DNA of 64,000 nucleotides from Sphingobacteriaceae bacterium. GTDB lineage: Bacteria > Bacteroidota > Bacteroidia > Sphingobacteriales > Sphingobacteriaceae. Under the pieces are notes generated by a model. That model was given only the letters and a program-made list of their open reading frames with translations, searched no databases and was not told the origin of the DNA. The translations under genes and the position numbers were made by a program. The stretch covers positions 124,001-188,000 of the forward strand of contig CAHJWG010000003.1 of NCBI GenBank assembly GCA_903642215.1, read 5' to 3'. This document shows, in pieces, positions 1 through 64,000 of this stretch (position 1 is the stretch's first letter; the number at the start of each line of letters is the position of its first letter).

Positions 1-210
1 AAACAGAATATTTTATAGTTGATAATGTATGTTGTGCCATCTTGATTTTGATTTTAACAGGAAAACACCGGTAAAAGAAGCATCCCTGATTACTAATCAA
101 ATTTAAAGTTTATCCGGCTTAATCATCCTCACACCAACGATAAATGACGCAGCATCTACACAGTGAAACCAGCTTATATAAATTTGGACTGAGGCGAAAC
201 CTGCTGATTT
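1..210. other. Left-edge intergenic stretch
   Basis: No gene was recognised. It holds one copy of the dispersed 12-mer (72-83) and a degenerate copy near 219, next to the 3' end of the cation transporter gene. The neighbouring gene to the left is outside the window. Confidence 0.5.
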
Positions 211-1131
211 TTACTCCATAAAAGTAGTATGATGGATGGTTTCCGGCTGTACCATTACAAAGCGTACCAATTTGAATTCCTGCTTTACGTTTTCCCGGAT
301 ACGGTCTATCGCTTCGTTAATAACCTGCGTATTAAGGTTTTCTTCAAAAGCAACAATCAGCATTAAAATCACTTCTTCCGGAGCCTGATAAGTGGATAGA
401 ATGTGCATTACCTTGGTTACAGTTTCATCTTTTTCAACCAGTTTACTTATTTTAACTTTGGTTTCGCGGGTTAGGCCCTCGCCCATCAGCAAACTCCGGC
501 TTTCCCTCGCTAAGATAGAAGAAACGGCAATCAAAAGTAAACCAACCAGCACAGAAGCGATGCCATCTAAAACCGGAAGGTGATATTTATAATTAAAAAA
601 AGTGCAGATCAGCACGATAAATAACCCGATTACGGCGGCACTATCCTCAAACAAAACCAGGAAACTGGAAGGATCTTTACTTTTTACCACGGCCTGCCAC
701 CAGGTTTGGTTACCTCTGGATTTATTAAATTCTTTAGCTGCAATAATGAAAGAAGTACCTTCAAAGGTAATTGATAAACCGATTACGATATAAATTAACG
801 TTGGGCTTGCCAGCGGTTCCGGTTTGATGATGTGCACAATCCCCTGGTAAATGGAAACGCCTCCGCCTAAACCAAAAATCAGGATAGAAACAATAAAAGA
901 CCAGAAATAAAGCTCTTTACCGTAGCCGAACGGATGATAAACATCGGGTTCTTTTTTGCTTTGATGCAGGCCTAAAAGCAAAAGCAGTTCGTTCACGGTA
1001 TCAACCAGCGAATGGATACCTTCGGCTAACATGGCAGCACTGTTGCTGATTGCGCCTGCTATAAATTTGGTAACCGCAATAAGCAGGTTTGCTGCTAATG
1101 CGCTGTAAATAGTTTTGTTGGATGCTGCCAT
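211..1131 (-). CDS. Cation diffusion facilitator (CDF) family transporter
   Basis: An inner-membrane antiporter of 306 aa expected to export divalent metal (Zn, Fe or Mn) in exchange for protons. The N-terminal two thirds hold about six hydrophobic helices. Helix 2 carries the CDF metal-site pattern HSLVD (H40, D44). Helix 5 carries acidic residues E162-D163 before SAAVIG, and LDGIAS follows near residue 188. This arrangement recalls the SLC30A9/ZnT9-like branch more than the classic HxxxD/HxxxD exporters. The C-terminal ~90 residues are the cytoplasmic ferredoxin-like domain. It is a single gene on its strand and divergent from the glycosidase to its right. The zinc locus lies 26 kb away and no Zur-like box was seen here, so the metal is not settled. 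Confidence 0.88.
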   Translation of the reverse strand: MAASNKTIYSALAANLLIAVTKFIAGAISNSAAMLAEGIHSLVDTVNELLLLLGLHQSKKEPDVYHPFGYGKELYFWSFIVSILIFGLGGGVSIYQGIVHIIKPEPLASPTLIYIVIGLSITFEGTSFIIAAKEFNKSRGNQTWWQAVVKSKDPSSFLVLFEDSAAVIGLFIVLICTFFNYKYHLPVLDGIASVLVGLLLIAVSSILARESRSLLMGEGLTRETKVKISKLVEKDETVTKVMHILSTYQAPEEVILMLIVAFEENLNTQVINEAIDRIRENVKQEFKLVRFVMVQPETIHHTTFME

Positions 1132-1574
1132 AAATAACTTACTACTAAGCCAAGGCAGCGTTTGTTTGATAAAAAATGATTACCCGAAGCAAAACCGGGT
1201 AATCCGAATACCAAATATCTTACTCAAAAAAACGGATACTGTTTTTACCCTTCTTTTCTTTGCATATACATTTTCATTGTTTTTTTGGATTGCTTCCGCA
1301 AATCTTCCAGCGGCATATCTGTAGACATCGAAATGTGGATATCGTTAAACAGCAGGAACGGATAAATAAAAATCATTGATAAGTGTTTCATGATCGTTTT
1401 TTAAAATTAAAATCAGCAATTAGGTGGAATAACCGCTTTTACGTATGCGCTTTTAAAAAGTTAGTTCAACTTTTATTATGCAGCATCAGCTTCGTTTACT
1501 ACTATAATTATCATATTTATAACTTTTAAAGCTGCTTTGGCTTGATTACAATTTGTATTTTTAAATTGATTTGA
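1132..1574. other. Divergent intergenic region, 443 bases
   Basis: Promoter-bearing gap between the CDF gene (leftward) and the GH63 gene (rightward). It includes a possible 48-codon ORF listed separately and an AACCGCTT word (1431-1438) that fits the AANCGNTT core of LacI-family operators, though one 8-mer is weak evidence. No RNA gene was recognised. Confidence 0.4.
1245..1391 (-). CDS. Possible small protein, 48 aa
   Basis: An ATG-started frame read leftwards in the gap upstream of the CDF gene. It encodes a hydrophobic start (MKHLSMIFIYPF) followed by a charged helix-like end (PLEDLRKQSKKTMKMYMQRK). The amphipathic second half looks more protein-like than random, but there is no clear ribosome-binding site and I do not recognise the family. 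It could be chance. Confidence 0.25.
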   Translation of the reverse strand: MKHLSMIFIYPFLLFNDIHISMSTDMPLEDLRKQSKKTMKMYMQRKEG

Positions 1575-4193
1575 ATGGAATTGAACATGACTGCCGAACA
1601 AACCCGCCTATCAGACAACTACAGTAAAAAAACGAACTGGTTAAAATGGGGGCCGTATTTATCCGAACGGCAATGGGGAACCGTTCGGGAAGATTACAGC
1701 GAAAACGGCGATGCCTGGAATTATATTACACACGATATGGCCCGCAGCAAAGCGTATCGCTGGGGCGAAGAAGGTATCGGCGGTTTTAGCGATGAGAAGC
1801 AACTGCTTTGTTTAGGGCTTGGTTTATGGAACGGAAAAGATGCAATTTTAAAAGAACGGCTTTTCGGCTTAACCAATGGCGAGGGCAACCACGGCGAAGA
1901 TGTAAAAGAACTTTATTATTATCTGGACAGCACGCCAACGCACAGCTACATGAAAATGCTGTACAAATACGTGCAGGATGCTTATCCGTACGAATTGCTG
2001 ATTAACGAAAACCAGCGGCGCGGCAAGTTAGACCCGGAATTTGAACTGATTGACACCGGTTTATTTGATCAGAACCGGTATTTTGATGTGTTTATCGAAT
2101 ACATTAAAAACACGGAAGATGATATTTTAATTCAATACACCATCCACAACCGCGGCAGGCAAAATGCTGATTTGCATGTGCTGCCGCAATTGTGGTTTCG
2201 CAACAACTGGAGCTGGAACCCGCAAGCTGTAAAACCGCAGATTTCGCATCTGGATAAAAGCACTTTGTTTTTGCAATCGGCGCAGCCCGGCCAGTATTAT
2301 TTACATATTGATACCGATGCAGAATTGTTATTTACCGAAAATGAAACCAATAACGAACGGCTGTATCACGCACCAAATGCGGCTGCTTTTGTAAAAGACG
2401 GCATTAACGAACGCGTTGTAAATGGTAATACTTCATCTGTTAATCCGCAAAAAACAGGCACAAAAACAGCATTATGGTACCAGCTGAATGTTCCGGCAGA
2501 GCAAAGCATCACCCTTAAATTACGGCTTTCTGCCAATCACCAAACCGATGCTTTTGAAGATTTTGACAGCATCGTAAACAAACGTAAAACAGAAGCTAAC
2601 GCTTTTTATGCAGATAAGCAGCAACAGGTAACCAGTGCAGACGAAAAACTGGTGCAGCGGCAGGCATTTGCGGGCATGCTCTGGAGCAAGCAATACTTCT
2701 TTTATAGTGTAAATTCCTGGCTTAATGGTGATCCTGATCAGGTTGCGCCGCCGCAAAACCGTTTTAAACTGCGCAACCACAACTGGAAACATTTTATTGC
2801 AGATGATATTTTATCCATGCCGGATAAGTGGGAATATCCCTGGTTTGCGGCCTGGGATCTGGCTTTTCATTGTTTAACCTTTGCCAAAATCGATCCTGAT
2901 TTTGCCAAAAAGCAGCTCAATTTGCTTGTTAGTGCCAATTATATTCATCCCAACGGGCAGCTCCCTGCTTACGAATGGGATTTTAGCGATGCCAATCCGC
3001 CGGTACATGCTTTGGCTGCCTGGCAATTATATCAGCTGGATAAAAAAGTAAACGGCAAAGAAGACATACTCTTTTTAGAGGGTATTTTCCAGAAATTACT
3101 GCTCAATTTTACCTGGTGGGTAAACCAGAAAGACAGCGAAGGCAACAACATTTTTGAGGGCGGTTTTTTAGGGCTGGACAATATTGGCGTTTTTAACCGG
3201 AGTTCGCCGGTACCGGGAGGTGGTTTTTTAGAACAGGCCGATGGCTCCAGCTGGATGGCAATGTACGCGCTTAACATGCTGCAAATCAGTATCGAACTGG
3301 CAATGTATAATCCGGTTTACGAAAACATGGCGATTAAATTTGCAGAGCATTTTCTGTACATGGCGGGTTCTATTGCTTACATGGGCGAAGATTCTTTGGG
3401 TTTGTGGGACGATGAGGACGGTTTTTATTACGATTTACTGCGCAAGCCGGATGGTACGAACGACCGTTTACGCCTGCGAACTTTGGTTGGATTAATACCG
3501 ATGTTTGCCGTAATTGTGTTTGATGAAGACAAATGGAATAAACTGCACGGTTTAAAAGAACGGCTGGACTGGTTTATGGTGCAGCGGCCGGATTTGGTTC
3601 GTTTGGTAAGTTACTGGAAAGATACCAAAGGTAACGAGCAGCATTTATTTTCGCTGCTGCGCGGCCATCGGATGAAACTTTTACTGCGCCGGATGCTCGA
3701 TCCGAACGAGTTTTTATCTGATTTTGGGATCCGCTCGATCTCAAAAGAATATCAGGACAATCCTTATCATTATTTATTAAACGGAACAGATTACGAAGTA
3801 AAATACAATCCTGCCGAAAGTGATACAGGTATGTTTGGCGGCAACAGCAACTGGCGCGGCCCGATCTGGATGCCGGTTAACTACCTGCTTATCCAGTCTT
3901 TATATAATTTTCAGGATTATTACACGGATGATTTCAAGGTAGAATATCCAACCGGTTCCGGCAGCTATTGTTCGCTTGCAGAAATTGCCCGGGCATTAGG
4001 AAATCGTGTAAAAAATATTTTTTTAAGAAATGAAAAAGGTGAACGGCCCGTTTTTGGCGGACATGAAAAATTTAACACCGATCCTAATTTTAAAGATTAC
4101 ATTCTTTTCCACGAGTATTTCCACGGAGACAGCGGTAAAGGTTTAGGCGCAAGCCATCAAACCGGCTGGACAGGGCTTGTTGCTTTGTTGTAA
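1575..4193 (+). CDS. GH63-family (MGH1-like) glucosidase
   Basis: A large cytoplasmic glycoside hydrolase of 872 aa with no signal peptide. It resembles the bacterial branch of GH63/mannosyl-oligosaccharide-glucosidase-like enzymes often annotated simply as glucosidase. Visible family blocks are the N-terminal SERQWGTVREDYS region, GLTNGEGNHGEDVKE near residue 97, and the (alpha/alpha)6-barrel block WEYPWFAAWDLAFH, whose Asp (D428) matches the position usually taken as a catalytic acid. GNSNWRGPIWMP and HEYFHGDSGKGLGASHQTGWTG lie near the end. The length is normal for the family. A start four codons downstream (MTAEQ) is equally possible. It is monocistronic. Its natural substrate cannot be read from sequence, but the nearby LacI/GH130/Sus locus makes a role in oligosaccharide breakdown plausible. 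Confidence 0.85.
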   Translation: MELNMTAEQTRLSDNYSKKTNWLKWGPYLSERQWGTVREDYSENGDAWNYITHDMARSKAYRWGEEGIGGFSDEKQLLCLGLGLWNGKDAILKERLFGLTNGEGNHGEDVKELYYYLDSTPTHSYMKMLYKYVQDAYPYELLINENQRRGKLDPEFELIDTGLFDQNRYFDVFIEYIKNTEDDILIQYTIHNRGRQNADLHVLPQLWFRNNWSWNPQAVKPQISHLDKSTLFLQSAQPGQYYLHIDTDAELLFTENETNNERLYHAPNAAAFVKDGINERVVNGNTSSVNPQKTGTKTALWYQLNVPAEQSITLKLRLSANHQTDAFEDFDSIVNKRKTEANAFYADKQQQVTSADEKLVQRQAFAGMLWSKQYFFYSVNSWLNGDPDQVAPPQNRFKLRNHNWKHFIADDILSMPDKWEYPWFAAWDLAFHCLTFAKIDPDFAKKQLNLLVSANYIHPNGQLPAYEWDFSDANPPVHALAAWQLYQLDKKVNGKEDILFLEGIFQKLLLNFTWWVNQKDSEGNNIFEGGFLGLDNIGVFNRSSPVPGGGFLEQADGSSWMAMYALNMLQISIELAMYNPVYENMAIKFAEHFLYMAGSIAYMGEDSLGLWDDEDGFYYDLLRKPDGTNDRLRLRTLVGLIPMFAVIVFDEDKWNKLHGLKERLDWFMVQRPDLVRLVSYWKDTKGNEQHLFSLLRGHRMKLLLRRMLDPNEFLSDFGIRSISKEYQDNPYHYLLNGTDYEVKYNPAESDTGMFGGNSNWRGPIWMPVNYLLIQSLYNFQDYYTDDFKVEYPTGSGSYCSLAEIARALGNRVKNIFLRNEKGERPVFGGHEKFNTDPNFKDYILFHEYFHGDSGKGLGASHQTGWTGLVALL

Positions 4194-4330
4194 AATTTCA
4201 AAATCAAAAGCATGCTTCTTTTAAGGCACTTTTATGGTTAAGCTTCATTTTTAAAACAACGGATTTTATACATGGAAAACATATTTTATCTATTGGTTAA
4301 AATTAACAATGAATAAAATGAACAAAGCAG

Positions 4331-4363
4331 ATAATTGATACGTAAAACAGCCGTATCAATTAT
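4331..4363. promoter_or_regulatory. Perfect 12-bp inverted repeat just before a start codon
   Basis: ATAATTGATACG (4331-4342) and its exact reverse complement (4352-4363) are separated by 9 bases and end 4 bases before the ATG at 4368. It could be a repressor operator or a 5'-UTR hairpin that masks the start of the S74-domain gene. There is no run of T after it, so it is not a terminator for that direction. Confidence 0.55.
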
Positions 4364-4367
4364 CTGT

Positions 4368-6644
4368 ATGAAAACATTACAACAGGTTTCAAACTCATTT
4401 GCACTACTGCTTTGTATTTTATCAGTTAAAATTACATCGGCACAAAATGTTGGTATCAGTTCTTCCAGCTCCTTTGCACCCGATGCTTCCGCTGCTTTAG
4501 ATGTTAGTTTTACAAATAAAGGTTTATTAATTCCGCGCGTTGCGCTTACGGCAACCAATGCTGCCGGTCCGGTTACTTCTCCGGCTACATCTCTTTTAGT
4601 TTATAATACGGCTACGGCGGGTACGGCCCCAAATAATGTTGTACCTGGTTATTACTATTATAGCGGTACAGCCTGGGTTGCATTAAGTACCTCGGCAAAC
4701 GGCTGGTCGACAATAGGAAATGCCGGCACAACTGCCGGGACTAATTTTTTAGGTACTACAGATTTAACCGATTTGGTGATGAAAACCAACAATGTAGAAC
4801 GGGCCAGGATTACAAGTGCGGGTACCGGTAACCTGGCCGGAAATTTTGTTGTAAGCAGCACCGGTTCAACAACGGTTAATTCAAGCAATCCGGAAAAGCT
4901 TTTAGTTGATGCCGGTAATACAAGTTCTTTTAACGTGATCACCGGAAAAGGAAACTTTAACAATTATCTGCAGCTTAATATTCAGAATAACAACGCCGGA
5001 ACAACTGCAAGTTCTGATGTGGTAGCTTCTGCTGATAATGCAAGCGAAACCGCAAATTTTGTGGATATGGGTATCAACAGCAGTGCTAACAATACTACCG
5101 GCGTTCTTGGCGGTGCAAATACAGCTTACCTGTACGGGATGGGAAATGATTTTGCAATAGGTAACGGAACTTCCGGCAAAAACCTCTTATTTTTTACAGG
5201 CGGTACTGCAACCAACGAAAGGATGCGCATTGACGGAACTGGTAATGTTGGTATTAATAACATCGGCCCGACAGAAAAACTGGATATTACCGGTAATTTA
5301 AAGTTTAGCGGTGCTTTAATGCCAAACAACAATGCAGGGACGGCTGGCTATTTCCTGGCTTCTTCCGGTGCGGGTGCTGCGCCTACCTGGGCTAACGCCA
5401 ATAATTTTTCATGGACAACAACCGGCAATTCTGCCACCACTCCCGGAACAAATTTTATCGGTACTACCGATGCCCAGGATTTTGTGATGAAAACCAGCAA
5501 TACAGAAAGAGCAAGGATTAGTTCGCTTGGCGATTTCGGTATCGGTACTACTACTTTCAACAGTACAAACCCGGAGCAGCTTTTGGTTGATGCCGGTACT
5601 GAAAATTCTTTCAATGTGATCAGCGGAAAAGGAAACCTTAATAATTATTTACAGCTTAATATCCAGAATAATAGTGCTGGGGCAAGTGCAAGTTCTGATG
5701 TGGTAGCTTCTGCCGATAATGCAAGTGAAACTGCAAACTTTGTAGATATGGGCATCAATAGCAGTGCTAACAATACCACAGGCGTTCTTGGCGGTGCAAA
5801 TACAGCTTACCTCTACGGGATGGGAAATGATTTTGCAATTGGTAACGGAACTTTAGGTAAAAACCTCTTATTTTTTACAGGCGGTACAGCTACTAATGAA
5901 AGGATGCGCATTAACGGAACAGGAAACATTGGCATCGGCACAACAACGCCTACCCAGCCATTGGATGTAAACGGAAATATAAGCGTAGCCAATGCAGTAT
6001 ATATTGATGCTGCCAATACGAATGCAGGGACAAAAACACCAGGTTTAATTTTTGGTGGCCCATCCAGCGGCGAAACTATTTCTTCCAAACGTACTACGGG
6101 AGGAAACCAGTACGGAATGGATTTTTACACCTCAAGTACTTCACGCATGTCAATCCTTGCCGGAGGAAATGTAGGTATCGGCACCACCACACCTGCGTTT
6201 AAATTAGCGGTTGCAGGTATTGTTGCCCCAAGTACTGATAATGCTTACACTTTAGGCGCAAGTGGTAACCGATGGACAGTATTATATGCAACAAATGGAA
6301 CCATCAATACTTCAGACAGAAGATTGAAAACCAACATCAAGCCCTTAAATTATGGCTTAAAAGAAGTATTGGCCTTGCAGCCGGTAAGTTATAATTGGAA
6401 AGATACGGCACATCCGGAAAATAAAATCGGTTTAATTGCGCAGGATGTTAGGAAACTGATCCCGGAGGTGGTAATCGGTGATGAAGCCAAAGAGAAATTA
6501 GGAATGAATTATGCTGAGATTGTCCCGGTTTTGATCAATGCCATCAAAGAACAGCAAAAACAAATCGACCAACTGAAGCAACTGGTTGAAGCTTCTCAAA
6601 AAGCAAAAGTGCTGCAGCTTTTACACACCGGCAAACCAGAATAG
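4368..6644 (+). CDS. Secreted tail-fibre-like protein with C-terminal S74 chaperone domain
   Basis: I place the start at the ATG at 4368 (758 aa) because it gives a clean signal peptide (MKTLQQVSNSFALLLC... ending TSAQ); an upstream frame extension adds 11 residues lacking that feature. The body is rich in Ser, Thr, Asn and Gly and repeats blocks such as NERMRI.GTGN(V/I)GI, typical of beta-helical or trimeric fibre shafts. Residues ~645-740 match the peptidase_S74 intramolecular chaperone domain (TSDRRLKTNIKPL, ALQPVSYNWK, GLIAQDV), which in phage tail spikes helps trimerisation and then cleaves itself off. The end is a short coiled coil. Such proteins are common in Bacteroidota as cell-surface proteins, so a phage origin is not implied. 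A 105-codon internal duplication is described separately. Confidence 0.8.
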   Translation: MKTLQQVSNSFALLLCILSVKITSAQNVGISSSSSFAPDASAALDVSFTNKGLLIPRVALTATNAAGPVTSPATSLLVYNTATAGTAPNNVVPGYYYYSGTAWVALSTSANGWSTIGNAGTTAGTNFLGTTDLTDLVMKTNNVERARITSAGTGNLAGNFVVSSTGSTTVNSSNPEKLLVDAGNTSSFNVITGKGNFNNYLQLNIQNNNAGTTASSDVVASADNASETANFVDMGINSSANNTTGVLGGANTAYLYGMGNDFAIGNGTSGKNLLFFTGGTATNERMRIDGTGNVGINNIGPTEKLDITGNLKFSGALMPNNNAGTAGYFLASSGAGAAPTWANANNFSWTTTGNSATTPGTNFIGTTDAQDFVMKTSNTERARISSLGDFGIGTTTFNSTNPEQLLVDAGTENSFNVISGKGNLNNYLQLNIQNNSAGASASSDVVASADNASETANFVDMGINSSANNTTGVLGGANTAYLYGMGNDFAIGNGTLGKNLLFFTGGTATNERMRINGTGNIGIGTTTPTQPLDVNGNISVANAVYIDAANTNAGTKTPGLIFGGPSSGETISSKRTTGGNQYGMDFYTSSTSRMSILAGGNVGIGTTTPAFKLAVAGIVAPSTDNAYTLGASGNRWTVLYATNGTINTSDRRLKTNIKPLNYGLKEVLALQPVSYNWKDTAHPENKIGLIAQDVRKLIPEVVIGDEAKEKLGMNYAEIVPVLINAIKEQQKQIDQLKQLVEASQKAKVLQLLHTGKPE
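4929..5924 (+). repeat. In-gene duplication of 105 codons
   Basis: 4929-5243 and 5610-5924 are near-identical in DNA and protein, running from FNVI(T/S)GKGN to RMRI(D/N)GTGN, spaced 681 bases apart and in frame. The DNA similarity is higher than protein constraint alone would need, which suggests a recent duplication or gene conversion inside the S74-domain gene. Confidence 0.85.
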
Positions 6645-6828
6645 AAAGCATGCTTCTTTTATCACCCTTTTTTCTGTTTCAACATAAATAATTATAAATA
6701 TCAAAGCAGTTCCATTACAACATCTAATATCATTAACCTAATCTGCTTAACGCCGTAAAAAGGCAAATTGATTTTATGGATACCAGCAAATCAAATAAAT
6801 ATAAGTTATCGATATTACTATATATTTT

Positions 6829-9258
6829 ATGATCAGGAGTGATACAGCTTTTTATCTTCATACTTCTTTTACACCTAAAAAAGTTGTTTTTCCACAAAAA
6901 ATCTTCTTTTCGCTGGCACTAATCCTGCTTTCTGTTTCGGTTAACGCGCAATACATTTTTAAACCGGACAGCCTGCCGGAGCATATTTCTATTTTAAACC
7001 ATGCTGTTATTGCAGATGCCGGACTTAAAAACTTCACTTTTAAGCAAGTAAAAAACAATACAACAGCTTTAAAATATAAGCAGCTTAGCGGTAAGTTTGG
7101 TAATCTGGGTTTTACCAACCATAATTACTGGCTGAAGTTTGAGTTGAAAAACGCCACAAAAAACCCGCTATTTTATTACCTGCAAACTGCCGAACCCGTT
7201 ACGGATAACGTTGATTTATATTTGATTAATGGTTTGGGAGAAACAGCTGTGCAGCAAAGCGGTGATAATATTTTGTTTGCTAAACGAAGCCTGCCTTTCC
7301 AAAAAACGCTTTTTAAAATAGAACTGAATCCGGGCGAGCAGAAGCAGGCGTACATGGAAATTAGAAATGACGGCGAAAAAAACAGCTTGCCGCTGGATTT
7401 GATCAGTCAGCAAAAACTCCTCGAAAACACTTATAAAGACCAAATGATAATGGGCCTTTTTTACGGCGTTTTATTTGTAATAGCCATAACTTACTTCTTT
7501 TTCTACTTCGCGCTTAGCGAACTTTCTTTTTTGTATTACTCGCTGTACGTAAGTTTTGTTGGCCTTTGCCAGTTTGCATTAGATGGCTTTTACCATCAGT
7601 TTATAGGCGAGAGCAACTCCTGGTTCAATTTGCATGCTGTTATTATTTCTGCCATTTTTGGTTCTTATTTCTTCGGAAAATACAGTGAGCTTATCCTGAA
7701 AATTAAAACCAGGAACACCATAATCCACAAAATTTTTAAAGCTCTTTACCTTTTATTGGGCGCGGTTTTAACCGGCATCATCCTTTTTCCGTCGTTCTTA
7801 AAATACTCTTATCCTATCGTAAACGTACTCACGCTGGCCGGCATGCTGCTTATTTTATCCTGCATTATACTGCTTGTTTACCGTAAGCAAAGCATCGATA
7901 TATTTTATGCCAGTGGCATTTTAATCCTGTTTGTTTGTATTTTAATGGCGATCTTGATGAATTTCGGCGTTTTCCCGGAACACATGGCCATCGATAATAT
8001 CACCAAACCGGGTATCGGTTTGGAGATTATTGCACTTTCTTTATCGATGGCCAACCGAATCCGTTTACTCAAAAGCAAACAGGAAGAACTGCAAGTTATC
8101 GCCTTACAGAAATCGGAAGAAATGAATGATGTAAAATCATATTTCTTATCCAATATGAGCCACGAATTGCGCACGCCTTTAAATGCAATTTTAGGATTAA
8201 CCAGTTTGATGGAAACCGAAACGGAAGATTTAAAGGTAAAATCAAACTGCGAAACCATTAAATATGCTTCTTACAGCTTAATTTCATCTGTAAATGATAT
8301 CCTTGATTTTTCTAAAATAGAAAAGGGAGAATTAAAATTAGATCACGCCGAGTTTAATCCTTACAGCATCCTCCACAGAATGAGTACCAATACACGCAGG
8401 CTGGCTGAAGAAAAAGGATTAACATTTGAGCTTTTCACCACTTTAACAGAAGATATTACAGTTGTTGGAGATGCCACGCGCCTTGAACAGATTATTTATA
8501 ACGTCCTCAATAATGCCGTAAAGTTTACCCAAAAAGGATCGGTAAAACTTAAAGTGCTAACCAAAGTTAAAAACAACCAGTTAAACTTAATCTTAACAAT
8601 TTCTGATACCGGAATTGGTATTTCCAAAGAAAAAATCGATTCTGTGTTTGGTATGTTTTCTCAAACTGATGTTAACCACAAGCGTAAATTCGGCGGCTTT
8701 GGTGTCGGGTTAACTGTTGTAAAAGCTTTGGTTGATTTGCATGGCGGAAATGTTACGCTGGATAGTATCGTAAATGAAGGCACAAGCTGCCGGATTGCTA
8801 TTACTTATCCGCTGGTTGCCCGGGAAAAACCTGCCCCTGTACAAATTTCCGGCTCTTACGATTTATTAGGCAAACATATTTTAGTGGTGGAAGACAACAA
8901 GATGAACCAAATGGTGATTAAAATGATGCTGAAACGCTGGAATAATACAACTGTAAGTTTTGCTGATGATGGTGCCCAAAGTTTGGAAGTATTAAAAACC
9001 GAAAGCGTCGACGTAGTTTTAATGGATTTGCAGATGCCGGTTTTAGACGGTTACGAAGCTATTGCAGCCATTCGGAGCGGTTTTGTGGGCAATCAAAACA
9101 CAAATATCCCGATTATTGTGCTTACTGCAGACATAACCGCTTCTACCAAAGAAAAGGTATTTGAACTGGGTGCCAATGATTATATGACGAAACCGGTTGA
9201 TCAAAACGAGCTATACCAAAAAGTTTCCGCACTTTTCAGTTTATCAAACGCGATCTAA
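6829..9258 (+). CDS. Hybrid sensor histidine kinase with 7TMR-DISM input and receiver domain
   Basis: 809 aa. The N-terminus has a hydrophobic secretion segment ending near VNAQ. A periplasmic 7TMR-DISMED2-type carbohydrate-binding-like domain follows (about residues 45-200), then seven transmembrane helices (about 205-410). Next come HisKA with the H-box FLSNMSHELRTPLNA (phospho-acceptor H445), HATPase_c with N, G1 (DTGIGI) and G2 (GFGVGL) boxes, and a C-terminal receiver (VVEDNKMN..., phospho-acceptor D733 in VLMDLQMPVLDG, and the TKP lysine). There is no output DNA-binding domain, so the signal must pass to another protein or act as a phosphorelay. It sits between the fibre gene and the Sus locus, and its stop directly abuts that of the convergent LacI gene. 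The dispersed 12-mer lies in codons 11-14. Confidence 0.93.
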   Translation: MIRSDTAFYLHTSFTPKKVVFPQKIFFSLALILLSVSVNAQYIFKPDSLPEHISILNHAVIADAGLKNFTFKQVKNNTTALKYKQLSGKFGNLGFTNHNYWLKFELKNATKNPLFYYLQTAEPVTDNVDLYLINGLGETAVQQSGDNILFAKRSLPFQKTLFKIELNPGEQKQAYMEIRNDGEKNSLPLDLISQQKLLENTYKDQMIMGLFYGVLFVIAITYFFFYFALSELSFLYYSLYVSFVGLCQFALDGFYHQFIGESNSWFNLHAVIISAIFGSYFFGKYSELILKIKTRNTIIHKIFKALYLLLGAVLTGIILFPSFLKYSYPIVNVLTLAGMLLILSCIILLVYRKQSIDIFYASGILILFVCILMAILMNFGVFPEHMAIDNITKPGIGLEIIALSLSMANRIRLLKSKQEELQVIALQKSEEMNDVKSYFLSNMSHELRTPLNAILGLTSLMETETEDLKVKSNCETIKYASYSLISSVNDILDFSKIEKGELKLDHAEFNPYSILHRMSTNTRRLAEEKGLTFELFTTLTEDITVVGDATRLEQIIYNVLNNAVKFTQKGSVKLKVLTKVKNNQLNLILTISDTGIGISKEKIDSVFGMFSQTDVNHKRKFGGFGVGLTVVKALVDLHGGNVTLDSIVNEGTSCRIAITYPLVAREKPAPVQISGSYDLLGKHILVVEDNKMNQMVIKMMLKRWNNTTVSFADDGAQSLEVLKTESVDVVLMDLQMPVLDGYEAIAAIRSGFVGNQNTNIPIIVLTADITASTKEKVFELGANDYMTKPVDQNELYQKVSALFSLSNAI

Positions 9259-10302
9259 TTATTTTGATTCTTTTACTTCTTTTATCGATGAATTTCTGAC
9301 GATCAGTTTTGCCGGCAGCACAACATGTTCCTGCGATAACGTTTGGCTGTTTCCTTCCGGATGAAGCTTTTTGAGCAGTATCGAAATTAAATGATCGGAT
9401 AACTCTTTCATCGGCTGCGCAACGGCAGTTATCGGCGGATTAAAAACTTTAAAAAACTCATGGTCATCAAAAGCAATTACGGCCAGGTCTTGCGGGATTT
9501 TCAGCTCCAAATTGCGCAGCGTTTCAAAACCTTTTACCGCTAAATAATTGGTAGCAAAAAGCACGGCGTCAAGGTTTTTATGACCGGATAAAAATGCGGT
9601 AAACTGCTCAATAACTTTTTCAGCGTCTGATTTAAAGGGGATTTTCAAGATATATTCCGCCAGCTTATATTCATTTACAGCAGCTTTATAACCTTTTAAA
9701 CGGTCAACCATTTGTGTCTGGTCGGAATCCAATGTTATAAAAGCAATGTTTTTAAAACCCTGCTCCCAAAAGTGCTGTATGGCCGAATAAGCCCCTTTGT
9801 AATTATCAATAATAACGTAATCTGTAGTTATTTTAGGGAAATAACGATCAAAAAGCACAAATGGCAACTCCTCGTGCAATAACTGTTTTACATCCTTTTC
9901 AATTCCTTTTGGCGGCGTAATAATATAGCCGTCAACATTCCTGCTTTTAAATAACCCGATCAGTTCTTTGGTTCTTTCAAGATCGTCTTCCGTACTGCAA
10001 TAAATTATTTTGTAGCCTTTTTCGTAAGCACTTTCCTCAATCAACCGTGCAATACTGGCAAAAAAAGAATCGGCAATGTCTTCCACAAACAAGGCGATCA
10101 TTTTAGTTTTCCCTGTTCGTAAACTCCGGGCAAACTGGTTGGGCTGATAGTTTTTTTCCCGGATAAAAAGATTAACTTTTTCAATCAGCTGATCGCTGAT
10201 CCGCATATCTTTTGCCTTGCCGTTTAAAATAAAGGAAACCGTGGTTATCGATACATTTAATTCTTTGGCAATATCTTTTATCGATAACTTTTTCTTCATC
10301 AA
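9259..10302 (-). CDS. LacI-family transcriptional regulator
   Basis: 347 aa. Residues 5-27 form the LacI helix-turn-helix (SIKDIAKELNVSITTVSFIL), followed by the hinge around NYQPNQFARSLRTG. The periplasmic-binding-protein-like sugar domain runs from residue 67 (KMIALFVEDI) to the end, with FDRYFP, AIQHFWEQGF and VIAFDDHE blocks. It reads in the same direction as the downstream GH130-LamG-SusD-SusC genes, which lie on its upstream side, so it probably controls that locus in response to a sugar. A LacI-type half-palindromic core is present ahead of susC at 17355. The start could be the first or second Met. Confidence 0.92.
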   Translation of the reverse strand: MMKKKLSIKDIAKELNVSITTVSFILNGKAKDMRISDQLIEKVNLFIREKNYQPNQFARSLRTGKTKMIALFVEDIADSFFASIARLIEESAYEKGYKIIYCSTEDDLERTKELIGLFKSRNVDGYIITPPKGIEKDVKQLLHEELPFVLFDRYFPKITTDYVIIDNYKGAYSAIQHFWEQGFKNIAFITLDSDQTQMVDRLKGYKAAVNEYKLAEYILKIPFKSDAEKVIEQFTAFLSGHKNLDAVLFATNYLAVKGFETLRNLELKIPQDLAVIAFDDHEFFKVFNPPITAVAQPMKELSDHLISILLKKLHPEGNSQTLSQEHVVLPAKLIVRNSSIKEVKESK

Positions 10303-10413
10303 ACAGCATATAAATAAACCCGAATTCTAATTACGTGTATTGATTTATAATTTCCCTCAAAAACAAAAATTAAATGTTAATTAGATTTTGCGAGACTGTT
10401 TTTACCGCTATAA

Positions 10414-11589
10414 TTATCGGATCGGATCCGGCGGTTCCGAATGTGCAGGATCATAAACCGCAACCGCCACGCGCGAATCGGCACAGCCGTAATACAAAAA
10501 CCATTTTTTTCGGAAGTAAACCATTCCCTCAATAAAAACCGTTCCGTTTACATATTGGCCGCTTTTTTCAAATGCTTCCATCGGCCTTAAAAACGGCACA
10601 TCTAATCTTCCCAATGGTTTTGAAGGATCATTTTTATCGAACAAAGCCTGGCCTGCGCAGTAAGAATTTCCGTTGAAACGCTTGTCGCCATCCTCGCCGG
10701 CTTTATTTTTTCCGTTGTAAAAAAGGATGATCCCTTTATCTGTCAGCAAAGCCGGCGGACCGCATTCAGTCAGTTCGCTATCAAAATAACCTTTCCTCGG
10801 CGAGATCAATTCTTTCAAAGTGCCGTCACTATTAACCACCGGTTCCCAGTCAACCAAATTGGCAGAAGTTGCTGCAAACACATGCAGTTCGCCCCAGTAC
10901 ATCCAATATTTTCCGTTGATTTTTGTGATAACCTGTTTGCCATTTTTAATTTTGGTTAAGATGGAAGCCGATTTATGCGGAATATTCAGGAATTTTCCCT
11001 GATAAGCATCTTCAAAAATAGGCCCGTGCTTTTTCCAGTTTTTTAAATCGGTAGAAGTTGCAACGCCCAAACGCGGCACATCGCGGTTCCATTGTGTGTA
11101 AAAAACAACATAAGTTCCGGTTTCTGTAACCGCAACCCTTGGATCTTCGCAGCCGCCGGGCCATTCGTATTTTTTCTGATCATCTTCTGCCGGGTAAAAA
11201 ACCGGTGTTTTGCTGCGTTTAAAATGGAAACCATCCGTACTCTCAGCATAACCTAATCTCGAAGTACGAAAGCCGATGCCAACGCCGGATTTATCTTCAG
11301 ACCGGTACAAAACCACTATTTTATTACTGATGAGTGCAGCAGCCGGGTTAAACGTATCGTTGGATTCCCAGGCAACAGATTTTTTTAAAATCGGGTCGAT
11401 AAAAGTAGCACTCGGATCCGGCGAGATAATCGGGTTGAACTTTGCCGGCCGTTTAAAACCGCCGAAAGCCCAAGCCGGGAGTACATTTTTTTGGGCGAAA
11501 GCAAGCTGAGCGTTAATCAGTAAAAACAATAAAAAAAGGGTGCTAAAAGAAGCATTAGCAATAGCCGGTTCTGTTTTAGTTTTAAACAT
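10414..11589 (-). CDS. GH130-family beta-mannoside phosphorylase/hydrolase, secreted
   Basis: I start it at the ATG at 11587-11589 (391 aa). A longer frame to 11643 would overlap the previous gene's stop and hide the signal peptide (LFLLFLLINAQLAFAQ). The five-bladed propeller has the GH130 signature GGCEDPRV (E148, D149), also TFNPAAAL, GYAESTDGFHF and LFYNGKN. GH130 enzymes split or phosphorolyse beta-mannosidic links, usually beta-1,4-mannosyl-glucose or mannosyl-GlcNAc. A signal peptide points to a periplasmic hydrolase-like member rather than a cytosolic phosphorylase. It is the last gene of the Sus operon and follows the LamG lipoprotein by 13 bases. The dispersed 12-mer lies within the signal-peptide codons. 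Confidence 0.82.
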   Translation of the reverse strand: MFKTKTEPAIANASFSTLFLLFLLINAQLAFAQKNVLPAWAFGGFKRPAKFNPIISPDPSATFIDPILKKSVAWESNDTFNPAAALISNKIVVLYRSEDKSGVGIGFRTSRLGYAESTDGFHFKRSKTPVFYPAEDDQKKYEWPGGCEDPRVAVTETGTYVVFYTQWNRDVPRLGVATSTDLKNWKKHGPIFEDAYQGKFLNIPHKSASILTKIKNGKQVITKINGKYWMYWGELHVFAATSANLVDWEPVVNSDGTLKELISPRKGYFDSELTECGPPALLTDKGIILFYNGKNKAGEDGDKRFNGNSYCAGQALFDKNDPSKPLGRLDVPFLRPMEAFEKSGQYVNGTVFIEGMVYFRKKWFLYYGCADSRVAVAVYDPAHSEPPDPIR

Positions 11590-11602
11590 AAATATTGTTT
11601 GA

Positions 11603-12619
11603 TTATGGCTGTTCGATAGTGTAAATGGAAAGTGCTTCGGCATCTGTTAAAGCCCGGTTATAAAAACGAATATCATCCATAGAGCCTTTAAAATAAGAAT
11701 TGCCCATCTGGCTTTTTGGCAAACTCTGGCCGATAACCAGGTTTACAGGCGGTGATATTGTAACCGGTGTACCCGTAACCGCAGCAGTTTTTACTAATTT
11801 ATCATTTACATAAAACTTCATGGTTCCGTTGGTGTAGGATACGGCGATGTAAGTCCAAACATCTGCCGGCACAACACCCGGATTGCTATCCACATCATGA
11901 TAGCCGTTATCACCTTTAAAAGTAAAAAACAAAAAGTTGGCACCCTGCAACTGAAATTTGAAACCGTTGTAAGTATTTAAAGAAAACATGTAGTTATCCG
12001 GGTTGGTTTCGTGGCGTTTTACCCAGAGTGTTATCGTAAATTCTTTTGGGTTTAAATCGGCAGTATAAGGCACTTCAATATTAGAACCGTTTTGAAAATC
12101 ATAAGCACTGTTGGCTATGTTAAAACGATCTGCAATTAATTGCGGGAGCGTATTGCCGTCAACATTGGAAGAACCGCTGCTGATATAACCCGTCATGAGT
12201 GTTCCGTTATGGCCGTGGCCGGAAGCATCATTTGCATTGCCTGTAAATTTCCATTGTGCGATTAAATTATCGGCGGAAACATCCTGGATCAGCCTGGATT
12301 GAAACGCGATGATGGCGCGGCGCAGGTTTGCGGTTGCATTATCTACTTCCTGCTGGCTGTATTGTGCCGATCCTTTTACAGCAGTTGCCAGATCGATAGC
12401 TGTTTTTAAGTCAGCACGGGAACCGACAGAATAGTTGCCAGCCCTTTTTCCTTCTACAGAATTGTTGTAAAACGCAGTAGCAGAATCAATTGCTTTGCTG
12501 ATACTGTTTTTATCAGCATTAAAACTTACCTGGTTGGTACTCTTTTTACAGGCAAAAAAAGCCAATGAAAGCACGATTGCCAACATTAAAAAACCTAAAT
12601 ATTTGTTAAAAATCTTCAT
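11603..12619 (-). CDS. LamG/concanavalin-like surface lipoprotein of the Sus operon
   Basis: 338 aa with a lipoprotein signal (LSLAFFACKKS, lipid Cys near residue 24). Residues ~40-110 form a helical FIVAR-like linker. Residues ~120-335 form a LamG-like jelly roll (LIAQWKFTGNANDASGHGHNGT, ITLWVKR, WTYIAVSYTNGTMKFYVND, GSMDDIRFYNRALTDAEALSIY). Such proteins usually bind glycans at the outer surface, in the place of a SusE/F protein. It lies 15 bases after susD and 13 before GH130, so it is surely co-transcribed. Confidence 0.85.
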   Translation of the reverse strand: MKIFNKYLGFLMLAIVLSLAFFACKKSTNQVSFNADKNSISKAIDSATAFYNNSVEGKRAGNYSVGSRADLKTAIDLATAVKGSAQYSQQEVDNATANLRRAIIAFQSRLIQDVSADNLIAQWKFTGNANDASGHGHNGTLMTGYISSGSSNVDGNTLPQLIADRFNIANSAYDFQNGSNIEVPYTADLNPKEFTITLWVKRHETNPDNYMFSLNTYNGFKFQLQGANFLFFTFKGDNGYHDVDSNPGVVPADVWTYIAVSYTNGTMKFYVNDKLVKTAAVTGTPVTISPPVNLVIGQSLPKSQMGNSYFKGSMDDIRFYNRALTDAEALSIYTIEQP

Positions 12620-12634
12620 AACTTACTATTTTAA

Positions 12635-14140
12635 TTATTTGCCTAACAATTTATTGGTTGAACGTTCGCTTTGCGGGATTGGAAAAAACTTATTATTAGC
12701 GAAATTAAAGTTTGGTGTATCCTTTAAAGCATTGGTTGCATAAGCACTGCCGTAACGAATTAAATCGAAAAAACGGCCGAACTCTAAAGCCAGTTCTGAT
12801 CTTCTTTCTCTGCGGATCAAATCACGAAGCTGGGTTTGGCTGGTTGTGGTTATATCAGGCAGCAAACCTGTTGGTATCGTACCAAAACCTGTTAAAGTAT
12901 TATCATTTAAATAACTTTCACGTGCCCGTTTTCTTATTTTATTAAGCGGAACCAAAGCTGCAGCACTGTTTCCGGCTTCGTTTAAAGCTTCGGCTTCAAT
13001 CAGCAAAACATCTGCAAAACGGATGGCTTCAACGTTTAAATTGCCATCACCTTTGGTGGATGCAGAGATTTCTGAAAGCGGTTGTATTTGTTTTTTGGTG
13101 ATGTAACCGGTAGCTGTCCAGCTGGCATCGAACTGACTGTCAAAATACGGCTGACCGGCACGGCCAACGGTATAATCCAGCCTCGGATCAACTACACCGG
13201 TTGCAGATTTTTCAAAATTATCAACCAAGCTTTGCGTTGGCTGGAAAAAACCATAACCGTTTAAAGCTCCTCTCGGCGCAAAAGCCTGGTTCAGTCCGTT
13301 ACCTTGTTTAGGGCTTAATCCGGCTGTGTGTAATATTGAAAAGATAGCTTCTTTATTATTTTTTGTGCCGGCGGTAAAGTTATCCGTGAATTTAGCGGTT
13401 AAATCATAAATGCCTAAAGCCTCCACTTGCTGCGCTGTCGAAGCAGCCAGGGTAAATTTTGCCTCAAACAAATAAGTTTTAGCCAGTAAAGAAAGTGCCG
13501 CGCCTTTTGTTGCGCGGCCGATATTTGCACCGGTCCAAGTGGCTGGCAGAGCTGCGGCAGCTTCCATGCAATCCTTTTCTACCTGAGCATAAATCTGTGT
13601 TTGAGGTAAAGCCGGCGATCCTAAATTATCAGCTGTAGCTACCTGCAAGCGCAGCGGAATATCACCGTAGCTATTGGTTAACGTGAAATAGTAATATGCC
13701 CTTAAAAATTTTGCCTGTGCAATAATGGTTGCCTTATCAGCATCAGAAACTGTTTTATTATCAGCAGGTAAACCTTGTACAACAAAGTTGGCTTTAGATA
13801 TACCGTCATAATATCTGCCCCATACAGATTCGACAGCGGAATTAGTAGTTATAATATCAAAATTATTAATCCGGTCAATATCCGCTTGGTCGCCTGCCAA
13901 ACCGCCTTTTACAGCATCATCAGAAGCTACATCGCCTAAAACCCATAATTCGTTTGAGAACGCATCGGTATAATTCAGCGGCACATAAGCTGCGTTTACA
14001 GCAGCATTTGCATTGGCTAAAGAAGTAAAGTATTTATCTGCCTGATAGGTGCCTAATATGGGCTGATCCAATGCCTTTTTGCAACCCGCAAAAAACAAAC
14101 CGGATGCAATAACTACATAAATATATTTTTTGATCATCAC
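12635..14140 (-). CDS. susD: SusD/RagB-family nutrient-uptake lipoprotein
   Basis: 501 aa. Lipoprotein signal GLFFAGCKKALDQP (lipid Cys ~20), then the alpha-helical TPR-like SusD fold with the family blocks ADKYFTSLANANAAVNAAYVPL, AKFLRAYYYFTLTNSYGDIPL, VEAIRFADVLLIEAEALNEAG and LRDLIRRERRSELALEFGRFFDLIRYG. It is the outer-membrane lid that delivers glycans to the SusC channel encoded directly upstream (15-base gap). Confidence 0.95.
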   Translation of the reverse strand: MMIKKYIYVVIASGLFFAGCKKALDQPILGTYQADKYFTSLANANAAVNAAYVPLNYTDAFSNELWVLGDVASDDAVKGGLAGDQADIDRINNFDIITTNSAVESVWGRYYDGISKANFVVQGLPADNKTVSDADKATIIAQAKFLRAYYYFTLTNSYGDIPLRLQVATADNLGSPALPQTQIYAQVEKDCMEAAAALPATWTGANIGRATKGAALSLLAKTYLFEAKFTLAASTAQQVEALGIYDLTAKFTDNFTAGTKNNKEAIFSILHTAGLSPKQGNGLNQAFAPRGALNGYGFFQPTQSLVDNFEKSATGVVDPRLDYTVGRAGQPYFDSQFDASWTATGYITKKQIQPLSEISASTKGDGNLNVEAIRFADVLLIEAEALNEAGNSAAALVPLNKIRKRARESYLNDNTLTGFGTIPTGLLPDITTTSQTQLRDLIRRERRSELALEFGRFFDLIRYGSAYATNALKDTPNFNFANNKFFPIPQSERSTNKLLGK

Positions 14141-14155
14141 TTTAAGATTTTATGA

Positions 14156-17100
14156 TTAAAAGTTTGCGTTGATACCGATGGTAAGTGTACGGGCTGACGG
14201 ATAAGTACCCCAATCAATCCCTACAGCTCTTACACCATCACCTGCAGAATTACTGTTGGAGTAAATTTCCGGGTCGATGCCGGTATATTTTGTAACGGTA
14301 AATACATTCTGCGCACTTGCAAAAAACCGTACAGAAGATAATTTAAGTGCTTTTAAAGTTTGATTACCCAAAGTATAACCCAACTGTACATTTTTTAAGC
14401 GCAGATAAGAGCCGTTTTCCAAAAAGCGGGTTGATGGCTGTTTGTTATTATTTGCACCATTCCATGATAAACGCGGGAACTCGTTTGTGCTTCCCTCGCC
14501 GGTCCAGCTTTGTGTTGCTATACGTTCGGTAATGTTAAAAGAACGGTAAAAACCCTCTATATCGGTATTGATCTGGTTGTATAATTTATTGCCCTGTACA
14601 CCCTGGAAAAACAAGCTTATATCAAACCTGGCGTAAGAAAAATTAGTAGTTAAACCATAAGTAAATTTAGGGATAGGGCTTCCCACATAACTGCGGTCGT
14701 AATTATCTATCACACCATCAGGTATTCCTTTTGGCCCGCTTATATCTTTAAACATTACATCACCCGGTTTAATCCCCGGCCCCTGGTAAGCATGGGTAAA
14801 AACCTGCTGTGCATTTTGGAAAATACCTTCCTGCTGCAACAAGTAAAATGACCCTACCGGGTGCCCAACTTCCGTTTGTGTAGCATAATAATTATTATCT
14901 ACACGCCCGCCAACCAAAGGTGCACCGCCGGCTAATGAAGTAACTTCATTTTTAACGGTGGCAAAATTGCCGATAATATTATATTTAAATTTTTTGTTGA
15001 TGCTACTGCGATAGTTAACCTCTAACTCAAAACCCTGGTTACGCATTTTACCGGCGTTTACAAATCCGCTTGCTACAGAACCTACGCTTGACGGCGGCTG
15101 AGGTTGCAGCAGCATACCTGAAGTGTTTTTAATAAAATAATCGGTAGAAACAGCTAATGCACCATCAAATAAACCGATATCTAAACCCACATCTGTTTGT
15201 GTACTGGTTTCCCAACGCACATTTGGGTTACCCAGATAGATAACCGAATTGCCTTGATTACTTACGCCGCCAAAAGGATAATATCCGGTGTTATCCACTT
15301 GTGTTACATAACTGTAATTACCAATTTCCTGATTACCCAACTGGCCAATACCTGCACGCAGTTTTAATAAACTGATCGGTTTTACATTCTTTAGAAATTC
15401 TTCCTGATCCAACCTCCAGCCTACCGAACCGCCGTAAAAGTTGCCGTACTGGTTATGCTGATCCAATCGCGAAGAACCATCCCGCCTGTAATTTAAAGTT
15501 GCCAGATATTTATCATTATAAGCATAATTTATACGGCCAAACAGAGAGAATAAAGCCCAATGACTTTGTCCGCTTCCGTTTAAAGCCGAACTGATGGCAC
15601 CATTATTTAAGTATTGAAATGTAGGACTCTGATCTGCAAACGTATTACGGGAAGCACTTAACGCCTGCGAATTGCTTTTAATCAATTCACTTCCTGCTAA
15701 AAAAGTAAATACATGTTTTTCTGCAAGTGTTAAGTTATAAGTTGCCGTATTTGTCCAGTTGTAATCAAACTGGTTAGAGTTGGATTGCGCCAGGCTATTT
15801 GGTGAGTTAAAAAACCGGTCAATCCCCCAGGTAGCAAAAAACTGTTTGTAATCTGACATTAAAAAATTGGTACCGAAATCACTTCTGATTTTTAAGTTTT
15901 TGATGGGATTGATTTCTAAAAATACATTGCCCAGCAAACCATAATTATTAAAGTTCCGGTCGTAATTATCTGCAAAACCTGCCGGGTTTAAACCATCACC
16001 AAAAAATTCCGGATGAGCCGGAAGATCTACATATTGCCCGTTCTGGTTAAAAACAGGTGTCGCCGGCGTTCTGAACAAAGCATAACGGGTTACACTTGCA
16101 CCCGGATTGCCTGTTCCGAAACCATCCCCAGAAGTACCAACCTGACGATTTTTTGAATAACTTAAGTTGAGGTTAATGCCGGTTGTAAATATTTTTGAAA
16201 TGGTACTGTTGATGGAAGTACGCAGGTTTAACCGGTTATAAGAGGAATTTTGGATTAAGCCATCCTGGGTAAAATAATTTGCAGAAACAATATAAGTTGT
16301 ATTATCGCTGCCTCCGCTGATACCCAATTGTACGTTACTGATAGGCGACGGCCTTAAAACTTCTTTCTGCCAGTTAACATCCGGCAAATTACTGCTGATG
16401 CTCGCCGGGATTTGTGCACGCCCATCATTAGCAGCAGCCGTGTTAAATGCTGCCACGTACTGGCTGGTATTTGCCATTTTTATTAAATGCTGTGGTGTTT
16501 GCACGCCTGTATAAGCATTAAGGTTTACTTTCGGCGGGCCGCTTCTACCTTTTTTTGTAGTTACAATTACAACGCCATTAGCTGCCCTGGCACCGTAAAT
16601 AGCTGCTGATGATGCATCTTTTAGCACGTTAATACTCTCAATATCGTTTGGAGATATTTGATTGATCCCATTTGGCGTAGGCACGCCATCAATAATATAA
16701 AGCGGGTTGTTGTTATTAATCGTTCCGACACCTCTGATCCGGATGTTGATACCATCACCCGGTGCACCTGTATTTTGTGTTACTGCAACGCCCGCTGCTT
16801 TTCCCTGTAAAATCTGATCGGCCCCTCCAACCGGCAAACTGGCAATATCACTACTTTTTATGCTGGATACGGCACCTGTTAAATCTACTTTACGCTGTGT
16901 AGCGTAACCCACAACCAATACTTCGTTTAAGGCATTACTTGTTGCGTTTAGCTTAATAAGCATCGGCGCGTTAAAATCTACCGGCAGTGTTACCGTTGCA
17001 TAACCAATACTTTTAACCTCCAATAAAGCACCTTCAGTTGCCTGGAGCGAAAAACTACCGTTTAAATCTGTGGCGGTACCTGTTGTACTGCCTTTAATTT

Positions 17101-17257
17101 GCACGGTAGCCCCAATCAACGTTTCATTGGTTTTGCCATCAACTACTTTCCCGGTAATTGTTCTGCTCTGCGCATTGCTTTTAAAACCTAAAAAAATGAT
17201 TAAGAAAAAGCAGGCAGTTGGAGTTTTCCATTTTTTAAGTAATGTAAAATCTATCAT
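14156..17257 (-). CDS. susC: SusC/RagA-family TonB-linked outer-membrane transporter
   Basis: About 1033 aa from the preferred start (MIDFTLLKKW) at 17257; a longer frame begins at 17284. Signal peptide ends near KSNAQS. A carboxypeptidase-D-regulatory-like domain (ITGKVVDGKTNETLIGATV) is followed by the TonB plug with the SusC blocks NEVLVVGYATQRKVDLTGAVSS and INVLKDASSAAIYGARAANGVV, then the 22-strand barrel ending in an aromatic (F). It imports oligosaccharides bound by SusD. First gene of the operon susC-susD-LamG-GH130. Confidence 0.96.
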   Translation of the reverse strand: MIDFTLLKKWKTPTACFFLIIFLGFKSNAQSRTITGKVVDGKTNETLIGATVQIKGSTTGTATDLNGSFSLQATEGALLEVKSIGYATVTLPVDFNAPMLIKLNATSNALNEVLVVGYATQRKVDLTGAVSSIKSSDIASLPVGGADQILQGKAAGVAVTQNTGAPGDGINIRIRGVGTINNNNPLYIIDGVPTPNGINQISPNDIESINVLKDASSAAIYGARAANGVVIVTTKKGRSGPPKVNLNAYTGVQTPQHLIKMANTSQYVAAFNTAAANDGRAQIPASISSNLPDVNWQKEVLRPSPISNVQLGISGGSDNTTYIVSANYFTQDGLIQNSSYNRLNLRTSINSTISKIFTTGINLNLSYSKNRQVGTSGDGFGTGNPGASVTRYALFRTPATPVFNQNGQYVDLPAHPEFFGDGLNPAGFADNYDRNFNNYGLLGNVFLEINPIKNLKIRSDFGTNFLMSDYKQFFATWGIDRFFNSPNSLAQSNSNQFDYNWTNTATYNLTLAEKHVFTFLAGSELIKSNSQALSASRNTFADQSPTFQYLNNGAISSALNGSGQSHWALFSLFGRINYAYNDKYLATLNYRRDGSSRLDQHNQYGNFYGGSVGWRLDQEEFLKNVKPISLLKLRAGIGQLGNQEIGNYSYVTQVDNTGYYPFGGVSNQGNSVIYLGNPNVRWETSTQTDVGLDIGLFDGALAVSTDYFIKNTSGMLLQPQPPSSVGSVASGFVNAGKMRNQGFELEVNYRSSINKKFKYNIIGNFATVKNEVTSLAGGAPLVGGRVDNNYYATQTEVGHPVGSFYLLQQEGIFQNAQQVFTHAYQGPGIKPGDVMFKDISGPKGIPDGVIDNYDRSYVGSPIPKFTYGLTTNFSYARFDISLFFQGVQGNKLYNQINTDIEGFYRSFNITERIATQSWTGEGSTNEFPRLSWNGANNNKQPSTRFLENGSYLRLKNVQLGYTLGNQTLKALKLSSVRFFASAQNVFTVTKYTGIDPEIYSNSNSAGDGVRAVGIDWGTYPSARTLTIGINANF

Positions 17258-17354
17258 ATTATAATTGTTTAGTATTAAAAACAACTCTCCGGTTTTAATA
17301 ATAAAGGCAGCTTTTTATCAAGCCTACTTGTTTTAAGATTAAAAAAATACAAGC

Positions 17355-17362
17355 AAACGCTT
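17355..17362. promoter_or_regulatory. Candidate LacI-family operator ahead of susC
   Basis: AAACGCTT fits the LacI/GalR core AANCGNTT with the central CG, inside AAGCAAACGCTT, about 98 bases before the preferred susC start. The LacI gene of the same locus makes it a natural candidate site. Only one core was found, so the call is tentative. Confidence 0.4.
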
Positions 17363-17605
17363 ATAAAATACACTATCGGTTAAATCACTAAAAGGCCGGA
17401 GTATTTGGTTTATAAAAAATTGGTTAATCAAACCTATTAATACTAAAACTATTTAGCAAATATTTTTTATAATTTTTTAGTTTGATTAAACATCCGGAAA
17501 AGGCTAACCTCGAACTAAACGGAATTATAAATTGAAATGCTGACGATAGAAAATGTGTGGTAAAAGAAGCATCGAAATATAACTACAAGTGTTCGAAAAA
17601 CTTTT

Positions 17606-17637
17606 TGTCATGCCGAACTTGTTTCGGTATCCCACAA
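17606..17637. repeat. Dispersed hairpin element (GTCATGCCGAACTTG type)
   Basis: Contains ATGCCGAA (17610-17617) and the pairing TTCGGTAT (17623-17630) around a 5-base loop. The word GTCATGC(C/T)GAACTTGTTTC(G/A)G is, from memory, a frequent intergenic hairpin repeat in Bacteroidota genomes. Only one copy lies in this window. Confidence 0.5.
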
Positions 17638-17781
17638 GTAAGGTTTAAAACTTAGTATTAGTTGTTATTTTTCTGATTCTTCCTTCAAACCAAAAAATTA
17701 TTTTAACATAAATTTTTTAGTAAATAAACATTTACTTATTTTTGTATCGGAAAAAATGATACTTCTTTTAGCAGGTAAATT

Positions 17782-18378
17782 ATGAGACCCAAAAGTTTAG
17801 AAAAAGAGGAAGCCATCCGCACAATTGCGTTGCAGATAATTGCAGAAGAAGGCCTGGAAAATTTAAGTATGCAAAAATTAGCTAAAGCCGCCAATATTTC
17901 TCCGCGAACAATCTATATTAAATACGAAAACAAGGAAGATTTGCTGGTTAAACTTTTTATTGAAGAAGTTTTGGGTGCCTATGAAAAAGCAGTGCTGGAA
18001 AACTTTGATCCGGAAGCAGGTTTCGCCGAAGGCATAAAAAAACTCTGGCAAAATACTTTTAAGTTTTTAACCGGCAACCGGCACGCTTTTGCCCTTATCC
18101 AATACGGCAAATCTTCTCCCCTGCTTAACAAAGCTTATCAGCAGAAAAATATTAAACAAGGAGATTTTTTTGGCCTTATCCAACATTTCATACAAAGGCA
18201 GGCAGCAGCCGGCATCATCAATGATTTTCCTTTTGATGTACACCGTGCAATGTTGTTTTCACCAATTTTTGATCTTGTTAACGAATATTTTGATTATGAG
18301 GCAAGGCACGAACAAATTATTACCGTAGAAGTGCTTTCAGCTTGCTGTGAAGCGGTAATTAAAGGAATGCTAAAATAA
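17782..18378 (+). CDS. TetR/AcrR-family regulator
   Basis: 198 aa. N-terminal helix-turn-helix with the TetR pattern (ALQIIAEEGLENLSMQKLAKAANISPRTIYIKYENKEDLL, residues ~14-53), then an all-helical ligand/dimer domain of a variable type. It lies 25 bases before the flavin monooxygenase gene and in the same direction, so it probably regulates that gene and itself. A copy of the dispersed 12-mer lies 11 bases before the start codon. Confidence 0.92.
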   Translation: MRPKSLEKEEAIRTIALQIIAEEGLENLSMQKLAKAANISPRTIYIKYENKEDLLVKLFIEEVLGAYEKAVLENFDPEAGFAEGIKKLWQNTFKFLTGNRHAFALIQYGKSSPLLNKAYQQKNIKQGDFFGLIQHFIQRQAAAGIINDFPFDVHRAMLFSPIFDLVNEYFDYEARHEQIITVEVLSACCEAVIKGMLK

Positions 18379-18403
18379 ATTAACACCAAATAAATTAGAA
18401 ACA

Positions 18404-19546
18404 ATGAACTTAATTAAAAACATCCAGATCGCAATTGTTGGCTGCGGCCCAGGCGGTTTAACACTTGCCAGGCTTTTACAAACAAAAGGTGCAAGCGTTA
18501 AAGTTTATGAAAGAGACCATAACAGCGATGCCAGAGCGAAAGGCGCTACACTGGATTTGCACGATGAATCCGGCTTAAAAGCAATCAGAGAAGCGGGTTT
18601 AATGGCAGAGTTTATGGCTAATTACCGGCCGGGTGCAGACCATTTACGGATCGTAAACAAAAATGGAAATATAGTGATAGAAGATAATGTGAACAGAGGA
18701 GACGAATTATCACGCCCGGAGATAGACCGTGGGCCGCTGCAAAAAATCCTGCTCGATTCCTTACAACCCGATACCGTAGTTTGGGACAGCCAGTTTGTAG
18801 CATTGCACCCGCAGGATAATTCATGGCGGTTAGAATTTAAAAACGGTACCTCTGCTTATGCCGATTTAGTGATAGCTGCGGATGGCGCAAACTCAAAAAT
18901 CCGCCCGTATGTTACGCCCGTCAAACCTTTCTATTCCGGCGTTACCATGGTAGAAGGTGCCGTTTATAATTCTGAAATAGCGAGTCCGAAAGTACACGAA
19001 TTATTACACGGCGGAAAAATATTTGCCCTGGATGATGAAAAAAGCCTGATCGTAAGTTCTAAAGGAGACGGAAGCCTGGTTTTTTATACCGGCTGCAAAA
19101 CTGCCGAAAGCTGGAGCCGCGATTGCGGAATCGATTTTACCGATAAAGCCCAGGTTCTTGCATGGTTTAAAACCGAATACGCTGGCTGGAGCGATTTATG
19201 GCAGGAATTATTTGAAAACGCAAGTGCTGCTTTTATACCCCGCCCGCAATATTGTATGCCTTTAGACCAGGCCTGGGAAGCCTTGCCTAACCTTACCATG
19301 TTGGGCGATGCAGCGCATTTAATGCCGCCTTATGCCGGCGAAGGCGTAAATATGGCGATGCTGGATGCTTTAGAATTAAGCCAGTGCTTAACAAATAATA
19401 TATATAAAAATTTACAAGAAGCAATTGCAGCATACGAAAAACAGATGCTGGCCAGAAATTCGGAAACGGCAGCCCAAACGTTAGAATCAACTGCAGCGTT
19501 ACATTCGCCAAAAGCTATTTCTTATTTTAATGAAGCAATTGGCTAA
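18404..19546 (+). CDS. Tet(X)-like FAD-dependent monooxygenase
   Basis: 380 aa, cytoplasmic. FAD-binding GxGxxG is at 13-18 (GCGPGG), the NADPH-side block YERD..SDARAKGATLDLHDESG at 35-57, ADLVIAADGANSKIR in the middle, and the second FAD motif GDAAHLMPPYAGEGVN at 301-316. The order and wording of these blocks closely follow Tet(X), the Bacteroidota enzyme that hydroxylates and inactivates tetracyclines, and more loosely the wider PHBH-type group A monooxygenases. The substrate-pocket residues differ enough that tetracycline cannot be assumed. Downstream of a TetR regulator. No mobile-element marks next to it, so it is probably a chromosomal relative. Confidence 0.85.
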   Translation: MNLIKNIQIAIVGCGPGGLTLARLLQTKGASVKVYERDHNSDARAKGATLDLHDESGLKAIREAGLMAEFMANYRPGADHLRIVNKNGNIVIEDNVNRGDELSRPEIDRGPLQKILLDSLQPDTVVWDSQFVALHPQDNSWRLEFKNGTSAYADLVIAADGANSKIRPYVTPVKPFYSGVTMVEGAVYNSEIASPKVHELLHGGKIFALDDEKSLIVSSKGDGSLVFYTGCKTAESWSRDCGIDFTDKAQVLAWFKTEYAGWSDLWQELFENASAAFIPRPQYCMPLDQAWEALPNLTMLGDAAHLMPPYAGEGVNMAMLDALELSQCLTNNIYKNLQEAIAAYEKQMLARNSETAAQTLESTAALHSPKAISYFNEAIG

Positions 19547-19766
19547 ATTTTATTTTTGTTTAGTATAAAGCGGGAACATGAATAAACAGGTGTAAAAGAA
19601 GCATTCGCCGGAAAATTGCCCTCGTTGTAATTCGTCGTTTTTCACATCGACAGAACCGGCATAAATATTTTCTGAAATTTTCACCAAAAACAAAGATAGA
19701 ATCAATATTAATCCAAACCATGATTTTAATTAGCTGTTAATATTTCTTCTTAACAAAATAATAATT

Positions 19767-20852
19767 ATGGAACAATTAAAAGCAAAAGGTTACGGCGCAA
19801 CCGGTTCTATCCTCAACAGTTTAAAACCGATGACATTTGAACGTACACCACCAAAAGAAGACGAAGTACTGATTGATATTTTGTATTGCGGCGTATGCCA
19901 CTCGGATTTGCATCAGGTAAAAAACGACTGGGGCAATACCTTGTATCCTTGTGTGCCCGGCCACGAAATTGTAGGCAAGGTGATGCAGGTAGGCAGCAGT
20001 GTTACAAAGTACAAAACCGGCGATTTGGTTGGCGTAGGTTGTATGATTGATTCCTGCGGACATTGTAACCCTTGTGAAGAAGGAGAAGAAAACTACTGCG
20101 AAGGCCCGGTAAGCTGGACGGCTACCTACAACGGGCCGATGAAACCGGATGGCAGCGGCTACAATACGTACGGCGGCTACTCGGATAAAATAGTGGTAAA
20201 AGAAGCATTCGTTTTAAAAATACCTGATGCCTTGGATATTAAAGCCGCAGCACCGATTTTATGTGCAGGTATTACCACTTATTCGCCTTTAAAACACTGG
20301 GGAATTAAACCAGGAAGCAAAGTTGGCGTTGTTGGGGTTGGCGGTTTGGGCCACATGGCTATCAAAATAGCTACCGCGATGGGTGCCGAAGTAACCGCTA
20401 TTACCCGTGATAAGGAAAAGCGTGCGGATGCCGAACGTTTCGGTGCCAAACAAGTGCTGATTTCTACTAATAAAAAGGAAATGACAAAACACGAGCTAAC
20501 GCTCGATTTCTTACTAATTACTATCCCGGATGAGTTTGAAGTAAACAATTACATAAATTTGTTAAAACGAAACGGCGTATTAACAACAGTAGGTTTGCTG
20601 GCACCTTATTCTAAAGCACTAAATAATATGAATATGGCTATGCACCGAAGGTCTGTGGCCGGTTCGCTTATCGGCGGCATTGCCGAAACACAGGAAGTAT
20701 TAGATTTTTGTGCACAGCATGATATTTTGCCGGAAATCCAAATGATCAAAATTCAGGATATCAACGATGCCTACGATAAAATGATGGATGAAGAAGTACA
20801 TTATCGATATGTAATTGATATACAATCCCTCAAGGATGAACCTGTAAACTAA
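19767..20852 (+). CDS. Zinc-dependent NAD(P) alcohol dehydrogenase (cinnamyl/YahK type)
   Basis: 361 aa medium-chain dehydrogenase. Catalytic zinc ligands: C44 in CGVCHSD and H66-E67 in PGHEIVG. Structural zinc cysteines: C97, C100, C103 and C111 (CGHCNPCEEGEENYC). Rossmann motif GVGGLGHMAIK near residue 190. This pattern fits the cinnamyl-alcohol-dehydrogenase/YahK group, which reduces aldehydes with NADPH. Probably monocistronic and ended by a strong terminator. The dispersed 12-mer at 20197 is inside the gene and codes VKEA. Confidence 0.93.
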   Translation: MEQLKAKGYGATGSILNSLKPMTFERTPPKEDEVLIDILYCGVCHSDLHQVKNDWGNTLYPCVPGHEIVGKVMQVGSSVTKYKTGDLVGVGCMIDSCGHCNPCEEGEENYCEGPVSWTATYNGPMKPDGSGYNTYGGYSDKIVVKEAFVLKIPDALDIKAAAPILCAGITTYSPLKHWGIKPGSKVGVVGVGGLGHMAIKIATAMGAEVTAITRDKEKRADAERFGAKQVLISTNKKEMTKHELTLDFLLITIPDEFEVNNYINLLKRNGVLTTVGLLAPYSKALNNMNMAMHRRSVAGSLIGGIAETQEVLDFCAQHDILPEIQMIKIQDINDAYDKMMDEEVHYRYVIDIQSLKDEPVN

Positions 20853-20864
20853 ACAGGAACTGTT

Positions 20865-20900
20865 AAAAGGCCTGCAAAATAAAAAATGCAGGCCTTTTTT
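20865..20900 (+). terminator. Rho-independent terminator of the alcohol dehydrogenase gene
   Basis: Arms AAAAGGCCTGCA and TGCAGGCCTTTT (20865-20876 and 20887-20898) with a 10-base A-rich loop, followed by T's. It lies 12 bases after the stop codon. Confidence 0.9.
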
Positions 20901-21042
20901 GTGGATGCTTAGCTTAGATTTAACCGCAACTTAAAAGTTGTTGTAGATTAAATAAACTCTTTGATGTTTTTCTGCAATAAAAAAAGAATACCAAAAACGC
21001 ATTGGTAAAATTATTACAGCTATGTTTTCAAAGCTATCTTCC

Positions 21043-22158
21043 TTATAAAACTACTCTTTTACCGGTTGCGGCAGAACGCTTTGCAGCATCCAGTATTTCC
21101 ATAACGATCATATTATATTTTAATGATGATAAGTCGTCCGTTCCCGGGATTTTGTTTTGAAGAACGGCAGTGAGATAAGTAATCGGAGAAGCGATATCAG
21201 CAGCCAAAGGTTCCGCTTTTTTAGAACCTTTAATATTTTCCCGCATCCTGCTGGTAATGTTCTCGTTATTTAATGCGTGCAGATATCCTTTTTCGCCGAA
21301 CACTTCCATATCTTTTATCGAAAACGGCCAGTTCCAGGACGCTTCAATCATTCCTATCGCTTCCGGATATTCTAAAATTACGGTTGCATCATCCTCCACT
21401 TTAGGGTAAACAGCAGGTTTGTAATGCCGGGTAATTGCGGTAACCGCAATTGGTTTATTTCCTTTCATCAGCCAGGTCATCAAATCTGCCCCGTAACATC
21501 CAAAATCATTTAACGCACCTGCACCATTCAAAACAGGATCCGTCAGCCAGCTTAAAAACGCCGGACTACAGCCAATTTCTTTCGGACCCTGATGCCCGTC
21601 GTGTACAACCATTTTTTTAATCCGGCCGATACTATCGCTGTTTATGGTGTTATAAACATCTTTGTATGAAGCATACCACGTTGTTTCAAAGTTAGTTAAC
21701 ACCTTGATGTGATATTTATTCGCTAATGATTCGATCTGTTTTGCCTGTGCTAAAGTTGCTGCCAAAGGTTTTTCTACCATAACCGAAATTCCTAAAGGAG
21801 CGCATATTTCTACAACTTCCAAATGTTTTCCAACGGCGTTGTAACCTAAAACCGCATCAGGCTTTTTAGCTACCAATAACTTTTTTAAATCGGCAGCAAA
21901 AAGCGATTCCGGCAAATGATACAACTTGCTAAACTTTTGCTGTAACTGCTGATCAGGTTCGGCAATACCCACAATATCTACCGAACCTTTATTGTAAAGG
22001 CTTAATATTCCATGAACATGATCATGGTTTAAACCTGCAACAACAACCCGCAAAGGCTTTTGGGCAAAACTAACTTTTGATATACTAAACAAAATTAACA
22101 GAGCAAAAACGACTTTTGTAAAATAGCCGATTGCTTTTTTGGTATCTCTTTTACACAT
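21043..22158 (-). CDS. Exported Gfo/Idh/MocA-family oxidoreductase
   Basis: 371 aa. An N-terminal secretion signal (KVVFALLILFSISKVSFAQ, residues ~14-33) precedes an NAD(P)-binding Rossmann domain (LRVVVAGLNHDHVHGI) and the family EKP motif (VMVEKPLAAT). The C-terminal alpha/beta domain contains GGAGxL-like GAGALNDFGCYGADLMTWL. Family members oxidise or reduce sugars and pseudo-sugars. A Sec-type signal on a nicotinamide enzyme is typical of the Bacteroidota periplasmic branch, where a tightly held cofactor is needed. It lies 141 bases downstream of the GH28 gene in the same direction, so joint use of a pectic sugar is a reasonable inference. Confidence 0.88.
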   Translation of the reverse strand: MCKRDTKKAIGYFTKVVFALLILFSISKVSFAQKPLRVVVAGLNHDHVHGILSLYNKGSVDIVGIAEPDQQLQQKFSKLYHLPESLFAADLKKLLVAKKPDAVLGYNAVGKHLEVVEICAPLGISVMVEKPLAATLAQAKQIESLANKYHIKVLTNFETTWYASYKDVYNTINSDSIGRIKKMVVHDGHQGPKEIGCSPAFLSWLTDPVLNGAGALNDFGCYGADLMTWLMKGNKPIAVTAITRHYKPAVYPKVEDDATVILEYPEAIGMIEASWNWPFSIKDMEVFGEKGYLHALNNENITSRMRENIKGSKKAEPLAADIASPITYLTAVLQNKIPGTDDLSSLKYNMIVMEILDAAKRSAATGKRVVL

Positions 22159-22299
22159 AATTATAATCTGAAAAACGAAATTAAGTTACAAAGGTGCGAT
22201 TATAATTTTTACCGTTAAAAGAAGCATTAAGATAATAATTCCGTTAGCATGAATTAAATTCAGGGATCAAATAATTATCCCCACAAAAGGCCAAAAAAG

Positions 22300-23877
22300 C
22301 TATTGCTTCACGTTAATCCTATTTACAAGTTTGGTATCCAAATCGGTTTGAAAATCAGTGCCGTTTTCTATTTTAACAGGATAAGCTTTGCGGTTATTTG
22401 GTGCGCCGGTACCTTGAAATTCCCTGATCTTTAAATTTTTAAAGTTATTTACTTCGATACCATTACTTAAAAATGTTGCGCGGGCATTTGTCCACGAAAG
22501 CTTAAAATCTTCGATGGTTAACCCGTCCACATGTTCGGCCAGAAACCCGGGAATATCTTTTGCAAAAATCTGATTCTTTTCGCCCATCACGCCGCGCAAA
22601 TCAATGTTGCCTCCTGCTGTCTCGTTCAATTTACTATCCGTCAGTTCAAATAAAATATTTTTAAAAGATACATTTTTGATTACACTTTCCTCTGTACCAT
22701 AAACCAGCATCCCGGCCTCTCCTTTACAGATAATATTGTTGAACTGCACATTTTCAATAGTACCCAGTTTAACATTTTCGTTTCCCCGGATGGCAGAAAT
22801 ATGGATCGGTTCTCCGTTTCCCCACCAATCGCCGGTACGAAGTTTGGTTTCGATATAAATATTAGAAAAAGATATATTTTTTAAAGAGCCTTCATCCCGT
22901 AAAAAAATCCCGATCCCTCTGGTAGAATTGGTGATATTGACATTGCTGACACGGATATTCTGAACCGAGTTCTGATCTAAAAACCCGATCCGGATACCGC
23001 TCGAAGAAGATTGCAGGTTACAATTACTGATCACGATATTTTCTGAAAGATGCCTGAGATGCTTAAAACCAGGTATCTCAAAATGATGGTTAAAGCCTAC
23101 AATCGCCAGGGCATCGTCTCCCGTACGGATATCGCAGCCATCAATAATTACGTTGGTGCAGCTGGTTACATCAATACCATCCGCATTCGGGGCAAGCATA
23201 TTGTTCCACAACCGGATGCCGCTAACATGCACGGCATCACAATCCGCAAAGTGCATGCACCAAAACGGGGCTGATTTGATAAACACATCTTTTACGGTAA
23301 CTTTTTTGCAGTTGCTGAAAACGAACATTTGATAAGGCCGGTCTTTAGGCACTAAAGGGCCGTCTCCGATACCTGCTTCTACATGCCTGAAATTGTTTTT
23401 CTGACGGGAATATTTGGTTATAACCGTATCCAGCTTTTTAGCCTGGTTTGCTTCTAAATAAGTATCGCCGCTGCCATCTATTTGTCCTTCGCCGGTGATG
23501 CTTATATTTTCTGCATCTTCGGTAAAAAACATGCCTTTGTGTATTGGCAAATATGGCTTTTCGGGCGTATAAGGTTCATAATCGCTCAAAATTTTGCTTC
23601 CCTGCAAAACAGCACCGCTTTCTAAATACAAATGAACGTTACTTTTGAGGTTAACCGTGCCTATTACAAACACGCCTGAAGGAATAACAACGATACCGCC
23701 GCCGGCAGCATTACAGGCATCAACCGCTGCCTGCAAAGCCTTTGTGTACACCTTTCCGGTATTTTTTACCGCGCCGTAAGAACTGATATTATAAGATACG
23801 GTTTGTGCAAAGCCATTTAAAAATAACGTTATCAAACAAAACAAAACAGCAGGATACTTTAGGTTGATAGAATTCAT
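22300..23877 (-). CDS. GH28-family glycosidase (polygalacturonase-like)
   Basis: 525 aa. Signal peptide to about residue 25 (LFCLITLFLNGFAQ). Right-handed beta-helix with the GH28 blocks: pectate-lyase-3-like start (SYGAVKNTGKVYTKALQAAVDACNAAGGG), PNADGIDVTSC and GDIRTGDDALAI-type Asp pair, and SSSGIRIGF in place of the usual GHG/SxG region. The enzyme would hydrolyse galacturonan or related pectic links in the periplasm or outside the cell. The atypical GIRIG block hints at a rhamnogalacturonan or other substrate subfamily. Confidence 0.9.
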   Translation of the reverse strand: MNSINLKYPAVLFCLITLFLNGFAQTVSYNISSYGAVKNTGKVYTKALQAAVDACNAAGGGIVVIPSGVFVIGTVNLKSNVHLYLESGAVLQGSKILSDYEPYTPEKPYLPIHKGMFFTEDAENISITGEGQIDGSGDTYLEANQAKKLDTVITKYSRQKNNFRHVEAGIGDGPLVPKDRPYQMFVFSNCKKVTVKDVFIKSAPFWCMHFADCDAVHVSGIRLWNNMLAPNADGIDVTSCTNVIIDGCDIRTGDDALAIVGFNHHFEIPGFKHLRHLSENIVISNCNLQSSSSGIRIGFLDQNSVQNIRVSNVNITNSTRGIGIFLRDEGSLKNISFSNIYIETKLRTGDWWGNGEPIHISAIRGNENVKLGTIENVQFNNIICKGEAGMLVYGTEESVIKNVSFKNILFELTDSKLNETAGGNIDLRGVMGEKNQIFAKDIPGFLAEHVDGLTIEDFKLSWTNARATFLSNGIEVNNFKNLKIREFQGTGAPNNRKAYPVKIENGTDFQTDLDTKLVNRINVKQ

Positions 23878-24255
23878 AACAAAGTTGAAATAAGCATTAA
23901 GTTTACTAAAAATAGTAAAGGTTTATCCGTCAAATTTATCCTGATGGCCTAATTCTTTTATAATACTTATTTAACTTATCCTGATCTAAAAAATCAGCGC
24001 GAATATTTTAAAGTTATTCTTTTACAGGTTTTATGCTAATTCTAACTAAAACAACGAAACAAATTTGATTAATAACTGGAATTTAAAAAACTCTTCCATT
24101 TATAATCAAAGTTAAATTTATGATTAAAAACTGATGCTTCTTTTACCGGCAAATTTTTTGTTTTATCTACGGAAACTGAAGTATAATAGTAAAAAAAGTT
24201 GACGTTTTATTCTGTCCGCCAGCTTTTGCCAAACCAACATTATAGTAGTTTTATC
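23878..24255. other. Intergenic region, 378 bases
   Basis: AT-rich. It contains one copy of the dispersed 12-mer (24134-24145, minus orientation). Otherwise nothing recognised. It should hold the GH28 promoter, reading leftwards. Confidence 0.5.
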
Positions 24256-24720
24256 TCAAATTTTAGTCTCAGATTTTATCCATTCTTCGTAAGAAATAAT
24301 TCCTAATTCTGGCCTTCCATTTCCATCTAAGATTGAAATAAACTCAAGATAATGGCCGTCTGGATCATTAAAATAAATTGCAATTGCTGGCACCCAAGCA
24401 AATACCATTGGTCTTTCAGTTCCGTCATTTAAAAAGTTATAAGGATTTAAATTGTGTTTTTTTAAAAAGTCAACCGACTTGTTCAAAATAAAGTCTTTAT
24501 CACAACGAAAAGCAAAATGCCGTTTGTCAATTTCAGCTTTTGGTTTTTCCCAAAGTCCCAACATTGCTTCTTTCGGTTTTCCTATCCAAAAAAATGCAGT
24601 TTGTCGTTCTACCTCAAAATAACATTGTTTAAGTCCAAGTATATTTTTGTAAAAGGTAATTGAGTTTTCTAAGTTTTCAACAAATAAATGAGTTTCAAAA
24701 AGTCCTTTTATCATGATCAA
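24256..24720 (-). CDS. VOC-superfamily (glyoxalase/bleomycin-resistance fold) protein
   Basis: 154 aa. Two beta-alpha-beta-beta-beta modules: the first begins FETHLFVENLENSITFYKNILGL, the second ends IYFNDPDGHYLEFISIL. Candidate metal ligands are the His of ETHLFV and the Glu of HYLEF. Such proteins act as dioxygenases, glyoxalases or drug-binding resistance proteins; the specific role is not readable. The gene is visibly more AT-rich in codon choice than its neighbours and is flanked by copies of the dispersed 12-mer at 24134 and 24910, so lateral gain is possible. The start is MIMIKG or the second Met. Confidence 0.8.
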   Translation of the reverse strand: MIMIKGLFETHLFVENLENSITFYKNILGLKQCYFEVERQTAFFWIGKPKEAMLGLWEKPKAEIDKRHFAFRCDKDFILNKSVDFLKKHNLNPYNFLNDGTERPMVFAWVPAIAIYFNDPDGHYLEFISILDGNGRPELGIISYEEWIKSETKI

Positions 24721-25048
24721 TTTCCGTCAGTTGTTTGTTGTCTAACTTTTCTTTTGCATTTCTGCCGGTAATACGTATTTACAAAATTAATTTAATGTAA
24801 GTATCACTTTACTATCCGCTACAAAACTAAAAGATCAAATAGTTTCATATTCTAAAAACAAAATCAGTTTAGTTTTTAAGAGCCTATAAATTTATATCTC
24901 AAAAAACTGATGCTTCTTTTATGCCTATAAATTGCGCATGCTATATCAACCCAAAAAGAACAGTAGTTACTGTTTTTTAGGTGATAAAAGAAGCATAAGC
25001 TAAATTCCCGTTTCCATAAAACTTGCTTTTTGTATGATTTAAAAAGGG
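24721..25048. other. Intergenic region, 328 bases, with an inverted pair of 12-mers
   Basis: Copies at 24910 (minus) and 24985 (plus) face away from each other across ~63 bases. The flanks AAAAAACTGATGCTTC and TTTTTTAGGTGATAAAAG share the extended form of the repeat. No gene was recognised. Confidence 0.6.
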
Positions 25049-26173
25049 TTACAAATTTTCATCATAATCCAACGGCATTAATTCTGCGGCTTTTTCCCAG
25101 GCCCAGTAACCTTCAAAGAAAAGACCGTTAGCAGGTTCGTAAAGTCCGTTTTTGTCCAGGTTTACGGATGGTGCCAACAGATAAACAAGAGACGTTTGCC
25201 CTTTTGGAATGTCTGCAGCCGGCTCCCGGATATCGCCAAAGCTGTAATTACTAAATTCTGCCGGTTCTTTTTCTTTGGTGTAGATCACGAACAGGCAATC
25301 GTTAAAACTCAGTTTTTTAAAATCCTTGTTTGAGGTTATAAGCAGGCTGTCAAAGGAGATAATCCTATCTTCCAGAACGGGCTGCTTTCCATTTTCAGAT
25401 ATAATTCCCTGCATGGGGCGGTTTAAAAGTTTCATCACCACAAAGCCTTCCTCGGAAACGCGGCCACTGTAAACAGATTTGATAAAGTGATTAATAGATC
25501 CTAAATAAGCGGTTTTCCTGTTTTTGATCCAGTTTGCCTGCTGGGCAGGGCTGCCGCTTAGTTCCTTGAAAGATGGATAACCTTGAAAAGTAACAATTTG
25601 GGTGTTCTCGTTAAATTGGAAGTCTGCCAGTAAATATTTGATTTCGTAGCCCAAAGCTTTATTTTCGACGATCAAAAACTCATCTGAATTGGCTGTCAAT
25701 ACTTTTGCTTTTTTATCGTAATTGAAAAACAATACATTCGGATTAATGAGTTTACAGTATCTAACGTTGTAGCTCTGGCCTAAAAATTCTTTTTTAAAAA
25801 GTGCCAGATGCTTTTCCCGTTCATAATCCGGATGAACCTTAATTTCCTTTAAAAACAAACTGCTGGGCCGAAGCCTGATTTTTAACTGTACCGGTCCGTC
25901 TTTTAACTGAACTTGCTGCACAAAAGCCGCGTAGCCGATCATCTTTACAACTACCTGATACGCACCCGGCATCAGGTTATCCAAATGGAAATCTCCTTTA
26001 TTGTCTGAGGCTGTAATGCTTTTGGTATTGGTTAAAAAAACAGTAGCTCCCGGAAGGGCCAAATGCTTTTCATCTTGTACTGTCCCTGAAACAGATGTGA
26101 TTTGCGCCTGAGTGTGGAGCGTTAAAAATAGCAGCAGGTAAAATACTGATCGGGATAACTTCATTTGAGGCAC
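25049..26173 (-). CDS. Secreted protein with carboxypeptidase-regulatory-like domain
   Basis: 374 aa. Signal peptide (SVFYLLLFLTLHTQAQ), then a CarboxypepD_reg-like beta-sandwich (VSGTVQDEKHLALPGATVFLTN... to ~110), then a ~260-residue domain of unknown fold common in Bacteroidota (ERE...FLGQS, GYEIKYLLADFQF, YLGSINHFIKSVYSG). Probably periplasmic or surface-linked. No enzyme motif seen. Monocistronic. Confidence 0.75.
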   Translation of the reverse strand: MPQMKLSRSVFYLLLFLTLHTQAQITSVSGTVQDEKHLALPGATVFLTNTKSITASDNKGDFHLDNLMPGAYQVVVKMIGYAAFVQQVQLKDGPVQLKIRLRPSSLFLKEIKVHPDYEREKHLALFKKEFLGQSYNVRYCKLINPNVLFFNYDKKAKVLTANSDEFLIVENKALGYEIKYLLADFQFNENTQIVTFQGYPSFKELSGSPAQQANWIKNRKTAYLGSINHFIKSVYSGRVSEEGFVVMKLLNRPMQGIISENGKQPVLEDRIISFDSLLITSNKDFKKLSFNDCLFVIYTKEKEPAEFSNYSFGDIREPAADIPKGQTSLVYLLAPSVNLDKNGLYEPANGLFFEGYWAWEKAAELMPLDYDENL

Positions 26174-26297
26174 GATTGTGCCTAAATATAGTAAGAAAGC
26201 CTAAAACTTAAAATTACGGAGGGAAATTGATTAAGTTGAAAAGCTTTAATACCCGGAATGCAAGTGTGAGGCAACGAAGGTAAAAGGGCAGATTGCA

Positions 26298-26329
26298 AAA
26301 ACAGCCACCAATAAATTGGTGGCTGTTTT
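26298..26329 (-). terminator. Strong hairpin terminator
   Basis: Perfect 14-bp arms AAAACAGCCACCAA / TTGGTGGCTGTTTT with a TAAA loop, lying just past the stop of the DUF892-like gene. A T-run follows on the minus strand. Confidence 0.9.
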
Positions 26330-26337
26330 GGAAAAAA

Positions 26338-26817
26338 CTACATAGACTGCAAAATACTTTTTGCAATTTTCGTATGCTCGTCATCACCTTTTTTGGCTTC
26401 ATCCAAGCATGCCTGCATATCCTGCTGGGCCTGGCTAAGGCCTGCCTGTGAAGCATAACTTAACTGGGTACCAAAAGCAGCAATCCAGTAATGTATTGCT
26501 AACTGCCCGCTGGCAATTATACCTAAATCGCGGGTGTCATCATCGGGTGCTTTGTCTCTGATCTTTTTACTAACTTCATAATGTGCCTTCAAAATTTCGT
26601 TTTCCTCTTCTGCGCTGCCGCCCGCTTCTTCCAAGGCACGATCAATTCTTTGTAACCAGATTTTTGACTTTTCATTGCCTTCTTTCAGTGCATTTTTAAG
26701 CTCGGTGTTTTTTGCGGCATCCTGTATTTCATCTGTAGCATCTGCTGCTACTTTGCTCCCGGCTTTCATAGCTGCAAAACCTTGTTTAACCAGCTCCTTC
26801 AATTCCTGTTCTTTCAT
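26338..26817 (-). CDS. DUF892 (YciE/YciF) ferritin-like protein
   Basis: 159 aa, soluble and all-helical. It fits the DUF892 group: ELKNALKEGNEKSKIWLQRIDRALEEAGG corresponds to the second helix, and DLGIIASGQLAIHYWIAAFGTQL to the third with its HY.IA.YG-like motif. Family members are stress-induced, ferritin-like four-helix bundles of uncertain function. Single gene with its own terminator. Confidence 0.75.
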   Translation of the reverse strand: MKEQELKELVKQGFAAMKAGSKVAADATDEIQDAAKNTELKNALKEGNEKSKIWLQRIDRALEEAGGSAEEENEILKAHYEVSKKIRDKAPDDDTRDLGIIASGQLAIHYWIAAFGTQLSYASQAGLSQAQQDMQACLDEAKKGDDEHTKIAKSILQSM

Positions 26818-27296
26818 TTTTTGTTTTTTAATAATTAGTTAATCTTTATTTACCTGTTTTAGTAAATTTTTTAAACAGATTAAAATTGAACATCCCTACT
26901 TTATTTATGTTTTGACTTAATCCTATTATGATAATATTTTAAACTAAAAGAAAAAAAGCTGAATTAGAACTGGTGCTACTAAAAAGACCAGCTAAAAGCA
27001 GGATGAATGAAAGTTTCTAAAATAAAATCTGCTGATTTATAATGCTTCTTTTATCACCTAAAAAACATGGCAGCTTCCTGCTTTTTACATCAATATCAAA
27101 TACAAAAACAGAATTTACCGGCATAAAAGAAACATGATTATTTTTATGCTGATCAACATTAAACAAGGTTCATTTTTTATTAAAAAGATTTCAGGCGGAT
27201 AAGCTATTTTCTGTTATACTTCTTTTTATCGCAGAAGCATAAAAACAAAAAGCCCTGCCGTTTTACAGGGCAGAGCTTTTCATACTGTTTTTAACG
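26818..27296. other. Intergenic region, 479 bases
   Basis: Contains an extended copy of the dispersed 12-mer at 27042, a one-mismatch copy at 27124, a degenerate copy near 27217, and a terminator at 27252-27271. No gene was recognised. Confidence 0.6.
27252..27271 (-). terminator. Terminator of the TonB receptor operon
   Basis: GCCCTG (27252-27257) pairs with CAGGGC (27266-27271). On the minus strand the hairpin is followed by T's. It lies 26 bases past the receptor stop. Confidence 0.75.
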
Positions 27297-29597
27297 CTAT
27301 TTTTTAAGCAACAACGGAATATAAACTCCGAAAGTAATATTCCGGCCCATGTTGTAAACACCAAAAGTTGGATCGGTTTGGTCTAAACGCCCTGGTTTTA
27401 AACGGCTTAAAGCATCGTAATAAGCTTTATTCAACAAATTATTTCCGGTGATGGTTAACCTCAAAGGCTGATTTTTCAGCATTAAAGTAGTCCCGATGCT
27501 GGCATTTAGCAAAGTGTAACCGATGGTCGGGGTTTCAAAATCAGGATCGTAACGGTTTTGTGAAAAGAAGTTTTCAATCCCAACTGCAATAAACGACTCG
27601 CGGGTACTTTTAATTTTTGGCTCAAAGCGTAAGGTATTGCGCAAATTTCCGGCAGGAACAAAAGATAAAGGTTTATCAGCCGAAGTGTTTTGTGCATGTG
27701 TATAACCAAACGTGTTTTCAAAATGGATAAAAGAAGTTGGATGCAGGGTTAAACTTCCTTCAAAACCATACAAATTGGCATTTACCTGCCCGTAACGGAA
27801 AACCGGGTAAAGCTGCGGGTTACCGTTATCATCAATAACTGTAATATTATCGCCTTTTACATTGGAGGCATAGATAAAATTATGGATATAGTTTTCGTAA
27901 ATCCCAACGCTTCCGGTAACAAACTTGCTGTCGTATTCTAAAGTTGCATCTGCCTGGTAACTCCTTTCCGGTGCCAGGTTCGGGTTGCCAACTTCGTAAC
28001 GGAAAGTACCTTCGTGTACACCGTTTGAACCTAATTCTGCCGGATTTGGTGCCCGGAAAGCAGAACCTGCATTGGCTTTAAAACTGAGGTAATCATTAAA
28101 TTCGTGCGTATAACCTAAAGCACCGCTGATGTTAGAAAAAGTATTGGTAAAAGGAGTAAACCTGGTTTCGCCTTCATCAATTAAACCTTGGCCGTTATTT
28201 TTACGGTAATCGTAGCGCACACCTGCATTGAATGTATTTTTTGTCCAGGTTTTTTTAACGTATGCAAAAGCACCGATGCCGTAAGTATCATAAGCAGGGA
28301 TTAAAAATTCGGTTCCTTTATTTAAACTATGCCCTGCATCTCCGCTAACACCAAAAACCGGCTGCCATCCATTGCTTTCGTCCAGGTAATATTTTAAATC
28401 AGCGGTGTAAGTATTCAGGTCGAAAAACAAAGCAGGATCGGCTTCATCCAATTCGCGGCGTTGATTTTTCTGATAACCCAGATCAACTTTTAACTGACCG
28501 GCAGGCAGGATGAAATTACTGTTCCAGCCAACTTTATAATGGCGGATATCCTGCCTTGGAAAATCCAGCGTACGGCTTCCTTTATCATCTACAGCTATCG
28601 GATCGCCCGGCTCAGCATCATAAAAACCAATATTATTTTTAAAGTAAGAAACATTAATGTGCGAATAACCCCACTCTTTATTCAGGCCGATCATACCGCT
28701 CAAATTCGTTTCATTATAACCGGAATTCGGGAAATAACCGCTCGGCGTTTTAAAAGAATAAGCGTTGAGGTAACTGCCGCGGGCACGCCAAACAAAACCT
28801 TTTTCGTTACCGGTTAACATTAAAGAACTGCCGGATAAACCATTATTGGTTGAGTAATTAGATAAAACCTCGCCCTGAATTTGTCCTTCCGGGGCAGGCA
28901 GCGGTTCCAGTAAATTAATTACACCGCCCAAAGCATCAGAGCCGTACAGTAAAGAAGCTGCACCGCGCAGTATTTCTGCCCTTCCAACTTTATACTGGTC
29001 AATTTCTATTCCGTGTTCATCGCCCCACTGCTGGCCTTGCTGTTTAACGCCGTCATCCAACGTAACCACGCGGTTATAACCTAAACCGCGGATAACCGGT
29101 TTGGAAATAGACGGGCCGGTTGTAATTTGCGAAACGCCGGGTACCTGCCGGGCAATAGCATCAATTAAATTCGTGGAAGGAAGCAGCAGTTGCGTACGGT
29201 TTAAAGTAGAAACCGAAGTACTGTTTTGCTTACTGTTAGAACTGATGGGCGTACCAACAACCACCACTTCACTGCCTTCAATAATGCTGGGCTGTAAAGC
29301 AAATTCAAGTGCTGTATTGGTAGAAAAATCAATGGTTTGCGAACTGGTTTTATAACCGATAAACTCTACCTGAACCAAAAAACGGCCTCTTTTAGGAATA
29401 GAATTAAGCGAAAACTCGCCATTTGCATTTGTGGTAGCCGTAACTTTAATTTGCGGGATAGAAATAACTGCGCCAGGCAAAGGTTCTTTAGTTTCTGCAT
29501 CAATTACCCGGCCGGTTAAGGCAACAACATCGGCAGAATAAGCAGGTAAAAAAAAGGCAGATAAAAATAGTATTAAGAGGGAAATCTTAATTTTCAT
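27297..29597 (-). CDS. TonB-dependent receptor, probably for zinc
   Basis: 766 aa. Signal peptide (ISLLILFLSAFFLPAYSA), carboxypeptidase-regulatory-like domain (LTGRVIDAETKEPLPGAVISIP), plug (VVVVGTPISS..., VIRGLGYNRVVTLDDGVKQQGQQWGDEHGIEIDQ, LLYGSDALGGVINL), and a barrel ending GVYIPLLLKK. The plug is of the ordinary metal/vitamin receptor type, not SusC. It follows the Cys/His-rich small protein by 67 bases, and that gene has a Zur-like site in its promoter. The pairing suggests a ZnuD-like zinc or zincophore receptor; receptor function is sure, the ligand is inferred. Confidence 0.9.
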   Translation of the reverse strand: MKIKISLLILFLSAFFLPAYSADVVALTGRVIDAETKEPLPGAVISIPQIKVTATTNANGEFSLNSIPKRGRFLVQVEFIGYKTSSQTIDFSTNTALEFALQPSIIEGSEVVVVGTPISSNSKQNSTSVSTLNRTQLLLPSTNLIDAIARQVPGVSQITTGPSISKPVIRGLGYNRVVTLDDGVKQQGQQWGDEHGIEIDQYKVGRAEILRGAASLLYGSDALGGVINLLEPLPAPEGQIQGEVLSNYSTNNGLSGSSLMLTGNEKGFVWRARGSYLNAYSFKTPSGYFPNSGYNETNLSGMIGLNKEWGYSHINVSYFKNNIGFYDAEPGDPIAVDDKGSRTLDFPRQDIRHYKVGWNSNFILPAGQLKVDLGYQKNQRRELDEADPALFFDLNTYTADLKYYLDESNGWQPVFGVSGDAGHSLNKGTEFLIPAYDTYGIGAFAYVKKTWTKNTFNAGVRYDYRKNNGQGLIDEGETRFTPFTNTFSNISGALGYTHEFNDYLSFKANAGSAFRAPNPAELGSNGVHEGTFRYEVGNPNLAPERSYQADATLEYDSKFVTGSVGIYENYIHNFIYASNVKGDNITVIDDNGNPQLYPVFRYGQVNANLYGFEGSLTLHPTSFIHFENTFGYTHAQNTSADKPLSFVPAGNLRNTLRFEPKIKSTRESFIAVGIENFFSQNRYDPDFETPTIGYTLLNASIGTTLMLKNQPLRLTITGNNLLNKAYYDALSRLKPGRLDQTDPTFGVYNMGRNITFGVYIPLLLKK

Positions 29598-29664
29598 AAC
29601 ATAGGAAATAAAGTGTAATTGTTCTGTTTAAATAATAAATAGCCGGATCAGCCGGTAATCAAAA

Positions 29665-29994
29665 TCAAACTAAAACCGGTGGCGATAATCCATCGGCATG
29701 AACTAAAGAATTTCCTTTGTAAAAATGCTGTGCAGTTTCAAAGATCCGGATAGCCGGGGTTTGAAGGTAATAATAAAAATGTATCTGATTCCAGTAAACC
29801 GGCGCATGGTACATCTGGTCGCAAAGCGCACATTTTTCTAATACAACTTGATGAGAACCGCCGGGATTATGGATGTGATAAACTGCTGATTCACATTTAA
29901 AATTGTGCTGATGGGCATACAATATAAACTGCCCCGCTGCAAAAATGAGCAGCAGTGTCCAGGAAAAAATCAGATGTAATTTGCTTTTATTCAA
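29665..29994 (-). CDS. Small membrane-anchored Cys/His-rich protein of the zinc receptor operon
   Basis: 109 aa. One N-terminal hydrophobic segment (LIFSWTLLLIFAAGQFILYA, residues 8-27) followed by a periplasmic domain with many possible metal ligands: H28, H30, C34, H40, H42, H48, C55 and C58 (CALC), and H63. I know no named family. Position ahead of a TonB receptor, with a Zur-like operator in front, suggests a zinc-binding helper, for example one that receives zinc from the receptor. The spacing of ligands is typical of adaptable metal-binding proteins. Confidence 0.75.
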   Translation of the reverse strand: MNKSKLHLIFSWTLLLIFAAGQFILYAHQHNFKCESAVYHIHNPGGSHQVVLEKCALCDQMYHAPVYWNQIHFYYYLQTPAIRIFETAQHFYKGNSLVHADGLSPPVLV

Positions 29995-30037
29995 AATACC
30001 CGTAACAATTTTTTAACAATCAATTTAAACCAGTTGT

Positions 30038-30067
30038 TAATGCAACATCATTTCGCGTTCAAAAATA
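30038..30067 (-). promoter_or_regulatory. Promoter with degenerate Zur-like site
   Basis: The -7 box TATTTTTG (minus strand, 30060-30067) fits TAnnTTTG. Just downstream of it, TTAATGCAACATCATTTCGC has one intact half-site (TGCAACATCATT) of the palindrome found in this locus. Expected to drive the Cys/His-rich protein and TonB receptor. Confidence 0.5.
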
Positions 30068-30189
30068 GGGTGTTATTGCTATCAGTGCAGTCATGTTGCA
30101 GTAACATTATAATGACAGACTTTAAGATCAACCGGCTTTGCCCTTATCCGAAACAAAGATTTTCCTCAAATAAAAGTTTCAATTATTAC

Positions 30190-30993
30190 TTAGTTGAGGG
30201 ATTTTTTCCAATAATGCCGTAATGACCTTAATACCGTTTGAACGATTTCCTGCTGGCCGGCAGAAGAATTTAAATACCTTTCCTCAATCGGATTGTTAAT
30301 AAAACCTGTTTCTACCAATACAGCCGGCATGGCACTTTCGGCCAGCACAAGTACGCCCTGTTCTTTAACGCCAAGGCTAAGCCGGTTATCGTGTTCCTTA
30401 AACTCGTTGATCAACAATTTACCAAATAAAATACTTTGCTTACGGTACTTCTGCAAAAAAGCGTTTATCATAATTGCGTTGCTGGGATCCTGATCGGTAA
30501 GGTGCTTATAGTTTTTTTGATAATCTTTTTCCTGATAAATAGCAGAATTTTCCCTGATTGCTTCAACCTGCTCTTCTTTTCTGTGGAAACCGTAAACCAG
30601 CACCATTGCGCCGGCCTGTTTGCGTACAGAACCGGCAATTCCTTCCGGGGAAGAATTACAATGAATGGAAATAAATAAATTACCATGGTTTTCATTGGCA
30701 ATGGCTGCTCTCTTTTTCAATTCAACAAACGTATCTGTGGTTCTGGTGAGGATCACATTAACACCCGGAATATCTTTTGTAATCTCAGCCTTCAACTTTT
30801 TCCCGATGCTAAGTGCTACATTTTTTTCTAAAGAATAAGATCCGCGCGCTCCGGGATCTTTTCCGCCGTGGCCGGGATCTATAATAACTGTTTTAATACC
30901 GAACGACGGTTTTATAGAATCTGCCGGAAAACTGTTGCTGTTTAGCAAAAATGGATTTATCAGGAAGCCGATACAGGCGATAAGTAATTTCAA
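30190..30993 (-). CDS. N-acetylmuramoyl-L-alanine amidase (Amidase_3)
   Basis: 267 aa. Signal-like N-terminus (LLIACIGFLINPFLL), then the Amidase_3 catalytic domain with VIIDPGHGGKDPGARG (zinc His), SLEKNVALSIGKKL (zinc Glu region), FISIHCNSS (zinc His) and PAVLVETGFINNPIEE (catalytic Glu). It cuts the stem peptide from muramic acid in peptidoglycan. It is transcribed divergently from a COG0523 operon across a perfect Zur-type palindrome. Amidase paralogues expressed under zinc shortage near COG0523 genes are a known theme in other bacteria, which supports the same reading here. Confidence 0.92.
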   Translation of the reverse strand: MKLLIACIGFLINPFLLNSNSFPADSIKPSFGIKTVIIDPGHGGKDPGARGSYSLEKNVALSIGKKLKAEITKDIPGVNVILTRTTDTFVELKKRAAIANENHGNLFISIHCNSSPEGIAGSVRKQAGAMVLVYGFHRKEEQVEAIRENSAIYQEKDYQKNYKHLTDQDPSNAIMINAFLQKYRKQSILFGKLLINEFKEHDNRLSLGVKEQGVLVLAESAMPAVLVETGFINNPIEERYLNSSAGQQEIVQTVLRSLRHYWKKSLN

Positions 30994-31030
30994 AGGGACA
31001 ATTTTTTAGCAAAATTAATAAACTCTTAAC

Positions 31031-31051
31031 AAATGCAACATCACTGCATTT
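31031..31051. promoter_or_regulatory. Zur-type operator between divergent promoters
   Basis: AAATGCA-ACATCAC-TGCATTT, a 21-bp palindrome. It is centred 25 bases before the rightward -7 box TATCTTTG (31066-31073) and about 24 bases before the leftward -7 box TAATTTTG (31010-31017). It therefore covers the -33 region of both the amidase and the COG0523 operons, so a bound repressor would silence both. Confidence 0.75.
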
Positions 31052-31093
31052 AATGATTTTACTATTATCTTTGCCTGGTAAATATTAAAAAAC

Positions 31094-31303
31094 ATGATTC
31101 CGCAAAGTTATAACGAATGGCACCATTGCATTACACAGGCTTGCAAAATTAAAATGGATAAAAATTTTATCCAAACACGCATTGCCGCTATGGAGAACAG
31201 GAACGACAGCCAAACCATCAGTTTTATCCAGCTTTATGGCGAAGAACATTACCAAAACGTACTCGGCTGGTTTTACCAGGCTGATCAAACTGTTTTCGCA
31301 TGA
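31094..31303 (+). CDS. Small conserved-looking protein coupled to a COG0523 GTPase
   Basis: 69 aa. Sequence features: SYNEWHHCITQACKI at the start, then DKNFIQTRIAAMENRNDSQTISFIQLYGEEHYQNVLGWF. The stop overlaps the GTPase start by 4 bases (ATGA), a sign of translational coupling. It has the shape of a small soluble protein with two Cys and three His near aromatic residues. I recall similar short proteins beside COG0523 genes in Proteobacteria but cannot confirm it here. A role as a zinc-delivery partner is inference only. Confidence 0.7.
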   Translation: MIPQSYNEWHHCITQACKIKMDKNFIQTRIAAMENRNDSQTISFIQLYGEEHYQNVLGWFYQADQTVFA

Positions 31304-32301
31304 TTGCAACACAAGCTAAACCCGTTACCATTTTAACCGGCTTTTTGGGTGCCGGCAAAACTACTTTTTTAAACGCAATAATTGCCTACAAAAAAGATAT
31401 CAAACTGGCCATCATCGAAAATGAATTTGGTAAAGAAAGCATTGACGGACAATTAGTTATCGGTGCCGAAGAAAATTTGTTTGAACTGAGCAACGGCTGT
31501 ATCTGCTGTTCGCTCAATGATGATTTTTATGCGCTGCTGGAAACGTTATGGGGCAAAAAAGATAGTTTTGATGAACTGGTGATCGAAACTACCGGCATTG
31601 CAGATCCGGCTTCGGTTGCCAGTCCGTTTCTCACCAATCCTTCCCTCAGCAATTATTACCGGCTAAAAAGAGTAATTTGTTTGATTGATGCCCGGCTGAT
31701 TGAAAACCAGTTGAAAGAAACGGAGGAAGCACGGAAGCAAATCAGTTTTAGTGATATTTTGATGATCACCAAAACAGATTTAGTAGATGAAGAACAGTTG
31801 CAAAACGTGAAAAAAATACTGAAAAAGATCAATCCTTTTTCCATCGTTCTTATCGGCAATAAAGAAAATTACCCGTTAAAAGAAGCATTTGAAGCCGAAC
31901 CGAATAAACTCATTACCGTTAAGGCACCAAAATTTGCAGGAAATTTTGGTGTAAAACACGATCATCATCAGCACGATGATGTGGTTTCTTTGTGTTTTTA
32001 TTTTACGGAAACATTTGATCTGGAAGCTTTATTTCATCGTTTAACCGTTTTTTTAAATTTCCAGGCGAAGGATATTTATCGTGTAAAAGGGATTATCAAC
32101 GCGCACAATCAGGAGGAAAAAATTATCCTGCAATCCGTTTCCTACGATCTGTCGCTCGCTACCGGAAATAATTGGACGGCAGACGAAGAACGCCTTAGCC
32201 GTATTGTTTTTATCGGCAAAAAACTAAAGCCCGAAGGTTTTGAAAAAATGCTGCGGCAGTGTTTATATAATAGTAATTTGGCAAAAGATTATTCGTATTA
32301 A
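31300..32301 (+). CDS. COG0523-family GTP-binding metallochaperone
   Basis: 333 aa. G3E GTPase: Walker A GFLGAGKTT (14-22), the metal-binding CICC motif (NGCICC, C67, C69, C70), ETTGIADP switch, and a TKTD base-recognition loop. A His/Asp-rich stretch (KHDHHQHDD, ~224-232) precedes the C-terminal CobW_C domain (residues ~235-330). Family members deliver zinc to client proteins during zinc shortage. Second gene after the Zur palindrome at 31031. The dispersed 12-mer at 31877 is in the coding sequence. Confidence 0.92.
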   Translation: MIATQAKPVTILTGFLGAGKTTFLNAIIAYKKDIKLAIIENEFGKESIDGQLVIGAEENLFELSNGCICCSLNDDFYALLETLWGKKDSFDELVIETTGIADPASVASPFLTNPSLSNYYRLKRVICLIDARLIENQLKETEEARKQISFSDILMITKTDLVDEEQLQNVKKILKKINPFSIVLIGNKENYPLKEAFEAEPNKLITVKAPKFAGNFGVKHDHHQHDDVVSLCFYFTETFDLEALFHRLTVFLNFQAKDIYRVKGIINAHNQEEKIILQSVSYDLSLATGNNWTADEERLSRIVFIGKKLKPEGFEKMLRQCLYNSNLAKDYSY

Positions 32302-32415
32302 TGTTAACATCGATTTGTATCGAACTATAAACACGACTCTGAACACATCAATACTTTAATTTTTTAAAAAATTAACTTTTAATGTGCATGCTTCTTTTAT
32401 CACCTAAAAATCAGC

Positions 32416-32952
32416 ATGAAACCGGCAATTAAGATTGGCATTTTAACCGTATCCGACAGGGCAAGCGCAAAGGTTTATGAAGATGTTTCGGGGAAATACA
32501 TCATCAGTTTATTGAAAGAATATTTAGTTACTGATTGGGAAGCTGTTTACCACGTGATCCCGGATGAACAGGAATTGATTGAAAATTCCCTTATTCGATT
32601 AGCAGATGAAGAAAACTGCTGCCTGATTATTACCACCGGCGGAACCGGGCCGGCCAAAAGAGACGTAACGCCCGAAGCAACCGAAGCGGTTTGCCAGAAA
32701 ATGCTGCCCGGTTTTGGCGAATTGATGCGGAAAGTAAGTTTAGAGCAGGTTGCAACCGCTATCCTGTCGCGGCAAACGGCAGGCATCCGTAACCAAACCC
32801 TGATGATCAATTTACCGGGGAAACCTGCTGCCATAAGCACTTGTATAGAAGCTGTTTTCCCGGCCGTTCCTTATTGTATTGATCTGATTAACGGCCCTTA
32901 TTTAGAATGTAACCCGCAGAAAATAAAAGTTTTCCGGCCGGCCGTTTCCTAA
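32416..32952 (+). CDS. mog: Molybdopterin adenylyltransferase (MogA-like)
   Basis: 178 aa. MoCF-binding fold with IGILTVSDRASAKVYEDVSG at the start, the TTGGTGPAKRDVTPEAT loop (residues ~75-92) that binds molybdopterin, and NLPGKPAAISTCIEAVFPAVPYCIDLI near the end. It adenylates molybdopterin ahead of metal insertion. No other cofactor gene lies nearby. A copy of the dispersed 12-mer lies on either side of the gene (32388 and 32964, mirror-image). It may have its own promoter and not belong to the zinc regulon. Confidence 0.93.
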   Translation: MKPAIKIGILTVSDRASAKVYEDVSGKYIISLLKEYLVTDWEAVYHVIPDEQELIENSLIRLADEENCCLIITTGGTGPAKRDVTPEATEAVCQKMLPGFGELMRKVSLEQVATAILSRQTAGIRNQTLMINLPGKPAAISTCIEAVFPAVPYCIDLINGPYLECNPQKIKVFRPAVS

Positions 32953-33001
32953 TTTTTACCTGATAAAAGAAGCATCAGCTTAAACCAAACTTGGCAATTA
33001 T

Positions 33002-33949
33002 TTAACTTTCCAACTGATTAGAAATCTGGTAAGCAGCTGCCTGTTTAGCTATTTTTGCCGATCCTTTTTCAAAATAGTAATCAATCCGGCCTAAATTAAT
33101 CCCGGCCCAGCCAACCTGGTTAATCGTGGTAATTTTGCCGTCCAGGTTTTTAATATCTTCCGGCTGCTCCATAAAAGTATGCGTGTGGCCGCCGATAATC
33201 AGGTCGATATTTCTAGTATTTTTCGCCAATACCTGGTCAGAAACCTTGTCGTCATTATATTTATAACCCAAATGCGAAAGGCAAATTACCAAGTCACATT
33301 TATAGTCGTTTTTTAAAATTGCCGCATACTCGTTTCCTTTTTTTATCGGGTCGAGGTAAACCGTTTCCAGATAATTTTTCTGGTCAACCAAACCTTTTAA
33401 CTCAATACCCAAACCAAAAACACCAATTTTCAGGTTTCCTTTTTTAAAGATTTTATACGGCAAATAAGCATTTTTCATCACCGTATCAGAAAAATCATAA
33501 TTGCTTACCAGAATCGGGAAATTAGCATTTGGCAACTGCTTGTAAAAACCTGCTATGCCGTTATCAAAATCATGGTTTCCCATTGTCGAAGCATCGTAAC
33601 GCAGCTCGCTCATCAGCTTCATTTCCACTTCTCCGCCAAACAAATTAAAATAAGGCGTTCCCTGGAAAATGTCGCCGGCATCCAGCAAAAGCACGTCTTT
33701 TTGTTCTGCCCTGATTTTTTTAATCAACGCCGCCCGCCTGGCCACGCCGCCCAAGCCTTGGTTTCTGGAACCATCCATCGGGAAAGGATCAATACGGCTG
33801 TGCACATCGTTGGTATGTAAAATGGTTAGCCGCCGCAAATCTCCGCCCGCCAAAGCATCTAAAGAACTTGCGCTTAAAGCAAAAGCCGTGGCTGCAATGC
33901 TGCTTTGCCTGATAAAATTTCTGCGGTTAATTTTTTGTAATTCTTCCAT
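33002..33949 (-). CDS. 5'-nucleotidase-type metallophosphoesterase (N-terminal half, separate gene)
   Basis: 315 aa. Twin-arginine-like signal (NRRNFIRQSSIAATAFALSASSLDALA). Calcineurin-like phosphoesterase motifs: LHTNDVHSR, LLDAGDIFQGTP, TMGNHDFDNG, CLSHLG and IGGHTH. This is the catalytic domain of UshA-type periplasmic 5'-nucleotidase/UDP-sugar hydrolases, but the C-terminal nucleotide-binding domain is missing. It is encoded by the gene just upstream, whose end overlaps this start by 23 bases. Last gene of the overlapping zinc operon. Confidence 0.92.
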   Translation of the reverse strand: MEELQKINRRNFIRQSSIAATAFALSASSLDALAGGDLRRLTILHTNDVHSRIDPFPMDGSRNQGLGGVARRAALIKKIRAEQKDVLLLDAGDIFQGTPYFNLFGGEVEMKLMSELRYDASTMGNHDFDNGIAGFYKQLPNANFPILVSNYDFSDTVMKNAYLPYKIFKKGNLKIGVFGLGIELKGLVDQKNYLETVYLDPIKKGNEYAAILKNDYKCDLVICLSHLGYKYNDDKVSDQVLAKNTRNIDLIIGGHTHTFMEQPEDIKNLDGKITTINQVGWAGINLGRIDYYFEKGSAKIAKQAAAYQISNQLES

Positions 33950-34688
33950 CTAATTCGGCGTTAACTGGTTTCCCTTCAGCAGTTTGTGTTTTGATATAAT
34001 TGATGAGTGCATCGCGAATTTTTAAACCTAAAACCTTTTTTTCCTGCGGATTTTGCAAACCGTTGATATGATCTCCGCCGTCGGCAACATAATCCGAAGT
34101 CAGGATTGTATAGCTTTTATTCGGGTCGAAGGGCTTTCCGGCAATCAGCACATTTTCGGGTTTTTTATTGATGATCTGCATTTTCAAACCGGCTTCCGGC
34201 TGGCCGCCCGAAGCGGCGATTGCCGTTAAAAACGACTGCGTGTCTGTTCCGTTTAATTTTAAAACAACCAGTTCGTTTTCAAAAGGCATCAATTCAAAAA
34301 CATTGGTTAAACGGATGTCGCCTTTAGGCAAAATGTTACGCAAACCGCCTTTGGTGCTGGGCATGGTAAAATCAATATTGGGGTCGATTTTCTTTGCTTC
34401 AACTAAAACTGCATCCGAGAAAAAGTTACCCAGTAAACTTTCCGGTTCGTTGCTTTTGGTAAGTTCCTGCGTGCTGCGGCCAATTACCGCATTCATTTGT
34501 GCATCCAGCTGCTGTTTGTAAGGCTGATAATCTTTCAAAATGGCAGAATCCGCATTTAACTGATTACTGATAGAATATTCTGTACGGTTTGCCTTAACTA
34601 ACTGATAATGAGATTTGCAGGAAACAAAATTTATACCTGCTAAAAACAGTATCAGGTATTTTAATGGGAAGCAGGACTTCGTTTTCAT
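33927..34688 (-). CDS. 5'-nucleotidase C-terminal domain lipoprotein (separate gene)
   Basis: 253 aa. Lipoprotein signal (LILFLAGINFVSCKSHY, lipid Cys ~25). Residues ~65-250 match the 5_nucleotid_C domain: ESLLGNFFSDAVLVEAKK, GGLRNILPKGDIRLTNVFELMPFENELVVLKLNGT and YTILTSDYVADGGDHI. In UshA this domain follows the catalytic one; here it is a separate, earlier gene in the operon. It overlaps its upstream neighbour by 4 bases and the phosphoesterase by 23 bases. The two products probably pair in the periplasm. Confidence 0.88.
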   Translation of the reverse strand: MKTKSCFPLKYLILFLAGINFVSCKSHYQLVKANRTEYSISNQLNADSAILKDYQPYKQQLDAQMNAVIGRSTQELTKSNEPESLLGNFFSDAVLVEAKKIDPNIDFTMPSTKGGLRNILPKGDIRLTNVFELMPFENELVVLKLNGTDTQSFLTAIAASGGQPEAGLKMQIINKKPENVLIAGKPFDPNKSYTILTSDYVADGGDHINGLQNPQEKKVLGLKIRDALINYIKTQTAEGKPVNAELDGRITKN

Positions 34689-35134
34689 AAATCCAGACTG
34701 GCGTTTGTTAAAATAACAGGTATATCCACCGCAACATTTTTATGCTCTAACTTTAGCGTTCCTTTTACCCTTACCGTTTTAAAAGTGAAATCCGCCGGGT
34801 CGTTCATTTCAATCAAAATCATGATCGGGTTGCCGTTTTTCCCGCAAAAAGCACACTGGTTAATGGGCAAAGTGGATAACAGAAATTTATTTTGCTTGCG
34901 GCCGCCTTTTAAAGGGATCATGTAGCCTTCCAGTTCAAAAGGGCGATTGTTAAAACGCGTTACCGTTTCATCGTAAACCGGGTAAATTTCTGTCGGGCTA
35001 ACCTGGTTAAATTTCACCATGCCGATAATTCCCCAGTTAAAAGAATCCATCTGGTCTGTGGCTTTATGCTGCGCTTTTAACAGGCCCGGCATCAGCATAA
35101 AAACAACCGGTAAAAGAAGCATCAGCCTTTTCAT
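34685..35134 (-). CDS. Periplasmic QCxFCG protein (DUF3299-like), copy 2
   Basis: 149 aa. Signal peptide MKRLMLLLPVVFMLMPGLLKAQ. Then a beta-rich domain with FELEGYMIPLKGG, FLLSTLP and the conserved QCAFCG motif (C94, C97). It is one of three paralogues in this locus and resembles DUF3299 proteins. From memory, a DUF3299 protein (ZrgD) is part of the zinc-regulated Zrg uptake system of Vibrio cholerae, together with an FtsX-type ABC transporter, as here. The two Cys could bind zinc. The dispersed 12-mer at 35111 is in the signal-peptide codons. It overlaps both neighbours by 4 bases. Confidence 0.8.
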   Translation of the reverse strand: MKRLMLLLPVVFMLMPGLLKAQHKATDQMDSFNWGIIGMVKFNQVSPTEIYPVYDETVTRFNNRPFELEGYMIPLKGGRKQNKFLLSTLPINQCAFCGKNGNPIMILIEMNDPADFTFKTVRVKGTLKLEHKNVAVDIPVILTNASLDL

Positions 35135-35562
35135 TTTGAAACTAATTTGGCGTTCAGCAAGCGAAATTCTGCCGGAGAATTATCTGTTTCATCTAAAACC
35201 AGTTTTCCTTTTATCGTAATTACATGGTCGATGTATTCAATCGGTTCATCCAGTTTAATTTGTACCATCGACGGAATATCTCCCTGGCCGCAAAACGGAC
35301 ATTGTTCTATCGGCAGTACAGATAACATAAATTCCTGATGCAGCCTTCCCGCTTTAATCGGAACCATGTATCCCGGCAAATCAATCACTTTGGCATTCAA
35401 TGCTTTTAATTCGGGAGGGAAATAAATGCTGTACCTACCTTCTTTCAGCTTGTATGTTTTGGTTGCTAAAATTTCCCAATTCGGAGAAGTTATATTGTGC
35501 TGGGCAAAAGCGGCGGTGCAAAAACAGGTAAAAATTACCAGGGCGACTAATATTTTTTTCAT
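35131..35562 (-). CDS. Periplasmic QCxFCG protein (DUF3299-like), copy 1
   Basis: 143 aa. Signal peptide MKKILVALVIFTCFCTAAFAQ. Domain blocks: SPNWEIL, FPPELKALNAKVIDLPGYMVPIKAG, FMLSVLP and QCPFCGQGDIPSMVQI (C88, C91), then an IKGKLVLDE strand. Clearly homologous to the 39022 protein and more distantly to the 34685 protein. It lies between the ABC permease (4-base overlap) and copy 2, so it is part of the transporter unit. The likely role is a periplasmic zinc-binding or substrate-handling subunit. Confidence 0.82.
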   Translation of the reverse strand: MKKILVALVIFTCFCTAAFAQHNITSPNWEILATKTYKLKEGRYSIYFPPELKALNAKVIDLPGYMVPIKAGRLHQEFMLSVLPIEQCPFCGQGDIPSMVQIKLDEPIEYIDHVITIKGKLVLDETDNSPAEFRLLNAKLVSK

Positions 35563-36779
35563 GATGATCTGGATAAAGTTTTAGAAATATCTGTACGATA
35601 AGCTTCAATTGCCGGGATAATTGCGGCGATAATGCCGATACAAATACCGGTGAAAATCAGATAAAATTCGTCTTTCATAAAAACCATTCCGGTTAATTTA
35701 GCTTGAGAAGATTCCTGATACAAACCGATGATCTGCATAATTAAATGTCCGAAAAATAAGCCGATAATGCTGCCAACCAAAGTAAGGATAACCGCTTTTA
35801 AAATAATAAGGGTAAACAAAGCAGCCGGCGATGCGCCCATGGTTCGCATAACGGCTAAATCGTAACGGCGTTCTTTTAAAGAATTATACAAACTGATAAA
35901 AACGCTGACGGCAGAAACGCCCATAATAAAATAAGCAAACCATTGCAGCGTATCAATCCCGACACCAATCAGACTGAAAAGACGTGTGCTTTCCATGGCC
36001 GGAGAAGCGGCCTGCATATTGGTGGATTGGTTTACCATCCGCGGAAATAAAATAATCGACATGGGCGAGCGATACTGTATTAACAAAGAAGTGATTTCTT
36101 TTTCGCCGTTTTCAAAAGGTTCGGGTTTGCCGTTTCCGGCTGCCTTTTCTTTGTGTTCTTCGGGCTGCTCGTGCATTTTCCAAACACTTGCAACATTAGT
36201 CAGCACGATATTATCGGTAACGTTGTGCTGCGGTTTTAAAATTCCGGTAACAATATAAGCGTGGCTTTTGTGGATATCGCTGCTGCCGGTTAAGCCGTGT
36301 GCGCCAAAAAACCGGCTTCCTACCTTTAAATGTGCTGCTGTAGCTACGTTTTGGCCAACGGTAACTTCAAAATCCTGCTGCCAGAATTTACCTTTTTCCA
36401 GGCTTAGCTGATAAAGGCTGATAAAAGAAGTATCCGTGCCGGCAATGCGGTACCCGTTGTAATTATCGCCCAAAGCCAGCGGTACAGCTCTCTTTACCAA
36501 TGGATTACGGGCAAGTTTTTGCGCATCTTTTAAAGGGATATTGCCCGTAGGAAAATCAATATAAAAAATACTGCTTAAAATAAGCTGCAGCGGACTGCCT
36601 TTTGCGCCAACCACCAGGTCTATATCTTTAGAGTTTTGATCCAGCTTATCGCCAATTTGCGTGCTTGCCAGCAGCAAAACCGTTAAAATGGTAATTCCGA
36701 AAGAAATCAGCAGTAAATTAAGCAGCGCATTCAGCGGGTTCGCTTTTAAATCTTTATAACTAATGCTGAAAATATTCAT
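35559..36779 (-). CDS. FtsX-type ABC transporter permease of the zinc operon
   Basis: 406 aa. The architecture is that of MacB/LolC/FtsX permeases: one N-terminal helix (ALLNLLLISFGITILTVLLLAST), a ~230-residue periplasmic domain, then three C-terminal helices (YFIMGVSAVSVFISLYNSLKERRYDLAVMRTMGAS..., IIGLFFGHLI, GICIGIIAAIIPAIEAYRTDISKTL). The periplasmic loop has a short charged HxxxE-rich stretch (HEQPEEHKEKAAG). Four-base overlap with the ATPase gene makes them partners. Such transporters move lipoproteins or act mechanically on the envelope, so direct zinc import is not certain. Confidence 0.88.
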   Translation of the reverse strand: MNIFSISYKDLKANPLNALLNLLLISFGITILTVLLLASTQIGDKLDQNSKDIDLVVGAKGSPLQLILSSIFYIDFPTGNIPLKDAQKLARNPLVKRAVPLALGDNYNGYRIAGTDTSFISLYQLSLEKGKFWQQDFEVTVGQNVATAAHLKVGSRFFGAHGLTGSSDIHKSHAYIVTGILKPQHNVTDNIVLTNVASVWKMHEQPEEHKEKAAGNGKPEPFENGEKEITSLLIQYRSPMSIILFPRMVNQSTNMQAASPAMESTRLFSLIGVGIDTLQWFAYFIMGVSAVSVFISLYNSLKERRYDLAVMRTMGASPAALFTLIILKAVILTLVGSIIGLFFGHLIMQIIGLYQESSQAKLTGMVFMKDEFYLIFTGICIGIIAAIIPAIEAYRTDISKTLSRSS

Positions 36780-37408
36780 CCCTGTAATACATATTGATGT
36801 GTAAATTTTTCTTTTACACGATTATCGTGCGTGGCAACAATCAGCGTGGCATTATTTAGTTCGGATTGTTGGATGAGCAAATCCAGCACCGCTTTTGTGT
36901 TTTCATCATCCAGGCTGGAAGTTGGTTCATCAGCAACTAATAGCGCAGGTTTGTTAATTACGGCACGGGCAATCGCAATCCGCTGCATTTGCCCCTGGCT
37001 TAACTGCTGCGGTTTACTGCTTCTTTTATCGTACATATTTAAGGATGACAATACTTCTTTTACCCGGGTTTTATCCTGCGGAAGGCCGGCAAAACGCTGT
37101 GCAATCAACAGGTTTTCGGTAACGGTTAAGCTGCTGATGAGGTGCGGTTGCTGGAAAACTATACCGATATGCTGCCCCCGGAACTGATCCAGTTTAGCGG
37201 TTTTTAGCTGATAAATAGATTGATTGTTAATCATTACCTCGCCTTCTGCAGGTTTAAGCAAACCCGAAATAATGTGCATCAGCGTAGTTTTGCCGCTTCC
37301 CGAATTGCCGAGTAAAAGCCATTGTTCGCCCTGGTTAACCTGCCAGTTGTTAAATTGCAGTTTAACTTGGCCTTTATATTGATGCAGAACTGATTGAACC
37401 TGTAGCAT
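36776..37408 (-). CDS. ABC transporter ATPase of the zinc operon
   Basis: 210 aa. Walker A GNSGSGKTT (residues ~34-42), Q-loop VFQQPHLI, signature LSQGQMQR, Walker B LLVADEPTS and the H-loop ATHD. It belongs to the LolD/MacB-type group that pairs with FtsX-like permeases. It overlaps the permease gene by 4 bases and the small lipoprotein gene upstream by 35 bases. Two copies of the dispersed 12-mer (one exact at 37051, one with a mismatch at 37017) lie in the gene. Confidence 0.93.
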   Translation of the reverse strand: MLQVQSVLHQYKGQVKLQFNNWQVNQGEQWLLLGNSGSGKTTLMHIISGLLKPAEGEVMINNQSIYQLKTAKLDQFRGQHIGIVFQQPHLISSLTVTENLLIAQRFAGLPQDKTRVKEVLSSLNMYDKRSSKPQQLSQGQMQRIAIARAVINKPALLVADEPTSSLDDENTKAVLDLLIQQSELNNATLIVATHDNRVKEKFTHQYVLQG

Positions 37409-37571
37409 GTGCTTGTTTTACAACGGAAGGAATTTTGATAAGGTGCTGCTGCAGATATTTGTTATACAGCGTTTGCGCATCGGCCCGGCCGTGTTTGCAG
37501 GCCGGGTTTAAAACCGATAACAAAGCAACAATCAGCCATCGAAATCTTACGTTTCTAATCATAAAAAACAT
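37374..37571 (-). CDS. Small lipoprotein leading the zinc ABC operon
   Basis: 65 aa. Lipoprotein signal (RWLIVALLSVLNPACKHG, lipid Cys near residue 25), then a short helical stretch (DAQTLYNKYLQQHLIKI) and His-containing end. The first ATG is at 37571; another three codons later is also possible. Its 3' end overlaps the ATPase start by 35 bases. A Zur-like palindrome lies 27 bases upstream of the first ATG. No family recognised. Position suggests an envelope-anchored accessory of the transporter. Confidence 0.6.
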   Translation of the reverse strand: MFFMIRNVRFRWLIVALLSVLNPACKHGRADAQTLYNKYLQQHLIKIPSVVKQAHATGSISSASI

Positions 37572-37597
37572 TTTTCGTTTCCAAATAACAACAAATC

Positions 37598-37618
37598 AAA
37601 TGCAATTTTATTGCGTTT
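37598..37618 (-). promoter_or_regulatory. Zur-type operator of the ABC/QCxFCG operon
   Basis: AAATGCA-ATTTTAT-TGCGTTT, a 21-bp palindrome with one mismatch between arms. It lies just upstream of the small lipoprotein gene. A fitting -7 box (TATTTTTG, minus strand, 37650-37657) is further upstream, so the operator would lie in the early transcribed region. Confidence 0.6.
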
Positions 37619-37683
37619 TTAAATTTATATTTTTTCTGATCTATCCTAACAAAAATAAAATCTATTTCCATAACTCCTCAGAA

Positions 37684-37734
37684 GAAACTATAAATGCAAC
37701 ATTATTGCATTTATAGTTTCAATACTTATTTTTG
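37684..37734 (+). promoter_or_regulatory. Long Zur-type palindrome and promoter of the second COG0523 gene
   Basis: Perfect 16-bp arms at 37684-37699 and 37705-37720 around a 5-base centre, with the shared core AAATGCAACATTATTGCATTT. The -7 box TATTTTTG is at 37727-37734 and an ATTG -33-like word at 37704-37707, spaced 19 bases. The operator centre is 25 bases before the -7 box, the same spacing as at the 31031 operator. Repression by promoter blocking is the natural reading. Confidence 0.78.
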
Positions 37735-37752
37735 TGTTCAATTTTGATAAAA

Positions 37753-38952
37753 ATGGACAAAAAATTACCGGTAACCGTATTGAGCGGTTTTTTAGGAAGC
37801 GGCAAAACTACCTTGCTAAACCATATTTTGCACAATAAAAACAGCATGAAAGTGGCCGTTATCGTAAACGATATGAGCGAGGTTAACATTGATGCCCGCT
37901 TAGTTGCCAGCGAAAATACTTTATCCAGAACGGATGAAAAATTAGTAGAGATGAGCAACGGCTGCATTTGCTGTACGTTGCGCGAGGATTTGATGATTGA
38001 AGTGGAACGTTTAGCCAAAGAAAACCGATTTGATTACCTGCTGATTGAAAGTACAGGCATATCCGAACCGATACCCGTGGCACAAACTTTTACTTATGCG
38101 GATGATAATCAAAATATTGATTTAAGCCGTTTCAGTACTTTGGATACGATGGTAACCGTGATTGATTGTGCCAACTTTTTTAAGGATTTCATCAGCAGTG
38201 AAAAACTTACAGACAGGAAACTGACGGACGACCAAACAGACCGTAGAACGATTGTAAACCTGCTGACCGATCAGATTGAGTTTGCAAACGTAATCCTGCT
38301 CAACAAAACAGATTTAATAGTGCCGAAAGATTTAGGCTTGCTAAAGGAATTTATAAAAAAACTAAACCCGGAAGCAGAACTGATTGAAACCGTTTTTGGA
38401 AAGGTAGCTTTAGACAGGATTTTAAATACCAACAAATTTGATTTTGATAAAGCATCGCAGGCAGCGGGCTGGATTAAAGAACTGAACGGAGAACACATCC
38501 CCGAAACGGAAGAATACGGCATCGGTTCGGTGGTTTTCCGCGCGCAAAAACCTTTTCATCCGGAGCGTTTCTGGAAGTTTTTAAATGAAGAATACCCGGA
38601 TAATATTATTCGTGCCAAAGGGATGTTCTGGCTGGCTTCACGGCGAGACGAAGCCATTAATTTTTCGCAGGCCGGCGGCTCATCCAAAATAGATTATGCG
38701 GGTATTTGGTGGGCTTCGATGTCGTACCAAGAAAGGACACAGTACAGTGATTTTGTGTATTCTCAAAAGGAAATCGAAGCCAGATGGTCTGCCAATTACG
38801 GCGACCGTATTAATGAACTGGTTTTTATCGGCCAGAATATGGATAAAGATCAGGTGCTGCACGAGCTTGAAAACTGCCTGATTACCGGTAATGAAGAGGA
38901 ACTTTATAAAAAACAGATCGCTTTTACAGATCCTTTTACTGCCATATTTTAA
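37753..38952 (+). CDS. COG0523-family GTP-binding metallochaperone, second copy
   Basis: 399 aa from the ATG at 37753; an in-frame TTG at 37732 falls within the promoter and is rejected. Walker [10 protein letters not shown] (12-20), metal motif NGCICC (C71, C73, C74), ESTGISEP switch, NKTD loop (ILLNKTDL) and the CobW C-terminal domain with [13 protein letters not shown] and [19 protein letters not shown]. Longer than the first copy (333 aa), and of the subgroup often found with zinc-independent ribosomal proteins. It reads divergently from the ABC operon under its own perfect Zur-type palindrome. Confidence 0.93.
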
Positions 38953-39021
38953 GAAATTATGCTTGTTGCGAAATCCTGAAAAACCGCTTATTTTTATCAG
39001 ATAAAAAAAGCATTGAAATAA

Positions 39022-39504
39022 ATGGGTTTTGGGAAAAAGCAGTTTACAAGTATTTTAATTTCCTTGTTTTTGGGGAGCAGCGTACATCTTCAGGCACAAA
39101 GCCAACCTCAAACGGGCGATGACCATAACCAGCTGATTACGCCGCTTTGGGAAATGATTGCTTTTAGTAATTACAAACACACTTATAACGACAGCAAGAA
39201 ATGGGTTCCGGTTTTTAAACCTGATTTAAAAGCTTTTAACAACAAAACAGTTACTTTACCCGGCTATATTATAGCTGTAAAGGCAGGTATGATGCATGAT
39301 TTGTTTATGCTGTCGGTACTTCCCGTGGCGCAATGTGCTTTTTGCGGTGCAGGCAATGTACCTGCGATGGTAGAAATCCACATGAAATCTGCAATTGAAT
39401 TTACAGATAAACCGGTAAAAATCCGTGGTAAGCTTTTCCTGAATAATTCCGGGGATATGCGCTCGGAATTTTATCTCCTGGAGGCCGAATTGGTAAAAGA
39501 TTAA
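39022..39504 (+). CDS. Periplasmic QCxFCG protein (DUF3299-like), copy 3
   Basis: 160 aa. Signal peptide (FTSILISLFLGSSVHLQAQ). Domain blocks: TPLWEMIAF, FKPDLKAFNNKTVTLPGYIIAVKAG, FMLSVLP and QCAFCGAGNVPAMVEI (C105, C108), then IRGKLFLNN. Closest to copy 1 at 35131. It lies 69 bases after the second COG0523 gene and in the same direction, so it is probably in that Zur-controlled unit. Followed by a 34-bp palindrome. Confidence 0.82.
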   Translation: MGFGKKQFTSILISLFLGSSVHLQAQSQPQTGDDHNQLITPLWEMIAFSNYKHTYNDSKKWVPVFKPDLKAFNNKTVTLPGYIIAVKAGMMHDLFMLSVLPVAQCAFCGAGNVPAMVEIHMKSAIEFTDKPVKIRGKLFLNNSGDMRSEFYLLEAELVKD

Positions 39505-39589
39505 ACTGTAAGTATTGAAGGTTTAAGCACCTGATCAGAATTATCAATAACTGTTTTAAAATTCATAGTCTTCAATACTTTCCAAAAAA

Positions 39590-39623
39590 ATAAGGTAAAA
39601 GAAGCATGCTTCTTTTACCTTAT
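39590..39623. repeat. Perfect 34-bp palindrome made of two 12-mers
   Basis: Two opposed copies of the dispersed word (39596-39607 and 39606-39617) overlap by two bases. With their flanks they form a palindrome without mismatch or spacer. It lies between the convergent QCxFCG copy 3 gene and the His-heptad lipoprotein gene, where it could also serve as a bidirectional terminator. A one-mismatch copy follows at 39670. Confidence 0.9.
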
Positions 39624-39691
39624 AAAATTGATGTTATTGATGATTGCGGAGTTTGAAAAATATTATTCCCTGCTTCTTTTACAGTATAAAA

Positions 39692-40183
39692 TTAATGGCC
39701 GCCGTGATCAGCCATCATTTTTTCGTGGTCGGCTTTCATTTTTGCGTGGTCAGCCATCATCTGTTCATGTTCCTGTTTCATCCGTGCATGATCTTCCATC
39801 ATTGCAAGATGATCTTTTCTGATTTGCGCTTCATCAACATTTCCTTTACTGTGCAACTCTTCCAGTTGCTGGTGTTTGGCTGTTAAATCCTGATGCGCCT
39901 TTAATATAGAATCATGTTTTGCAATTAGTGCAATATGTTGTTCTTCCATTGCTTTATGCTGGGCCATTTTTGTGGTATCCTTTTCATTGGCCTCAATTTT
40001 AGCCCATTTTGCGTGGTCTGCTTCCATTTGATGATGCTGCACTTCCATTACAGAATCTTCCTGACTCAGCTTTTCATGGTCTTTTACCAATTGATCATGG
40101 AAACTTTTATTATTGTTGCTGCAGGAAATTATGCTGAAGGCAAAAGCAAAAGCTAAGGTTAGTTTTAAAAATGTTTGTTTCAT
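39692..40183 (-). CDS. His-heptad coiled-coil lipoprotein, probably zinc-binding
   Basis: 163 aa. Lipoprotein signal (FAFAFSIISCSNN, lipid Cys 21). The rest is one long charged coiled coil with 18 His. From residue 76 to 160 a His occurs at every seventh position (76, 83, 90, 97, 104, 111, 125, 132, 139, 146, 153, 160; only 118 is skipped), which puts all of them on one face of the helix. H29/H36 and H50/H57 show the same step in another register. Met is frequent near the His in the last third. A perfect Zur-type palindrome lies in the promoter. I infer a periplasmic zinc sponge or carrier; no named family recognised. Confidence 0.82.
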   Translation of the reverse strand: MKQTFLKLTLAFAFAFSIISCSNNNKSFHDQLVKDHEKLSQEDSVMEVQHHQMEADHAKWAKIEANEKDTTKMAQHKAMEEQHIALIAKHDSILKAHQDLTAKHQQLEELHSKGNVDEAQIRKDHLAMMEDHARMKQEHEQMMADHAKMKADHEKMMADHGGH

Positions 40184-40204
40184 GTTTTCTTCCGATTAGG
40201 TCAG

Positions 40205-40230
40205 CAAAAATAATGCAATTATATTGCATT
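40205..40230 (-). promoter_or_regulatory. Zur-type operator and promoter of the His-heptad lipoprotein
   Basis: AATGCAAT-TAT-ATTGCATT at 40212-40230 is a perfect 19-bp palindrome. The -7 box TATTTTTG on the minus strand (40205-40212) abuts it, so the operator covers the promoter spacer. Confidence 0.78.
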
Positions 40231-40321
40231 GTCTTTACATCGAAAAAAAATTTATAACCTAAAAATGATATGGTAAAAGAAGTAACGTTGCTTTAAAAGA
40301 TGGTGATGTTTAAGTTTTTAA

Positions 40322-40747
40322 TTACTGATTGCAGTGATTGCAAATACCGGTAATTGCCAAACTTAACGTAGCTGCGGTAAATCCCGGAGGCATGGCAATA
40401 GCCGGCAAATGGAAATCATCCATACAATAAACTTTATGGCAGTTGCTGCAATTAAAATGGAAATGCTCATCACGGTGGTTATGTGCAGTACAATCCGAAG
40501 AACAAATGGCGTAATTAGCCGTACCGTTTAAATCGATAATTTTATGCAGGATGCCTTTTTCTTCAAAAGTTTTTAGGATACGGTACAAAGTTACCCGGTC
40601 TACTTCTTTGCCAAGCACTTTCTCCAGCATCGGCTGGGAAGTGGCAGCTTCCTGATCAGCAATCAATTTTAAAACGCTCAGCCTTGGGTTTGTAACCTTT
40701 AGTTGATTATCATGCAACAGCAATTCGAAGTTCCTATTTATAGCCAT
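40322..40747 (-). CDS. zur: Fur-family regulator, probably Zur
   Basis: 141 aa. N-terminal winged helix (RLSVLKLIADQEAATSQPMLEKVLGKEVDRVTLYRILKTFEEKGILHKI). C-terminal dimer domain with His/acid-rich sensor site (HNHRDEHFHFNC: H89, H91, H95, H97) and two structural CxxC pairs (C100/C103, C136/C139). Fur, Zur and PerR are hard to tell apart by sequence. Here the neighbours (merC, COG0523, His-rich proteins) and at least five palindromic sites with the TGCAA..TTGCA core favour Zur. It lies third in an operon headed by merC under one of those sites, so it probably represses itself. A 12-mer copy lies in the 28-base gap before it. Confidence 0.85.
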   Translation of the reverse strand: MAINRNFELLLHDNQLKVTNPRLSVLKLIADQEAATSQPMLEKVLGKEVDRVTLYRILKTFEEKGILHKIIDLNGTANYAICSSDCTAHNHRDEHFHFNCSNCHKVYCMDDFHLPAIAMPPGFTAATLSLAITGICNHCNQ

Positions 40748-40775
40748 GGTACAAATTTAATACTTCTTTTACCAG

Positions 40776-41684
40776 TTAAAAATCATCATTAACCAATTCG
40801 TGGTTAATTAAACCACCGGCTGTTCCGCCCGCAGCTATTGCAGCAGCAAGCGAACGTATCAGGTTAGAATTATCACCGGCAGCAAACACGCCCTGGATAG
40901 TTGTTTTCTGGAAAGCATCCGTTTTAATTAAACCTGCTTCTGTTAACTCACACCCTAAATCCTGCGCAATTGCAGTTGAATGTTTAAATTGAACCCTTGC
41001 AAATAAGGTAGTTAACGGGAAAGTGGATCCGTTTTTTAAAACAAAGTTTTTAATCTGTCCGCCTTCTTGCTCAATGCTTTCTATTTCAGCTTCCGCAATA
41101 GTAATGTGGTGTGCTTTTAATTTTGCTGCCTGCTCTGCCGTTAAGGTTGATTGTCCGTTGGTAAATAACGTTAGGTCATTCGTCCAATTATTAATCAGTT
41201 TAGCAAATTCGAAGCCTGCATCTCCGTTACCTAAAACCCCTATTTTGGTATTACTTGTTTCGTATCCGTGGCAGTACGGACATTGTGCAGCCGATACGCC
41301 CCAACATGCGGCAAAGCCTGTTATATCGGGCATCAAATCAACAACGCCGGTTGCAAGTAATATTTTTTTCGAGCTAAATTTTTCTCCTGATGCCGTGTTT
41401 AACAAAAATCCGCCGTTATGCTTTATTACGGCTGCTGCTTTTGCGTTGATTAAATGTATAGTGGGATAGCTCAAAACCTGTTCTCTGGCTTTAGCTGCAA
41501 TTTCAGCCGGCGGCTCGCCATCTCGTGTAAGCAGATTATGCGCGTGAGGTACTTGTTTGTTGCATGGCTCGCCGCTATCAATAATTAAAACCTGCCGCAA
41601 AGCCCGGCCTAAAGTCATTGCTGCGGAAAGCCCGGCATAACTTCCGCCAATAATAATTACTTCAAAATCAGTTTGGTTTGTCAT
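40776..41684 (-). CDS. Thioredoxin-reductase-like FAD/NAD(P) oxidoreductase
   Basis: 302 aa. FAD-binding IIGGSYAGLSAAMTLGRA, redox pair CPYC (C135, C138, followed by HGYE), NAD(P) loop VLGNGDAGFEFAKL, and the C-terminal FAD motif GVFAAGDNSNLIRSLAAAIAAGG. Similar to the small TrxB-like proteins of Bacteroidota whose CPYCHGYE motif differs from the CATC of true TrxB. The substrate is unknown. It overlaps merC by 4 bases and precedes zur, which suggests a thiol-redox role in metal handling. Confidence 0.88.
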   Translation of the reverse strand: MTNQTDFEVIIIGGSYAGLSAAMTLGRALRQVLIIDSGEPCNKQVPHAHNLLTRDGEPPAEIAAKAREQVLSYPTIHLINAKAAAVIKHNGGFLLNTASGEKFSSKKILLATGVVDLMPDITGFAACWGVSAAQCPYCHGYETSNTKIGVLGNGDAGFEFAKLINNWTNDLTLFTNGQSTLTAEQAAKLKAHHITIAEAEIESIEQEGGQIKNFVLKNGSTFPLTTLFARVQFKHSTAIAQDLGCELTEAGLIKTDAFQKTTIQGVFAAGDNSNLIRSLAAAIAAGGTAGGLINHELVNDDF

Positions 41685-42100
41685 TTTACTGAGGGATTAA
41701 CGGAAACGGTATCAGTATGATTAACGGAACATTTACCGGCATAACTCCAGTTAAAATAATGTGCAGTTGCTACGGTTAACCCGCCGGCAGGCAGCACAAT
41801 ATGTTCCAGGTTTTCCGGCAAAAACAAATGGGCAACCAAAATTAAAACAAGTCCTATCATCAGCAGCACCAGCGGTAAACATTTTTGGTGGATTTTGTAG
41901 GATGAACCTATAGAAACTCCCGCAATTAAAATAGATAATATGATCATCAAACTTTCCGTCCAGCCTTTTAGCAGAAAACCAATCCCTAAAAGCGGAAGCA
42001 TCGTAATCAGGATCGGGAGGAAAGCACAATGGATAGCACAAAGCACCGAAGCAGAAATACCGATTTTATCTAAATTAACACTTGATTTTAACTTCTTCAT
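41681..42100 (-). CDS. MerC-domain inner-membrane metal transporter
   Basis: 139 aa from the ATG at 42098-42100; a TTG four codons upstream would start inside the operator and is rejected. Four hydrophobic helices. The first has the MerC CxxxC pattern with a His (CAIHCAFLP, C21, C25). Mercury genes are absent nearby, and MerC-domain proteins occur in Bacteroidota beside Fur-family genes, so zinc is the likelier cargo. First gene of the merC-reductase-zur operon with a perfect Zur-type palindrome directly upstream. Confidence 0.85.
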   Translation of the reverse strand: MKKLKSSVNLDKIGISASVLCAIHCAFLPILITMLPLLGIGFLLKGWTESLMIILSILIAGVSIGSSYKIHQKCLPLVLLMIGLVLILVAHLFLPENLEHIVLPAGGLTVATAHYFNWSYAGKCSVNHTDTVSVNPSVK

Positions 42101-42104
42101 CTCA

Positions 42105-42134
42105 AAATGCAATATAATTGCATTTACAAAAGTA
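42105..42134 (-). promoter_or_regulatory. Zur-type operator and promoter of merC-reductase-zur
   Basis: AAATGCAAT-ATA-ATTGCATTT at 42105-42125 is a perfect 21-bp palindrome, four bases before the merC start. The -7 box TACTTTTG (minus strand, 42127-42134) is directly upstream, so the operator covers the start of transcription. Confidence 0.78.
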
Positions 42135-42261
42135 GAAATTTAAGATAAAAAAAGAAAATTTTGAGATAAAAGCTGTCGAAGAAAAATTTTGAATAACCGG
42201 ATGTAATTACTCAAAACTAAGTCTAAACGCAATGATGCTATGCCGTTTTAAGATCATCAAC

Positions 42262-43344
42262 CTATAACCTGCGATTCGGTTCTGTGGTGATGTTGTGGTT
42301 TTGCACCGTGGCCGTTACCTGTTCGCTACCGTTGCGCAGATAAGTCGGGCCGGCTGCATCACGGCTCCAGTTATTCAAATTACCGTTATAAACAAAGCCA
42401 ATTTGCTGGTTTTTACTGATCGTATAGTCAATTCCTGCGCGGTAACTATTGTAATTTGCAATACTCGGATCTTCTGAATGGCGGTCGTAATAAGTGGTTG
42501 CGCCGTTATAATCAACCCGCCGGTAACTTGTCCGGTGGAAAGCTGCATGATCGTAACTGTAATTATAACTGCCGAACAGATTGATTTTACTTGTTTTTAA
42601 ACTGGCAATTATCCCTTCTGCGGATTGCAAATACTGGCCGCTACCAATCCCTGCACTCAAATCAGCAGCGTAACCGGGCTTGTTATTTTTTTTGGTAACA
42701 ATGTTGATGATTCCGTTATTTCCGGCGGCATCAAATTGCGCGGAAGGCGAATTGATGAGTTCAATCCGCCGGATATTTTCGGCCGGTGTACTTTTCATCA
42801 AACTGCTTAACTGCCGGGCCGAAAGATAAGTCATTTTTCAATCCAGCATCACATTCACCGAAGGAGAACCTTTTAACAGCAGGTTTTCATCCTGATCGAT
42901 GCTTACACCAGGCATCCGTTGTAATAATTCGTACGCGGTACTGCCGGATGCCGCCGGACTTTGATCCACATTAAACACTAATTTGCCGCCGCTCATTTCG
43001 ATGGCTTTTTTGGCAGAAGTAACCGATACTTCTTTTAGCACCTTAATTTCTTCTTTTAGCTGCAAGACGGGAACATGAAAGATTGCTTGATTTTGTTTGA
43101 TGCTGAATGGCAGACTGCTGATACTTTGCATCCCGACAGCAGAAGTTTTCACCATATAATTTCCTAAAGCAATACGATCAAACCGGTAAAAACCTTTTGT
43201 ATCAGTTTTTGTGGTGAGGATGGAAACAGAATCAGAAACCCTGACCAGTTTTACCGTTACCGATGGCAACGGATTATTTTTAGCATCTTTTATAAATCCG
43301 TCTGCAATTTGCGCAAACAGATTTATACCCGATAAAAACAGCAT
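42262..43344 (-). pseudogene. Broken TonB-dependent receptor (nonsense codon plus missing barrel)
   Basis: Two abutting frames, 43344-42838 and 42834-42262, together read as the first ~360 residues of an outer-membrane beta-barrel receptor. There is a signal peptide, a carboxypeptidase-regulatory-like domain (ADGFIKDAKNNPLPSVTVKLV), and a plug (ELLQRMPGVSIDQDENLLLKGSPSVNVMLD, then KMTYLSARQLSSLMKS, NGIINIVTKKN). Between them is an in-frame TGA (42838-42840) exactly where relatives have Gly (DGKMTYLS), so one base change explains it. The frame then ends early after NNWSRDAAG..., and most of the barrel (~400 residues) is missing. A Zur-like site lies upstream, so it may once have been a zinc receptor. 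Confidence 0.8.
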
Positions 43345-43502
43345 CAAAGTTGCAATAAATAATTAGATTATCAATAAGCAAGTTGTACTTTTTAAAATTT
43401 ACTGTAACCTATAAAACTATAATTTTAGATTATCAAGAGGAAAATTATTAGCCAGGTTTTAGTGATAAAAGCATTGTTTATCTACACAAATCTCAAACAA
43501 AA

Positions 43503-43522
43503 AAGCAACAATATTGCATTAT
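43503..43522. promoter_or_regulatory. Zur-like site upstream of the broken receptor
   Basis: AAGCAACAATATTGCATT has both half-sites of the palindrome shared by this locus, with one base missing from the left arm's T. Slightly degenerate, as might be expected next to a dead gene. Confidence 0.5.
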
Positions 43523-43788
43523 TACTAAATTTAATTACTCTTGAAAATGCTGTTATCAGCTATAAAATGTTGCGAACGTTTTTTTGATGACAATGAGTTT
43601 ATATTAAACCAAAACCATTGTTACGGGCAGTATCTAAAAAACTGGCTAATGAGAAAAATATATTGCTGATAAAAAATACTTAGAATGTAGCAGGATTTGA
43701 TTTGAGTATCAAACAATGATTTTAAAAAAGCTTCAACAAACCGCTAAAACAAGAAAATAATACCGTAAAAACGGGTTTTATTTCAACT

Positions 43789-43819
43789 AAAAATGGACTG
43801 CCTGAGACAGTCCATTTTT
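43789..43819. terminator. Bidirectional hairpin terminator
   Basis: AAAAATGGACTG and CAGTCCATTTTT (12-bp perfect arms) around a 7-base loop. It lies past the stop of the DUF4142 gene by ~130 bases and has A/T runs on both sides. Confidence 0.75.
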
Positions 43820-43946
43820 ATAACTAAGCAACTCCTAAAACATAAAGCTATTTAAACTCAAATAGGCCGGAAAGTAAAAGCTTTTGATTACTTTAAACAT
43901 AACCATAATTACCGGGGTAATTTATTACCGGCACCTAAAATGGGTT

Positions 43947-44480
43947 TTAAGCCAACTGCCTCACAATCATTTGCCCTCTTTGGGTATGCTCCTCAATAAT
44001 TGCAAGGGCAAGGCTGGTAAGATGTTTAACATTCTTGTCTTTACTGGCATTCATATAAGTACTTACTACTTCGTGCAGCTTTTGGTGTGTTTGTACCTGG
44101 CCCTGCATATAAGCCTTGTCAAAAGCTGAACCACTGGAGCTTTGCAATTTTGCAAGCATAGCTTGTTCTTCGGCACCCGGCGCAACATCAGGCGTTCCCA
44201 TATCTTTCAATATTTTACCGATTGTTTGCTGTTCTGCCGCTTCAAACTTTGCAAACATTTTAACTTGCGGGTTCGTAGCTTTAGATATGGCCAACTGGCT
44301 GGTTTGTAAGGAAGCTGTTCCTAACTTTGCAATTTTAGAACGGTAAGCTGCATCCGAAGAACTAGCTTGTGCCATGCTTGTTATCGGATCCAAAAAAGCA
44401 CTTAAAAAGGTAGTGCCTGCACCCAGCAGTGCTGCACTTTTAACTGACTTTGTTAAAAATTGACGGCGTGATTTTTCCAT
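43947..44480 (-). CDS. DUF4142 ferritin-like exported protein
   Basis: 177 aa. Twin-arginine-type signal (SRRQFLTKSVKSAALLGAGTTFLSAF). Then a four-helix DUF4142 domain: ISKATNPQVKMFAKFEAAEQQTIGKIL, DKAYMQGQVQTHQKLHEVVSTYM, LALAIIEEHTQRGQ. It contains His and Glu at helix positions that could bind metal. Function unknown. Monocistronic. Confidence 0.8.
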   Translation of the reverse strand: MEKSRRQFLTKSVKSAALLGAGTTFLSAFLDPITSMAQASSSDAAYRSKIAKLGTASLQTSQLAISKATNPQVKMFAKFEAAEQQTIGKILKDMGTPDVAPGAEEQAMLAKLQSSSGSAFDKAYMQGQVQTHQKLHEVVSTYMNASKDKNVKHLTSLALAIIEEHTQRGQMIVRQLA

Positions 44481-45069
44481 GATTATTTTATAAAACGATT
44501 ATTTTATTATTTAAAATCTTAACTGAAGATTAAATATAATTGTTTGGAAAATTATCAACTTAAAAAAATGGTTCATATTGTTGTTGGGTTTTGGGCCAAA
44601 CGGAAAAATAGCCTTAGTATTGTTTCTGATATGATCAATAGCGGTGCATCAAAATGATTTTTTAAACTGTATCTATAAAAGGAGTACATTTTCTTACATA
44701 AACTTTGTCGTATTATTTCACTTTTAAACATGAGTTTTCGTACTGCATTACCCAGAAAGATTTATCAGGAAAGGTTCGTGATACTTCTTTTACCGCTAAA
44801 AAATTCCTGTTAACTATTAATAAAGTTTTTAAAACTTACATCATCCCAACAACATTAATTGGTTACTTTAATCATTTTATTCAACATCAAACTGTAACCA
44901 ATAATCCAAATTTTTTATCCATATTGATGATTATTTATGGTTTGTGCCTGCACACTTTACGGATTAAACGCAGTTAGCAGTAATGGAAAACATAATTTTT
45001 CGTGACCAATTACAAACGCTTGTCCGGGCTTTTACCTTTGCATATCATTTTAATTGATTCAAGGTTTTT
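44481..45069. other. Intergenic region, ~590 bases
   Basis: Contains a 12-mer copy at 44781 with the extended tail (TACCGCTAAAAA) and a -7-like box TACCTTTG at 45033-45040 for the efflux operon. A 90-codon frame at 44705-44977 is present but looks like chance. Confidence 0.5.
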
Positions 45070-46317
45070 ATGCTGATAAAAAAATCCGTTCCTTTCCTTA
45101 CAATCTGGTTAGTGATGTATAGTTTCAGTGCTTTTACCCAAAATAATACGCTGCAATTTTATCAGGAGCAAGCTTTAAATAATAGTCCGCTTTTAAAAGA
45201 TTACCAAAACCAGGTTGCCGCCAACCGCGTGGATAGCGCCAGGATTAGGGCAAGCTACAAACCGCAGGTTAACCTAAGCAGCTCGGCAGCAATTTCGCCG
45301 GTAATCAGAGGTTTTGGCTATGATGGAGCAGTTACCAACGTGCAAACTTTTGATGGTTTGGTTAACGTAAACCAATCTTTAGATAGTAAACGATACATCA
45401 GAACACAAACCCAAACACTCAGCTTACAGTCGGATTCTATCCGCAATACTTCCCGCATTTCCGAGCAGGATTTAAAAAGAGCCGTTATCGGCAAATATAT
45501 TACTGCTTACGGCAGTTTGCTGCAGCTTAAATTTAACCAGCAGGTAGACACGTTGCTGCGCAAAGAAGAACGCATCCTCAAAACCCTTACGCAGCAAAAC
45601 GTTTACCGCCAAAGCGATTATCTTACGTTTTTAGTCACCTTAAAACAGCAGAATTTGCAGTTAACGCAGGCGCGGATACAATACCAAACTGATGTTGATT
45701 CTTTAAACTACATTACTGGTATTATTGATACCGGCAGCGTGATTTTACAGCAGCCGGACATTCAAATTAGCTATCCGCCAACTTTAAACAACAGCATCTA
45801 TTTTAAGCAGTATGAACTGGACAGTTTAAAGCTGATTAACAACCGCAAACTGATTGATTTTACGTATCGGCCGCGCGCCGGCGTGTTTGCCAACGGCGGT
45901 TATTATACGGGTTTTATTTCGCCGTTGCTGAACAATTTTGGTACAGGTTTCGGGTTTTCATTAACGATGCCGATTTATGACGGCGGACAACGAAAACTAC
46001 AATATAAAAAACTGGCTCTGGCAGAAGATACACGTTTAAACTACCGCAATTTTTTTACCAAACAATACAGTCAGCAAATTGCCCTGCTGAAGCAGCAAAT
46101 TAATGCAAACGAAGTGTTGATTAAACAAATTAATGATCAATTGAAATACTCGGAACGATTGGTTACAGTTGATTTTGAACTGATGCAAACCGGCGATTTG
46201 CGCGTGGCTGATCTGGTGCTGGCTATCAATAATTATCTAAACGCAAAATATTTGCTTACGCAAACCAATATCGGCAGGCTGCAATTGATTAATCAGTTAA
46301 ACTATTGGAACCGTTAA
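45070..46317 (+). CDS. TolC-family outer-membrane efflux protein
   Basis: 415 aa. Signal peptide (LTIWLVMYSFSAFTQ). Two OEP repeats rich in Gln, Asn and long helices (LKDYQNQVAANRVDSARIRASYKPQVNLSSSAAISP; QINDQLKYSERLVTVDFELMQTGDLRVADLVLAINNYLNA). It forms the outer-membrane channel of the RND pump encoded downstream, from which it is separated by one base. Confidence 0.9.
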   Translation: MLIKKSVPFLTIWLVMYSFSAFTQNNTLQFYQEQALNNSPLLKDYQNQVAANRVDSARIRASYKPQVNLSSSAAISPVIRGFGYDGAVTNVQTFDGLVNVNQSLDSKRYIRTQTQTLSLQSDSIRNTSRISEQDLKRAVIGKYITAYGSLLQLKFNQQVDTLLRKEERILKTLTQQNVYRQSDYLTFLVTLKQQNLQLTQARIQYQTDVDSLNYITGIIDTGSVILQQPDIQISYPPTLNNSIYFKQYELDSLKLINNRKLIDFTYRPRAGVFANGGYYTGFISPLLNNFGTGFGFSLTMPIYDGGQRKLQYKKLALAEDTRLNYRNFFTKQYSQQIALLKQQINANEVLIKQINDQLKYSERLVTVDFELMQTGDLRVADLVLAINNYLNAKYLLTQTNIGRLQLINQLNYWNR

Positions 46318-46318
46318 C

Positions 46319-47272
46319 ATGAAGAAAAATATGCTTGTAAAATCCTTTCTGCATGCTTCTTTTATCGTACTTTTTTTAGTGCTTATCGTTTCCTGCAAAA
46401 ACAAATCCACAGAAACAGCCGATGAAGACGTGCCGGCCGCCGATGCGAAAACGCCGGTTACGGTAACCACCATCAGCCAGGATGCGATGACGAGTTATAC
46501 CGATTTAAGTGCCACTTCGGTTTACCTGCTTAAAAGTTATGTTAAAGCCAATATCAACGGTTATTTGCGCAAAGTGAACGTGCGGCCGGGCGAATTTGTG
46601 CAGCGCGGACAAATGCTTTTCTCCGTAGAAACCAAAGAACAGCGCAGCATTGGCAACAGCATCAACGTGCTTGATTCAACTTTTCATTTTACAGGTTTGG
46701 GGCGGATAAAAGCTTCACAATCCGGCTACATCAGTCAGCTAAACCACCAGCCCGGCGATTATGTGCAGGACGGCGAGCAGCTGGCTGTGATTATTAATAA
46801 AGGCAGTTTTGCGTTTTTGATGCAGCTGCCTTACGAACTTCGCGCCGAAGTGAAAGAGCACCAACAAGTGGATTTAACCTTGCCAGACGGCGGGAAGTTG
46901 CGCGGCGAAGTAACGCTTTCGATGCCAACGGTAGATACGCTTTCGCAAACGCAGGGCATAATTATTAAAGTAAATTCGGCACAGAATATTCCGGAAAACC
47001 TGGTGGCTAAAGCACGTATCGTAAAATCGTCCAGCGCACACGCCAATTCACTGCCCAAACCGGCGGTTTTATCTAACGAGGCCCAAACCGAATTTTATGT
47101 GATGAAAATGCTGAATGATAGCATTGCCGTAAAAATACCTGTTAAAAAAGGCATCGAAACCAATGATCGTATTGAGATACTTTCGCCGGTTTTTTCTCCG
47201 CAGGATAAAATCGTGCTCACCGGCAATTACAGTTTGGCAGATACCGCAAAAGTTAAAATTGTGAAGCCATGA
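46319..47272 (+). CDS. RND efflux periplasmic adaptor lipoprotein
   Basis: 317 aa. Lipoprotein signal (VLFLVLIVSCKNKS). Short membrane-fusion protein with biotinyl-lipoyl-like halves (VKANINGYLRKVNVRPGEFVQRGQMLFSVETKE; IKASQSGYISQLNHQPGDYVQDGEQLAVI) but almost no alpha-hairpin between them, then barrel and membrane-proximal domains. It links the RND pump to the TolC-like channel. It overlaps the pump gene by 4 bases. The 12-mer copy at 46353 is in the signal-peptide codons. Confidence 0.9.
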   Translation: MKKNMLVKSFLHASFIVLFLVLIVSCKNKSTETADEDVPAADAKTPVTVTTISQDAMTSYTDLSATSVYLLKSYVKANINGYLRKVNVRPGEFVQRGQMLFSVETKEQRSIGNSINVLDSTFHFTGLGRIKASQSGYISQLNHQPGDYVQDGEQLAVIINKGSFAFLMQLPYELRAEVKEHQQVDLTLPDGGKLRGEVTLSMPTVDTLSQTQGIIIKVNSAQNIPENLVAKARIVKSSSAHANSLPKPAVLSNEAQTEFYVMKMLNDSIAVKIPVKKGIETNDRIEILSPVFSPQDKIVLTGNYSLADTAKVKIVKP

Positions 47273-50200
47273 GCGCGCCCGGTAAGGATATTTTTATCTA
47301 CTTTAAAAAACCGATTACGCTGGTTTTAGGGCTGATTTTGGTTGGCGGCGTGTTTGCTTTTTCTAAAATGCAGACTTCGCTTTTCCCGGAAATTACCTTC
47401 CCCAAAATAAAAATCATTGCTGATGAAGGTTTGCAGCCGGTAAACAAAATGATGATTACGGTTACCAAACCGCTGGAAAACGCCGTGAAGCAGATTCCTG
47501 ATCTGCAAACCGTGCGCAGTACAACCAGCCGTGGCAGCTGCGAAATTTCGGCGTTTATGAACTGGAATGCCAATATCGATTTAAGTCAGCAACGCATTGA
47601 ATCACAGATCAGTAAAATCAGGAATGAGCTGCCCGCCGATGTAAATATTTCGGTAGAAAAGATGAACCCGTCAATCCTGCCTGTGAGCGGTTACACGCTG
47701 GAAAGCCATAACAAATCGCCCATCGAGCTTCGTTTACTGGCAACTTTTACCATCAAACCTTTTTTATCTCAGGTAAACGGCGTTTCGGAAATTCGCGTGA
47801 TCGGCGGCAAGGCCAAAGAATACTGGCTGGTGCTGGACCGGCAAAAAATGTCTGCCCTTTCCATCACGCCGGATGCCGTAAGCAATGCGCTTAGTCAGAC
47901 TGATTTTGTGAAATCCGAAGGATATTTGTCGGATTATAAAATGCTGTATTTAACCGTAACCGATGCCACGTTAAGCGCCAAAGATCAGCTGGAAAACTTA
48001 GTGGTTAGTAACGATAGCAAGCGCGTGCTGCGCATCAAAGATTTTGCAGATGTACAGATTAATCCCGGCATCGAATACACCAAAATCAATGCAAACGGAC
48101 ATGAAGGCGTGCTCATTGCCGTTATCAAACAGCCAAATGCCAACCTCGTTTCGCTTTCTGCGGATATGGCTGCGCAGGTAAAAAAGCTGCAAAAAATCCT
48201 CCCGCAAGGCGTAACCATTAAACCGTATTACATCCAGGCAGATTTTGTAAACGAATCTGTAAAAAGCGTTGGCGACAGTTTATGGATCGGTCTAGCACTG
48301 GCCATCGTAGTAGCGATACTGTTTTTACGCTCCTTAAAAGCGAGTGCCACCATATTGATTACCATTCCGGTTACGCTGTGTTTAACCATACTGGTTTTGT
48401 ATGTGATGGGTTATACGTTCAATATCATGACTTTGGGTGCTATCGCCGCGGCCATCGGTTTAATTATTGATGATGCGATTGTGGTGGTTGAGCAGATCCA
48501 CCGCACCCACGAAGAACACCCGGACGAGCCTACGCGCAACCTGCTGCAAAAAGCAATCAACTTTTTACTGCCCGCCATGATCGGGTCTTCGGTTAGTACC
48601 ATCGTTATTTTTATTCCTTTTGTGCTGATGAGCGGCGTGGCCGGTTCGTATTTTAAGGTGATGACCAACACCATGATTATCACGCTGATATGTTCATTTT
48701 TCGTTACCTGGATCGGGCTGCCGGTAATCTACCTCCTGCTCAGCAACAACAAAAAAAGGGTGGTAAAAAAAGCATCGGCACAACATCCTGTAAAAAAACA
48801 GCGCTGGGTATCGTTCTTTATTTTCCGGCCTTACCTTAGTTTTATCATTGCGGGTGTTTTAATTTTGGTGATTGTGTTTGTACCAGGGCGATTGGCAACC
48901 GGTTTTTTACCGGATATGGACGAAGGCAGCATCGTTTTAGATTACAGCTCGCCACCCGGAACTTCGCTGGAGGAAACCGACCGGATGCTGCGCGAAGTAG
49001 AAAAAATCATTGTTAAAGAACCGGAGGTTGCTGCCTATTCGCGACGAACCGGTACGCAAATGGGTTTTTTTATTACCGAACCTAACCGGGGCGATTATCT
49101 CATCCAGCTTAAAAAACAGCGCGATAAATCCACAGAAGAAGTTAGCAGCGATCTCCGGCAAAAAATTGAAACTTCGCAACCGGCTTTACGGGTAGATTTC
49201 GGGCAGGTAATTACCGATATGCTGGGCGATTTGATGGAATCTGCACAACCCATCGAGATCAAGATTTTTGGCGATGATCAGCAAAAATTACAGTCGTTAT
49301 CCAAGCAAATTGCCGCTGTGGTAACCGGTGTTAAAGGCACCGCCGATGTTTTTGATGGCATCGTAATTGCCGGCCCGGCGGTAAGCATTGTGCCGGATTA
49401 CCGCAAGCTGGCGCAATACAACATCAGCCCGAACAACCTGCAAAGCCAGGTGCAAACTGCGCTGGAAGGCAACGTGGTAGGCAATTTGTACGAACAGCAG
49501 CAGTTATCGCCTATCCGTATGGTTTACCCCGGCAACCGCAGTTTAAGTATTGAAGGCATTAAAAACATGAACCTTTTTTTAAGCAACGGCCAACTGATCC
49601 CGATTACCGGTTTGGCTGATGTGAATTTGCGGGCAGGTGATGCGGAAATTCAGCGTGAAAACCTCCAGTCGATGGGTGTAATCAGTGCGCGGCTGGATAA
49701 CAGCGATTTGGGTACGGTCATGGAAAATGTTAAAAATCATATCGCCCGGAACGTAAATTTGCCGCCTGGTTACCACATCGAATATGGCGGTGCCTATGCC
49801 GAGCAGCAGCAATCTTTTAAAGAACTGCTTATCATTTTAATCACATCCAGTTTGCTGGTTTTTGGAGTGATTTTATTCCTGTTTAAACAATTCAGGATCG
49901 CGTTTTTGATTTTAATTGTGGCTGTTTTAGGTATTTCGGGTAGCTTTTTAGCTTTACTTCTAACTAATACACCGCTTAATGTAGGCAGCTATACCGGTTT
50001 GATTATGATTGTAGGCATCATAGGTGAAAACGCCATTTTTACCTTCTTGCAATTTAAGCAAAGTGTTGCGGAAAGCTCTGTGGATGAGGCCGTAATCTAC
50101 GCCATCTCTACACGTCTTCGCCCCAAATTAATGACTGCTTTAGGCGCTATCATTGCGTTATTGCCGCTTGCTTTAGGCATCGGTGCGGGCGCGCAGCTGC

Positions 50201-50346
50201 ACCAGCCGCTGGCCATTGCCGTTATCGGTGGTTTCATTATTGCGCTGCCTTTACTGCTGATCGTTTTACCGAGTATGATCCGGATTTTATACCGGAACGA
50301 AACAGCGCAATCCATCCATAATTTAACCGAAATTAATCCTGCTTAA
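47269..50346 (+). CDS. RND-family efflux transporter permease
   Basis: 1025 aa. Twelve transmembrane helices in two halves with large periplasmic loops. Helix 4 has the proton-relay acidic pair (AIGLIIDDAIVVVEQI) and a GxxxD-like start. The N-terminus (KKPITLVLGLILVGGVFAFSKMQTSLFPEITFPKI) is typical of AcrB/MexB-like pumps. The substrate (drug or metal) cannot be read; CusA-type Met motifs were not noticed. Operon with TolC and adaptor genes, next to the zinc locus. Confidence 0.92.
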   Translation: MSAPGKDIFIYFKKPITLVLGLILVGGVFAFSKMQTSLFPEITFPKIKIIADEGLQPVNKMMITVTKPLENAVKQIPDLQTVRSTTSRGSCEISAFMNWNANIDLSQQRIESQISKIRNELPADVNISVEKMNPSILPVSGYTLESHNKSPIELRLLATFTIKPFLSQVNGVSEIRVIGGKAKEYWLVLDRQKMSALSITPDAVSNALSQTDFVKSEGYLSDYKMLYLTVTDATLSAKDQLENLVVSNDSKRVLRIKDFADVQINPGIEYTKINANGHEGVLIAVIKQPNANLVSLSADMAAQVKKLQKILPQGVTIKPYYIQADFVNESVKSVGDSLWIGLALAIVVAILFLRSLKASATILITIPVTLCLTILVLYVMGYTFNIMTLGAIAAAIGLIIDDAIVVVEQIHRTHEEHPDEPTRNLLQKAINFLLPAMIGSSVSTIVIFIPFVLMSGVAGSYFKVMTNTMIITLICSFFVTWIGLPVIYLLLSNNKKRVVKKASAQHPVKKQRWVSFFIFRPYLSFIIAGVLILVIVFVPGRLATGFLPDMDEGSIVLDYSSPPGTSLEETDRMLREVEKIIVKEPEVAAYSRRTGTQMGFFITEPNRGDYLIQLKKQRDKSTEEVSSDLRQKIETSQPALRVDFGQVITDMLGDLMESAQPIEIKIFGDDQQKLQSLSKQIAAVVTGVKGTADVFDGIVIAGPAVSIVPDYRKLAQYNISPNNLQSQVQTALEGNVVGNLYEQQQLSPIRMVYPGNRSLSIEGIKNMNLFLSNGQLIPITGLADVNLRAGDAEIQRENLQSMGVISARLDNSDLGTVMENVKNHIARNVNLPPGYHIEYGGAYAEQQQSFKELLIILITSSLLVFGVILFLFKQFRIAFLILIVAVLGISGSFLALLLTNTPLNVGSYTGLIMIVGIIGENAIFTFLQFKQSVAESSVDEAVIYAISTRLRPKLMTALGAIIALLPLALGIGAGAQLHQPLAIAVIGGFIIALPLLLIVLPSMIRILYRNETAQSIHNLTEINPA

Positions 50347-50382
50347 AATTCCTTCAACATAAAATTAACCCATAAAAGAAGT

Positions 50383-51384
50383 ATGAAACCAACCACAAAA
50401 TTTTTAGCGATGCTGTTTTTATGCAGTATTTCTTTGCACCTACACGCACAAAAGTACGTGCTGCAAAAAACCATCCCGCTGCCCGGCGATGGCGGCTACG
50501 ATTATCTGGCGATAGATGTGCCTAACAACAATCTGTACGTTTCGCACAGCACGGCGGTAAACGTGATTGATTTGGCTACGGAGAAACCGATCGGCATGAT
50601 TACGGGCATGAAAGGTAACCACGGAATTGCTTTTGCTGATGGCTTAAACCGAGGTTTTATCAGCGATGGCAAGGCAAATGCGGTGGTTGTTTTTGATTTG
50701 AAAACCTTTAAAACCATCCAAACCATCGCACTTTCTTCGGTAAACGGGCCGGATGCGATTATGTATGATCCGTTTAGCAAACGTATTTTAACTTTCTGCG
50801 GAGAGAGTAACAACGCGGCCGTAATTGATTCGAAAACGATGAAACAGATTGGCACGGTAGCTTTAAGCGGCGCGCCCGAGTTTGCTGTTTCGGATGGCCG
50901 AGGGAAAATCTACAATAATTTAGAGGATAAAAACAGCATGGATGTGATTGATGCCAAAACCCTAAAAGTGCTGAAAAACTTCCCGCTGGCACCTTGCGGC
51001 GGCCCAACCGGCTTAGCTTTTGATGCTGATAATCATCGTTTGTTTACGGTTTGCCGGGAAAATAAAGGCATGTCGGTTGTAGATGAGATGAGCGGAAAAG
51101 TGATTGCAACCGTGCCGATTGGTGCCGGCGTGGATGCTGTACTTTACGATGCGGCAAACAAGCTGATTTTTGCTTCCAACGGTGATGGAACGGCTACTAT
51201 TATCAAACAAAAAACAGCCGACAGCTATGAAGTTTTACAAACGCTGGAAACGCAGTATCGCGCAAAAACAATGGCGTTGGATACCAAAACCCATAAAATT
51301 TATTTCAGCGTGGCCGATATGGTGAAGGGAACACGAAATGCCGTGCCGGGAACATTTAAAGTGTTAGTGTTTGGTATTGAGTAG
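50383..51384 (+). CDS. Secreted YncE-like beta-propeller protein
   Basis: 333 aa. Signal peptide (FLAMLFLCSISLHLHAQ). Repeated ~42-residue blades of YVTN/NHL type (DYLAIDVPNNNLYVSHSTAVNVIDLATEKPIG; GIAFADGLNRGFISDGKANAVVVFDLKTFK; GLAFDADNHRLFTVCREN). Such proteins often pair with efflux or metal-reductase systems, but no active site is known. It lies 36 bases after the pump gene and is likely in its operon. The dispersed 12-mer (50373-50384) overlaps the start codon, its AAGAAG lying where a ribosome-binding site would be. It is the last copy in the window. Confidence 0.85.
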   Translation: MKPTTKFLAMLFLCSISLHLHAQKYVLQKTIPLPGDGGYDYLAIDVPNNNLYVSHSTAVNVIDLATEKPIGMITGMKGNHGIAFADGLNRGFISDGKANAVVVFDLKTFKTIQTIALSSVNGPDAIMYDPFSKRILTFCGESNNAAVIDSKTMKQIGTVALSGAPEFAVSDGRGKIYNNLEDKNSMDVIDAKTLKVLKNFPLAPCGGPTGLAFDADNHRLFTVCRENKGMSVVDEMSGKVIATVPIGAGVDAVLYDAANKLIFASNGDGTATIIKQKTADSYEVLQTLETQYRAKTMALDTKTHKIYFSVADMVKGTRNAVPGTFKVLVFGIE

Positions 51385-51397
51385 ATTTGAAGTTAGA

Positions 51398-51661
51398 ATG
51401 AATAAATGGCAGCACATGGAAAAGGTAATACCGGTCTTAACTGATTTTTTCGGCATATATGAAAAAGCTAGTATTAGTGCCAAGAATGAGCTCATTAAAG
51501 CGGTGTTCAAACATAATTTGGTTTATTCCGAAGGAGTGTTTAGAACACCTTTTATCAACAATGCCTTTGCCCTTAACTACTTCAATGCCAATAAGAAAGG
51601 GCTGCTCTTTGTAGAACAACCCTCAGCCTTTTCCGGGCAAAATCCCTTTGGTAGCCCGTAG
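51398..51661 (+). pseudogene. 3' fragment of a large serine recombinase
   Basis: A short frame starting right after the YncE-like gene, with no start of its own. It reads as the tail of a Bacteroidota large serine recombinase: VLTDFFGIYEKASISAKNEL, VFKHNLVYSEGVFRTPFINN and KKGLLFVEQPSAFSG near the end. The catalytic domain is missing. It marks one side of a mobile-element junction. The call rests on remembered family wording. Confidence 0.55.
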
Positions 51662-51941
51662 GAGAATCGAATAATGATTTTAACCTATTGACTATTAATA
51701 TCTTAAATGGATATCGGATAAACACGCACCGAATTACTCACCATTATTGTATGCAGATCAACTCTGAATCTTACGCTGCAAAGATAGAATTTTGTGCAAT
51801 ATGCGCCAATTTAATTGTAAAAATTCTAATAGGCTGATTGTGTGTATTTTAGAGAAAGGATGGCTTATGCTTTGTTGAGTATAAGGTATTTGCGGTTATA
51901 ATAAGACTTGATAAAGTGGTTCGAGTCCTGTTCCCGCTACC
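51652..51941. other. Two tRNA 3'-end-like fragments (possible att scars)
   Basis: On the minus strand, 51652-51673 reads TTCGATTCTCCTACGGGCTA plus CC. On the plus strand, 51918-51941 reads GGTTCGAGTCCTGTTCCCGC plus TACC. Both look like a T-loop (TTCGA) with the 3' acceptor strand, but neither has a 5' half. Such fragments are usual where elements integrate into tRNA genes. The first overlaps the end of the recombinase fragment, so part of the likeness may be chance. Confidence 0.35.
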
Positions 51942-51942
51942 G

Positions 51943-51985
51943 AATCGGACAGCTTAGATAAATCTAAGTTTGTCCGATTTTTTTT
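51943..51985 (+). terminator. Rho-independent terminator
   Basis: AATCGGACA and CTTAGAT pair with ATCTAAG and TGTCCGATT with a small bulge, then a run of eight T's. It directly follows the tRNA-3'-like fragment, as the natural terminator of a tRNA gene would. Confidence 0.8.
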
Positions 51986-52014
51986 ACCCCTAACTTGCTG
52001 TTTATCAGGTAAAC

Positions 52015-52242
52015 TTATTCCGCCGCAACATTTACCCGAGCGGTTCGATAACCAGCACCGTCAAAACACAGCTTTTCAGAATATATCGAATCTATAACGC
52101 TGCGTTTAAGTGCCGTATCGCCCTGATTATAACTTTTATCAAGCTGTGAAAGAGTTGCTAATGCCTTGGTGATACAGCCGTCCAGGTCGTGCTTTGGTTT
52201 GCTGTATACAGAAGTGTGTATTCGTGGAAATAGATAAAAAAA
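52015..52242 (-). pseudogene. 3' fragment of a second serine recombinase
   Basis: An open frame without a start, read leftwards, ending in TAA at 52015-52017. It encodes YSKPKHDLDGCITKALATL, then QLDKSYNQGDTALKRSVIDS and IYSEKLCFDGAGYRTARVN. This matches the end of another group of Bacteroidota serine recombinases (KREIIGSIFPEKLTFDG.. wording). The part encoding the catalytic domain is missing. It points towards the first fragment. Confidence 0.55.
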
Positions 52243-52369
52243 TTAAACGGCGGTTCACAACTATTTCAAAATTGCACAAAAATAGAACATTACATTTTTA
52301 ATGCACCTTACTCTGTTTTCTTTGCCATATTCAAAACTATCACACGAGTTCAATTACAATACTGTTTTT

Positions 52370-52405
52370 ATTTAGATTTAGAATAAATAATAATTACTAC
52401 TTTTG
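52370..52405 (+). promoter_or_regulatory. Promoter with possible Fur box for the siderophore receptor
   Basis: The -7 box TACTTTTG is at 52398-52405. ATTTAGATTTAGAATAAAT (52370-52388) just before it is an AT-rich imperfect palindrome resembling Fur boxes of Bacteroidota. Iron control of the receptor is plausible but the box is weak. Confidence 0.35.
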
Positions 52406-52428
52406 TTTCACTCAAAAATTTATTTATC

Positions 52429-54816
52429 ATGATCAGATCCTTACTCAAAAGAATTTTATTTCCCGTCCATTCCCAACGGATACTTAACAGACCATTGTTA
52501 ACATTATGTGTATTATTACTTGGAGCGACACTCTCGGTACATGCTCAAAATACCGCTACAGTTACCGGAACGGTAAAAACTACCGACGGCCAACCCGTTG
52601 AGTTGGTGACTATCGCCATTCCCGAACTTAACCGCAATACATCAACGAATGAAAAGGGCGAATTTCGTATCGGTCGTTTGCCCGCCGGTAACTTTAAACT
52701 TATAACCAGGTTCCTTAGCTTTCAACAGCAGGAGCAAACGGTAACCTTAACAGCAGGAAGCAGCACCAAAGTGAATTTTGTACTGGCACAATCGTCCCAA
52801 CAGCTGGAGGCAGTAAATATTACGGTTGCCAAGGCTAATAAGTTTGCCAATAAGAATACCGATTACGTTGCGCGTATGCCGCTGGCAAACCTGGAAAATG
52901 CGCAGGTTTACTCTTCTGTAAGCAAGGAACTGATCGCTGAACAACAGGTGGTCGACTTCAAAGAACTATTACGTAATGTACCGGGTGTGGCACCAAACAA
53001 TAATCCTGCAGGTGGTACCGGGGCTACTATAAGGGGGTTTAATGCCACCACAACCGTTAGAAACGGTTTGGCTGTGCAATCTTATCAATCCGACCCGATT
53101 AACATCGAACGTGTCGAAGTGATCAAAGGCCCGTCCGCTACGCTGTTCGGATCAAGCATTGTAGGCTTTGGCGGCCTCATTAACCAGGTGACCAAAAAAC
53201 CTTTTGACGAATTTAAAGGTGAGGTAGGGCTTACTTTAGGCAGCTATCAGCTTAGTCGCTTAACAGCTGACATCAACACGCCACTTAATGCCGATAAAAC
53301 CGCCTTATTGCGAGTGAACGCAGCCGCACACAGCGAAGGCTCGTTCCAAAACTATGGCCACAAACGCATGTATACCTTTGCGCCAAGCTTTTTGTACAAG
53401 GCCAACGATAGGCTTACCTTTTTGTTAGAAGCCGAAATGAATAAGACTAACCGCTCTACTGTGGCCTTCTATCAAAACCTTCAAAATACTACTTATACTA
53501 ATTTCAAGGACATTCCGGTACCTTTCAATATCTCGTTAGGTGGCGAGAATATTGATGCCGACCTTACAGCTAATAACTTTTACGCCGAGGCCAAATACAA
53601 AATTTCGGATGAGTGGACCTCCACAACTTCGGTGGCTTACGGTGAGAACCGCATCGAGCACAGTAACCAGATCTACCCTCAGTGGACTGGTAATGGTAAA
53701 TTCAATCGCAGCATATTCAATTATGGTCCGCGTATATTTACCTCGTTCAATGCACAGCAAAATTTCAATGGTGACTTTAAGCTCTTAGGTCTTCGCAACC
53801 GTTTACTGGGAGGTCTTAACGCCTACACCTTCCGCAGCTTTTTGCGCTTTACCAACGTAGGTGTTTATGACCAGATCGACCTGAACGTGTCGCCGAACAT
53901 ACCGGGCATCAACCTTGAAAAAGTGAACACCATAGTCGGCAATACCGCGCAAACCAATACCGAAAACAATCAACGTTCATACAGCGCGTATGCATCAGAT
54001 GTGCTGAACATTACCGACCGGTTAATGGCGATGCTGAGCTTACGTGTAGACCGGTTTGAGAATGATGCGGCAATAGCCAATGGCATTGCCGGTACCACGG
54101 GAGCTTACAAACAAACTGCATTTTCACCAAAATTAGGTTTGGTTTACGAGGTGTTCAAGGATCAGGTATCGGTATTTGGTAACTATATGAATGGTTTCCA
54201 AAATAACGGCCCGGTTACCCAGCCGGATGGTACAGTGCTTGCTTTGAAACCACGCCAGGCCAATCAATGGGAAGGCGGCGTTAAGTTAGAAGCCTTTAAT
54301 AAAAAGCTGAGTGCTACCTTTAGCTATTATGACATCAAGATCAGTAATGATACGCGTATAGTTAACCAGATAACCCTGCAAGATGCAACCTCAAAAAGCA
54401 AAGGTTTTGAGGCCGAAGTAATTGCCAACCCTTTCTTAGGGCTAAATATTATTGCCGGTTATGCAACAAACAATTACAAGATCATTAATGCGGCACCTGC
54501 TGCCATAGGCAAGTACCAGGCACAAACCCCGCGCAACTTTGCCAACTTATGGGTGAGCTATAAGTTTATGGGTAATACACTTAAGAATTTTGGACTTGGC
54601 GTGGGTGGCAACTATGTTGGTGATAATTATTTTGATGCTACCAACGTTGTCGTGATACCTTCTTACACCGTAGTTAATGCTTCTGTTTTTTATGACATGC
54701 CTAAATGGCGTTTCGGGATTAAAGGCAATAACATGGGTAACAAACGTTACTGGACTAACTACGGCATCCCCGAGACTTTAAGACAAGTATTAGGTACGCT
54801 TACCTTCAAATTTTAA
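52429..54816 (+). CDS. TonB-dependent siderophore receptor
   Basis: 795 aa. Signal region to ~40 (LLTLCVLLLGATLSVHAQ), carboxypeptidase-regulatory-like domain (VTGTVKTTDGQPVELVTIAIPELN), then a plug of the FhuA/FpvA type (DFKELLRNVPGVAPNNN, GTGATIRGFNATTTVRNGL, INIERVEVIKGPSATLFGSSIVGFGGLINQVTKKP) and a barrel ending GTLTFKF. Followed by a PepSY membrane protein gene, the usual partner for ferric-siderophore reduction. It lies in the accessory segment and thus may be mobile cargo. Confidence 0.92.
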   Translation: MIRSLLKRILFPVHSQRILNRPLLTLCVLLLGATLSVHAQNTATVTGTVKTTDGQPVELVTIAIPELNRNTSTNEKGEFRIGRLPAGNFKLITRFLSFQQQEQTVTLTAGSSTKVNFVLAQSSQQLEAVNITVAKANKFANKNTDYVARMPLANLENAQVYSSVSKELIAEQQVVDFKELLRNVPGVAPNNNPAGGTGATIRGFNATTTVRNGLAVQSYQSDPINIERVEVIKGPSATLFGSSIVGFGGLINQVTKKPFDEFKGEVGLTLGSYQLSRLTADINTPLNADKTALLRVNAAAHSEGSFQNYGHKRMYTFAPSFLYKANDRLTFLLEAEMNKTNRSTVAFYQNLQNTTYTNFKDIPVPFNISLGGENIDADLTANNFYAEAKYKISDEWTSTTSVAYGENRIEHSNQIYPQWTGNGKFNRSIFNYGPRIFTSFNAQQNFNGDFKLLGLRNRLLGGLNAYTFRSFLRFTNVGVYDQIDLNVSPNIPGINLEKVNTIVGNTAQTNTENNQRSYSAYASDVLNITDRLMAMLSLRVDRFENDAAIANGIAGTTGAYKQTAFSPKLGLVYEVFKDQVSVFGNYMNGFQNNGPVTQPDGTVLALKPRQANQWEGGVKLEAFNKKLSATFSYYDIKISNDTRIVNQITLQDATSKSKGFEAEVIANPFLGLNIIAGYATNNYKIINAAPAAIGKYQAQTPRNFANLWVSYKFMGNTLKNFGLGVGGNYVGDNYFDATNVVVIPSYTVVNASVFYDMPKWRFGIKGNNMGNKRYWTNYGIPETLRQVLGTLTFKF

Positions 54817-54828
54817 AATTTTGCATCT

Positions 54829-54863
54829 AACGGCTGCCCGACAATAATAGCCGGGCAGCCGTT
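54829..54863 (+). terminator. GC-rich hairpin between receptor and PepSY genes
   Basis: AACGGCTGCCCG (54829-54840) and CGGGCAGCCGTT (54852-54863), perfect 12-bp arms. Only a weak T-tract follows. It lies 15 bases before the next start, so it may attenuate rather than stop transcription. Confidence 0.7.
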
Positions 54864-54878
54864 CTTACTTTTAAAGCA

Positions 54879-56114
54879 ATGCTTACAGTAAATGTACAAA
54901 AACCAGCAAAGAAGAAATCGGTTTTTCGGAAAGTTTCCGAATGGCTGCACCTATGGCTGGGCCTGTTTTCGGGCATCATCGTATTTGTGGTTTGCCTTAC
55001 CGGCGGGTTGTGGGTATTCAGGTACGAGGTGTTCTATTTTACTGAGCCTTACCAACGTGTAGAGGCGCAGCAAAAACCCTACTTGTTGCCATCAGAACTC
55101 ATCTCCAAATCACAGGCTTATTTAAAAAGTCAAAAGGATACCGGCGCAGTATCGGGCGGCGTTACTTACGGCAAAGCCGGAAAGTCGGCCAGTTGCAATT
55201 TTGATTTACCCGGCGAAAAGTTTGCCCTGATCTTCCTCAACCCTTACACAGGCGAGATCTTAAAAGATAAACGCGAGCCTGCGGCTGCCGAAAAGTTCTT
55301 TATTTTTGTGAGGGCCGGGCATCGCTTTTTCTGGCTTCCCCAAAAGATAGGCAGCCCGGTAGTTGGAGCGGCCTGCATTATTTTCCTCATCACTTTAATT
55401 ACCGGGTTAATATGGTGGTACCCACAAAAATGGACGAAGAAAACGCGCGACAAAAGCTTCAAGATTAAATGGAACGCCAATTGGAAACGGCTGAATATTG
55501 ACCTGCATAATGTATTTGGGTTTTACGCCATTCTATTTATGATTGCCCTGACCGTTACCGGCATTGTATTTACCTTTGAATGGTTCGGCAATGGTGTATA
55601 TAAAACTTTAACCTGGAAGACCAGGGAAATAGTTAAACAATATGCACCCTATTCAGACACTACCATAACCAAAAAACCACTGCTTATAAAACCGGAAGAT
55701 AAGATCTGGAAAATAGCGATGCAAAAGCATGGCGAAAACTTTGGCCGTATGGTAATAGGACTTCCCGAAAAAGCCAAAGAGACTTATGAAGTAGATGTAT
55801 TTTTCGGCGACGGAACCTTGATTTATGATCGTGCAAGCTATTTTTACGATCAATACACCTTAAAACCGTTAAAGCTTAATAACGACGCCGGTAAACCTTA
55901 CCAGCAGCTATCAACAGGCGAAAAGGTATTTAAAATGAACTTTGATATACACACCGGGCAAATATTGGGACTGCCCACCAAGATATTGGCATTTATAGTG
56001 TGTATTATAGGTGCAAGCTTGCCGATTACAGGGTTCATTATATGGTATAATCGTAAATGGGGCAAAAAGAGGGTAACGGTTATGAAGCGGGGCAAGGTCT
56101 TAGTAAAGGTGTAA
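54879..56114 (+). CDS. PepSY-associated transmembrane protein (siderophore reductase-like)
   Basis: 411 aa. Four transmembrane helices (LWLGLFSGIIVFVVCLTGGLWVF; VVGAACIIFLITLITGLIWWY; AILFMIALTVTGIVFTFEWF; AFIVCIIGASLPITGFIIWY) with PepSY_TM features, including His in HLWLGLFSG, HRFFWLP, DLHNVFGFYA and DIHTGQILGLP that could bind heme or metal. Proteins of this type reduce iron from siderophores at the inner membrane. Probably co-transcribed with the receptor. Confidence 0.88.
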   Translation: MLTVNVQKPAKKKSVFRKVSEWLHLWLGLFSGIIVFVVCLTGGLWVFRYEVFYFTEPYQRVEAQQKPYLLPSELISKSQAYLKSQKDTGAVSGGVTYGKAGKSASCNFDLPGEKFALIFLNPYTGEILKDKREPAAAEKFFIFVRAGHRFFWLPQKIGSPVVGAACIIFLITLITGLIWWYPQKWTKKTRDKSFKIKWNANWKRLNIDLHNVFGFYAILFMIALTVTGIVFTFEWFGNGVYKTLTWKTREIVKQYAPYSDTTITKKPLLIKPEDKIWKIAMQKHGENFGRMVIGLPEKAKETYEVDVFFGDGTLIYDRASYFYDQYTLKPLKLNNDAGKPYQQLSTGEKVFKMNFDIHTGQILGLPTKILAFIVCIIGASLPITGFIIWYNRKWGKKRVTVMKRGKVLVKV

Positions 56115-56314
56115 AACAGGAATGTGTAATTAAGAGTTTATTGACCAGCATACCTTATTTAAGGTAGACGTATGCCTCTGATTTTACAAAGTTTAGTATA
56201 TGTAGCCATCGGTTACTGCTACATGGTTTTTCTACCGAAGTATTGCATGCTATGCTGGTGCAGGCGAAGCAGGCGGCTTAATTCTAATTATTGACCATAA
56301 ATAGCTAACAATCT

Positions 56315-56689
56315 ATGCTATTAAAAAATTTCAACTTGAGTGAGAAGGTTTATGATCTATCAATTCATATATTACTAGGTCAAAGCACGAAACATATAAT
56401 CAAGGGTGTTTATTGCATTTGTGACAACTTATTTACTGCTCTTTATGCACAGGACAACCAATTGGTTTTGCAGACTGACAAATATAAAATAAACATTAAA
56501 GAGGATCATTCAGCGAAGATTGAAAAAGCCGGCAGTGATGCTGAAGGGAAGTTTTTCCTATTTGACAAAGAACTTCTTATTGTTGAATTTAGATATAAAA
56601 AAAGAGCGGCTTATAATAGTACTTCGCCGTGGGAATGGCTGGATGAGGAAGATTTTGACAGGGGGGCTTTGGCTTCTAAACGTGATTAA
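56315..56689 (+). CDS. Hypothetical protein, 124 aa
   Basis: Soluble, mixed alpha/beta. Visible blocks: SEKVYDLSIHILLGQSTKHI, VLQTDKYKINIKEDHSAKI, KFFLFDKELLIVEFRYKKRA. No domain recognised. Isolated between the PepSY gene and a convergent membrane-protein gene. AT-rich codon use. It could be a cargo gene of the mobile element. Confidence 0.5.
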   Translation: MLLKNFNLSEKVYDLSIHILLGQSTKHIIKGVYCICDNLFTALYAQDNQLVLQTDKYKINIKEDHSAKIEKAGSDAEGKFFLFDKELLIVEFRYKKRAAYNSTSPWEWLDEEDFDRGALASKRD

Positions 56690-56772
56690 TAGCAAAGAAA
56701 GACGTGAAATATTTGTAGACAACAATAGCTAGTGCTTGTATTCAATCTACTAGAGTACATTAGCCTATCAAC

Positions 56773-58131
56773 TCAGCTTGATAGTAGTTCAATCGTTGAA
56801 TACGTTGCCCAGATGCTACACGCAAGGGCGAATAGGAGGCAGTAAAGAAGGACATCTATCTCCTTTCTGATCCTGATCCAGAAAACAACGACAAACATTA
56901 ATGGGCAAACCGCTATATAAATAAACATGATCGTTGCCAGTGTTTCGAAAATATCCTGATTATAGTTCGCAAGCAATAGCCTGATCCCGAAGTAAAACAA
57001 CCAAACAAAAAGCGGCGCTATAAAGCACAACAGCAATTTCCAGAGTAAATTAAGCTTAAATTGTTCAGCAGTTGCCTTGCGATAATTTGTATATAACCAA
57101 AAGCATATTCCTGCCATAGTTAAAATAAGGATAGCCAAATGAATATAGGCGATGAAAATGGTATCAGAACGGGTATTAATGTGTGAATCCGACTCGAGTT
57201 TCCCATGTACATAGTGCTTGATGCTGATAGTCTCACCGTCCACAAACGTCTGTATGATCTTATCATTACCGGTAGTGTCGCTGATAATCCAGGTTGAGTC
57301 TTCCAGACCCATCTTATAAAATCCCTCAATGATAGGTTTACCTTTTTTTGTTCTTGTGAACCGTCCGTCAAGTCGCCCGCTATTAAACCTTAAGGAATCA
57401 ATTCCCTGCTCTGTATTTACAATTGTAACCGTTATTCTGCCTGCTGGAACCAAGCTGGCACTATCTGCAATGGTATGCAAAACGTCCAGATCAAGATCTT
57501 TGATGGATCGGTTTTTATTATAATCATCATTCTTCACAGGCTTGCTGATATTTAAATAGTTTATTTTAACAACAAGTAGCGAATCTTTATTAAATAATTC
57601 TAGTTCACTATAGGAATCAAAATCATTAAGTATTGGATCTTGTAACAGTACATACTGTGGTTGATCGAAAGATTGTATATATTTTTGCTGGGTGGTGGCA
57701 CAGAAAGAGAAGATCGCCGCAATGCCTACAAAGTAGGTGCCCAATCGCGCCCTTAACGCTGTGCTGATAAACCGGATGGGATAGCGCTTCAAGTGAAGCC
57801 AGGCAAAAAATAACATGAGTAACGCCAACAGATCAGAAAGATCAACGGTTCTTCCAATACTAAAATAGGGTTTGATGACTTGAATAATAACCGAGGCATA
57901 TTCACTTTTCCAAAAAGTAAAAAAGATTGCTGTTGACAAAAAAATCCATAATTTTTGTTTCGGAAATAGGGTGGACCAGAAAATGGGAAAAATAAAAAGT
58001 CCGCAAAAATCAGATAGCTTTCCGGTAATCACATTGTGGAAAGCGGCTTTGAGGAAAAAGTCGTTGACGATCAGCGCAACAAGGCAGAAAACAAACAGCG
58101 GCGAACGTAAAATTTTCAGGCGGTCATTCAT
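56773..58131 (-). CDS. Hypothetical multi-pass membrane protein with MORN-like middle
   Basis: 452 aa. Three or four hydrophobic helices in the first ~140 residues, a hydrophilic domain (~150-325), then three or four helices to the end. The middle contains SGRLDGRFTRTKKGKPIIEGFY followed by KMGLEDSTW and a HYVHGKLES turn, which recall MORN-like/YwqK repeats (toxin-antitoxin-type sensor repeats). The N-terminus has a GKLSDFCGLFIFP motif. No named family. Confidence 0.6.
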   Translation of the reverse strand: MNDRLKILRSPLFVFCLVALIVNDFFLKAAFHNVITGKLSDFCGLFIFPIFWSTLFPKQKLWIFLSTAIFFTFWKSEYASVIIQVIKPYFSIGRTVDLSDLLALLMLFFAWLHLKRYPIRFISTALRARLGTYFVGIAAIFSFCATTQQKYIQSFDQPQYVLLQDPILNDFDSYSELELFNKDSLLVVKINYLNISKPVKNDDYNKNRSIKDLDLDVLHTIADSASLVPAGRITVTIVNTEQGIDSLRFNSGRLDGRFTRTKKGKPIIEGFYKMGLEDSTWIISDTTGNDKIIQTFVDGETISIKHYVHGKLESDSHINTRSDTIFIAYIHLAILILTMAGICFWLYTNYRKATAEQFKLNLLWKLLLCFIAPLFVWLFYFGIRLLLANYNQDIFETLATIMFIYIAVCPLMFVVVFWIRIRKEIDVLLYCLLFALACSIWATYSTIELLSS

Positions 58132-58305
58132 AGTTAGAAATTTTTACATCTGTTGTTCATGCAAATCCTATTTTTAATAAACTGCAATGCGGTACTGAAT
58201 GCAATTACCCTTGTTGGTTATGTTAAATAAGAGATTTATAAGTACCATTTAAATAACAACAATGCATACTCCTAAAGCATTACAAGCCCATTTATATATT
58301 TTAAG

Positions 58306-59013
58306 TTAGTTTGAGTCGCTGGAAGATGTGTCGTTCGAGTCAGAAGTTTGCTCCTCAAGGTCTTGCCTGGCCGACCGGATATCCTCAGCGGTGTATTGGT
58401 AATGTGAATCAAAAGTTTTGGTTTGTCGGTTGTAAATCAGCACATGTTTACCTGATTTCGTTTGTAATATCAAGCCGTTGCTTGAAGCGGGAACCAACTC
58501 CTTCTTTTCCATGTAAATTAGTTCTCCCTTTGAAAAACGCTTGATAGTTGGTAGCTCACCATCTATCCCCTTCCAGTAAATGATATTTCCCTTTTCTGTG
58601 ATGATCCAGATAGCACTACTGGAATAATCTCGTTTTTCCAGCAAAAATGCCATTTCCTTATCCTTATTCCCGGTAAAATCCCCGTACGCTATCACCTTCC
58701 TTGCGCGGTCCTTGATTTTGGTGAAAAAATATTCATTGGTCGAAAAATATTTATTGTCTATTAAAATTTTAACTATTGCACGTTGAAACGGCAAGGGGAT
58801 GCCGTTATACTCAGGAATGGTAAATGTTGCATTTTTCCAATAATTGTATTCTTGCTCGCTTGCCCATCCGTTTACACTGACACTATCGGTTTGTTGCGCA
58901 GTCGTAGCTGCAAGAACGACTGCCTTTCGTGCCCTGTAGGTTCCCAATTTATAACCTAAGACGGCTGATATCAGCATGCCGATGGCAGTTAATAAAATAT
59001 ATTTAATCTTCAT
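58306..59013 (-). CDS. Hypothetical membrane-anchored protein, ~235 aa
   Basis: I start it at the ATG at 59011-59013, giving MKIKYILLTAIGMLISAVLGYKLG, a single N-terminal helix. A longer frame to 59097 would run into an operator-like palindrome. The soluble part (EYNYWKNATFTIPEYNGIPLPFQ, VIAYGDFTGNKDKEMAFLLEKRD, SSAIWIITEKGNIIYWKG) resembles beta-propeller or lectin-like repeats with calcium-type DFTGNKD. C-terminus is Ser/Asp rich. A TACTTTTA box and a palindrome lie upstream, so it may be under the TetR regulator at 59945. Confidence 0.6.
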   Translation of the reverse strand: MKIKYILLTAIGMLISAVLGYKLGTYRARKAVVLAATTAQQTDSVSVNGWASEQEYNYWKNATFTIPEYNGIPLPFQRAIVKILIDNKYFSTNEYFFTKIKDRARKVIAYGDFTGNKDKEMAFLLEKRDYSSSAIWIITEKGNIIYWKGIDGELPTIKRFSKGELIYMEKKELVPASSNGLILQTKSGKHVLIYNRQTKTFDSHYQYTAEDIRSARQDLEEQTSDSNDTSSSDSN

Positions 59014-59090
59014 TTGCTTTATTACGGTATCATTTACATGAGAGTCAGCCTTTAATTTATCTCCTTCGACAGTAAAAGTAGCAATTAAAT

Positions 59091-59110
59091 ATATCACCTA
59101 CGTGAGATAT
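59091..59110. promoter_or_regulatory. Candidate TetR operator 1
   Basis: ATATCACCTACGTGAGATAT lies in the middle of a longer palindrome (arms 59082-59095 and 59106-59119, 14 bp each, perfect). It shares ATATCAC and GATAT ends, and the same 20-base length, with the site at 60636. It is upstream of the 58306-59013 gene. Confidence 0.5.
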
Positions 59111-59425
59111 ATTTAATTGTCTATAGCTACGAGTTATAATTATCCGTATGGAAACGAGTGGGACCTGTTGCACTAATAGCCGGTCATAGATATCAGTGAA
59201 TAGTCGATACATTGTTTTTATTATCTTTATTCACAAATAACGTGAGGAATAGCCGTGTTGATGTAGGTAAAGGTTAGCATATTTGGCTGATTCACTACTT
59301 TACGCTCCAGAAACCCATAAAGTTATAAGCAAGTATTGTCAAAAGTTGTTATGAACGCTTTGATCGGTCATAATTAGCTGTTATGCCAAGCTTGCCAGCC
59401 TAACCTTGATAACATCTATCAACCT
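59111..59425. other. Intergenic stretch, ~315 bases
   Basis: No gene or strong structure recognised beyond the right arm of the palindrome at 59106-59119. Confidence 0.5.
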
Positions 59426-59668
59426 TCAATTTCTCTGAGTGTTTGCGCATTCAAAGTGCCGCAACCTGGCATGCCATTCAATGAGTAATATGGATTGATC
59501 GTTTCCTACATTACGGGAAAGTCGTATAATTTGCTCTTCTGAATTAACCACTTCTACGTTACAAAAAATGATGGTCATGACATTTTCCGTAGGCTCTTCC
59601 ATCTTTGCCAGATCAATGATCTGGAATACCTTCCCGTTGCTCTTCCGTATGATCTTCAACTTACCCAT
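59426..59668 (-). CDS. Hypothetical protein, 80 aa
   Basis: Reads KLKIIRKSNGKVFQIIDLAK near the start and VGNDQSILLIEWHARLRHFE near the end. It looks like a small alpha/beta protein but I recognise no family. No clear promoter. Could be real or chance. Confidence 0.35.
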   Translation of the reverse strand: MGKLKIIRKSNGKVFQIIDLAKMEEPTENVMTIIFCNVEVVNSEEQIIRLSRNVGNDQSILLIEWHARLRHFECANTQRN

Positions 59669-59944
59669 TACTGCCCTAACTGTGCCTTCAACTTTGTTAT
59701 AATTGCCTAAGAAGTAAAATTCGGCTGTGACTGCGCCTGTAAAATGTCAACATTTGAGAATACATAATCCTGTTCCAGATCGACTAGCTAAGATAAAAGT
59801 ACCAGATCAACAGGTGTTTTGTTGCCGTTGGCCATATTTTGCCATGATCCGCTGCATTGATTTTCTGAGAATATGAAATAAAAGACGCCCGAATGCCTTT
59901 GATGCTAAGAAATATGGATGCAAATTGCAGCAAAGTTAGTTTAG

Positions 59945-60577
59945 ATGGCAAGGAAAATTACTGATGGTCCGGTTAGGAACAAGGAACGTACGAAAGCGAA
60001 TTTGATAACAGCGCTTGGAAAAATACTTAAAAAGAATGGCTTCTCGGGTCTTAGTGCCCGAAGCGTTGCGGATGAAGCTAAAGTTGACAGGCGACTGATC
60101 TACGATTATTTCGGTGGTCTTGAAGGGCTTGTGCGGGAATATTTGAATAACAAAGATTACTGGAATATAAAATCAGATGATGTTAATGGCCTTATTGAAA
60201 ATGCCAGGGAAGATGCGGGAAAAACACTTGCTTACAAAGTATTGGAAGAGCAGTTCAACAGCCTGATAGGCAATGAAGAAATGCGCCGCATCATCACCTG
60301 GGGACTAAGTGAGAAATTGCCTGTTTTAAAGGAACTTGATCTGAAGCGGGAGAACATTGGTGAACTGGTATTAAGTGAAGTTATGGAAAAGCATTTCGCC
60401 CATAGTGATAAAAATTTCCGGGCAATGTATGCTATTATGATGGGCGGTGTATACTATCTTACTTTACATGCTAAAATGCAGGAAAACACTTTTTGTGGGA
60501 TAAACATTCAACAGGCGGAAGGACAGGAAGAGATCAAAAAAGCGCTCAGGCAGTTCTTAGAACTTATCTACACCTAA
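59945..60577 (+). CDS. TetR/AcrR-family regulator of the accessory region
   Basis: 210 aa. Helix-turn-helix at residues ~15-60 (NLITALGKILKKNGFSGLSARSVADEAKVDRRLIYDYFGGLEGLV). The remaining helices form the ligand/dimer domain. Two similar 20-bp palindromes, at 59091 and 60636, lie in promoter positions on either side of this gene and are its likely targets. Different from the 17.8 kb TetR protein. Confidence 0.88.
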   Translation: MARKITDGPVRNKERTKANLITALGKILKKNGFSGLSARSVADEAKVDRRLIYDYFGGLEGLVREYLNNKDYWNIKSDDVNGLIENAREDAGKTLAYKVLEEQFNSLIGNEEMRRIITWGLSEKLPVLKELDLKRENIGELVLSEVMEKHFAHSDKNFRAMYAIMMGGVYYLTLHAKMQENTFCGINIQQAEGQEEIKKALRQFLELIYT

Positions 60578-60635
60578 ACGGCGGCGGTTGATGCGTATTT
60601 AAGTAAACCCCATAGCTGAAATATTTCCATTAATT

Positions 60636-60667
60636 ATATCACACATATGTGATATTTGTTAGCTTTG
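60636..60667 (+). promoter_or_regulatory. Candidate TetR operator 2 and promoter
   Basis: ATATCACACATATGTGATAT (60636-60655) has perfect ATATCACA/TGTGATAT arms. The -7 box TAGCTTTG (60660-60667) follows at once, so binding would block the promoter of the 60696 gene. Confidence 0.55.
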
Positions 60668-60695
60668 TATGTTTGCTATATAGAGTTTCGTGAAG

Positions 60696-60947
60696 ATGTT
60701 ATATTGGTGCTGCCTATTATTATTTATTAGTGTTGTTGCAATTTTCGGATTTAAATATCTAGTAAATGAAAAGGCAGCAGTAAATAATTTACCACAAAAT
60801 TTTGAGCATTACCAATCACTAGATAGTTTAAAAGTGATTAAATCCGGAAAAGTGTCAATGACACGGTTGCTGGAAAGCACAGAGGATATAGGTTTAGCAA
60901 GCGTGCAAGATTATGCATATCGGAACGGTAAGCCATGTAAACCCTGA
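60696..60947 (+). CDS. Small membrane-anchored hypothetical protein, possibly truncated
   Basis: 83 aa from the ATG at 60696. One N-terminal helix (LYWCCLLLFISVVAIFGFKYL), then a short soluble part. The last ~110 bases overlap the tail of the opposite-strand HEPN gene, and the final residues (VQDYAYRNGKPCKP) look like shadow coding of it. The promoter and operator upstream suggest a real 5' end whose 3' end was lost in a deletion. Confidence 0.45.
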   Translation: MLYWCCLLLFISVVAIFGFKYLVNEKAAVNNLPQNFEHYQSLDSLKVIKSGKVSMTRLLESTEDIGLASVQDYAYRNGKPCKP

Positions 60948-61530
60948 TTATAGCTATACATGCCTGCTCCATACATTGGTGTAATTCAAACATGCAATTG
61001 CTATAAAACCCGTTATCATAAGAAGTGCTTGCCGATTCCATGAAGCCACAAGCCATCCCGAACCTATGGAAGTAATGCTTTTGCGCTTTTGCAAACGTTA
61101 TAGCGGGATTTAGATTGGGATAGTCCAAAATCAGCCGTAAGCCGCTGGCCGAATATAGTTGCATCCCATCTCGGCATGCGCTGCAAAAAAAGCGGCTACC
61201 CTGTGACACTGCATCGGTAGCTGTTTGCAGTCCATGCACAATTATTGAAATGGTAAAGTCTTTAGATAGGCTATTTACATGATCGTGAACCTCATGTTCG
61301 ATACGAGTTACCTGCGTTGTTAGCATTAGCAGAAAATAATGGGTTTTACGAGCAATGAAGCAATATGTAAAGCAACCAATAGATTTATAATGCTCGTCTG
61401 AGCAGCCGAAACAGAAAATGTATTCTACCTCATACTTCGCGACCAGTGAGGTAATGATTTCTTTCAGCTCTAAGTACTGTGCGCTTGATAAATTGAACGT
61501 GGTCTTTTCCATAACGTTATTGCCCTTCAT
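60838..61530 (-). CDS. Nucleotidyltransferase-like/HEPN protein, truncated
   Basis: 230 aa. The first ~130 residues resemble the N-terminal part of Bacteroidota MNT-HEPN fusion proteins but lack a clear GS-x-D catalytic motif (VEYIFCFGCSDEHYKS in its place). The HEPN domain begins near 165: HYFHRFGMACGFMESASTSY, then CMFELHQCMEQACIAIIRVYMAYRSDMHNLARLL. It stops after NLYPLCFPATVSL, where relatives continue with another ~60 residues. A start at the second Met, six codons in, would avoid overlap with the upstream gene. Whole proteins of this kind are thought to act in toxin-antitoxin-like or defence roles; this one is probably impaired. Confidence 0.65.
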   Translation of the reverse strand: MKGNNVMEKTTFNLSSAQYLELKEIITSLVAKYEVEYIFCFGCSDEHYKSIGCFTYCFIARKTHYFLLMLTTQVTRIEHEVHDHVNSLSKDFTISIIVHGLQTATDAVSQGSRFFCSACRDGMQLYSASGLRLILDYPNLNPAITFAKAQKHYFHRFGMACGFMESASTSYDNGFYSNCMFELHQCMEQACIAIIRVYMAYRSDMHNLARLLNLYPLCFPATVSLTLFRI

Positions 61531-61777
61531 TGTTTAGTTTTTCAATAAGTTCCTTTACCTCGCTTTCGCTTTGTAGTATGCGAGCCTTTAATTGGGAAAC
61601 TAACGGATTATCATTGTTATCAAATCCATCATCGACAACGATATGCGAACTAAAGTCGGTCAGGTCTGCATCTTGCCTTTTACCGTAGTCGACGTTTAAG
61701 CGATTGTTATGCCCATTGTTAAAGTACTTGTTGTCATGAATGTGATAGATGCTGATGTTATTGATTATTACTTTCAT
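61517..61777 (-). CDS. Hypothetical protein, 86 aa
   Basis: Starts MKVIINNISIYHIHDNKYFN and ends with a helical LVSQLKARILQSESEVKELIEKL. The end overlaps the HEPN gene start by 14 bases, suggesting an operon. No family recognised. Its Asn/His/Asp richness is like small accessory genes of mobile elements. Confidence 0.5.
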   Translation of the reverse strand: MKVIINNISIYHIHDNKYFNNGHNNRLNVDYGKRQDADLTDFSSHIVVDDGFDNNDNPLVSQLKARILQSESEVKELIEKLNNEGQ

Positions 61778-61901
61778 AGCGCCTCCTTCTGCTTGTTAGC
61801 CAAATTTCAAGAAGTGCGGTTGCGTATGGAACTCAAATAGTGTGTATTTTACCTGTTTTGGCGTTATATTTACCGATAAGAAACTTTCGTATATTTGAAC
61901 T

Positions 61902-62303
61902 ATGGAAACATCGACTAAACCATCAAATACTCACATTGGTAGAAAAATCAGCCGTATCCGAGAAATACGTGGGATCAAACAGGAACATCTTGCATCGGAA
62001 TTAGGTGTTAGTCAACAAAGTGTCTCGCGAATGGAACAAAGCGAAGTTTTGGACGATGACGTTTTAGAAAAGGTCGCTAAAGTTCTTGGTGTAAATAGCG
62101 AAGCGATTAAAAACTATAGTGACGAAGCAACCATTAATTTTATCGCAAATACCTATAATGACAATGCCGCCTCTTACGGTCATTACTATAATTTTAGCCC
62201 GATAGAAAAAATTGTGACACTGTACGATGAAAAAATCGCACTCCTTGAACGCTTATTACTAGCTGAAAAAGAAAAGAATGAACTTTTAAAAGGCAAACAG
62301 TAA
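61902..62303 (+). CDS. XRE-family helix-turn-helix regulator
   Basis: 133 aa. HTH_3 domain at residues ~12-66 (RKISRIREIRGIKQEHLASELGVSQQSVSRMEQSEVLDDDVLEKVAKVLGV), then a short C-terminal coil (IEKIVTLYDEKIALLERLLLAEKEKNELL) likely for dimerisation. The promoter -7 box TATATTTG (61890-61897) is only five bases before the ATG, so the message has almost no leader. Such regulators are common cargo of Bacteroidota elements. Confidence 0.88.
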   Translation: METSTKPSNTHIGRKISRIREIRGIKQEHLASELGVSQQSVSRMEQSEVLDDDVLEKVAKVLGVNSEAIKNYSDEATINFIANTYNDNAASYGHYYNFSPIEKIVTLYDEKIALLERLLLAEKEKNELLKGKQ

Positions 62304-62508
62304 TCATACAAGCCTATAAACAGGGTCAAACTGTCTGTAGGCGATTCTCCCTTAGAAAAAACCAAACCGAAATTCTTTCAGCTGTGTTTCTACTATCAAG
62401 ATCGCCCGCGATAAAAAAATTATGCAAGGGTTTTGTCTTCATCGAGGTAACAAGTCCTGCTGATAAAAAATCAATGCGTGTGCATTTTTTCTAAGTAACT
62501 ACGAAGCT

Positions 62509-63150
62509 TTAATGTTGATGCTTTTTTAATTTATTCAGCTTATCCTTTGCTTCCTTAGCCTCCCGTTCCTTTTGTTCGGCAATATCTGCCGCTTTAGACC
62601 TTTCCAACGCCTCGGTTTCGTATTTAATTGTCAGCTTTTCCATTGCTGTAGGATCTCGGGTATATTCAGCGTCTGCCTCGTTTGCCTGCACCGGGTACAT
62701 CTGCCTGGTCATGCGGAATTTAATATCACCAGCTTCAAGACGACTATTCGCTATCCATAGATAAATATTCAGGCCGGCACTTAAGGCAACAAAGATCAGC
62801 AGCAAACTGCCAGCAATTATAAATGGCTTGGTCTTCAGGTCGAGATGATGATGGTTTTTTACCGGGATCATTTTGGGAATGTGCGCTACCTCGTTTCTTA
62901 AGGTATTGATTTGTGATTTTATTTCTTCTGCCGGGTAAGCCAAATTATGCTGATTGATTTCGGCTTTCAGCTCTTCCATCATTTTCTCCTGATCGGGTAC
63001 CAACTGCAAGATCAGTCTTTCTATGGCACCAAACCGTTCGTTATAGTCCGGCAGTTTAACTTCCCGCTTTTCTAAAGCGTTTACTTGTATCACTAAGTTA
63101 TCGATGATCTCCTCATTGATATTTTTGTTGGTCAGATTTTCGTTGTCCAT
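62509..63150 (-). CDS. Coiled-coil single-pass membrane protein beside the relaxase
   Basis: 213 aa. N-terminal charged coiled coil (residues ~10-95), one transmembrane helix (KPFIIAGSLLLIFVALSAGLNIYLWIA, ~105-131), and a C-terminal Glu/Lys/Ala-rich coiled coil (ALERSKAADIAEQKEREAKEAKDKL). It lies 33 bases downstream of the relaxase gene in the same direction. Position and shape suggest a mobilisation accessory, perhaps tethering the relaxosome at the membrane. No named family. Confidence 0.7.
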   Translation of the reverse strand: MDNENLTNKNINEEIIDNLVIQVNALEKREVKLPDYNERFGAIERLILQLVPDQEKMMEELKAEINQHNLAYPAEEIKSQINTLRNEVAHIPKMIPVKNHHHLDLKTKPFIIAGSLLLIFVALSAGLNIYLWIANSRLEAGDIKFRMTRQMYPVQANEADAEYTRDPTAMEKLTIKYETEALERSKAADIAEQKEREAKEAKDKLNKLKKHQH

Positions 63151-63183
63151 TTTTCTTTTGATTTGTAGTTTAATAATTACCGG

Positions 63184-64000
63184 TTATCTGCCCTGCCCGC
63201 GGTATTGTTCCTCGTCCTGCCCTTGGCCTTTCTTTTTCTTTTTTTTGCCAGGAAAGTCCGGCTCTGCCTGTATGTTGCCGAGCATTTCTTCCAGCAACTC
63301 CATTCCGCCGGTTATCACTGCTTTCAGGGTGCTGTCTTCTCCTGCTACAGAATCATCATAGCTAACCTGAATATGTTCCGGAATGGTTGGCTGCTTGTTG
63401 TCCTGATTTTCTTTCATGGCTTCCCTGATCTGGTCGGCCAGCGATCTTAATTGCATCTTTGGTTGTGATTGTTGCTCTTTTTCACCCTGTGCCTGCTGCT
63501 CTTTCATTTTTTCTTGAATGGCGGCAATAAGCCTACTATAACTTAAACTGCGGTCTATTTCCGAACCTTTAAATTTGTAGCCGTCCTTGCTGAAACTGAT
63601 GCCCTGAACCTCTTTAGTGCCGCTTTTAAACTTGTACTGAATCTCAATGCCTCTGCGCTTCAGCACTATCTTCAATTCATCCATGCTACTGACCTGGCAA
63701 CTTGCGAACTTGATCGCATCGAACAGTTCGTACTTCACTTTGTCCTCGCCCTTGAGCTGCTGCCTGTTTACCTTTTCCTTGTCCGGCGCGATATAGAAGC
63801 CATACTTCAAGGTCAGTTCCCTGCAAACTTTGATATTGTTCTGCCGCTGGAAGCGGTCAGATATGGTCTTGCCCTGATTATCTACCCGGTTATAGACTAA
63901 ATGCAGGTGGGGGTGGTTCTTATCATGGTGTCTGACCATTAACACCTGCGTGTCCTGTACCTTCATTTTTTGCAAGTAAGCTCTGGCAACCTCAACCATA
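63184..64000 (-). CDS. Relaxase (mobilisation protein), partial at right edge
   Basis: The visible 271 residues are the C-terminal part; the start lies beyond the window. The relaxase motif III is at the edge: RHHDKNHPHLHLVYNRVD, with the H-P-H-x-H metal ligands. An AT-rich linker follows, then Gln/Glu-rich coil segments (EKMKEQQAQGEKEQQSQ) and a basic end (KKKKKKGQGQDEEQY). This is a PF03432-type relaxase, of the MobB kind found on Bacteroidota mobilisable or conjugative elements. It nicks at oriT and pilots the strand. The nicking Tyr should lie in the missing N-terminus. Confidence 0.88.
   Translation of the reverse strand, partial: MVEVARAYLQKMKVQDTQVLMVRHHDKNHPHLHLVYNRVDNQGKTISDRFQRQNNIKVCRELTLKYGFYIAPDKEKVNRQQLKGEDKVKYELFDAIKFASCQVSSMDELKIVLKRRGIEIQYKFKSGTKEVQGISFSKDGYKFKGSEIDRSLSYSRLIAAIQEKMKEQQAQGEKEQQSQPKMQLRSLADQIREAMKENQDNKQPTIPEHIQVSYDDSVAGEDSTLKAVITGGMELLEEMLGNIQAEPDFPGKKKKKKGQGQDEEQYRGQGR

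Follow-up and report, generated by a model that had tools for sequence, protein, structure and literature searches.

TetR-family local repressors that bind palindromic operators beside divergent genes are described in PMC3511530 and PMC4482099, and they serve as the comparison for the locus presented below. The likeness lies in a regulator with a TetR_N domain, in a near-palindromic 20-bp site, and in the placement of that site, in relatives, within the promoter of the regulator or its neighbour. The locus differs from them in that its regulator gene carries no site of its own, and in that no ligand or efflux gene is known there. Similarity of the regulator to the RefZ (NF037937) and BetI (TIGR03384) models is confined to the DNA-binding region, with scores far under the cut-offs (26.9 against 180 bits and 18.9 against 201.3 bits, respectively). 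Among the titles listed for TetR operators in Bacteroidetes, Pedobacter and Mucilaginibacter and for ATATCAC palindromes, there is no paper on this regulator.

Here we describe two related palindromes, sites A and B, that lie 1.5 kb apart on either side of a TetR-family gene in the genome of a Sphingobacteriaceae bacterium related to Pedobacter. They fall within a stretch of 64,000 nucleotides, referred to as the window. The overall reading that we favour, and hold to be quite likely, is that the palindromes are operators of the local TetR-family repressor. The features of the locus are as follows.

58306 to 59013, minus strand: P0002, the leftward gene (235 aa, intact, hydrophobic N-terminus), the putative target of site A.
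59082 to 59119, no strand assigned: site A, an operator-like extended inverted repeat, CAATTAAATATATC-N10-GATATATTTAATTG, with the core ATATCACCTACGTGAGATAT at 59091 to 59110.
59426 to 59900, minus strand: remnant (C-terminal part) of an F52-type gene upstream of the TetR gene; an 80-aa ORF at 59426 to 59668 is its C-terminal end.
59945 to 60577, plus strand: TetR-family regulator (210 aa, intact ORF, PF00440 TetR_N), here called the 59945 protein.
60636 to 60655, no strand assigned: site B, ATATCACACATATGTGATAT, a 20-base canonical putative operator.
60660 to 60667, plus strand: candidate -7 box TAGCTTTG, 4 bp past site B.
60668 to 60675, plus strand: candidate -7 box TATGTTTG, 12 bp past site B, a spacing that fits the relatives better.
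60690 to 60890, plus strand: remnant of an F14-type membrane-protein gene (codons 1 to 67); beyond these the ORF continues through unrelated sequence as far as 60947.
60838 to 61530, minus strand: HEPN-domain gene of the neighbouring segment, its 3' end cut at the F14 junction.

A preliminary description of this DNA had reported matching palindromes around a TetR gene, and both were found where it placed them, with the cores starting at 59091 and 60636 and the regulator ORF between them. It had set the first within a 38-base palindrome upstream of a leftward gene, as is the case: perfect 14-bp arms surround a 10-base centre at site A, and P0002 lies 77 bp downstream. Site B begins 58 bp past the end of the TetR gene and forms nine of its ten pairs, with one mismatched. 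The two sites match in the sense that they are related, follow the same pattern and are rare genome-wide; they are not identical, the arm being GAGATAT in site A and GTGATAT in site B. In the 3.84-Mb genome the pattern ATATCAC-N6-GTGATAT has one exact match (site B), one match at one mismatch (site A) and ten at two mismatches, whereas a reversed control pattern has four matches at up to two mismatches. Because the pattern was derived from sites A and B, this own-genome count is by itself post hoc, which does not apply to the tests in other genomes. Elsewhere in the window, a palindrome scan found its longest perfect arms at 39590 to 39623, where ATAAGGTAAAAGAAGCATGCTTCTTTTACCTTAT forms a perfect 34-bp palindrome of 17-bp arms with no loop.

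The 59945 protein matches PF00440 TetR_N at E 3.5e-07 (30.3 bits, cut-off 24). Its 210 aa fit the TetR family, and its PDB profile matches include NalD over residues 13 to 156. A search of its own genome gave a single match at E<=0.001 and no further TetR of this family. Homologs at E<=1e-20 occur in 232 of 399 family genomes, the closest being 83% identical, and the operator was found only with the closest ones. Orthologs in a 15-row alignment are 65 to 82% identical to the 59945 protein, and the named ortholog loci belong to Pedobacter and Mucilaginibacter. Relatives on Chryseobacterium glaciei plasmids are 53.8% identical and have different annotated neighbours; the two stretches taken from this species hold no site at up to two mismatches.

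To follow the palindromes outside the window, TetR homologs were sought in the 399 family genomes, and the stretches around 30 of them were brought to a common orientation. A site at no more than one mismatch lies within 350 bp upstream of 10 of the 18 orthologs at 69% identity or more, seven of the sites being exact and three having one mismatch. The remaining eight of these orthologs have no such site in that interval. When centres of 2 to 12 bp were tried, the orthologs' upstream site was found at the 6-bp centre only. The same upstream sequences gave at most zero loci with 209 permuted arms, one with 800 random arms and zero in 300 dinucleotide shufflings. Homologs at 68% identity or less have no site within 350 bp upstream (0/3 at 65-68% and 0/8 at 61% or less, together 0/11, the truncated copy L134 being left out). 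Among these more distant homologs, L127 and L129 lack an upstream site even though their recognition helix retains Arg at position 50. Presence is nearly all-or-none: the best upstream match in siteless loci has four to six mismatches, save L124 with two and L132 with three. In L072 and L110 the site precedes an operon that contains the TetR gene, and in L116 it lies downstream of that gene. The upstream DNA of L113 spans only about 211 bp, and L108, L118, L121 and L122 have no site at one mismatch or fewer in the 18 kb taken.

A second search yielded 22 named loci, many of which coincide with those above; 10 of the 22 have a site at up to one mismatch within 350 bp upstream. Pedobacter namyangjuensis and P. 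agri, which are outside the first set, have exact sites at -186. Ungapped comparison of 12 upstream sites (66 pairs) gives 96% identity for the 14 arm bases, 57% for the centre and 34% for the 70-bp flanks, and the 12 loci form five groups without alignable flanks. Because the arms are conserved against such flanks, the site sequence looks held by selection and not by regional ancestry alone. The 18 genomes with a close ortholog contain 14 exact occurrences of the pattern, spread over 12 of them, and none of the reversed pattern. Of these occurrences, 11 are at most about 9 kb away from the TetR ortholog; the other three, two in genome G110 and one in G315, are far from it. Where it is found, the circuit is mostly local, with one or two sites per genome. 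Across Pedobacter and Mucilaginibacter the palindrome stands upstream of the regulator gene, of divergent genes for small membrane proteins or lipoproteins, and of complete genes related to the rightward ORF. On comparative sequence grounds, ATATCAC-N6-GTGATAT is a phylogenetic footprint of the 59945 TetR lineage. Several genomes (G163, G060, G147, G014 and, twice, G135) contain a related palindrome of 19 bp whose centre is 5 bp long, ATATCACAAATTGTGATAT or the complement of this; it is possibly a site for a different regulator.

The sites also hold a regular position relative to promoter elements. TAnnTTTG is the sigma-A -7 box consensus of Flavobacterium psychrophilum (PMC9723704). Such a box starts 12 to 14 bp past the site in 12 of 56 arms (28 distinct sites, the window's arm included), against a mean of 0.16 and a maximum of 3 in mononucleotide shuffles. 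The -33 element, TTTG, lies about 19 bp above the -7 box. In 7 of the 12 boxed arms the last bases of the palindrome's centre are TTT, followed by G, which puts a -33 TTTG at about that spacing. A protein on the site would cover the -33 region, the layout expected of a repressor site. The second palindrome had been said to touch a -7 box; in fact TAGCTTTG begins beyond the end of site B, with a 4-bp step, and TATGTTTG is the better spaced of the two candidates. The candidate -33 tetramer upstream of TATGTTTG, at the spacing of the relatives, is TATG and not TTTG. A promoter scan with E. coli-type boxes gave two hits in the region, one of them leftward over site B, against 7.9 in shuffles, and was set aside.

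Three other accounts of the palindromes have to be weighed against this geometry. They could be RNA hairpins, either terminators or mRNA-stability elements, and in keeping with this both fold better than shuffles (z -6.7 and -6.1 on the two strands of site A, -2.8 and -2.7 for site B) and site B follows closely on the TetR gene. We reject this account as very improbable: no terminator-like site was found within 58800 to 61000, the -7 boxes of relatives keep a fixed distance from the palindrome, and column counts show the 14 arm bases to be nearly fixed in sequence, beyond what pairing alone would need. The palindrome is moreover found in G110 before a gene far from TetR: 67 bp separate an exact site there from the F14 gene that follows, and the TetR gene is about 254 kb away. 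That separation, like the distant site in G315 and the close orthologs without a nearby site, is what might be expected if the sites belonged to another regulator common to these neighbourhoods. We find that quite improbable, given that most exact sites adjoin TetR while the other neighbours differ between loci; TetR is also the commonest gene directly beside the examined sites (14 site arms against 6 for each of the next two families), a count biased by the choice of most loci for holding TetR. It is improbable, too, that the 59945 protein acts through these sites as an activator. The TATG tetramer of the window would be in line with activation, as the site B promoter may be weak unaided. The distance to the -7 box, however, puts the site over the -33 element and not upstream of it, and most of the studied members of the family repress (PMC3511530).

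The ownership of site A is a more delicate matter. P0002 finds no match in Pfam, NCBIfam or PADLOC, and its predicted structure is poor (mean pLDDT 44.3). Mucilaginibacter sp. Bleaf8 encodes a homolog 85% identical to it, divergent from a TetR paralog that is 65% identical to the 59945 protein. Between these two Bleaf8 genes lies the counterpart of site A, ATATATCGCTTATGTGAGATATAT, with the same GAGATAT arm. DNA similarity to the Bleaf8 locus covers P0002 and stops at 59116, within the right arm of site A; the DNA flanking the two sites is 78% identical over about 216 bp. At position 50 of its recognition helix the Bleaf8 paralog carries Lys, as against Arg in the aligned homologs at 66% identity or more, and the closer Bleaf8 TetR (83%) has a canonical site. 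Weaker relatives of P0002 in G164 and G086 have no site nearby at up to two mismatches. It is therefore possible, though we think it unlikely, that site B alone is the operator of the 59945 protein and that site A was inherited with P0002 from a locus of the divergent TetR paralog and now binds a regulator weakly, if at all. Against this, site A is only one mismatch from the canonical form, three close orthologs likewise have one-mismatch sites, and the genome search found no other member of this TetR family. The GAGATAT arm also precedes an F14 gene in G148, whose TetR (70% identical) has a canonical site, and this speaks for site A being usable by the 59945 lineage. The recurrence of the variant arm at the site of a TetR paralog and before one F14 gene makes the owner of site A less certain. 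Site A probably serves the 59945 lineage as an operator, though it may originally have been that of a paralog since lost; the 59945 protein could plausibly control P0002.

Site B can be assigned more firmly. The rightward gene of the preliminary description is a 5' fragment, its first 67-68 codons matching the starts of F14 genes, whose full length is about 365 aa (found in 4 of the other 150 genomes searched). Five of the seven F14 genes outside the window have a palindrome at up to one mismatch upstream (exact in G153, G110 and G193; one mismatch in G177 and G148). The other two, in G220, with little upstream DNA, and in G168, have no site nearby at up to two mismatches. No Pfam, NCBIfam or PADLOC model matches the full-length F14 relative of G153, and the structure predicted for an F14 protein is poor (mean pLDDT 35.4). 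From the truncation together with the palindromes before full-length F14 genes, it follows that site B is probably an F14 operator left before a gene stump. It is very probably an operator of the 59945 TetR lineage.

The F14 and HEPN homologies meet at about 60873-60893, where both genes, on opposite strands, are cut. Leaving out its match to itself, the listed alignments of the HEPN protein stop at residues 214-226 of the 230 in the query. For the ten best homologs the open frames span 297-369 aa, and one of these contains a stop. A simple insertion splitting the F14 gene gained no support: the C-terminal part of F14 has no match in the genome's own assembly, which is 92% complete. At this junction, too, the regulon remnant gives way to a segment carrying a MobA/VirD2-type relaxase (63184-63999).

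The TetR gene bears marks of disruption of its own. No canonical site lies within 350 bp upstream of it, the best match having five mismatches. The DNA that it has in common with the starts of other TetR genes begins only at -27. The place of its upstream region is taken by the F52 gene remnant, of which 59449-59900 is 75% identical in DNA to part of a 268-aa F52 gene in G193. It seems that the TetR gene and its own operator were separated by a rearrangement. Judged from its sequence, the locus reads as a mosaic of P0002 with site A, the F52 remnant, a TetR gene lacking its own site, and site B with the F14 stump.

The favoured reading, that of operators for a local TetR-family repressor, can be cast as a mechanism. 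We infer a circuit in which a TetR dimer would bind ATATCAC-N6-GTGATAT where it overlaps the -33 region of Bacteroidota-type promoters, the direction of control being negative. The bound protein would block transcription of the adjacent membrane-protein and lipoprotein genes, and some ligand would release it from the operator. In the window, the exact site B still stands before promoter-like sequence, there driving a gene fragment only, and site A with its variant arm stands before the intact P0002. The preliminary description had predicted a three-gene regulon under the 59945 regulator. A regulon in kind is what the data suggest, though one made up of no more than a single intact gene, a fragment and perhaps the regulator itself, which lacks a site. 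As to its controller, the palindrome does go with this TetR lineage in relatives, while the closest counterpart of site A adjoins a TetR paralog.

Neighbouring genes in relatives bear on what such circuits might serve. Family F8 occurs in 5 of 31 loci and not in the window, lying up to 5 kb upstream of TetR in G153, G298, G177 and G122 and about 5.5 kb downstream in G142. The F8 copy of G153, the one scanned, matches NF047539 XAC2610_fam at E 6.6e-21. XAC2610 confers immunity to an effector that degrades peptidoglycan (PMC7400221 and PMC7286519); PMC10933484 is a further source on XAC2610. Proteins of this type belong to the Xanthomonas T4SS, and an orphan immunity islet has been proposed in Salmonella Typhi (PMC7400221). 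The likeness to XAC2610-type systems comes through F8 in the relatives' loci, whereas the window's targets, P0002 and F14, match no family, and no immunity family was recognised among them. Anti-phage defence was rejected after no PADLOC match was found among the 8 proteins scanned. About 3 kb from a TetR homolog in Pedobacter sp. KBW06, an exact palindrome (L166, 7037) lies 138 bp ahead of the gene for a grasp-with-spasm ATP-grasp peptide maturase (TIGR04192). The F8 genes and the KBW06 maturase are hints of interbacterial conflict and not evidence for the window genes. Downstream of the TetR operon in G153 (L072, 14075-18001) are a C39-peptidase/VKOR/thioredoxin-type protein and a bacteriocin-type peptidase-ABC exporter. 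One could imagine a TetR-operator cassette that travels among Sphingobacteriaceae islands with swappable cargo (lipoproteins, XAC2610-like immunity, bacteriocin-type exporters, a grasp-with-spasm maturase). One repressor specificity would then run a swappable repertoire of interbacterial defence, and operators would drift with the recognition helix. We offer this as speculation that is rather unlikely to be right.

Apart from its implications for the family, the circuit would be an ordinary local repressor circuit, partly decayed in the window genome. No paper on this TetR lineage is among the titles listed, and the palindromes supply it with a testable operator. The case shows that footprinting is a way to check a palindrome picked out by eye, and it offers a handle on several unnamed families of membrane proteins and lipoproteins.
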